Shown here piece by piece: positions 1-34,976 of a DNA stretch of 34,976 bases. The stretch comes from an uncultured Synergistales bacterium. GTDB taxonomy: Bacteria > Synergistota > Synergistia > Synergistales > Aminobacteriaceae. Made by a program: the position numbers and the translations under genes. Numbering within the stretch: position 1 is the stretch's first letter; every line of letters starts with the position of its first letter. The DNA is taken from the NCBI GenBank assembly GCA_905233455.1, contig CAJOES010000006.1:1-34976 (forward strand). The letters run 5' to 3'. Under the pieces are notes generated by a model that did not search any database, was not told where the DNA came from, and saw nothing but the letters and a program-made list of their open reading frames with translations.

Positions 1-455
1 GTGATTAACTTTATGCCGTTCCATTCGCATTTGTACCGCATTATCATGTAAAACTCTGCTAACTTCTGCTCCTGTATAGCCTTTGCCAGATGTTTGTTTT
101 TCATCATTGCCATTACATTCAAATCTTCCAAGACAATAAAACTTGGTTCTCGCTTTATTATCTCAGTCGTTACCTGATGAATGTAATTCTTCCTGATGTC
201 CGTTAGCTTATGGGTTATTCGTAAAAGTTGCTTTTCACTTTTTATAATGTTACGTGTCTTCTGATAACTTTCTCCTTTCTTGTCCTTTTCATATTTTCGT
301 GTTTTCGTGAGATTTTCCGCTGTAACCGGCGCTGTTTCTTCTTCAGCCGTCTCACTCGGCCGGTCTTGTTGATATTTTTGTAGACGTTGCCGGAACTGCA
401 TATAGCCAAGTCCTTCACGCCTAAATCAATCCCTATGCCGTCATTACCGTTCGCT
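1..455 (-). pseudogene. tnpB: IS200/IS605-type TnpB (OrfB) remnant: N-terminus missing, internal frameshift, 3' end beyond the window
   Basis: Minus-strand translation gives GNDGIGIDLGVKDLAICSSGNVYKN...RLQRKISRK, then in another frame TRKYEKDKKGESYQKTRNIIKSEKQLLRITHKLTD...FIVLEDLNVMAMMKNKHLAKAIQEQKLAEFYMIMRYKCEWNGIKLI. RuvC-type D and E motifs are present. The frame breaks near 293-309. Confidence 0.85.
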
Positions 456-848
456 AAAGGCTCTCGGTGTTATCTCAATCCCTACGGTAAGAAACCAGTT
501 AAGGCCCTCAGCATGTCTCATAGCCTGACGTTCAAGCCAGAAATCCCGCACTAACTCCTCAAACGCTGTAACCGGTGCGATCACTGCAGACCATACAGCA
601 CGCTCATGCTCCGTAATAATTCCGCCTCTGTCATTCTTCCAGACATGCCCCGATAATCTCGCTATCTCAGCAATCAATTCTATGTGATCGCAAAGATAGT
701 TCCGAACTGTCATACGTACCTGTTCGTTACAGCCTTCAAGTGAAATTCTCGGACTCGGAACTGGCGAATATCTCAGCGTGATTCCCAGTGCCTGAAGCCG
801 GGCCAGTAACTTTTCACATAACGGCGACATTTTTAGCATATTCATCAC
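444..848 (-). CDS. Small protein with TubC N-terminal docking-like segment, mobile-element associated
   Basis: 134 aa ORF. The N-terminus (LLARLQALGITLRYSP...YLCDHIELIAEIARL) resembles TubC_N-like domains. Start overlaps the upstream stop (GAGGAGTGATG). Confidence 0.5.
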   Translation of the reverse strand: MMNMLKMSPLCEKLLARLQALGITLRYSPVPSPRISLEGCNEQVRMTVRNYLCDHIELIAEIARLSGHVWKNDRGGIITEHERAVWSAVIAPVTAFEELVRDFWLERQAMRHAEGLNWFLTVGIEITPRAFSER

Positions 849-1348
849 TCCTCAAAGTCCAGCGCATCATCATAGCCGCGTAACTTTTCCTGCCTGCCCA
901 GCCATGTCATGATATGGCCGTAATATTTGCATGTCCGGAACTCTCCGTACGTTATGGTGGCATAAACTTTCCGTTCATCCGCAAGATTCATGGCCTCCGT
1001 TAAGAGCACTGCGGGTGAAGATGATTTCCCCAGCAATCTAATCACCCTGCGCTGGATATCCTCAGGAGTATGCTTCACCTGCGCATAACTCCAATTCACA
1101 TCCCGCGATAAATCCCATCTCATAGAGTCATGAAGCCTACACCACGTATCAAGCGTTACACCCTGACAGTTGTTGATGAATGAACGCACTACTGTTACCT
1201 GAAGGCAATACTTCAGAGCAGCAGCACTCATCGAATGACAGTTACGCACAGCAAGGCGGAATTCCTCCAACCTGCGCTTTACGCCGTCAGTCATATATAG
1301 ATGCTCGCGGTACTTATAGATTGGATATAACTTTTTTGCCTTATACAT
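845..1348 (-). CDS. Array paralog 5: HTH-like hypothetical protein
   Basis: MYKAKKLYP...REHLYMTDGVKRR...WDLSRDVNWSYAQV...EDIQRRVIRLL...GYDDALDFEE. Start trimmed to MYKAKK by alignment with paralogs. Confidence 0.8.
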   Translation of the reverse strand: MYKAKKLYPIYKYREHLYMTDGVKRRLEEFRLAVRNCHSMSAAALKYCLQVTVVRSFINNCQGVTLDTWCRLHDSMRWDLSRDVNWSYAQVKHTPEDIQRRVIRLLGKSSSPAVLLTEAMNLADERKVYATITYGEFRTCKYYGHIMTWLGRQEKLRGYDDALDFEE

Positions 1349-1353
1349 TGTCA

Positions 1354-1824
1354 TCACTCCTCAAAGTCTAACGGATCATCTAACCCGTATTCCTGCTCCT
1401 TAAACTGAAGCCACCTCAAAGTCTGCGCATAATCACAGAGATTACAGCCTTCAAGACCGTAAATGCTTTCCTGAACATAACATCTATGCTCACCGAATAA
1501 ACGCATAATCCGAGACTCCAGCACCTTTACTGCGAGCGGAAAATCAATACTGGCACCAATAAAGCGTGCGAATACATCTGATATTCTGCTCTCAATCTCC
1601 TGCGGTGAATGGTTGCGCGCTACATACTCATAGTTGATGTCCCGCGACAAATCCATATTCAGCACTTCAGCCGCTGTCAGATACTCCCGCAGTGATGGCA
1701 CTGACATATCCGCAAAGCAGGGGCATTCCTTCATACGGTCAACACGCCTTAAAGCCGTAAGCGTCGGGTAATACTGTTCATTGGGTATCTGCTCTATTGG
1801 AATTCCGTATACTGACTGATTCAT
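1354..1824 (-). CDS. Array paralog 4: HTH-like hypothetical protein
   Basis: Shares MDLSRDINYEYVARNHSPQEIESRI...YAQTLRWLQFKEQEYGLDDPLDFEE with its neighbours. Confidence 0.8.
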   Translation of the reverse strand: MNQSVYGIPIEQIPNEQYYPTLTALRRVDRMKECPCFADMSVPSLREYLTAAEVLNMDLSRDINYEYVARNHSPQEIESRISDVFARFIGASIDFPLAVKVLESRIMRLFGEHRCYVQESIYGLEGCNLCDYAQTLRWLQFKEQEYGLDDPLDFEE

Positions 1825-1826
1825 CG

Positions 1827-2282
1827 CTAGTCCTCCAAGTCTAATGTGTCATCAAAGCCGTAATCCAGTTCCCTGCGCCTTACCCACAAAAGGACTTTCG
1901 CAAACACAAACAAATCACTCTTAGGGTTATAGTTCATGGCCTCGCAAACATTCAGCCGCCCTGTCCAGTTCAAAAACAAGACATCATGTAGGAAGCCACA
2001 GCACAGGCGGAAGGGTATATGCTCATCAAAGAAACGTGATATGACACGCGTAACCCTGCGCTTCAAATCCCTTGACGGGTATTTGCGGGTTACATAGATA
2101 TAATTCACATCGCGGCTCAAATCCCAGCCGTAATGATCAGCGGCTTCAAGATATTCACCTAATGGGATAAAGCGAAAAACTGAAGTCTTATACTTGTGGT
2201 CTAATATGAACATGCACCGGTGAAGCGAAGCATGAGTCATATACACCGAACAATTTGCTATATCACTGGGAATTTCTATCAT
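1827..2282 (-). CDS. Array paralog 3: HTH-like hypothetical protein
   Basis: Shares WDLSRDVNYIYVTRKYPSRDLKRRVTRV...FAKVLLWVRRRELDYGFDDTLDLED with its neighbours. Confidence 0.8.
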   Translation of the reverse strand: MIEIPSDIANCSVYMTHASLHRCMFILDHKYKTSVFRFIPLGEYLEAADHYGWDLSRDVNYIYVTRKYPSRDLKRRVTRVISRFFDEHIPFRLCCGFLHDVLFLNWTGRLNVCEAMNYNPKSDLFVFAKVLLWVRRRELDYGFDDTLDLED

Positions 2283-2287
2283 CGCTG

Positions 2288-2806
2288 TTACTCCTCCAAG
2301 TCTAATGCGTCAGGATAACCCTTAACGCGTTCCTGCTTCATGATGTAGAGCATCATCATTCCGTAACACACACTGCACCGTCTTTTCCCGTAAAGAACCG
2401 TATGCTTCAGCGTAGCAATGTCCCAGCCTATTTCACGCTCCAACAAGAAGCAAGCCCCGTTCAGAGTCTTAGTGATGGGGAACAGCCGCATAACCCTGCG
2501 GCGTATCTCATCGGGCAGGTATACCACCTGCGCATAACAGTAATTCACATCGCGGGCTAAATTCCACTCCATAAGCTCCGCAATACGAAGGTACGTTTTT
2601 ATGAACGGGTAATATCTGACATTAATAATATTCATGACTCCGCGCACCGAATAATCCATCATTGCGGCAAATTCATTAAACTTTATGCTGTGCCGGTTCA
2701 GCTCCTGCCGCAATCCCCTGATCCGAGCCTTCACCGACTGTGTAACATAGAGATGCTCCCGCAAACCGTCGTAATTATTGGGATACAATCTTGCTGACCT
2801 GTACAC
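2288..2806 (-). CDS. Array paralog 2: HTH-like hypothetical protein
   Basis: YRSARLYPNNYDGLREHLYVTQSVKARI...WNLARDVNYCYAQVVYLPDEIRRRVMRLF...GYPDALDLEE. Probable GTG start after AAAGGAGG. Confidence 0.8.
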   Translation of the reverse strand: MYRSARLYPNNYDGLREHLYVTQSVKARIRGLRQELNRHSIKFNEFAAMMDYSVRGVMNIINVRYYPFIKTYLRIAELMEWNLARDVNYCYAQVVYLPDEIRRRVMRLFPITKTLNGACFLLEREIGWDIATLKHTVLYGKRRCSVCYGMMMLYIMKQERVKGYPDALDLEE

Positions 2807-2820
2807 TTCAACGCCTCCTT

Positions 2821-3351
2821 TCACTTATGGAACCTCATCGCGTCATAAAAGCCGCGTGCCTGTTCCTGCTCCGCAATCCAGAACATAACTAGGGCATAAC
2901 TACGGACTGATCTGTCAGTTCCGTAGTGTATTGCTTCCCACACTTCTTTTTCCGTAATACCTATCTCACGCGCAACAGTCCAGCCGCCATAACCGAAAAT
3001 TCTTCCCAAGCTATTTTTGATTCTCAACCGCTTTAACCTGCGCATAATCTCATCCGGAGGATATGTCACATACGCATACGAGTAATTGATGTCCCTGCGG
3101 GTATTGTTTATCCCTGCGTATTTCAACATCTGAAAGTAGCGTGATAAGCTCGGCAGTGAGTAATAACCCTTGTAATATGCAAGCGCATTTTTAGACATAT
3201 TCATATCCCTTGCGGCCTGACGCATTGATATTGAGTGTTCTTCAAGATACCTGAAAAACTTACGGATTTTATTTGCGGCATAATCTGTCAGGTATAAGAG
3301 TTCATATAATCCCTGATTGCGGGTAGGGTATAATCTTTGCGCTTTATACAT
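2821..3351 (-). CDS. Array paralog 1: HTH-like hypothetical protein
   Basis: MYKAQRLYPTRNQGLYELLYLTDYAANKIRKF, HTH-like SMRQAARDMNMSKNALAYYKGYYSLPSLSRYFQML, then RRDINYSYAYVTYPPDEIMRRLKRL and TVAREIGITEKEVWEAIHYG. Confidence 0.8.
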   Translation of the reverse strand: MYKAQRLYPTRNQGLYELLYLTDYAANKIRKFFRYLEEHSISMRQAARDMNMSKNALAYYKGYYSLPSLSRYFQMLKYAGINNTRRDINYSYAYVTYPPDEIMRRLKRLRIKNSLGRIFGYGGWTVAREIGITEKEVWEAIHYGTDRSVRSYALVMFWIAEQEQARGFYDAMRFHK

Positions 3352-3355
3352 TTTC

Positions 3356-5842
3356 TTACTCCTTATCAGTGTATTCAGGAAAGACAAGCCATGTATGTGC
3401 GCCTCTGTCTTTCTTTTTCACTTCCGGTCTCATCTCTGACATAGTTTTCTTGATGTTCCGCTGGAATGCTCCTATGCTCATGGACTTATAACCGTTGTCA
3501 TCAGCCCACACCTTAAACTCGCGGTAAATATCGTGGACATCGCGCGATTCATCCCAGACCTGCATCAATCGCTCCTCAATGAAGAAAGCGACGGAATTAG
3601 TGGTGCGCATAAATTCGAGTTTCTGCTGAGCATCCTCATCTGTCTGGGTAAAGATATTTGCTTCATGCTTCTTTGCCCGCTCAAGTAGACGTAGATAGCC
3701 TTCAATGCACCAATTCAGGATACCGGGTAATTCTTCCTTAAGTTCCTCGCGGAGATATACGTTAGCTTTCTTCATCTGCACCATGTTGCGAGTGAACTTA
3801 ACAAAAATCATTCTGCGCATAAGGGCATGAGTAATATCACCTGTGTTGAAGAAATCGTTGCATGAAGTAATCAGCTTGCATCGGGGAGCGAACTTTATCG
3901 CGTCGATGCCTTTATGAGCCGCAATCATGTCATCCCCTGAGGTTACAGCGCGTAAGCTCTCTATATTACCTTTGAGGTCAACGCGTGTTTCAGAAGAGAA
4001 GTTCACCAAAGAATACTGAAGCATGATGGGGTCAAACTGTCCGCCGAAAGAGCTTAACGGTAGGGCACTGCAATTATCGCGTCCGAACACTTCGCGCAAT
4101 GTATCCATGAATACGCCTTTGCCATTGCCGCCGTCGCCAATCAGGAAAAAACATTTTTCGAGGCTGTTATTTGGCCAGAAGCAATACCCGCCAATATCCT
4201 GCAACAGAAGTATTTTGTTCACGTCGCCTTCAGTGCTTTCATGAATAAACTGAATCCATCTAGGGCAGGTAGCGTAAGGGTCATACCGGAAGCCAAGTTG
4301 AATGGTAGAGAGATAAGAAGGATCGTGCATTACGAAGCTGCAAGACTCTTCCGGGAGCAAGATACCGTTCTGAAGGTTGATTACGGATTGGCGATTCATC
4401 ATTTCATCCGTGCTTAACTTGGCCTGAGCGAATTTCATTGAGGCGGTCATACGTGCATTGCTGGACCAGCGACCAAGCAGTGAATCAGCATAAGACTTAA
4501 CGCGGTTATCTGATATGGACTTCCATACGCCATGAACATACTCAAAGAAACCGTTGCCTTCAACGTAACGCATAGTGTGAGAGTTCTGAAGCTCACGCAT
4601 AATGACAGTCTCCGATGGTGCTTTAATGGCCTCATCTAAAACAGTCTTAAGCCAGAAGGGATTAAAAATTTTGCGTGCTTTTAATTGCTGGAATAGCTGT
4701 AACACGTCTGATTTATCCGCGTATCTAGCAGACTTGTATAGAAATTCTTTTACATCGTTCATGTCAGTAAGGTTATTTGCAAGGAACTCTAACCCGGGCT
4801 GAGCTGTCCGTATGAACTCAGCCAGATCCCCGCCAGCAGTGTAATAGTCGCTAACGTCCTTAATGTCTTTGCCGTCAAAAGTCTTAGGGACAGTAACGGT
4901 GAAGAAATTAACGCGAGAGGCAAATAACTTTCTGCACATATCGCGCTGAAAGTCTCCGCCTTTCGAGTCGTTATCGAATATGACTAATACGTTTGGGAAT
5001 CTCTTGCACCATCCGATAGCCTCGCGGTCTTCATATTTGCCGAAATAGCCGCCCATAGTAGCGAGTACGCAATAGCCTTCCTGATCAAAGCTCATAGCAT
5101 CAAACGCGCCTTCAGCGATAATCAGCCAATCTCTTTTTCTGAAGCCGTATTCAGTGATGAGTCCCTGCGAAGTATTTTTAGCGCGCTGTAGGGTATGGAG
5201 TCCCCACGGAAGATTACGCAACACTTCGCGTGGCTGTTTGTGCTCGCGTCCCTGAGCATCAACGACAGATTCAGACAGTAGCGAACACTTCATATATTTA
5301 CGCTCTGTATCAAGGCCGGTCATATCGCGAGAAATGTAATAGACGATGCGGTTATTGTGGAAGTAGGGTATAACGAGTCTGTGACGTGGGTATCGTCCTG
5401 TTTCGTCTGCGGTCATTGAACCTAATTTGAGGCGTTCAATCGTTTCATCATTAATGCGTCTTGAGTGGAGATAATCGCGGTCATCAGGTAGTAATTTTTC
5501 GTGCCAAGTCCAAACTAAGCGGGTAATGCGTTCGATATTCTCGCGCCATTCGGAGTCTTTGACGTCGTAGAAGTCTCCGCAAAGGTAGTCCATAGCTCTG
5601 CCGGTATCGCCATTGAACATGGCATAAGCGCATAATTCGACGAGTCCGCCGCCGACATTCATGACGTGGTCGAACCAAACGTCATGGTCGATGACTAGAG
5701 CTTCATTGCCTTTATGTGATTGTCCTTGTAGGGATTCTGCACGGCCTTTTGAGTTTACGTGTAGGTGTAATATGTCTCTTGCGAACGAGAGACAATCGCC
5801 CCAATGAGATGAGATATATTCGCGTCTTGTCATTTTCTGCAA
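3356..5842 (-). CDS. Primase-helicase: TOPRIM (DnaG-like) plus D5_N / SF3 helicase
   Basis: TOPRIM LIIAEGAFDAMSF...VLVIFDNDSKGGDFQRDM; Walker A FFLIGDGGNGKGVF; Walker B-like LVNFSSE; sensor CKLITSCND. Start TTG 5842 or ATG 5833. Confidence 0.92.
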   Translation of the reverse strand: MQKMTRREYISSHWGDCLSFARDILHLHVNSKGRAESLQGQSHKGNEALVIDHDVWFDHVMNVGGGLVELCAYAMFNGDTGRAMDYLCGDFYDVKDSEWRENIERITRLVWTWHEKLLPDDRDYLHSRRINDETIERLKLGSMTADETGRYPRHRLVIPYFHNNRIVYYISRDMTGLDTERKYMKCSLLSESVVDAQGREHKQPREVLRNLPWGLHTLQRAKNTSQGLITEYGFRKRDWLIIAEGAFDAMSFDQEGYCVLATMGGYFGKYEDREAIGWCKRFPNVLVIFDNDSKGGDFQRDMCRKLFASRVNFFTVTVPKTFDGKDIKDVSDYYTAGGDLAEFIRTAQPGLEFLANNLTDMNDVKEFLYKSARYADKSDVLQLFQQLKARKIFNPFWLKTVLDEAIKAPSETVIMRELQNSHTMRYVEGNGFFEYVHGVWKSISDNRVKSYADSLLGRWSSNARMTASMKFAQAKLSTDEMMNRQSVINLQNGILLPEESCSFVMHDPSYLSTIQLGFRYDPYATCPRWIQFIHESTEGDVNKILLLQDIGGYCFWPNNSLEKCFFLIGDGGNGKGVFMDTLREVFGRDNCSALPLSSFGGQFDPIMLQYSLVNFSSETRVDLKGNIESLRAVTSGDDMIAAHKGIDAIKFAPRCKLITSCNDFFNTGDITHALMRRMIFVKFTRNMVQMKKANVYLREELKEELPGILNWCIEGYLRLLERAKKHEANIFTQTDEDAQQKLEFMRTTNSVAFFIEERLMQVWDESRDVHDIYREFKVWADDNGYKSMSIGAFQRNIKKTMSEMRPEVKKKDRGAHTWLVFPEYTDKE

Positions 5843-5956
5843 CTGCTATCAATCCTTTCTGTGTGTGTGTATCTTCCTGCTGACCTCCTGACTGCATATG
5901 AAATCTCCTCCGGGTTCTGCTCGGTCTGCATGGACGATACGGCCAAGTACGAAGGC

Positions 5957-5993
5957 ACAAAAAATCCCCCTTCCTGTTACAGAAGAGGGATTA
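5957..5993 (-). terminator. Rho-independent terminator for the PepSY gene
   Basis: Minus strand: aatccctcttctgtaacaggaagggggattttttg, stem plus T run. Confidence 0.7.
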
Positions 5994-6029
5994 TCACTTT
6001 ATCGTAGCGTCTTCAGTTAGCTGTGTCCG

Positions 6030-6380
6030 TCAGTCATCAAGTTCGTACTTCAGGATTTTTCCCGTTACAGCATCAATCTCAAGCTCGTATTCCTCATATC
6101 CCGAGAGAGCTTCCAGCTTGTATACCGGCCTGAAATTAGTCCCGTCCGGATAGTCATCCGCCTCATTGCGCAGCTTTAGTTCCTTAATGCGGATATTCTC
6201 CGATCCTATCTGCCCCGAAGCTATCTGCCGTACCCTGTCCTCACCGATGAGCTTCATTCCCCTGCGCACAGCCTCATCACGAACTCTTCCGCTCTTGGTG
6301 TCTGTTTGGGCTAAAGCACATGACGACATCATCACCATCATTACAACTACAACAACTGCCACTGCACATACTTTCTTCAT
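6030..6380 (-). CDS. Secreted PepSY-like protein
   Basis: MKKVCAVAVVVVVMMVMMSSCALAQ signal peptide; C-terminal PVYKLEALSGYEEYELEIDAVTGKILKYELDD is PepSY-like. RBS upstream of ATG at 6380. Confidence 0.75.
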   Translation of the reverse strand: MKKVCAVAVVVVVMMVMMSSCALAQTDTKSGRVRDEAVRRGMKLIGEDRVRQIASGQIGSENIRIKELKLRNEADDYPDGTNFRPVYKLEALSGYEEYELEIDAVTGKILKYELDD

Positions 6381-6531
6381 GTTCAGCACCTCCCAAAATA
6401 TAGATATTAGTATTATCACTATATAGAGTAACTTTTGCGCAAACGTATTTTTATGTTCGTGAATGTACTCACGCAGATATTGTTAGCAGCAGGCCGCAAT
6501 GACATAATTTAATATCAGAAAGGAGACAGGC

Positions 6532-7278
6532 ATGACACTAAATATTGCGGTAGTTGATGATACCCGGCTTGACTGTGAAAGATTACAGCAAAGGATTCAC
6601 AGATGGTTCACCGACAACAACAACACTTCAAGAACTATAACGTGTTTTCATGACGGCCGTACAATCCTGAAGACCTTTGAGCCTGGAAAATATCACATAG
6701 TTTTTATGGATATTATCATGCAGGACTTCAGCGGAATAGACACAGCCAGACAGTTACGCACGCTTGATGACCGTCTGCTGATAGTCTTCACCACCACATC
6801 AAGAGATTTCGCGCTTGATGCTTTTCCGGTTCATCCATTCGATTACCTCGTCAAGCCCTGCGAACCTTCACGCCTTGCAGGTGTCCTCACTGACGCATTG
6901 AGGCTTCTTGATACTCCTGACCCTGCCGTTAATGTCCGTGTCTCCCGAAGCATCTGCAGAATACCTTACCGCAGTATCTCCGCAGTATTGAGCCGTAATC
7001 ACACCGTTGAAGTTGTCATGACGGACGGAAACTGCCTGCTGTGCTCAATGACCTTCAGGGAATTCGAGGCCGCATTACTGGAGGATTCACGCTTTCTTCT
7101 CTGCAACAGGGGCGTAATCATCAACATGGACTGCGTATCATCCCTAAGCAGAAACAGGGACATGTTCACCATGAAAGACGGTTCATGCTATGCAATAAGG
7201 GTAAGGGGAAATGCGAAGATCATTGCAGATTTCACGCAGTATCAGATTTCACGTGTCAGAGGGACGGCAGGAAGATGA
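6532..7278 (+). CDS. Response regulator, REC + LytTR DNA-binding domain
   Basis: MTLNIAVVDDTRLDC...HIVFMDIIMQDFSGID...FDYLVKP receiver; C-terminal LytTR (SISAVLSRNHTVEVVMTDG...LCNRGVIINMDCVSSL). RBS aaaggag. Confidence 0.9.
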   Translation: MTLNIAVVDDTRLDCERLQQRIHRWFTDNNNTSRTITCFHDGRTILKTFEPGKYHIVFMDIIMQDFSGIDTARQLRTLDDRLLIVFTTTSRDFALDAFPVHPFDYLVKPCEPSRLAGVLTDALRLLDTPDPAVNVRVSRSICRIPYRSISAVLSRNHTVEVVMTDGNCLLCSMTFREFEAALLEDSRFLLCNRGVIINMDCVSSLSRNRDMFTMKDGSCYAIRVRGNAKIIADFTQYQISRVRGTAGR

Positions 7279-8211
7279 TTTTGCGCTTTATTCTGGAGTT
7301 CGCAATAATTATTCCCGCATCAGTCTATGCACTTCTGCCATTCAGGGACTGCCTGAAAGCATCAGACATAATCACAGCCGTAATGTTGCTGCTGTTTTCA
7401 GTGTTGGGAGGGGCATAGCGCACGGTACTCAATCAGAATCAGGGCAATGTTTCTTCCTATTACAATAGTGTTATTCGCGGCATACATTCTCCTGCTCAAT
7501 ACAGACCTGAAAGCAAAACTATTCTGCTTCTTCAACGCTTCAATGCTGGCTGTGTTCTGTCCTATGTATACTATTATCCTGATGAGTCCCGCCGAACTCG
7601 GCAACACTTCAGGAGTCTTCATGACATATTCCGGAATGATCTCGCTTGGCCTGTCTCTGATTGTAGGTGCAGTATTCTTCAGGACACTCACGGAGAAACT
7701 TCCTATGCTCCTGAATGAGGAACACATGTTCATCATTCCCTTGTGCTTAACGCTATTCATGTATTGGATGACTCCTAACAGCCCCGAAGTCATAATGACA
7801 GGAAGAGTCCGTAACATATCACTGCTTCTTGTGCTGTTTATCCCGGCGGTAATGTTCCTGTTCTATCATGCTTTCTGGAGGCTGGCATCAAGACTGACAG
7901 AGGCGGCAAGGGAACTCCGGCACAACTTCAGGCAGCATATCCTCGTAATCTCACGGCTTGCAGAACTCAACAGCTTTGGGGAACTGCTGGAATACCTGTC
8001 GAACTTCACGCAGGCATCACCTGTCTACACCAGCTACTGCGCTAACCCTGCTGTAGATGCCGTAATTGCACATTATGACTCTCTTGCCAAGTCGAAAGGC
8101 ATTGCGGCTGAATGGAGCTTCAGACTCCCGGCACTGCTCCCTATGAGCGAGGCGGATTACTGCGCAATGCTGGGAAATCTTGTAGAGAACTCAATGAATT
8201 GCTCTGTATAG
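7275..8211 (+). pseudogene. Membrane sensor histidine kinase (LytTR partner), frameshifted and truncated
   Basis: MILRFILEFAIIIPASVYALL...LLLFSVLGGA ends at TAG (7416-7418). The reading continues one frame over as HSARYSIRIRAMFLPITIVLFAAYILLLN...FRQHILVISRLAEL...MLGNLVENSMNCSV, ending at the N-box with no ATP-binding C-terminus. Confidence 0.75.
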
Positions 8212-8398
8212 TTTAGCTTGGGATAATTCGCAACGTTGAATAACTGGAATAATAGAAATTCCGACAACGTAAAAAAAAATAAAACTGGTACCTATGGGAT
8301 GTAGGAAACCTTGGCTTAGAGCCATAAACGCCTTTGGAGAGGGTATTAATCCTCGTTGAATTAGGAAGCTCCAGCCTCTATAGGCGGAGTAGTTCACT
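8212..8398 (+). mobile_element. IS200/IS605-type remnant (right end, possibly non-autonomous)
   Basis: gaagctccagcctctataggcggagtagttcac: hairpin CTCC.GCCT/AGGC.GGAG followed by terminal TTCAC, typical of the family. A second hairpin, ggaat-aatagaa-attcc, lies near 8250. No transposase inside. Confidence 0.6.
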
Positions 8399-8810
8399 TG
8401 TACTTTTTGCGGCACTTTCAGTTGTACTCGCGGCATCAGCGGCATTCGGCGGAGTTCAGGACTTCGGAAGGTTCACTGTTGATGTTCTTCGTGGCTGGAC
8501 AGCAGAACCGGACGGAAGTACTGTAGGCATCACCAAGAACGACAACACAGCATCACTCAGCATCACAGTCGATTCTATGGACGGCGCATCGCTCAAGGAG
8601 ATTGCAGACGCATTCGTTGTAGAACTGAACGGTAAAAACCTCACGCAGGGCGACGGCACATACACTTTCGAGGCAACCAATCCCAACGGAGTAGCTATGA
8701 GGTGCGTACTTTCAGGAGACGGCACAGATTACGTTCTCATAGTAGCAACCGGGTACGATAACGCCCCTGATGAAGTTTCAGCAATGATGGATTCGCTTCA
8801 GGAGAAATAG
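8334..8810 (+). CDS. Exported hypothetical protein; 5' end replaced by IS right end
   Basis: LVLFAALSVVLAASAAFGGVQDFGRFTVDVLRGWTAEPDG...DNAPDEVSAMMDSLQEK. The first ~21 codons (MERVLILVELGSSSLYRRSSS) lie inside the IS end. Confidence 0.6.
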   Translation: MERVLILVELGSSSLYRRSSSLVLFAALSVVLAASAAFGGVQDFGRFTVDVLRGWTAEPDGSTVGITKNDNTASLSITVDSMDGASLKEIADAFVVELNGKNLTQGDGTYTFEATNPNGVAMRCVLSGDGTDYVLIVATGYDNAPDEVSAMMDSLQEK

Positions 8811-8846
8811 TTTTACCGTAAAAGCAGTTATATTTGACGTGAAATG

Positions 8847-8886
8847 CTGGGAGGGCTTGTGAAAATAACAGGCTCTTCCTTTTTTC
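8847..8886 (+). terminator. Rho-independent terminator
   Basis: gctgggagggcttgtgaaaataacaggctcttccttttttc. Confidence 0.7.
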
Positions 8887-9025
8887 ATCTAATAACAATC
8901 GCAAAAAATTTTGTTTTATGAGATAATCATTTGCAATAAAACCATTCAAAAAAATTCTTGCAGGTGGTTAAATGAAAAATTTTTCGCACGTCTGCTTTAG
9001 ACCAGAAAGGAGCTTTGCATAATAC

Positions 9026-10771
9026 ATGATACAAAGACTACACCGCAGCGACTTGGGAAATTCTTTAAGGACGCTTATGGAAAATGACCCCGCCTTCAGA
9101 CCAGTAGCCTATTTTTCAATGGAAGTAGGACTCAAAGAGTCAATCCCGACATATTCCGGGGGACTTGGTGTGCTTGCGGGCGATATACTCAAGAGTGCGG
9201 CAGATTTAGGCGTGCCTATGGCAGGTGTTACGCTGTTATACCGTAAAGGCTATTTCGTTCAGGAGTTCAACAGCGAGGATTGGCAACAGGAGAAGCCTGT
9301 TGTGTGGGATCCGTCAAAAGAGCTGACCCTTTTGCCCAACAGAATCACAATCACCATTCAGGGACGTGAAATTCAGGTAGGTGTATGGGTCTATGAATGC
9401 GTAGGAGCTACAGGTTATCCTCTTCCGATATACTTCCTCGATACAGACTTTGAACCCAATCATCCCGATGACCGTAAATTATGCTGGTATCTCTACGGCG
9501 GCGATAACCGTTACAGACTGTGCCAGGAGTTCATATTAGGCGTTGGCGGACTGCGAATGCTGCGCGATTTAGGCTACATGAACATTGACACTTTCCACCT
9601 GAACGAGGGACATGCAGGATTCCTTACGCTTGAACTCATGCGTGAATTAGGCTATTACGATCCCGACAAGATCCGCGAACAGGTTGTATTCACAACACAT
9701 ACCCCGGTCCCGGCAGGACATGACTATTTCGACTTCGGCCTCATAGATCAGGTATTCCCTGATGACGCGCTCGCAACAATCCGCAGAATGATGCCCAACA
9801 TGCCCGGAGTATCAATGACGGAACTTGGCCTGCGTTACAGCCGTTACATTAACGGTGTGGCGAAGAAACATGCGGAAGTCAGCAACGCAATGTTCAAGAT
9901 GGAAACGGTTGACTGGGTAACGAACGGAATTCACCCAACGACATGGATCAGCTCCGGAATGCGCAAGCTATACAACAAACATATTCCGGGCTGGGAGTTA
10001 GATCCCGGAAGGCTCGTTCAGGCTCTCACTATCCCGAAGGAAGAAGTATGGGCGGCGCATCAGGCATCGAAACTCCGTCTGTTTGCGCGTGTTCTTGAGA
10101 CTAACGGCGTACAGCTTGATCCTGATGTATTGACGCTTGGGTTCGCGAGAAGGGCGGCAACGTACAAGAGAGCGGATTTGCTTCTAACCGACATGGAACG
10201 CTTCAAGAAGATTGCAGGCGGCAAAAAGGTTCAGTTCATCTTTGCGGGGAAATCACACCCTCACGACGACGGCGGAAAGAGACTGCTGCAGAAGATCCGC
10301 AAGGCATCGAAAGAGCTTGAAGGAGAAATCCCGATAGTATTCATCGACAACTACAACATGGAGATAGCTTCACTCCTTACGCAGGGTGTTGACGTGTGGC
10401 TGAATACTCCTGTACGCCCCAGAGAGGCAAGCGGAACTTCCGGTATGAAGTGCGCAATGAACGGCATCATGAATTTCTCGGTGCTTGACGGCTGGTGGAT
10501 TGAAGGCTGGATTGAGGACGTAACAGGCTGGTCAATCGGTCCTGAACCTACAGAAACTCAGGCGGACGCGCATTATGATGAGAACCTTGACGCTACGGAT
10601 CTCTACGATAAGTTAGAGAATAAGGTAATACCCACCTACTACAAGAATCATGACAAGTGGGTTGACATGATGAGACATACAATAGCCCTTGATGCGAGCT
10701 TCTTCAATACTCACAGGGTTGTGCGTGAGTATGCCGCTAAAGCATATTCAATCGACTTCAGGGGAATGTAG
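9026..10771 (+). CDS. glgP: Alpha-glucan phosphorylase (short GlgP type)
   Basis: FRPVAYFSMEVGLKESIPTYSGGLGVLAGDILKSAADLGVPMAGVTLLY; TPVRPREASGTSGMKCAMNG. Confidence 0.93.
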   Translation: MIQRLHRSDLGNSLRTLMENDPAFRPVAYFSMEVGLKESIPTYSGGLGVLAGDILKSAADLGVPMAGVTLLYRKGYFVQEFNSEDWQQEKPVVWDPSKELTLLPNRITITIQGREIQVGVWVYECVGATGYPLPIYFLDTDFEPNHPDDRKLCWYLYGGDNRYRLCQEFILGVGGLRMLRDLGYMNIDTFHLNEGHAGFLTLELMRELGYYDPDKIREQVVFTTHTPVPAGHDYFDFGLIDQVFPDDALATIRRMMPNMPGVSMTELGLRYSRYINGVAKKHAEVSNAMFKMETVDWVTNGIHPTTWISSGMRKLYNKHIPGWELDPGRLVQALTIPKEEVWAAHQASKLRLFARVLETNGVQLDPDVLTLGFARRAATYKRADLLLTDMERFKKIAGGKKVQFIFAGKSHPHDDGGKRLLQKIRKASKELEGEIPIVFIDNYNMEIASLLTQGVDVWLNTPVRPREASGTSGMKCAMNGIMNFSVLDGWWIEGWIEDVTGWSIGPEPTETQADAHYDENLDATDLYDKLENKVIPTYYKNHDKWVDMMRHTIALDASFFNTHRVVREYAAKAYSIDFRGM

Positions 10772-10806
10772 AAATTTTTGCATTGAAAGGAATGTAGTTT
10801 AGTAGT

Positions 10807-12264
10807 ATGACGAAAAGCGGTAGTGCTGTGAAAGTATTATTTGTTACAACAGAGCTTGCCCCGTTCTCAAAAGTCGGGGGATTAGGCGACGTTGCAGGCT
10901 CATTGCCCAAGGCGTTGCGTCAGGCTGGTGTTGATGTCCGTGTAGTTACTCCTGCATGGCCGGGAGTTCTTGAGAGTGTTGCGGCTTCAGGTCTGAAGAC
11001 AACGACCGTGAAGACAAAGGTATATGCTGCATATGACTGGCGTATACATTCGGCTACAGTGATTAAGGCTGACGTTAAGGGAGTCCCGACATACTTCCTG
11101 AAGGCTGAGGATTACACAGGCGATATGTACCCCTCACAGCTTAACTTCTGGACAGCTTCACCGTTTGCCGTATTCTGTATGCAGGCACTTGAACTAAAGG
11201 ACGCAATAGAATGGGAGCCGGATATATACCACTGCCACGACTGGACTTCAGCATTTCTTCCCTGTGCATTAGCTTGGCACAGACACTACCGGCAGACCAG
11301 CGGTAAAAGCATAATGACGCTTCACAACGTGGCCTATCAGGGAATATTTGAGCCATCACCGTTCCTTGAGGCTTCCGGGCTTGAGCCTTGGAGCTTCAGT
11401 TCATCGACGATGGAGTTCTACGGACAGGTCAACCTGCTGAAGGGCGGTATTGTCGCGGCTACAGCAGTAAGCACCGTATCACCGACATACGCAGGGGAAA
11501 TCCAGACGTATGAATCGACTCGTGAACTTTCGGGAATACTCTATCAGCAGAGAAGCAAGCTGCGCGGAATACTCAACGGACTTGATACCAAGTTCTGGGA
11601 TCCCAACGGGGATAAGGCAATTCCGGCCAAGTTCAGCCCGAAAGACCTCAAAGGGAAAGCGGCCTGCAAGAGGGCACTGCTTGAACGGGCAGGATTCGAT
11701 CCCGACACTGATGCACCCGTAATAGTATGCGTAAGCCGTCTCGTTGAACAGAAGGGATTCGATATGGTGTTCAATGCCGCACACCAGATAGCAGAGACCG
11801 GAGCAAAATTATTGATTCTCGGTTCTGGCAATGACTGGATAGAGAACGGAATAATTCAGGCGGCAGAAGCTAACCCTCAGAGCATAAAACTCTTCAAGGG
11901 ATATGATGAGCCGTTATCGCACCTGATGTATGCAGGAGGAGATATTTTCCTTATGCCCTCAGTGTTTGAGCCTTGCGGACTGTCGCAGATGATCTCTATG
12001 CGTTACGGCACTGTGCCTGTAGTGCGTGAGGTAGGCGGACTCCGTGATACAGTGTTTGACGTGGACAGGCCCGAAGGAGGAAACGGCTTCACGTTCCAGA
12101 CATGCGATGTTGACGGCATGATGTGGGCACTGCGCAGGGCTGTTGAACGCTACAGGGACAAAGCGGCATGGAAGAAGATTATGCTTGAAGGAATGCGTGA
12201 AGATTTCACGTGGGATAAATCAGCCGGTCTGTATAAGGACATGTATGAAGATTTGATGCAGTAA
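10807..12264 (+). CDS. glgA: Glycogen synthase
   Basis: VLFVTTELAPFSKVGGLGDVAGSLPKAL; MPSVFEPCGLSQMISMRYGTVPVVREVGGLRDTV. Confidence 0.95.
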   Translation: MTKSGSAVKVLFVTTELAPFSKVGGLGDVAGSLPKALRQAGVDVRVVTPAWPGVLESVAASGLKTTTVKTKVYAAYDWRIHSATVIKADVKGVPTYFLKAEDYTGDMYPSQLNFWTASPFAVFCMQALELKDAIEWEPDIYHCHDWTSAFLPCALAWHRHYRQTSGKSIMTLHNVAYQGIFEPSPFLEASGLEPWSFSSSTMEFYGQVNLLKGGIVAATAVSTVSPTYAGEIQTYESTRELSGILYQQRSKLRGILNGLDTKFWDPNGDKAIPAKFSPKDLKGKAACKRALLERAGFDPDTDAPVIVCVSRLVEQKGFDMVFNAAHQIAETGAKLLILGSGNDWIENGIIQAAEANPQSIKLFKGYDEPLSHLMYAGGDIFLMPSVFEPCGLSQMISMRYGTVPVVREVGGLRDTVFDVDRPEGGNGFTFQTCDVDGMMWALRRAVERYRDKAAWKKIMLEGMREDFTWDKSAGLYKDMYEDLMQ

Positions 12265-12328
12265 AAATTATGCTCCTTGTATGATAAATGCAGGGGGCAT
12301 TGTTATATAAAAAGGAGGCTAGTTATTC

Positions 12329-13657
12329 ATGTACACAGGCAAACACGGAAGAGTGTTAGGCATTGTTCTTGCAGGAGGCAAGGGAGAACGTTTAATGCCC
12401 TTAACAAAGTACCGCGCAAAACCTGCAGTTTACTTCGCAGCAAAGTACCGTATCATTGATTTCGCCCTCTCTAATCTCATCAACAGCGGCATTTACTCGG
12501 TGTATGTACTCGTTCAGTTCAAGAGTCAGTCATTGAACGAGCACATTGAACGCGGCTGGCAGTTCGGCGGAGCTATGAGAGGCAGGGACTTCTTCGTTAC
12601 CCTAGTTCCTGCGCAGATGTGGAGCGGCGAACACTGGTTCCAGGGCACAGCTGATGCAGTCTATCAGGCTCTGCACATGATCACGCGCTACAGGGCTGAC
12701 CGTGTATGTATCTTTGCGGCAGACCATATCTACAAGATGGACGTTGACCAGATGCTTTCATGGCACATGGCACAGCACGCTGACGTTACGATCGCGGCAA
12801 ATGTCGTCCCCGTATCTGACGCAAGCGAGTTCGGGTGCATCAAGACGGACAAGAACGGGCGCATCATTGAGTTTATGGAGAAGCCGAAGAACCCTCCGGA
12901 GATTCCGGGCAAACCTGGCTTCAGCTATGTCTCAATGGGGAACTATATCTTTGAGCGCAAAGTCCTTGAGGAAGCCCTCGATGAAGACGCAATGCAGGAA
13001 GAGACAAGCCACGATTTCGGCAAGGACATTATCCCGAAGCTTGTAGCTCACGGCATGAAGGTATGCGCATATGACTTCTCCACCAACGTACTGCCCCATC
13101 CGAACGCTGATACGGAGCTTGTGCACCAGTGGAGAACGGACAAACCTTACTGGCGCGACGTAGGGACGCTCAAAGCATACTGGGAGGCGCACATGGAGCT
13201 TATCGGGCACGAGTCGGAGATGACGCTCTACAACCCAATGTGGCCGATCCGCACGGTATCTTTCGGAGACCCGCCCACGTACTGCTATCCGGACAACGGA
13301 CACCCCTGCAACATCAACAGGGTCATGCTGTCGGAAGGAAGCCGCGTTTTTGGTGCAAACGTATCGAACTCAGTCCTTGCGCGCAACTGCCTGATTCAGT
13401 CGGGAAGCACAGTTGAGGAAAGCATCATAGGTCATGATGTCGTGATAGGGCACAACTGCCGCATCAAGAAGGCCATCATTGACGGGTGCAACATTATTCC
13501 GGACGGCACTGTGATCGGTGAAGACCCGGAACAGGACGCAAAGAATTACTACGTTGACCCGAAGTCGGGACTCGTCGTTATGGGAGTGCCGAAAGAACTC
13601 TACCTTACGGGAAGCGACAACCTCGAAGAAGCTCAGAGCTGGGATTCAATGGGCTAA
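12329..13657 (+). CDS. glgC: Glucose-1-phosphate adenylyltransferase
   Basis: GIVLAGGKGERLMPLTKYRAKPAVYFAAKYRIIDFALSNLINSGI...FQGTADAVYQ. Confidence 0.95.
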   Translation: MYTGKHGRVLGIVLAGGKGERLMPLTKYRAKPAVYFAAKYRIIDFALSNLINSGIYSVYVLVQFKSQSLNEHIERGWQFGGAMRGRDFFVTLVPAQMWSGEHWFQGTADAVYQALHMITRYRADRVCIFAADHIYKMDVDQMLSWHMAQHADVTIAANVVPVSDASEFGCIKTDKNGRIIEFMEKPKNPPEIPGKPGFSYVSMGNYIFERKVLEEALDEDAMQEETSHDFGKDIIPKLVAHGMKVCAYDFSTNVLPHPNADTELVHQWRTDKPYWRDVGTLKAYWEAHMELIGHESEMTLYNPMWPIRTVSFGDPPTYCYPDNGHPCNINRVMLSEGSRVFGANVSNSVLARNCLIQSGSTVEESIIGHDVVIGHNCRIKKAIIDGCNIIPDGTVIGEDPEQDAKNYYVDPKSGLVVMGVPKELYLTGSDNLEEAQSWDSMG

Positions 13658-13686
13658 CAGAGAGGACACGCAACAGAAATTTTCTC

Positions 13687-13722
13687 AGCACCTCATGTGA
13701 TGGGGTGCTGTTTTTTGTGTTT
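13687..13722 (+). terminator. Rho-independent terminator after glgC
   Basis: cagcacctcatgtgatggggtgctgttttttgtg. Confidence 0.8.
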
Positions 13723-13994
13723 ATCTCCTGATAGAATGCTGACTGCTGAAATTTTTTCTGAAAAGTTTATGTGAAGACACAACAAAAAGACAAAGAGTTA
13801 TGCTATAATTCACTTGTCGAAAAGAACCATGCACACGACACAAATAAACATAATTTATGTCTCCTCTTCATCTGTGTTTATTATAGCACATGCTTGCGGT
13901 GGCGTGAATTAGTTGTGTGCGGTTTCTTTCTTAATGATGAGCGGTTGTAGGAAGAAAGCAAGCAGTATTTTAGCATTTTAAGGAGGAAAAACAA

Positions 13995-14444
13995 ATGAAG
14001 AGAAGCAGAAAAGGATTCACGTTAGTAGAATTGCTGATTGTTGTAGCTATTCTCGGTGCATTGGCGGCAGTGATGACAATGTCAAGCGGTTCATCAATCG
14101 CAAAGGCAAGGGCTACAGCTATTGCAAATAACCTGAGAATTTGCACGGCTGGTGCGCAAGTCTATTATCTTCAGAGCGGAGATACTACGGAGATAGCCAG
14201 CGTAAAAACAAGTGATGTTCTAAAGGCTACAGTTCCTAACTTTGCAGACTTCGGGAGTGGCACTATAAAATATACTTCCGACGATACTACACTTGGAGTA
14301 GATGGCTGGACTGTTAAAGTTACTCTTACCGGAACTGACAGCAAAGACATCATAGCAGCTTTGAGCACTATTAAAGGTTTTAGTAGTGTTACAGGTAATT
14401 TGAAGTACACGCTTTTTGAAGGGAAAGCTTCAAATCAACAATAA
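13995..14444 (+). CDS. Type IV prepilin / pseudopilin-like protein
   Basis: MKRSRKGFTLVELLIVVAILGALAAVMTM, prepilin peptidase site G/FTLVE; RBS aaggagg. Confidence 0.9.
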   Translation: MKRSRKGFTLVELLIVVAILGALAAVMTMSSGSSIAKARATAIANNLRICTAGAQVYYLQSGDTTEIASVKTSDVLKATVPNFADFGSGTIKYTSDDTTLGVDGWTVKVTLTGTDSKDIIAALSTIKGFSSVTGNLKYTLFEGKASNQQ

Positions 14445-14492
14445 AATTACCAGCAACGAGTTGATTAAACCTACAGCCAATCAACCAACGCA

Positions 14493-14522
14493 TAGAAGTC
14501 TCCCGCACGGGAGGCTTTTTTC
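14493..14522 (+). terminator. Rho-independent terminator after the pilin gene
   Basis: gtctcccgcacgggaggcttttttc. Confidence 0.8.
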
Positions 14523-14532
14523 ATGCCCACAG

Positions 14533-14572
14533 CACAAAAAAATTCCCTCCGGAAAATCCAGAGGGATAAAAC
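14533..14572 (-). terminator. Rho-independent terminator of the HAD gene
   Basis: Minus: atccctctggattttccggagggaatttttttg. Confidence 0.75.
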
Positions 14573-14578
14573 ATAGCG

Positions 14579-15667
14579 TTACTTCCTGAAGACCCGCTCC
14601 TCAGTCTTCTTCACTTCATCACCGTATATCGTCTTCCAGTCATCACGCATTGATACGGGAGTCCAGCCGTACTTTGCGCACATATCCCTGAAGCCTGCCG
14701 CCTTGTCCGGGCCGCCCCAGTCCCTTTCACCGTCATCACAGCAAATGCCCATAGCGAATCCCTTATACTTTGGGTTGAAACGTGCATAGTTCATCATTGA
14801 GCCGTCCCCGCTGCTGTTGCCCAGTGCCATAACAGGACGCTTCCCGATCTCACGCGCAATATGAGAGACTTTAGCCATCTTGCCGTTCGTCCACATATAC
14901 GGCCCGCGCATCATAACGTCTTCGCTCTCGAACTGGAAGTACAGCCCGCCGGAAAAACCCTGGCGTTTTGCGATTGGATTGCTGTCCGAACCTATTACCG
15001 TATTGGGCTGAACAGAAGGTATCGCACGCATGATTACCCGCGTAAGCTGACGGTCTGCTCCCGTTACGACGTAGAATGTGAAACCGTTAGCCTGAAGGTA
15101 GCGTATCACTTCAACCATAGGCAGATAGAACGCTTCAGCAAATGTGCAGTTGCTCAGTCCGTCAAGGGAAGTATTGCGCAGGAAGTTTTCTGCGTACTCG
15201 TCGAACTCATCGAGCGTCATTCCCTCGAATGCGTATGACTGCGAATGATCCTCGCCCGCGTCAAGGTCTGTCGCTATCTTCCCGGACTTGGCCGCCTTCA
15301 GGCACTCCTCCGCAAAAGCCTTCTCCGTTGCATTGGGCGTGTATGCAGGGTCATCGAATATGCGGTGAAAGAACATGTACCATTCCGCATATGTCGGAGC
15401 AAGCTCGCCGTAAAATGTCCCGTCCATGTCTGATACGCAGATACGGTCTTCAGCGGGTATGAAGTTCGGGCTTGATGGGTTCGTGATGTCCTCTATGTAT
15501 GCTTTGAGGGCAGAAAGCGAGGGTGCATTGTCGTTCCAGTAACGGAAGTCTGAGCCGTCAGCCTTGACGGAAATTTTTGCGATATCCTCAACCGGCATGG
15601 CATAAGCTGATACCGCCGAAAGAATCAGGCACGAAACAAACAATAAACATAAAAACTTCTTCTTCAA
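14579..15667 (-). CDS. Exported HAD-superfamily phosphatase
   Basis: Signal peptide MKKKFLCLLFVSCLILSAVSAYA; HAD motif I CVSDMDGTF; YVVTGADRQ; PVMALGNSSGDGSMM. Confidence 0.8.
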   Translation of the reverse strand: MKKKFLCLLFVSCLILSAVSAYAMPVEDIAKISVKADGSDFRYWNDNAPSLSALKAYIEDITNPSSPNFIPAEDRICVSDMDGTFYGELAPTYAEWYMFFHRIFDDPAYTPNATEKAFAEECLKAAKSGKIATDLDAGEDHSQSYAFEGMTLDEFDEYAENFLRNTSLDGLSNCTFAEAFYLPMVEVIRYLQANGFTFYVVTGADRQLTRVIMRAIPSVQPNTVIGSDSNPIAKRQGFSGGLYFQFESEDVMMRGPYMWTNGKMAKVSHIAREIGKRPVMALGNSSGDGSMMNYARFNPKYKGFAMGICCDDGERDWGGPDKAAGFRDMCAKYGWTPVSMRDDWKTIYGDEVKKTEERVFRK

Positions 15668-15806
15668 TTATTACAACACCTTTCATGAGTAAATTTTATG
15701 CGCGGCTAATATAACTCTGTATCTGCTTTTGTTGCACTGTAATATCCTCAAAAATTTTCATAATCCAATATAATTATTCGCATCACAAATTCAGGAGGTT
15801 CAATCA

Positions 15807-16706
15807 ATGAGGCAGGAAAAATTATTTATTCCGGTCATCATAGCAGTAATACTAGCTGTAATGATAGGGCTTGACGGCTTCTATACCGTCGGGGAGCAGG
15901 AACAGGCAGTAATTACCATGTTCGGCAACATAATACGGACTGACACCGCAGGACTGTACTTCAAGCTGCCATTCATACAGAGGGTTCATATCGTGGACAT
16001 GACTACTCACGGCACAGGAATAGGATACGCTACGGATAAATCCTTCAGGAACACTACAATAGAGGATGAAAGCGTAATGATCACGTCTGATTTCAATTTC
16101 GTAAACATAGACTTTTACCTTGAGTATAAAGTTTCTGATCCCGTAGCATATCTCTACAACTCCGACAACCCTGAAGCCATTTTGCGCAATATGCTTCTGT
16201 CATGTATTCGCGGAACAGTGTCTGATTACCCCGTCGATGAGGTCATCACTACAGGCAAGAATCAGATTCAGGCAGAAGTCCGGGATAAGATCGTGGATAT
16301 GCTTTCGGCGAACAATATCGGCCTTCAGTGCGTGAATCTCACAGTTCAGGACGCAGAACCGCCAACGGAGAAGATCATACAGGCATTCAAGGAGGTAGAG
16401 ACAGCAAGGCAGGCACGGGAGACGGTCATCAATGCGGCGAAAAAATACCAGTCTGAACAGATACCTGCGGCAGTTGCACGGGCAGATCAGATCATACAGA
16501 AGGCTGAAGCTGTGAAGTCGGCTCGCATTGCTGAGGCTAACGGGCAGGCTGTGAGGTTCAGCAGCATGTTTGAGGAATACAGGGCTTATCCTCTAATCAC
16601 AAAACAGAGATTGTTCTATGAGACATTAGAGGAAGTTCTGCCTAATGCAAAGGTCATAATCACTGACGGAAACACTGCACAGCTAATGCCTGTCGATAAG
16701 TTTTAG
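15807..16706 (+). CDS. hflK: HflK-like SPFH protein
   Basis: N-terminal TM, GFYTVGEQEQAVITMFGNIIRTDTAGLYFKLPFIQ. Paired with the next SPFH gene. Confidence 0.85.
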   Translation: MRQEKLFIPVIIAVILAVMIGLDGFYTVGEQEQAVITMFGNIIRTDTAGLYFKLPFIQRVHIVDMTTHGTGIGYATDKSFRNTTIEDESVMITSDFNFVNIDFYLEYKVSDPVAYLYNSDNPEAILRNMLLSCIRGTVSDYPVDEVITTGKNQIQAEVRDKIVDMLSANNIGLQCVNLTVQDAEPPTEKIIQAFKEVETARQARETVINAAKKYQSEQIPAAVARADQIIQKAEAVKSARIAEANGQAVRFSSMFEEYRAYPLITKQRLFYETLEEVLPNAKVIITDGNTAQLMPVDKF

Positions 16707-16721
16707 AGGAGGGGAATATAC

Positions 16722-17603
16722 ATGAAGAATTTTGCTTTGAGATCAGTATTGCTTATTATTGCGGCAGTGGTGATTCTGACGCTTCCGTTTTCGTTCTATG
16801 TAGTTGAGCCTAACGAGTATGCAGCACTCTTTAAGTTCGGGCGCATAGTGTCGGTGAGTGATGAGCCGGGGATCAAGTTCAAGATTCCCAACATACACAC
16901 AGTACGGCACATATCGAAACGCCTTCACCTGTATGATATTCCGCGCTCAGGAGTCATCACGAAGGACAAGAAGTCGATGATTACGGACAACTATGTTATG
17001 TGGCGCGTAGTTGACCCGGTGAAATACATTCAGAGTCTCAACGCAAATGAATCGCTTGCACGGGAACGCATAGAGGCGGCAGTCTACAACGCGATCAAGA
17101 ACGTAATATCATCAATGACTCAGGATGAGGTTATAGAGGCACGCGGCGGAAGGCTCTCAACGAAGATTGCTGAAGACTCCAATTCTGATATAGGCATGTA
17201 CGGTATTGCGATAGTTCAGACGGAGGTTAAAGCTCTTGACCTGCCCAATGACAACAAAGCGGCGGTATACGAGCGCATGATTTCGGAGCGTCAGAACATT
17301 GCTGCCTCATACACGGCTGAAGGCAATTCGGAGGCACAGAAGATACGCAACAGGACTGACAGGGAGACGGCGATAATGATTGCTGGTGCGGAACAGAGTG
17401 CGGATATTCTTGTGGCTGAAGGCGAAGCGCAGTACATGAGGACGTTGCAGAGTGCGTATGATACTCCGGAAAAGGCAGAGTTCTACAACTTTCTGCGGTC
17501 TCTTGACGCTCTGAAGAAATCTTTTAGCGGGAAGGGAGAAAGAGTTATCATACTGGACAAAAATTCGGAGATTAGCAGGATAATATACGGATCTAAAGAT
17601 TAA
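16722..17603 (+). CDS. hflC: HflC-like SPFH protein
   Basis: FYVVEPNEYAALFKFGRIVSVSDEPGIKFKIPNIHTV...RERIEAAVYNAIKNVI...ASYTAEGNSEAQKIRN. Confidence 0.88.
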   Translation: MKNFALRSVLLIIAAVVILTLPFSFYVVEPNEYAALFKFGRIVSVSDEPGIKFKIPNIHTVRHISKRLHLYDIPRSGVITKDKKSMITDNYVMWRVVDPVKYIQSLNANESLARERIEAAVYNAIKNVISSMTQDEVIEARGGRLSTKIAEDSNSDIGMYGIAIVQTEVKALDLPNDNKAAVYERMISERQNIAASYTAEGNSEAQKIRNRTDRETAIMIAGAEQSADILVAEGEAQYMRTLQSAYDTPEKAEFYNFLRSLDALKKSFSGKGERVIILDKNSEISRIIYGSKD

Positions 17604-17621
17604 TTTTCAGGAGGCAATATC

Positions 17622-18425
17622 ATGAAGAAATTGTTTGTTGTTATGGCAATGCTGGCAGTATTCGCGTCGTGTTCGTCGGCTGAAGTTCTGGGTACTCTAA
17701 GCAGGAGCAACAGTGATAATTCCGAAACTGCTTCGGATTCAACGCCTGTTTTTGCGTACGTTCTTGATGCGGGGCTTTCTGCTTCATCCCGTTCGGTGAG
17801 GTATTATGACTCTTTGACACAAATGCTGTTAGCGTTGAACAGGGGCGAAATTGCTGCTATGACCGCTCCCGAATTTGTTGGTGAGTACATGCTCAACAAT
17901 AACCCTAAGTACAATTTGCGCGGCTTCCTTCTGCTGAGAATGCCTGTTGCTTTTGCGCTGGGTTTCACGGAGGAGAAATCAGAACTTTGCGCACGTGTCA
18001 GCAAGGTCATTCAGGATATGGAGGAAGAGGGCAGAATAGGGATACTTGTTCGGGATTACTTCACCGGCCCTGCCGCACAGAATCCTCCTGCAGTGAAGTT
18101 TGAGCATTTTGACGGTGCAGAGACCATAACTGCCGCAGTAACCGGAGACATGCCTCCGATAGATTACGTCGGGACTGACGGACAGCCTGCAGGATTCAAC
18201 ACCGCAGTACTTGCAGAAATCGGCAGAAGACTTCACGTGAACATCAAGACTGTAACAGTTGAGACAGGATCGCGGGTTCCTGCCCTGAAGTCCGGCCGTG
18301 CTGATGCTGTGTTCTGGTTTCAGCTCTTTGAGGGGTATGATGTTCAGCCAGATGTCCCGGAAGGCGTAATCACATCAACACCGTATTACGGCTGGAATAA
18401 GGTAATGCTTATCGGCAGCAGGTAA
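17622..18425 (+). CDS. Periplasmic substrate-binding-like protein with lobe order apparently permuted
   Basis: Lipoprotein-like MKKLFVVMAMLAVFASCSS; lobe II-like YYDSLTQMLLALNRGEIAAMTAPEFVGEYML...VIQDMEEEGRIGILVRDYF precedes lobe I-like ITAAVTGDMPPIDYVGTDGQPAGFNTAVLAEIGRRLHVNIKTV. Confidence 0.7.
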   Translation: MKKLFVVMAMLAVFASCSSAEVLGTLSRSNSDNSETASDSTPVFAYVLDAGLSASSRSVRYYDSLTQMLLALNRGEIAAMTAPEFVGEYMLNNNPKYNLRGFLLLRMPVAFALGFTEEKSELCARVSKVIQDMEEEGRIGILVRDYFTGPAAQNPPAVKFEHFDGAETITAAVTGDMPPIDYVGTDGQPAGFNTAVLAEIGRRLHVNIKTVTVETGSRVPALKSGRADAVFWFQLFEGYDVQPDVPEGVITSTPYYGWNKVMLIGSR

Positions 18426-18557
18426 CTGGGGAGGGTGATTTACGGCTTTAACGAATAGATGATAAAATAATCTGCAAGACGGGGGCATTTCCTGGTTTTA
18501 GCGGGGAGTGCCCAGGGTATCTCCCTCCTTACCAGAAGGAAAGGAGGTGAAGGCCTT

Positions 18558-18668
18558 ATGAAACTGCTTGAAAGCATAATAAAACTGCTGCACGTTATCG
18601 CCGTGGCTGGCGCATGGGCAACAGTTTTCGAAATGTTATTAAAGTTTGTTATCAAATGGTTCTTCTAA
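18558..18668 (+). CDS. Small hydrophobic protein, 36 aa, toxin-like candidate
   Basis: MKLLESIIKLLHVIAVAGAWATVFEMLLKFVIKWFF*. SD aaaggaggtg, with aaggagg (18541-18547) complementary to cctcctt (18524-18530). Below the ORF-track size cutoff. Confidence 0.6.
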   Translation: MKLLESIIKLLHVIAVAGAWATVFEMLLKFVIKWFF

Positions 18669-18720
18669 CTGCTTTACGCTACAGTGAGATTCCCTAAAAT
18701 CCGCTGTAGTATTGGCTTCA

Positions 18721-18762
18721 TAACGCTGTTCCTTCCCCGTCAGGTCGGCGTTATATTTTTAT
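18721..18762 (+). terminator. Likely terminator downstream of the 36-aa ORF
   Basis: aacgctgttccttccccgtcaggtcggcgttatattttta, stem aacgctg/cggcgtt plus T-rich tail. Confidence 0.45.
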
Positions 18763-18799
18763 TATACACCATAGCAGTTTTCACGATAACAATAAATAA

Positions 18800-18832
18800 A
18801 AGAGCCGGAAAAATAATTTTTTCCAGCTCCGT
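18800..18832 (-). terminator. Likely terminator downstream of the tRNA
   Basis: Minus: gagctggaaaaaattatttttccggctcttttattt. Confidence 0.6.
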
Positions 18833-18846
18833 TATCTTCTGTGTTA

Positions 18847-18925
<79 letters not shown>

Positions 18926-18966
18926 TTAGTTCATGTGTGGCATTCTACCACGTGAATTATTCTGCG

Positions 18967-20205
18967 TCAAACGTTAAGCTCTTCGCCTTCACTTGCAGCA
19001 ACAACCGCACATACAGCAGTGTCGCCGGTAACATTCAGGCATGTCCGCGCCGCATCGAGTATCACGTCAATTCCTGCAACGAGCGCAATACCCTCAATCG
19101 GAAGCCCTACGCTCGTCAGCACCATCGTTAGCATTATGAGTCCCGCTCCAGGAACTCCGGCAGTACCGATCGACGCAAGAGTCGCAGTAACTACGATTCC
19201 TATCTGCATATCAAGTGTCAGCGGAATGTTGAACGCCTGAGCCACGAACAGCGCGCATACTCCCTGATACAGTGCCGTGCCGTCCATGTTGATCGTTGCA
19301 CCAAGAGGCAGAACGAACGAACTCACGCCTTCAGACACGCCGAGATTGTCTCGGACATTCGCGAGGGTTACGGGCAGTGTCCCAGAGCTTGAACGCGTAA
19401 CGAATGCCGTAATTGCCGCCTCCTGCACTCCCTTGAAGTACCACATTGGAGAACGCTTGCAGAATACCGCTATCATTCCGGAGTACACCAGCACTGCATG
19501 AATGATACAGCCGATATACACAGCCGCAATGACTTTCGCGAACGGCGCAAGTATCGCAACCCCGAACCTTGCCGCAGTAATCGCAATCAGAGAAAATACG
19601 CCGTAGGGTGCAAATGACATCACCATATGCGTAACCGAGTACATGACTTCAGCAACATTACCGAAGAAGTCAGATATTTTCTTTCCGCGCTCCCCTGCAA
19701 GAATACACGCAACACCGAAGAACAGCGCAAATACGATAATCTGAAGCATGTTTGCATTCACCATTGACGCAACAGGATTCGTCGGGAAAATGTCGAGAAT
19801 CACGTCAACTAACGGCTTGGCCTCCCTTGCACTTGCCTGAAGGTCTCCGGGAATGTTCATGCCTACTCCGGCGTTGAAGAGATTTCCGCATGCAAGACCG
19901 ATAACTATCGCTACTGCCGTTGTTACGAGGTACAGCGCAAGAGTCTTTATGCCTATGCGTCCAAGTTTCCTGACATCACCGACTGATGCCGCACCTGCAA
20001 CAAGAGACGCGAACACTAACGGAACGATGAGCATCATCAATAAGCGCAGGAAGATTTTTCCGACAAGGTCAATGAAGGGCATGATGTAATTACTGAGGAC
20101 TGGTGAAGACGGGACTACCGGGCCGACAGCAAACCCGAAAATTATTCCGAGAATGAAGCCGATAGAGATTTTCAGGAGCAGGGAAATTCTTTTTTTCTCT
20201 GCCAT
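18967..20205 (-). CDS. Dicarboxylate/amino acid:cation symporter (DAACS family)
   Basis: FLRLLMMLIVPLVFASLVAGAASVGD; TRSSSGTLPVTLANVRDNLGVSEGVSSFVLPLGATINMDGTALYQGV. Confidence 0.93.
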   Translation of the reverse strand: MAEKKRISLLLKISIGFILGIIFGFAVGPVVPSSPVLSNYIMPFIDLVGKIFLRLLMMLIVPLVFASLVAGAASVGDVRKLGRIGIKTLALYLVTTAVAIVIGLACGNLFNAGVGMNIPGDLQASAREAKPLVDVILDIFPTNPVASMVNANMLQIIVFALFFGVACILAGERGKKISDFFGNVAEVMYSVTHMVMSFAPYGVFSLIAITAARFGVAILAPFAKVIAAVYIGCIIHAVLVYSGMIAVFCKRSPMWYFKGVQEAAITAFVTRSSSGTLPVTLANVRDNLGVSEGVSSFVLPLGATINMDGTALYQGVCALFVAQAFNIPLTLDMQIGIVVTATLASIGTAGVPGAGLIMLTMVLTSVGLPIEGIALVAGIDVILDAARTCLNVTGDTAVCAVVAASEGEELNV

Positions 20206-20253
20206 AACAAAATCAACTCCTCATAAAAATTTTTCGTAATTGTACAATAAATT

Positions 20254-22848
20254 TCATTCCCGTGAACAGCCAGCACCCTCAAGAATGCTAACGCCCTCGC
20301 GCTTTGGGATAACGTTAATCTGTGCCGCAATCCTGTCCTTTAGTGCCTGTACGTGCGATATTATTCCTATCATCCTGCCTTCCCTGCGTACTTCACCTAG
20401 TGCTTCCAGTGCCGTGCTGAGTGCATCGTCGTCGAGTGAGCCGAACCCCTCATCGAGGAACAGAGAGTCTACACGTGCCCTGCTTCCGGAAATCTGCGAC
20501 AGTCCCAACGCTAACGCAAGGCTTATGATAAATCTTTCACCGCCTGAAAGATTCTCCGTCGGTCTGATCTCTCCGGCCTGCTCACGGTCAATCACGCAGA
20601 GTTTCAGCCCGTCATCACCCGGTGCTGTTGTGAGGGAGTATCTGCCGCTCAGCTTCTCCAGCTGGGTATTAGCTAACCCCACCATCATGCGAAGCGTTAT
20701 GCTCTGTGCAAACTTCCGGAATTTCCCGCCGTCCCTCTGCCCGATTAATGCGTTCAGTGATGACCAGTCGGAATATATCTTTTCCTGCCTGATTCTTTGT
20801 GTGTTGAGTTCTTCAAGCTCCTGCTGAAGTTTCATCCGTTCCTGTAATTTTGTCTCAAGAGAATATATATTTTTGCGCAGGGTATTTATTCTCTCCTCGT
20901 CCTGCCGGAATAACGGCGATAATTCTTCAAGCGTCTGTGTCGTGATGTTTTTTTTCTGTTCTGCGGTGAGTTTCTCTGTGCGCTCTGCAATCACTGCCTG
21001 AAGCTGTTTCATGCTGTCGTCAATGTAAGTTTTTCTCTCCTGCAATAAGGCAATATCATTATCCCTCATCATTGAGGCCGTAAAATGTTCCTCGCTGTCA
21101 AAAGCCTTCTCCCTGAGCATAGCCGCAAAATCACCCTGCATAGTCTCAAGTTCTCCCGTCATGGTATCTATTGCGCTGTTGTCCTCCTGAAGCGTTCTCT
21201 TCATCGCCTCTATTCCTGCATGAAGTTGTGATGACTGTTCCTTGAGTGATTTTATTTTTGCATCATAGTCCCTGACTTCATACAGCCATTTATCGAGAGC
21301 TTTATTCATTTCATCAACGTTTCTTGCACCGAATATCCCTAAAGGCTCAACAAGTCCGCGAACTTTTGCTTTTGCGTCTGTTACAGCTTCAGCGTTCTCA
21401 TTCAGCATTGCCGTACTATGCTCAAGAATTTTTCTTGCTATTCCCTCGCGTGTCTGTGCCTCGCGCAATCTCTTGCTGACAGCCTCAAAGTCCGGAAGCA
21501 TCATATCAGCCTCACCGTAACTTTCAGCGTGAATCACTGCCGGGTGCTCCAGAGAACCGCACACGGGGCAGGGTTCACCGTCCTTCAAGCCTCTCTGCAT
21601 TCTGCGTATGAATACCTCGTCATGACGCTTCAGCACCGCGCTGTATTCCCTCTCCGCAGATAACATGACAGCCTGAGCCTTGCGCAGATTTCCTTCCGCC
21701 TCAAGTTTTGCCGCCTCAAGTTTTGGTGTCTTGCAGGCATAATCCCTGTACGCTTTCACCTGCGCCTTAGCCCTTGCACATGCCGCTTCAGGAGTATCAC
21801 CATATGCAATATTCTGTACCCTGCGTTTGTACTCAAATTCACGCTCCGGAAGCTCTATAGTCTCAATGTCCGCAAGCCTCGACTCATTACGTGCAATATA
21901 CCTGGCGTAACGTTCTGCCTGTTCCCGAATCGTGCCGAAGTGATTGCGTTTCGCCCTCAGTGCCGTATATGGGGTCATAAGCTCCCGTGCCCGTAATGCC
22001 GCATCAAGCCTTCTGCTGTCCGCCGTAAAGAGTTCTGACTGTTTCATGAGCCCTGCAAGACTCTCGTTATGGCCGTCAATGTCCCTGCGTATCACAGCAA
22101 TATTCTTCAGCCAGTCTATAGCCGCCTTCATGTCATTGTGCCGTGATTCAAGACAGGAAAATTCCGCCTGTGTCCGCGCAAGCTCCTGCCGTATCTCGTC
22201 ATCAGTGCCGTAATTGTCGCGTGGCTTCAGCGTGTCCATCTTTATGCGCAGCTCCTCAAGTTTTCCGCGTTCCGTGTCAGCACGTTCATATACGAGCGCA
22301 GATATTCTGCCGTAAATCTCCGTGCCCGTGAGAAGCTCCAATATCTGCGAACGTTCAGCAGCATTTGCCTTCAGGAATGCGTCAAATCCTCCCTGTTCCA
22401 GCATAACGGCCTGTGTGAACCGCCTGAAGTCCATTCCCGTAACTGCTTCAACTGCCTTTAGCGTGTCTGAAATCTTCTCGGCGATAATGCTTCCGGGATA
22501 TTCCGATATTATGTGTTTTGCCTGCTGTAATTTTCCGCCCCTGCCTGCCTTGTGCTGTTCCCATGAACACAGATACTTTTTCCCACCAGTCTCGAATATC
22601 ACCTGCGCATAACATTCGTTCGTGTGTTTCGACATGATTTCGTTGTTCTGCCCGCCGATCCTGCCGAGTCTCGGTGTCTGCCCGTAGAGTGCCAAGCATA
22701 CAGCGTCAAATATTGTCGTCTTTCCCGCGCCTGTAGGGCCTGTGATGGCAAATATCCCGTCGGAAGCGTAAGAGCCTGATGAAAAATCTATGTGCCATTC
22801 ACCGCGCAGTGAGTTTAGATTTTTCAGGCGTATATCAATTATCTTCAT
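20254..22848 (-). CDS. sbcC: Exonuclease subunit SbcC
   Basis: MKIIDIRLKNLNSLRGEWHIDF, Walker A ITGPTGAGKTTIFDAVCLALYG, zinc hook CPVC, C-terminal NLSGGERFIISLALALGLS...DSLFLDEGFGSLD. Upstream 34 residues of the track ORF trimmed. Confidence 0.95.
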   Translation of the reverse strand: MKIIDIRLKNLNSLRGEWHIDFSSGSYASDGIFAITGPTGAGKTTIFDAVCLALYGQTPRLGRIGGQNNEIMSKHTNECYAQVIFETGGKKYLCSWEQHKAGRGGKLQQAKHIISEYPGSIIAEKISDTLKAVEAVTGMDFRRFTQAVMLEQGGFDAFLKANAAERSQILELLTGTEIYGRISALVYERADTERGKLEELRIKMDTLKPRDNYGTDDEIRQELARTQAEFSCLESRHNDMKAAIDWLKNIAVIRRDIDGHNESLAGLMKQSELFTADSRRLDAALRARELMTPYTALRAKRNHFGTIREQAERYARYIARNESRLADIETIELPEREFEYKRRVQNIAYGDTPEAACARAKAQVKAYRDYACKTPKLEAAKLEAEGNLRKAQAVMLSAEREYSAVLKRHDEVFIRRMQRGLKDGEPCPVCGSLEHPAVIHAESYGEADMMLPDFEAVSKRLREAQTREGIARKILEHSTAMLNENAEAVTDAKAKVRGLVEPLGIFGARNVDEMNKALDKWLYEVRDYDAKIKSLKEQSSQLHAGIEAMKRTLQEDNSAIDTMTGELETMQGDFAAMLREKAFDSEEHFTASMMRDNDIALLQERKTYIDDSMKQLQAVIAERTEKLTAEQKKNITTQTLEELSPLFRQDEERINTLRKNIYSLETKLQERMKLQQELEELNTQRIRQEKIYSDWSSLNALIGQRDGGKFRKFAQSITLRMMVGLANTQLEKLSGRYSLTTAPGDDGLKLCVIDREQAGEIRPTENLSGGERFIISLALALGLSQISGSRARVDSLFLDEGFGSLDDDALSTALEALGEVRREGRMIGIISHVQALKDRIAAQINVIPKREGVSILEGAGCSRE

Positions 22849-22849
22849 G

Positions 22850-24061
22850 TCAAAAATCTGTCTCCATTCCTCTAAGAATCTCCTGATACATAGGTCTGAA
22901 TATATTTCTCTGTTCTTCCGGCGTATCATTGGCATCAAAGCACAATTCAAGCATCTCCAGCGGCTTTATGTTCTCTAATCCTTCAGTGATTGAGGCTTTT
23001 GCGCCGGTAATGTCCCTGCTTTCATCGTAGACGCTCAATATCTCCAGAGCAGGAAAAGGTTTTGCGGCTTCATTGAGTCTTTCCTGAAGGCTGCCGACAG
23101 TCTCCTTGCCGGTATGGGTAACTTCAAGCCATATGGATTCGTGCTCAAGGCCAAGTGATGCTATCTGCCCTTCAAGCTCCTCAATATTTCCTGAAATCCT
23201 CTCTAGTCTCTGGAACACTGGCACAGAAATATCACGTATGCTGAGATTCTCCCCATCAAGCTCAAGAACATACACGGACTTTGCTCCGCCCGATTCCCCG
23301 AAAGTCATTGCGATCGGTGAACCGCTGTAGCGTACATTCTCCCTGCCGACGTACTGCGGCGAGTGCAGATGACCGAGTGCCGTATATATCACGTCTTCCG
23401 GGAAAATATCCGCGCCTATTTCCGGAGCTGTCCCGACGTACAGAGATCTCACGCCTTCATCCGGTCTGGTTCTTCCGCCCTTCACAAACATATGACCCAT
23501 AGCAATAACCGGAATGCTGTACTCTTCCCGGAGTCTGCGTGCATGTGCGAAAACTTTTGCGCAGTGCTCACGGATTCCTGCCGCCAATGCCTGTCCGCTG
23601 TCTGTCGGGTCTTCCGTGATGGTGCGAACATCGCGGTCTCTAAGGTACGGGATAGCGCACACGATCAGTTCAGGCCGCCCGGAAGAATCATGAAGGGTTA
23701 TGACCTCATCTTCCGGGTTCGTGCAGGCCTGCCCGATTACGTGAATGCGTGAGAGCTTCAGGAGTTCGGCAGGTGCGTCAATGAATGCAGGGGAGTCGTG
23801 ATTGCCGGAGATTATGACTGTGTGCCGGCATGAGGATTTTGCGAGCCTGCTGAGGAATGAGTAATATATATTCTGTGCCGTGATTGAGGGGGTTGTGTTG
23901 TCGAATATGTCCCCGGCAACAAGAAGGACATCAATATTTTCTGTCGTGATGATATTCGCCAGCCATGCAAAGAACTGTATGAATTCTCCGGATCTGTCAT
24001 GTTCCTTGAGTCTGCGGCCTATGTGCCAGTCTGATGTGTGAAGTATGCGCAATTCAATCAC
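22850..24061 (-). CDS. sbcD: Exonuclease subunit SbcD
   Basis: LRILHTSDWHIGRRLKEHDR, VLLVAGDIFDN, TVIISGNHDSP, YTALGHLHSPQYVG. Confidence 0.95.
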   Translation of the reverse strand: MIELRILHTSDWHIGRRLKEHDRSGEFIQFFAWLANIITTENIDVLLVAGDIFDNTTPSITAQNIYYSFLSRLAKSSCRHTVIISGNHDSPAFIDAPAELLKLSRIHVIGQACTNPEDEVITLHDSSGRPELIVCAIPYLRDRDVRTITEDPTDSGQALAAGIREHCAKVFAHARRLREEYSIPVIAMGHMFVKGGRTRPDEGVRSLYVGTAPEIGADIFPEDVIYTALGHLHSPQYVGRENVRYSGSPIAMTFGESGGAKSVYVLELDGENLSIRDISVPVFQRLERISGNIEELEGQIASLGLEHESIWLEVTHTGKETVGSLQERLNEAAKPFPALEILSVYDESRDITGAKASITEGLENIKPLEMLELCFDANDTPEEQRNIFRPMYQEILRGMETDF

Positions 24062-24117
24062 TCCCTGTTTTTATGCGGATAGAGTAATTATAACTGCACA
24101 TACTCTTGAAAAGTAAA

Positions 24118-25320
24118 TTACTCTTTCTGAAGCTTTCTAAGGTGAGTATATATAATCACGGATACAAGCATTAATCCCAAAGCGTATATCGTCATCACTA
24201 AATGCTTATCTGTATCACTGAACTTGAAGCCTGATATTCTTCCCCATATTGCACTGCTTTTCACGTACAATCCATAATTACAATAAAATACAGCACAAAA
24301 CCATAGTATATATTCATATAGTTTTTTTGAGGATGTTGCAATGTAGAGACATATTAGTGAGGGTACAAGCAGGACATAATTATCGGAATTAAATCTGTAG
24401 CACCAAAAATTCGAGGCAATATATGCAAAAATCAGGCTGAAGCTATGATATTCTTCATTTAGGTTATTACTGAATAAATATTGCATAAGAAGCACAAAAA
24501 TAATTCCTATTAACATACTAGCAATTAAAGCCGCTGTATTATTGCTGATAAAGGGAGTCATAATTCCTGAATATCTGTAGCTTCCTCCAGTTCCGCTCAT
24601 TAAAAATTCTTTAAGAAGCATTAGCATGTTAGTTTTTGTCATTATAGATACGCATAACCAAGCAGCAATATCAATTACAGCAGCTATTATTACAGGCATA
24701 AAACGTTTTTGAAGCATAAACCCTAAGCATATAATCAATGCAACCTGTGGCTTAACCATAGCAAATCCCAATAATATCCCTGCTAATACTGGTCTTTCAT
24801 CACACAGTATCCAAACAAGAATCAGCATACAACATATTATTCCGCCTGCATTACCGAAAAGAGGTATGAAATAGTCCGGCGATGCAGCAGCAAGCAGCAT
24901 AGATAAATATATAAACTCTCTGTTGCTGTAAATTTTTGCAGCTTTTTTACGTATAAAGAAAACTACTGCAGATAATATTAAAATATTAACGATTAAGAAA
25001 GCCATCTCAGCATTTTTAATGTCCATAAAGCCGAAATAAAAAATATTACCCAGCAAAAGCCCCCACGGGACCGCTCCCCATCCGGAAGGTATAATGCCTA
25101 CGTCTCTTGCTTGTTCTGGAATGTGTGTGCCACCGATGTACGGATATGGATCTATACCTCTCAGAACGTAAGCACATAATTGGTGTTGTCCGGGAAAATC
25201 AACCCATTCTGAGCCAATATATAAATATATGAGGCTTATTACTCCCAATAAGATTATTAGTACAGCAGTGATATAAAATCTAATAGAGAACCTTTTAGCC
25301 ATCATCAAATCCTCCTGCAA
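24118..25320 (-). CDS. Polytopic membrane glycosyltransferase, GT87-like
   Basis: Many TM helices; early acidic/aromatic loop WVDFPGQHQLCAYVLRGIDPYPYIGGTHIPEQ and ILLGFAMVKPQVALII, typical of GT87-like proteins. Overlaps the HAD gene. Confidence 0.7.
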   Translation of the reverse strand: MQEDLMMAKRFSIRFYITAVLIILLGVISLIYLYIGSEWVDFPGQHQLCAYVLRGIDPYPYIGGTHIPEQARDVGIIPSGWGAVPWGLLLGNIFYFGFMDIKNAEMAFLIVNILILSAVVFFIRKKAAKIYSNREFIYLSMLLAAASPDYFIPLFGNAGGIICCMLILVWILCDERPVLAGILLGFAMVKPQVALIICLGFMLQKRFMPVIIAAVIDIAAWLCVSIMTKTNMLMLLKEFLMSGTGGSYRYSGIMTPFISNNTAALIASMLIGIIFVLLMQYLFSNNLNEEYHSFSLIFAYIASNFWCYRFNSDNYVLLVPSLICLYIATSSKKLYEYILWFCAVFYCNYGLYVKSSAIWGRISGFKFSDTDKHLVMTIYALGLMLVSVIIYTHLRKLQKE

Positions 25321-25934
25321 AATTCCTTTACATCAATATAATCCACTCCCGCACCTTCAGCGCAAACCCCGTCCCTATCGTCCCTGTCCCCGACATACAG
25401 CACGCATTCACGCCCAAGCCCAAGAGCCTCAAGTATCCTCACTAGCCCGGCACAATCCGGCTTCATGCACCGAATCATTTCATCGCCGCTCCAGTAAGCA
25501 TAATCCGCCGCAAAACCCATCGCCCGAAGTTTATCCTTCACGGGATAGTCAGAATACACAGCAACAATCTTTCCTGCCGCCTGAAGTCCTCTCATCGCCT
25601 CAAGCAGTTCCCTCCTCCGGAACATTCTCACCGCACCGAGAGCCTTAGACCCAAGCCACGAAGCGACAACCTTGCGAACAGTCTCAACGTCAAGCCCGCT
25701 CAATCTGGCTGACTCCTCAAGCTGTACGTTCCCGAAGTCCTCACGTTCAACACCGAAGCACCTTTCACGCAGTCTTCTGTACTCACGCAGTGCCAGAAGC
25801 TCCCGGAATCTGTACGGCCTCAAGCCATAATGCACGGCAAGACGTACAGCCATGAACACCTGCACAGGCATCTGATGATACAGCGTCCCGTCAAGGTCAA
25901 AGATGTACGCGCTGTAATCCTTCAGTGCTCTCAT
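25305..25934 (-). CDS. HAD-family hydrolase
   Basis: YIFDLDGTLYHQMP motif I; IVAVYSDYPVKDKLRAMGF; VLYVGDRDDRDGVCAEGAGVDYI. Confidence 0.88.
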   Translation of the reverse strand: MRALKDYSAYIFDLDGTLYHQMPVQVFMAVRLAVHYGLRPYRFRELLALREYRRLRERCFGVEREDFGNVQLEESARLSGLDVETVRKVVASWLGSKALGAVRMFRRRELLEAMRGLQAAGKIVAVYSDYPVKDKLRAMGFAADYAYWSGDEMIRCMKPDCAGLVRILEALGLGRECVLYVGDRDDRDGVCAEGAGVDYIDVKEFCRRI

Positions 25935-26848
25935 AGCCCTATAAGCTCACTGCTGGCAAGTACCCTCATTGCCGGAATGTCCGCAGACATCAGGACGGCA
26001 AAAAGCACTATAAGCACGGCGCAATAGAACATTAAGCCCTTCTCGTGATAGAGCTTTTCGGGTTTCTGCACGGCTGAGTCATTCTTGAACGACAGCACAA
26101 AGTAATAGCAGAACAGCCCTATCATTGCGGGGACGAACAGCACAAGTTCAACGCGGTATTTGATGAGGAATATTCCGGTGAAGAACACAGAACACATTGC
26201 GTAGAAGAATGCAGCAACAAGCAAAAATCTTTCCGTATAGAACATAAACGACCTCCTATATTTCCCGGCAAGCTCCGGATTCCCTATCATTCTATATTCT
26301 GCGTAGCGTTTCACGTCCATCAGGAACGCCCCGCCCGTCCAGTAGCCAGCAATAAGACTCACGGGAGGAAGCGTTGTGCCTGAGATGATGAACCACCCTG
26401 CAAGAAGACGTATTGCGTTGTTCAGGGACTCGCTGAGGACATCAAGCACGGGAATATCTTTCGTCCTGAATGGCTTTACGTTATAGAGAATGCCCATAAC
26501 CCACAGCCATAATATTACGCTGAAGAACGGCATATTGACTCCCAATGCCGCAATAAGCCCGGAAACGGTCAGAAGCGCATACATGAGCCAGATAATTTTT
26601 GCGTTCACGTTCCTGGAGACTAACGGACGGGACTTTTTTACGGGGTGATATTTATCGAACTCTGCATCAAGGTATTCATTGATGACGTAATTAGCTGAGG
26701 CTATAAGACATACTGAAAGAAAGCCGGTTATGAAGTTCAGAATTGAGATTGTTTCAGATTTAGCGAGAAGGTAAGCACATATACAGCCGGGAAGAATAAA
26801 AAATTGTTTTATCCAGTGATCAAGCCTAAGAATTTTGACATAAACATT
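25931..26848 (-). CDS. UbiA-family polyprenyl-phosphate prenyl/phosphoribosyltransferase; no in-frame start at current repeat number
   Basis: The track ORF (to 26608) is only the C-terminal part. The same frame continues upstream: NVYVKILRLDHWIKQFFILPGCICAYLLAKSETISILNFITGFLSVCLIASANYVINEYLDAEFDKYHPVKKSRPLVSRNVNAKIIW..., with the UbiA NxxxExDxxHPxKKxRP signature. Confidence 0.85.
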   Translation of the reverse strand, partial: NVYVKILRLDHWIKQFFILPGCICAYLLAKSETISILNFITGFLSVCLIASANYVINEYLDAEFDKYHPVKKSRPLVSRNVNAKIIWLMYALLTVSGLIAALGVNMPFFSVILWLWVMGILYNVKPFRTKDIPVLDVLSESLNNAIRLLAGWFIISGTTLPPVSLIAGYWTGGAFLMDVKRYAEYRMIGNPELAGKYRRSFMFYTERFLLVAAFFYAMCSVFFTGIFLIKYRVELVLFVPAMIGLFCYYFVLSFKNDSAVQKPEKLYHEKGLMFYCAVLIVLFAVLMSADIPAMRVLASSELIGL

Positions 26849-26888
26849 GGCTCTTGGCTCTTGGCTCTTGGCTCTTGGCTCTTGGCTC
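26847..26888. repeat. Heptanucleotide tandem repeat (TTGGCTC)x6, candidate phase-variation tract
   Basis: Six perfect 7-bp units at 26847, 26854, 26861, 26868, 26875 and 26882. Confidence 0.97.
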
Positions 26889-27023
26889 TTTATGAGCTTT
26901 TAAGGCTAGCACATCATTCAAGATTTATCATCACTCTTTCTTATGAAAATTTAGTGTCTGTACAAAAATTAATGCCTGTTGTATTTTGAAGCGTATAAAT
27001 TCTAACATGCAGGTGAATAAAAA

Positions 27024-27794
27024 TTGCAATGGCATCTATCACAGCTATTTATTATTTGTCCTCTAATCTTCATCGGCGGAGTAATTGACGCAATCGGAGG
27101 CGGAGGAGGACTAATCACCCTTCCTGCGTTCATGATTGCAGGTTTCCCGGTGCATTACGCAATAGGCACAAACAAAGTCAGTTCCGCAATGGGAACATCA
27201 ATAGCCTTCACGAAATTTGCGCGGGACGGGTATATGCCCTTCAAGCTGTCGTTATGCGGTATAGTCTTTGCGCTTCTAGGCTCATCACTGGGAGCACGCA
27301 CGGCACTGCTCATCAGCGATCATGCCTTCAAGATACTCATGCTTGCAGTTCTGCCCGTTACAGCATTCTACGTCTTCAGGAGTCAGAACCTCCTGACCGA
27401 AGAACGGGACACACTGGACACCATAACGGCACGTACATACATTGCGGCAATACTTGTAGCGTTCTTTCTGGGATTCTATGACGGGTTCTACGGGCCGGGG
27501 GCAGGGACATTCATGCTTCTGCTGATGGCCGGTGCGGCAAGACTCAGCGTCCAGAAGGCTAACGGCGTGGCAAAAGCAATCAACTTCGCCACCAACATAG
27601 CGGCTATAACAGTGTACTTCATGAACGGCAAAGTCATTCTGCCCGTTGGAGTGTGTGCAGGGGTATTCAGCATTGCAGGAAATTATATCGGCGCAAGATT
27701 CTTCGAGAAAGGCGGAGCTAAAGCTGTACGGCCTGTTATACTAATAGTGCTCGCATTATTTTTTGTGCGTGTGATTTATGATTTAGCATTTTAG
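27024..27794 (+). CDS. TSUP-family (TauE/SafE-like) membrane transporter
   Basis: FIGGVIDAIGGGGGLITLPAFMIAGFPVHYAIGTNKVSSAMGTS...GFYDGFYGPGAGTFMLL. TTG start. Confidence 0.92.
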   Translation: MQWHLSQLFIICPLIFIGGVIDAIGGGGGLITLPAFMIAGFPVHYAIGTNKVSSAMGTSIAFTKFARDGYMPFKLSLCGIVFALLGSSLGARTALLISDHAFKILMLAVLPVTAFYVFRSQNLLTEERDTLDTITARTYIAAILVAFFLGFYDGFYGPGAGTFMLLLMAGAARLSVQKANGVAKAINFATNIAAITVYFMNGKVILPVGVCAGVFSIAGNYIGARFFEKGGAKAVRPVILIVLALFFVRVIYDLAF

Positions 27795-27814
27795 TTGAAA
27801 GGATATGATTTTTT

Positions 27815-28456
27815 ATGCGTAAGTTAAGGTTTTTTCTGTCGGCAGTTCTGATTCTGGCTCTGGCTTCAGTGTCATTGGCTCATCCCGGAAGGCTTGACGC
27901 TCAAGGCGGACATACCAACAAGGAGACCGGAGAATATCACTACCACAAAGGCCCGAATGCCCTAGAATCTCTGGAGATCCGGCGCAACACTGTCTACAAG
28001 GCCAAGATTGAGCGCGTAGTTGACGGTGATACTGCAATAGTGTCATTCATCTTCGACGACGGCAGCAAGTACCTGAAGGAACGTGTCAGATTCTTGGGCG
28101 TGGATACTCCGGAGACCGTTCACCCCACAAAGGGAGTGCAGTATTACGGGCCTGAAGCAAGCAATTTCACGAAATCCCAGCTCACCGGCAAAGTAGTATG
28201 GCTTCAGACTGATGTCGGAGCAAAGGACAGATACGACAGAATGCTGGCGTATGTATGGACGGAAGAACCCTCAAAGGCAGACCTTGAGGACGAAGACGCA
28301 ATCAGGGCTAAGATGTTCAACGCGAAATTACTGCTTGACGGCTATGCACAGCTCATGACCATTCAGCCGAACTCACGCTATGCGAATCTCTTTGTGCACT
28401 TTCAGCGCGAGGCAAGAGAGGCCAAAAGAGGACTCTGGGGCAAAGACCCGGAATAA
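27815..28456 (+). CDS. Exported thermonuclease (SNase)-family protein with N-terminal YHYH segment
   Basis: Signal peptide, HPGRLDAQGGHTNKETGEYHYHKG, then RVVDGDTAIV...VRFLGVDTPETVHP...YDRMLAYVW...LLLDGYAQ. Confidence 0.92.
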   Translation: MRKLRFFLSAVLILALASVSLAHPGRLDAQGGHTNKETGEYHYHKGPNALESLEIRRNTVYKAKIERVVDGDTAIVSFIFDDGSKYLKERVRFLGVDTPETVHPTKGVQYYGPEASNFTKSQLTGKVVWLQTDVGAKDRYDRMLAYVWTEEPSKADLEDEDAIRAKMFNAKLLLDGYAQLMTIQPNSRYANLFVHFQREAREAKRGLWGKDPE

Positions 28457-28459
28457 CCT

Positions 28460-29044
28460 TTAACGTGATACATACCTGCTTCCTTCAGCACAATACCTCC
28501 ATAGAACGTCTTTATATTCTTCTGCGTAGTCTATATTGATTCTAGGTGAGGCAATGACTGAAGGGGCAGGTCTCCCGTCATCAAGCACGTATAATTCATT
28601 CCCGCACAGATCCGCCCCGTAAAGCTTCCTCGTTATCCCCATAGCACAGCATAATTTTCCCGGCCCGCTGCAGAGATTCTTCACGCTCTCAGTTCTGCGC
28701 CGCAATTTCATGAGGTCAACACCTTCAAGCGGCTCAAGTGCACGGATCAATACTGCTTCAGGTTTGCCGTAAATGTTCGCGGTAATGTTGAAGCAGCAGT
28801 GAATGCCGTAAAGCATATAGACGTAAGACAGTCCGCCCTCATGGAACATGATTTCAGTTCTTGCCGTCCTGCGGTTATTGCAGGAATGTGCGGCTTTGTC
28901 CTCCGGGCCTTTGTATGCTTCTGTTTCAACGATTATTCCCGACGTTATGCCTTCATGCGATTCATGAACTAATATTTTTCCGACTAATTCATATGCGGCG
29001 GTACAGGCATCACGCAGGTAAAATTCTCTCTCAAGTTTCTTCAT
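28460..29044 (-). CDS. DNA-3-methyladenine glycosylase (AAG/MPG family)
   Basis: LVHESHEGITSGIIVETEAYKGPEDKAAHSCNNRRTARTEIMF...GGLSYVYMLYGIHCCFNIT...LCSGPGKLCCAMGI. Confidence 0.95.
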   Translation of the reverse strand: MKKLEREFYLRDACTAAYELVGKILVHESHEGITSGIIVETEAYKGPEDKAAHSCNNRRTARTEIMFHEGGLSYVYMLYGIHCCFNITANIYGKPEAVLIRALEPLEGVDLMKLRRRTESVKNLCSGPGKLCCAMGITRKLYGADLCGNELYVLDDGRPAPSVIASPRINIDYAEEYKDVLWRYCAEGSRYVSR

Positions 29045-29170
29045 AAAGATGATTCTATCAGTCAGCAAAAATCATGATGGCTTATTGGGCAATTTATACT
29101 TTGTTCATTATAATGTTAAAGTTTTAACCCTGATACAATAAAAAATTCAGGAAGGAGATGCTTATATTTC

Positions 29171-30643
29171 ATGAAAAAATTTTTTGCTTTACTATTAGTT
29201 TCAGCGTGTTTCGTGTCGCTGGTTCTCAGTCCGGCATATTCCGCAGTAAGAAATCAGAACAGCACATATTTTATTGATGACGCTGTGGGGTCTGCACAGA
29301 TCAAGAACGGCAACAAGGCAGCAGCCAGGGAAGATGCAAGGCGGGCGGCATACCGTGATGCAATCGATAAGGCTTTAGGCTCATTAGTTCCCGGCATATC
29401 CGAGCGCACAACTTACAGCACCATAGAGAACAGGGTATATTCTCAGGCTTCAGGACTGGTGAAAAACTTTAAGGTTACCAGTGAAAATATTGAAGGAGAC
29501 ACCCTGACTATAACAGGAACATGCAGTGTCAGCGAGAAGAGTTTTGACGGTATACTCGGCCCTGAAGTCATTTCTATGCTTGGGAATCCCCGCGTTATGA
29601 TCGTGGTAGACCAGCCCGCGGCAGATGATGACAAGAAGAAAAAAGCCCCGGCAATATCTCCGGTTGAGACGGAATTAATGTCGCTGTTTGAGAAGGCCGG
29701 CTATCTCATCGTAGACATGGATCAGGCACGGACGCTTCTTGCGCTGGACAAAAGCAATGCCTACAACGACACAGAGAAGCTCATCGGTGCGGCCAAGACT
29801 CTTAGGGCAGATGTCATCGTAGTAGCAAAAACTACGTCGGGATCCTCAAGCACAACAGTACACGGCGTGAAGATGTACAGGTCAAGCGGAAGTGTTCAGC
29901 TAAAGGCAGTGCAGACACAGACAGCCTACCAGATAGGGACTGCATCGTCTTCGGGATCTACGGGCTGGGGAGGCAGTCCTTCAGGCGGAAAGATCGTCAG
30001 CAACGGCATACGCAAGGCAACTGAAGAGATAATCTACAAGATAGCTTACAGGATGGCTTCTGCAGGTTCTGCGCTTGGCGGAATTACGGTAAATGTGAAG
30101 ATAGCAAATGCCTCGTTCAGGAATGTAGAGACTATCGAGGAACAGTTACGGAACTGGCTCGGATCAGCCGGAGAGATATTCGAGAGGGCATACGACAATA
30201 ATACGCTTGAGATTGATGTAGTATCGCCGAAAACTGCACGCAACGTAGCTTCATTCCTTTCGGACTTTGCGGACATTGAGAGCCTGACAGCACAGACCAT
30301 AAGTGCAAAGATCAAGCCTGCAACACCGAATGCACCTGTTGTGCCTGTGGGAGTCTCAACATTCAGCATTGCAGTCAAGATCGGCAACGTCAACAACAAC
30401 AAAGATGCTGAAGATATAGCGGCTGAACTGCGTAAATTCATCGGGTCGTCAGGAGAAGTCAGCAGCAGTTACGCAGATACTACAGCAAATATTACCGTAA
30501 CATATGCCGAGAACGCTCCCGGCATGAAGACAGCGCAGGAAATATCTTCATTCCTCAAGGATCAGAATATCAATATTGACAGCGTTGACAACAATTCGGT
30601 AAACGGCTGGAGAAAAGGCGGCATCGGCGGCTGGCTCTGGTAA
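29171..30643 (+). CDS. Exported FlgT-N-like protein with two C-terminal repeat domains
   Basis: Signal peptide; KNGNKAAAREDARRAAYRDAIDKALGSLV; C-terminal duplicated units ITVNVKIAN...EEQLRNWLGSAGEIFE... and FSIAVKIGN...AAELRKFIGSSGEVSS... Confidence 0.7.
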   Translation: MKKFFALLLVSACFVSLVLSPAYSAVRNQNSTYFIDDAVGSAQIKNGNKAAAREDARRAAYRDAIDKALGSLVPGISERTTYSTIENRVYSQASGLVKNFKVTSENIEGDTLTITGTCSVSEKSFDGILGPEVISMLGNPRVMIVVDQPAADDDKKKKAPAISPVETELMSLFEKAGYLIVDMDQARTLLALDKSNAYNDTEKLIGAAKTLRADVIVVAKTTSGSSSTTVHGVKMYRSSGSVQLKAVQTQTAYQIGTASSSGSTGWGGSPSGGKIVSNGIRKATEEIIYKIAYRMASAGSALGGITVNVKIANASFRNVETIEEQLRNWLGSAGEIFERAYDNNTLEIDVVSPKTARNVASFLSDFADIESLTAQTISAKIKPATPNAPVVPVGVSTFSIAVKIGNVNNNKDAEDIAAELRKFIGSSGEVSSSYADTTANITVTYAENAPGMKTAQEISSFLKDQNINIDSVDNNSVNGWRKGGIGGWLW

Positions 30644-30667
30644 AAATTTCAGGAGGTGAAAATTTAT

Positions 30668-31195
30668 ATGTCCAGAAAAATTTTAGCGTTAGTTGTATTC
30701 ATGATCATTGCATCGGCTTTCAGTGCTTATGGTGCGTCTAATGTCCTGCCCAAAAAGGGAGATGTAGCACTTCTGGTTGAAGGCGGTGATGAACAGCAGG
30801 TAAAGATTGCGGAAGTTCAGATCATCAATTCACTTACTGCACACGGCTACAGGGTTGTTGATGAAAAGAAGATGAAAGCGATGAAGGCGGCTTCTGTCCG
30901 TGCACAGGCGGCAAGGCTTGCGGCACAGGGAAACTTCAGCGCGATATTCAAGCTCAATGCCAGCTACAGTGTAGGAGCTACGATCGTTGCCCGGGTACAG
31001 GCAGGACAGCCCGTGCAGAATCAGTTCAAGCTGTTCACCGGTGATGCTACGGTGGCTATCACTGCGGCGACTTCCGGCGGCATCACTCTAGGAGGCAGGA
31101 CGGCTATGGCAAGGCAGGTAGGATATTCGGCGTATGAGGCTCAGATGAAGGCGATTCAGGCGGCAGTTGAGGACGGAATGTCCCAGATGTATTAG
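30668..31195 (+). CDS. Exported protein of the same operon, hypothetical
   Basis: Signal peptide RKILALVVFMIIASAFSAYGA; KIAEVQIINSLTAHGYRVVDEKKMKAMKAA; RBS aggaggtg. ATG preferred over the track GTG. Confidence 0.75.
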   Translation: MSRKILALVVFMIIASAFSAYGASNVLPKKGDVALLVEGGDEQQVKIAEVQIINSLTAHGYRVVDEKKMKAMKAASVRAQAARLAAQGNFSAIFKLNASYSVGATIVARVQAGQPVQNQFKLFTGDATVAITAATSGGITLGGRTAMARQVGYSAYEAQMKAIQAAVEDGMSQMY

Positions 31196-31208
31196 AGGAG
31201 GAATATTT

Positions 31209-31823
31209 ATGCAGCGTAAAATTTTTGCGGTTGTTGTGCTTTTTGTGCTGTGCTTGTCCGGCAGTGCATGGGCAAAACCAAGGCTGGCAGTGCGTGCATT
31301 CGAGAACAAGACGGAAGACGAGAAAGTCCCTGCAAGCGGAATCATGGACATGATGGTTACGGAACTGAGCAAGGCCGGGGTGTTTGAACTGGTTGAACGT
31401 GAGGCATTGAATTATGTTGCTGACGAAATCAATTTAGGCATGTCCGGGCTTATGGATCCCAGCACTGCACCGGCAGTAGGCAAAGTAAGGGGCGCGCAGT
31501 ACACCATGACCGGCGCAATATCACTCTTCTACTATGAGAAGAAAAGCAGAGGAATCAGAATACCCCTTATCGGAAGTTCAACGCAGACAAACACGGCTTA
31601 TGTTATGGTGGAAATAAGGATAATCGACAACTCGACAAGCGGTGTAGTCTACGCAATGAACAAGCTCGGTACGGCAAAACGCGGTACAAAGGGGATGACT
31701 CCGCTTGGTGATATTCTCATCGGTGCACGTGATGAGACGGAAGGCGGTGCTTTGTCGTCTGCGGCAAGAAACGCAGTAGTCCAGCATGTGAAGGCGATAA
31801 AAGCAATAGAGTGGAAGGAGTAA
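31209..31823 (+). CDS. CsgG-like exported protein
   Basis: KPRLAVRAFENKTEDEKVPASGIMDMMVTELSKAGVFELVEREALNYVADEINLGMSGLMD...GKVRGAQYTMTGAIS. RBS gaggaggaat. Confidence 0.82.
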   Translation: MQRKIFAVVVLFVLCLSGSAWAKPRLAVRAFENKTEDEKVPASGIMDMMVTELSKAGVFELVEREALNYVADEINLGMSGLMDPSTAPAVGKVRGAQYTMTGAISLFYYEKKSRGIRIPLIGSSTQTNTAYVMVEIRIIDNSTSGVVYAMNKLGTAKRGTKGMTPLGDILIGARDETEGGALSSAARNAVVQHVKAIKAIEWKE

Positions 31824-31826
31824 GCC

Positions 31827-32810
31827 ATGAACAGAAAGATACTTTGCGCAGTAATGCTAATGCTTCTGTTTGCGTTTCAGGCAGAAGCGGCAGACACGGG
31901 ACAGCCTTTGCGCATGGGCATAATACAGTTCCTCAGCCGTACAAAGGATGTCAGTGCAGATCAGGCGGCGGCTATAGGTGATGTTCTAGCGAGAATGCTC
32001 ACCAGCTCAAAGAGACTCACAATCATAGAACGCGACCAGATGGATGCTATTGCGGCCGAGCATCAGATGTCCACGTCAGGAGCATTCACGGATGATACTG
32101 CGCTTGCTGTAGGAAAGATTGCGGGCTGTCAGTATATGCTGTTCGGCGCGGTAACCAGCTATCAGCAGAGCGTGTCAACTACGGATATATGGCTTTGGGG
32201 TAAGACGGACTACTACGCTTCAACGACAATAGATGTCCGTATAGTTGATGTGAATACAACTAAGGTAGTTTTGTCGCTTTCAGAATCCGGCTCAACCCGT
32301 CAGTCAGGCACGAAGTTCAATTTTTACGGCATGAACAACCAGGAAAATATGGACTTTCGCGGGCTTGCTGCAGGAGCTATAGCTGACGCATCATCAAGAC
32401 TAAGCTACAAGGTGCTTTACGCTCTCACCGGTGAATCTGCTCAGGTGCTCAAGACCAGCAAGAAGGACGTAACCATCAATACGGGAGCAGTAAACGGCGC
32501 ACAAATGGGAGGAATGTACCGCGTATACATTGAGGGCGAGCAGATAAGGGGCATGAACGATGAAGTTCTCGGACGCAGGGAGAATAATATTGCTGTCGTG
32601 AAGATAACCGGAGTTCAGCGTGAGTTCAGCACAGCCCAGCTTGCACACAAACAAGCAGGAAGCATAGCCAATATTAAGCGCGGGGATAAGATATTTCCTG
32701 TAAGTGCTTCCGAGCTTAAGAAAATGATAGACAACAAGGAATTTCCCAAGAAAAGACCAAAGCAAATAAAACTAAGTGATGAGCAAAGAAAATTTTTAGG
32801 GGAGGATTAG
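31827..32810 (+). CDS. CsgG-like exported protein with FlgT-C-like C-terminal domain
   Basis: LRMGIIQFLSRTKDVSADQAAAIGDVLARMLTSSKRLTIIERDQMDAIAAEHQMSTSG...GKIAGCQYMLFGAVTSYQQ; then VTINTGAVNGAQMGGMYRVYIEGEQI...VVKITGVQREFSTAQL. Confidence 0.82.
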   Translation: MNRKILCAVMLMLLFAFQAEAADTGQPLRMGIIQFLSRTKDVSADQAAAIGDVLARMLTSSKRLTIIERDQMDAIAAEHQMSTSGAFTDDTALAVGKIAGCQYMLFGAVTSYQQSVSTTDIWLWGKTDYYASTTIDVRIVDVNTTKVVLSLSESGSTRQSGTKFNFYGMNNQENMDFRGLAAGAIADASSRLSYKVLYALTGESAQVLKTSKKDVTINTGAVNGAQMGGMYRVYIEGEQIRGMNDEVLGRRENNIAVVKITGVQREFSTAQLAHKQAGSIANIKRGDKIFPVSASELKKMIDNKEFPKKRPKQIKLSDEQRKFLGED

Positions 32811-32813
32811 TTC

Positions 32814-34976
32814 GTGGAATATCTTATAGCTTTATACACCGGCAAAAAGATTTACACCTACACCCTAAAGAACGGAATAACGGCAACTGTAGGAGATACC
32901 AAGAACGACAATATTTCCGCAGCTGATTCGGGACTGGGGAGCGCGTATGCTGTTCTTGCGTGTGATGCTGGAGGAGTCAGAATACTCACCCGGCAGCCTT
33001 TCAGTATCGGGAATGACTCTGCAACTGACAGGATACTATCTGCCGGAGATGTCGTAACTCTCACCGACAAAATCACGCTTGCAGTTTTCCGGAGCGTATG
33101 CAGTCTTGAGTCTCCCATAGACCTGAACGGAATAGATGAGCTTGCGCTTGGCCGTTCCTACAACGACAACGATATTTGCCTCAAAGCCCCTGAAGTGTCA
33201 TCACGGCATTTGCTGCTGCGCAGGGAGGGCATACGCTGGACGGTTACGGATATAGGGAGCAGAAACGGAACGTTTGTTGACGGGACACTTGTTGATGTGG
33301 ATACCCCACTGATTGCTGAGGATGTGAATATTTTTGCTGGCGGGTACATCTTTCACATACACAGCGACGAGCTTAGATTCACCAATACACCTCATGAGAT
33401 AGAGCTTGTACCGGAGATTGCAGAGGCGGTTGAACGGAAAAAATCACTGCCTAAGCGTTACCCGTTCTTCCAGCGTTCACCGAGAATCAGGACTCGTGCC
33501 GAAAAGGTTGACTGTGAAATATTCCAGCCGCCTAATGTCGGAAACAAACCCCAGCTTTCATGGCTGTCTCTGCTCCTTCCGCCAATCATGATGGTTATTG
33601 TCATGGGAGGTGTAGCCACTGTAACAAAGAATTACAACATGCTGATATATTCCCTGCCTATGTCAATGATCTCCGTTGTAGTAAGCATAATCAACACAAA
33701 GACTAACTTAAAGAAGTGGCAGGAGAAGAACGGGCTAGCAATGGAAAAATATTCCGAGCACCTGAAAGAGCGAGAGAAAACCATAACTGACGCTGAAGGA
33801 GCATATATCGCAGCACTTTCTACGGCAAGCCCTGGCGTTGATGAGTGCATAGCTATAGCAGATAGTGTAAGCCGCAGGTTATGGGAACGCACGCCGCGTG
33901 ATAATGACTTCCTCAGCGTAAGGCTTGGGACTGGCACAATAGCATCAAACGTTGATGTCAAGATACCGCAGGAGCAGATTTCTCTTGAAGAAAACCCGTT
34001 CACGGCACAGACAGCACTGCTCAAAGAAAGCCATACAGTGCTAACCGGCGTTCCTGTATGTCATTCGTTCCTGAGCTATCCTATAACGGGGCTTGCAGGA
34101 AGGCGCGAGGACGTTATGCAGACTGTAAGGCGTATAGTTATGGATATTGCATGTCATCATTCATACGAGGACGTGAAGATAATATGCGTCTATCCTGAAG
34201 AGGAACAAGAACAGTGGGACTGGCTCAGATGGCTTCCGCATGTCTGGAATGCTGCAAGGGCTAAAAGGTATATTGCATGTACCACTAAAGAAGCCAGAAC
34301 TATGCTTCGTGAAGCAGGGGATACATTGAAGCTCAGGCGCAGGGAGGCAAAAGAAAACAGCTCAAGCAGGGAGTTCGTGCCGGAGACTCCGTTCTACTTC
34401 ATGATTCTTGCAGACAGGGATCTGACAGAAGCGAGCGGCGAACAGTTCTTGCCGGAAAGTGATGTGCTGGGGTTTGCGGCATTGTACGCATACGGGGACA
34501 TCGGCGCACTTCCGGGAGAATGCCAGAGCGTGATCATGTGCGGGGAAAAACCGTTCATCCAGAACACCAGACATGACGCAAAGGACAGCAACATATATTA
34601 CATTCCCGACAGCGTAAGGCTCTCACAGGCAGACTCTTTCGCCCGCTCACTTGCACCGGTAAGGCTGCTGCAGTCAGGCGGAGGAAGCAAGATGCCCAAG
34701 AGCGTAACATTCCTTCAGGGGTTCAACGCAAAGACTATTGAGGATCTTGACGTTATAGGCAGATGGGGATCAAGCCACTCTGAAAAGAGCTTGGCCGCAC
34801 CTATAGGCATTAAGGAGAACGGGGACGTTTTCGAGTTTGACGTTTTCGAAAAAGCTATGGGGCCTCACGGTATAGCTGCAGGAACTTCGGGAAGCGGCAA
34901 GAGTGAAATGCTCACAACATGGCTTTTATCTATGGCACTGACATTTTCTCCCGACGACGTTAATTTTGCGTTGATT
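32814..34976 (+). CDS. essC: EssC-like T7SSb FtsK/SpoIIIE-type ATPase with N-terminal FHA (partial, runs off the window)
   Basis: GTG start. FHA: ELALGRSYNDNDICLKAPEVSSRHLLLRREGIRWTVTDIGSRNGTFVDGT. TM pair LLPPIMMVIVMGGVATV / YSLPMSMISVVVSI. RLGTG; Walker A GPHGIAAGTSGSGKSEMLTTWLLSMALTFSPDDVNFALI. Confidence 0.88.
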   Translation, partial: MEYLIALYTGKKIYTYTLKNGITATVGDTKNDNISAADSGLGSAYAVLACDAGGVRILTRQPFSIGNDSATDRILSAGDVVTLTDKITLAVFRSVCSLESPIDLNGIDELALGRSYNDNDICLKAPEVSSRHLLLRREGIRWTVTDIGSRNGTFVDGTLVDVDTPLIAEDVNIFAGGYIFHIHSDELRFTNTPHEIELVPEIAEAVERKKSLPKRYPFFQRSPRIRTRAEKVDCEIFQPPNVGNKPQLSWLSLLLPPIMMVIVMGGVATVTKNYNMLIYSLPMSMISVVVSIINTKTNLKKWQEKNGLAMEKYSEHLKEREKTITDAEGAYIAALSTASPGVDECIAIADSVSRRLWERTPRDNDFLSVRLGTGTIASNVDVKIPQEQISLEENPFTAQTALLKESHTVLTGVPVCHSFLSYPITGLAGRREDVMQTVRRIVMDIACHHSYEDVKIICVYPEEEQEQWDWLRWLPHVWNAARAKRYIACTTKEARTMLREAGDTLKLRRREAKENSSSREFVPETPFYFMILADRDLTEASGEQFLPESDVLGFAALYAYGDIGALPGECQSVIMCGEKPFIQNTRHDAKDSNIYYIPDSVRLSQADSFARSLAPVRLLQSGGGSKMPKSVTFLQGFNAKTIEDLDVIGRWGSSHSEKSLAAPIGIKENGDVFEFDVFEKAMGPHGIAAGTSGSGKSEMLTTWLLSMALTFSPDDVNFALI

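What the first reader, a model, noticed from the sequence alone, without database searches (positions are those of the whole stretch)
29171..34976. EssC-type T7SS ATPase encoded directly behind CsgG/FlgT-like exported proteins: possible diderm type VII-like secretion system
Seen: five co-directional genes with gaps of only a few nt to ~25 nt. Four encode exported proteins, two CsgG-like and two with FlgT-like modules. The fifth, starting 3 nt after the previous stop, is an FHA-TM-FtsK/SpoIIIE protein with EssC architecture. Established: T7SSb/EssC is best described in monoderm Firmicutes; CsgG forms an outer-membrane secretion channel and FlgT an outer-membrane-associated flagellar ring component. 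Inference: the exported CsgG/FlgT-like proteins could form the periplasmic/outer-membrane conduit that a T7SS would need in a two-membrane cell.
Basis: partly seen in the sequence, partly recalled or inferred. Interest (0 to 1): 0.88.

Follow-up and report, generated by a model that had tools for sequence, protein, structure and literature searches.

The report
Type VII secretion in two-membraned bacteria
A gut bacterium with two membranes (phylum Synergistota) carries a complete-looking type VII protein-secretion gene cluster, a machine known from one-membraned bacteria and mycobacteria, and its motor gene sits right behind genes for exported proteins that resemble outer-membrane export channels and flagellar rings, which may be how it reaches across the second membrane.

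Summary
The five genes are real. The window is a whole contig (C6) that ends inside essC. Two alternative contigs (C136/C137) overlap its last 81 nt and complete essC, then encode YukD/EsaB, two true WXG100 proteins, further WXG-like proteins and a WXG-headed candidate substrate. C130 follows with a PP2C phosphatase and a membrane Ser/Thr kinase. The host is a Synergistota MAG with BamA, so diderm; EssB is absent. In 188 Synergistota genomes essC occurs in 23, and all 23 carry the FlgT-like ORF1 (57 of 165 without essC do; p=4e-10). All 18 relatives' loci with upstream sequence have CsgG/FlgT-like genes ahead of essC. ORF3's model matches CsgG best; ORF1's matches FlgT and the Vibrio LPHT ring. 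Termite-gut Bacillota MAGs carry the same EssC type; these genomes lack Omp85 and CsgG, and the one complete locus has SLH/Ig repeats on its kinase instead. Limits: the CsgG/FlgT module also occurs without T7SS in many flagellated Synergistota, lacks the CsgG lipobox, and no conduit is demonstrated. Verdict: a diderm T7SS, probably a new subtype (cf. T7SSc-j, PMC11217815), with a conserved CsgG/FlgT-like envelope module whose conduit role is plausible but inferred.

The parts
29086..29114 (+). promoter-like TGGGCA-17-TATAAT ahead of ORF1, followed by a strong GGAAGGAG ribosome site just before 29171
   Evidence: (10 of 12 matches; such sites are expected by chance in this region)
29171..30643 (+). 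ORF1, 490 aa exported FlgT/LipL46-like protein (FlgT_N/LPP20-type N domain, FlgT/CsgG-like core)
   Evidence: FlgP 9hmf E=0.005; LPHT ring 8z5n 1.5e-10, FlgT 3w1e 2.2e-9
30656..31195 (+). ORF2, 179 aa exported protein, conserved in the module; no Pfam hit itself, a homologue hits CsgG weakly (0.005)
31209..31823 (+). ORF3, 204 aa exported CsgG-family protein covering nearly the whole CsgG domain including both membrane-hairpin regions; no lipobox
31827..32810 (+). ORF4, 327 aa exported CsgG-family protein with a C-terminal domain weakly like FlgT_C
32814..34976 (+). essC (5' half, 721 codons; runs off the contig and continues in C136/C137 to about 1498 aa)
33147..33311 (+). FHA domain of EssC with the phosphothreonine-binding pattern GR..SSRH..RNG kept
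33549..33692 (+). two transmembrane segments of EssC
   Evidence: hydropathy
34881..34904 (+). Walker A of EssC ATPase domain 1 (GTSGSGKS)

Best explanation
The finding is the upstream half of a type VII secretion locus in a two-membraned Synergistota bacterium. EssC (FHA, 2 TM, three ATPase domains) with YukD is the inner-membrane motor. WXG100 proteins and WXG-headed proteins are its likely substrates. A membrane Ser/Thr kinase and a PP2C phosphatase probably switch assembly through EssC's FHA domain, taking the place of EssB. The four exported proteins ahead of essC (a FlgT/LPHT-ring-like protein, two CsgG-family proteins and one small partner) probably form rings in the periplasm and outer membrane that let substrates continue past the inner membrane. 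Shown by sequence: the T7SS gene set, diderm host, conserved linkage, CsgG and FlgT folds. Inferred: that the rings assemble, line up with EssC and carry substrate.
For: Gene set: C136/C137 overlap the window end by 81 nt and C130 shares their far end; YukD 1.9e-6 and 1.1e-8, WXG100 1e-12 and 2e-12 with WXG motifs, PP2C 1.6e-50, kinase 4.7e-38 with HRD and DFG intact. Diderm: Omp85 in 6 of 6. Linkage: ORF1-4 genes upstream of essC in 18 of 18 informative loci (essC in 7 genera, two families); essC never without ORF1, 23/23 vs 57/165, p=3.6e-10, and 14/14 vs 12/29 within the host genus. ORF1/2/3 distances track EssC distances, Spearman 0.87/0.83/0.71. Fold: ORF3 to CsgG 3e-10, ORF1 to the LPHT ring 1.5e-10. 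Contrast: Bacillota MAGs with the same EssC clade lack Omp85 and CsgG; the kinase in L094 has SLH and Ig repeats instead; 10 further Bacillota essC loci show no ORF1-4.
Against: The module stands alone in 57 essC-less genomes and correlates with flagella across the phylum (73/130 vs 7/58), so it is not T7SS-specific. No conserved lipobox, which CsgG needs for outer-membrane insertion. Composition varies: some loci have only ORF1-2, only ORF3-4, or ORF3-4 after the kinase. Model confidence is moderate (pLDDT 72 and 74, ORF1 pTM 0.43). The Bacillota contrast rests on three MAGs, only one with a complete locus, and misbinning is not fully excluded.
Confidence: 0.58

Rival explanations
1. A true T7SS, but the CsgG/FlgT-like module is a general or flagella-related envelope module (FlgO/FlgP/FlgT-like) that only shares regulation and position. 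T7SS substrates, among them peptidoglycan hydrolases, act in the periplasm or wall, or leave by another route.
For: The module occurs without essC in 57 of 165 genomes together with LPP20-like genes. ORF1 is associated with FlhA phylum-wide, p=5e-9. ORF1's best structural matches are flagellar H/T-ring proteins. Candidate substrates in relatives carry CHAP or phage-lysozyme domains.
Against: In the host genus 17 flagellated species lack ORF1 while all 14 essC carriers have it. In the host genus the essC-linked ORF1 copies form their own clade, 100/100. Gaps of 3 nt to essC. The module is absent where the system occurs in monoderm genomes.
Confidence: 0.27
2. ORF1-4 form a separate one-membrane export path (curli-like, for Sec-exported clients) that travels with the T7SS because both serve surface interaction.
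For: CsgG works with Sec-exported clients (established knowledge). Three loci (L046, L050, L052) have a Sec-exported surface protein between ORF4 and essC.
Against: No CsgA/B/E/F-like genes were recognised in the loci. The surface protein is missing from most loci. The link to essC is stricter than to any such client.
Confidence: 0.1
3. The locus is decayed or misassembled and makes no working system.
For: Contig breaks at essC and two alternative continuations. Some relatives have interrupted essC copies with stops.
Against: Open frames of about 1500 aa in many species, kept Walker, FHA, kinase and WXG motifs, and a conserved order across genera.
Confidence: 0.04

Closest known systems
T7SSc-T7SSj subtypes, above all T7SSe and T7SSj (Garrett, Higginson and Palmer 2024, PMC11217815)
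   Same: FHA-bearing EssC/TsxC, YukD-like TsxB, WXG100 (a pair in T7SSe), membrane Ser/Thr kinase and PPM phosphatase, no EssB; FHA phosphothreonine motif kept
   Different: Those are reported only from Bacillota and Actinomycetota. No CsgG/FlgT-like genes are described for them in the sections read. Here no TsxI, TsxJ or TsxK orthologue was seen in the host locus.
T7SSb (Ess/Yuk) of Bacillota
   Same: FHA-TM-FtsK EssC, EsaB/YukD, WXG100, WXG-headed substrates; EssC C-terminal variants linked to substrate sets (compare PMC5994694)
   Different: No EssB; no EsaA or EssA gene recognised; kinase and phosphatase present; diderm host; exported CsgG/FlgT module
CsgG curli secretion channel
   Same: ORF3 and ORF4 belong to Pfam CsgG; the ORF3 profile and model match CsgG first with a first hairpin of nearly equal length
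   Different: No lipobox, no curli genes seen, two or more paralogues in tandem
FlgO/FlgP/FlgT and the Vibrio LPHT ring
   Same: ORF1 carries a FlgT_N domain and its model matches FlgT and the LPHT ring; profile touches C. jejuni FlgP
   Different: Placed in a secretion operon, not among flagellar genes; 17 flagellated species of the host genus have none

Membership tests
Type VII secretion system (general) | EccC/EssC: TM plus three FtsK-like ATPase domains | tested here: met
   TIGR03928 6.8e-122 and 2.8e-163 on the two halves; Walker A at 690, 1040, 1310
Type VII secretion system (general) | WXG100 protein encoded in the cluster | tested here: met
   PF06013 1.2e-12 and 2.3e-12, TIGR03930 above cut-off, WEG/WHG motifs
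Type VII secretion system (general) | YukD/EsaB ubiquitin-like protein (nearly universal) | tested here: met
   PF08817 1.9e-6 (C136) and 1.1e-8 (C137), above cut-off
Type VII secretion system (general) | EssC-dependent secretion of WXG100 proteins | not testable with these tools
   needs culture and genetics
T7SSb | EssB/YukC pseudokinase | tested here: not met
   PF10140 absent in 6 of 6 essC+ genomes, B. subtilis control positive
T7SSb | EsaA and EssA membrane proteins | tested here: inconclusive
   no candidate gene in the conserved neighbourhood; no genome-wide model search done
T7SSe/T7SSj | kinase (TsxD), PPM phosphatase (TsxF), FHA-TsxC with phosphothreonine motif | tested here: met
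T7SSe/T7SSj | TsxI Ig-repeat envelope protein, TsxJ (DUF6382-FHA), TsxK | tested here: not met
   not seen in the host locus; Ig-repeat surface protein in L046 and FHA protein in L053 only
T7SSe/T7SSj | TsxC groups with TseC/TsjC in a tree | not tested
   reference sequences not available; own tree shows a separate clade
CsgG channel | CsgG fold including both transmembrane hairpin regions | tested here: met
   Pfam 3e-23 over positions 8-199 of 210; Foldseek 3e-10 to 4uv2, 4.8e-9 to membrane-bound 4uv3; hairpin loops at low confidence
CsgG channel | lipobox and lipidated N-terminal cysteine | tested here: not met
   SPase I-type signal peptides, no conserved cysteine
CsgG channel | oligomeric outer-membrane pore | not testable with these tools
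   only monomer prediction on hand
FlgT | FlgT N-M-C fold | tested here: inconclusive
   FlgT_N by Pfam; model matches 3w1e 2.2e-9 but low global TM (0.22-0.28) and pTM 0.43

The most novel reading that the evidence does not exclude
A distinct T7SS subtype of an LPS-type diderm phylum that has recruited a CsgG/FlgT-like ring module as a dedicated periplasmic and outer-membrane conduit, and that shed this module when it was passed to monoderm Bacillota of the termite gut, where kinase-borne SLH/Ig repeats take over the outer part.
Probability: 0.42. Interest if true: 0.92.

Novelty: new variant of a known kind. Interest (0 to 1): 0.78.

Why it matters
How a T7SS crosses a second membrane is an open question even in mycobacteria. 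A T7SS in a diderm phylum unrelated to mycobacteria, with linked candidate outer-membrane ring genes, gives named proteins on which that question can be tested, and a natural contrast (same motor clade in monoderm genomes without those genes). It also widens the T7SS beyond Bacillota, Actinomycetota and Chloroflexi (the T7SS-toxin range given in PMC3482391) and links it to phospho-regulation.

Tried and rejected
Plain FtsK/SpoIIIE DNA translocase: rejected, EssC and EccC models far outscore FtsK, and the genome's own FtsK lies on C19. EssB homologue: none found. EssC-specific CsgG module: rejected, the module also stands alone. Purely flagellar module: weakened by 17 flagellated host-genus species without ORF1. 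Tandem duplication of the locus: only one N-terminal essC exists, so C136/C137 are read as two alleles or strains. L094 as misbinned Synergistota: composition fits its own bin better (0.97 vs 0.91) and its kinase has SLH repeats, so disfavoured but not excluded. Single-sequence phmmer of ORF3 and ORF4 against the PDB gave nothing; profiles did. PHROGs gave nothing beyond the kinase. Literature: searches for T7SS with Synergistota/Synergistetes/Synergistaceae or CsgG found no relevant description; the library is open-access only.
Full report
Observation. The window is the whole of contig C6 of a 2.49 Mb, 166-contig genome. Five co-directional ORFs lie at 29171-34976 with gaps of 12, 13, 3 and 3 nt. 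ORF1-4 carry SPase I-type signal peptides without a conserved lipobox. Pfam gives FlgT_N for ORF1, CsgG for ORF3 and ORF4, nothing for ORF2, and FHA plus FtsK_SpoIIIE for the fifth; NCBIfam names the fifth EssC.

Extension to the right. The last 81 nt of C6 equal the ends of two contigs, C136 and C137, each continuing the essC frame for about 800 codons. Both share 99 nt at their other end, which continues in C130. Reading on: YukD, a reverse-strand coiled-coil gene, two WXG100 genes, two small unassigned genes, two more WXG100-like genes, a 542-548 aa protein with a WXG-like head, then on C130 a PP2C phosphatase and a 639 aa Ser/Thr kinase with about eight TM segments, then hisB and hisC in reverse. 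These contig joins are inferred from exact overlaps, not shown by reads.

Two continuations. C136 and C137 encode the same EssC residues up to about position 893, then diverge to roughly 60-85 percent identity; the small genes and the candidate substrate diverge more. With a single N-terminal essC in the assembly this is best read as two strains or alleles that differ in EssC's C-terminal part and substrates, as the EssC variants of S. aureus do (PMC5994694).

Host. Named relatives from the genome scan are Synergistaceae or Synergistales MAGs from rumen and termite gut, one Fretibacterium MAG and Synergistales bacterium MS502-76. All six essC-carrying genomes of the host genus that were tested have Omp85/BamA and FlhA, so the host is a flagellated diderm; none has EssB/YukC.

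Conservation. EssC of this type is in 23 of 188 species of the phylum, 7 genera and two families. In the 18 loci with sequence upstream of essC at least one of ORF1-4 precedes it on the same strand, usually all in order, and the downstream order YukD-WXG-WXG-U151-U104-WXG-WXG-substrate-PP2C-kinase recurs. ORF1 is present in 23 of 23 essC+ and 57 of 165 essC- genomes (p=3.6e-10); in the host genus 14 of 14 versus 12 of 29 (p=1.5e-4). Species are not independent, so these p-values overstate. ORF1, ORF2 and ORF3 distances follow EssC distances (Spearman 0.87, 0.83, 0.71), though shared species history alone can do this.

The module without T7SS. ORF1, LPP20-like small genes (similarity judged by eye, no Pfam match), ORF2, ORF3 and ORF4 also form a cluster in genomes without essC. 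In trees the linked state changes 3 to 4 times for ORF1, and the essC-linked ORF1 copies of the host genus form one clade (100/100) beside the solo copies. ORF1 is associated with flagella across the phylum, but 17 flagellated host-genus species lack it. The module therefore pre-exists and was recruited, or it is a partner of more than one machine.

Structure. The ORF3 profile finds CsgG in the PDB at 3.7e-6 with the first membrane hairpin aligned at nearly equal length, and ORF4 at 1.2e-5. The ORF3 model (pLDDT 72) matches CsgG pre-pore and pore structures first, 3e-10 and 4.8e-9. The ORF1 model (pLDDT 74, pTM 0.43) matches the Vibrio LPHT ring and FlgT. The alpha/beta fold is shared with LpoB, PelC and LptE, so fold alone does not prove a pore.

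Contrast with monoderms. Three termite-gut MAGs labelled Bacillota carry EssC of this clade, nested beside termite Synergistaceae (98/97). Their genomes contain no Omp85 and no CsgG, while the Synergistales control MS502-76 has both. The one with a long contig (L094) has EssC, kinase, PP2C and WXG-like genes but no ORF1-4; its kinase bears two SLH and five Ig repeats, and a LytTR regulator precedes essC. Its composition fits its own bin best, and no other genome of 395 from its order has an EssC above 37 percent identity to it, as expected for horizontal transfer. Ten further Bacillota essC loci also show no ORF1-4. This pattern is what an outer-membrane role of ORF1-4 predicts; misbinning is the main caveat.

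Likely working. EssC's FHA keeps the phosphothreonine pattern and the kinase its HRD and DFG motifs, so kinase and phosphatase may switch the motor, as proposed for T7SSd, T7SSe and T7SSj (PMC11217815). WXG100 pairs and WXG-headed proteins would be substrates; in relatives such proteins carry CHAP or phage-lysozyme domains, which would either attack competitors' walls or open the host's own wall for the apparatus. ORF1, ORF3 and ORF4 would form stacked rings beyond the inner membrane. The last step is inference.

Comparison. The set fits no described subtype exactly: not T7SSb (no EssB), near T7SSe and T7SSj by kinase, phosphatase, FHA and YukD, but in a phylum not among those reported for T7SSa-j and with a CsgG/FlgT module not mentioned there (PMC11217815). 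Its EssC is one clade apart from ten Bacillota EssCs (100/100, branch 1.23). I rate it a new variant of a known kind.

Noticed in passing
window end / L005 and L006: Assembly bubble: two alternative 7.3 kb continuations of essC, identical for 99 nt at both ends, with EssC C-terminal part and substrate genes differing; looks like strain-level EssC variants.
   Followed up: partly
L005:4094-4537 and L006:4087-4629: A reverse-strand coiled-coil gene with one C-terminal TM segment sits between yukD and the WXG100 genes; the number of KIEAVDQKLSG repeats differs between the two alleles.
   Followed up: no
L094, L099, L103: Synergistota-type EssC in MAGs labelled Clostridiales Family XIII, Peptococcaceae and Bacillota from termite gut: apparent horizontal transfer; L094 kinase fused to SLH and BIg_2 repeats.
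   Followed up: partly
L046:12390-16085, L050:5794-7404, L052:12466-13581: Between ORF4 and essC three loci encode a Sec-exported surface protein (Ig repeats in L046) ending in a Gly-Cys, TM, Arg-rich tail like a Synergist-CTERM sorting signal (named from memory, not matched by a model).
   Followed up: partly
L055:1271-2167, L052:3745-4848, L049:1223-2074, L094:13032-13712: WXG-headed proteins with CHAP or phage-lysozyme domains: candidate T7SS peptidoglycan-hydrolase substrates.
   Followed up: partly
L050 and L052 upstream of essC; L057:17422-19998: CsgG-like genes are expanded to three or four in tandem, one of about 800-850 aa; in L057 an ORF4-like protein carries ankyrin-like repeats.
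   Followed up: no
L074 (G124): The ORF1-4 module is followed by FHA-RDD, two further FHA-like proteins, PP2C and a kinase but no essC was found in this 71 percent complete genome.
   Followed up: no
L047:12453-13958: Second, partial essC directly after yukD in G048, possibly a tandem or decayed copy.
   Followed up: no
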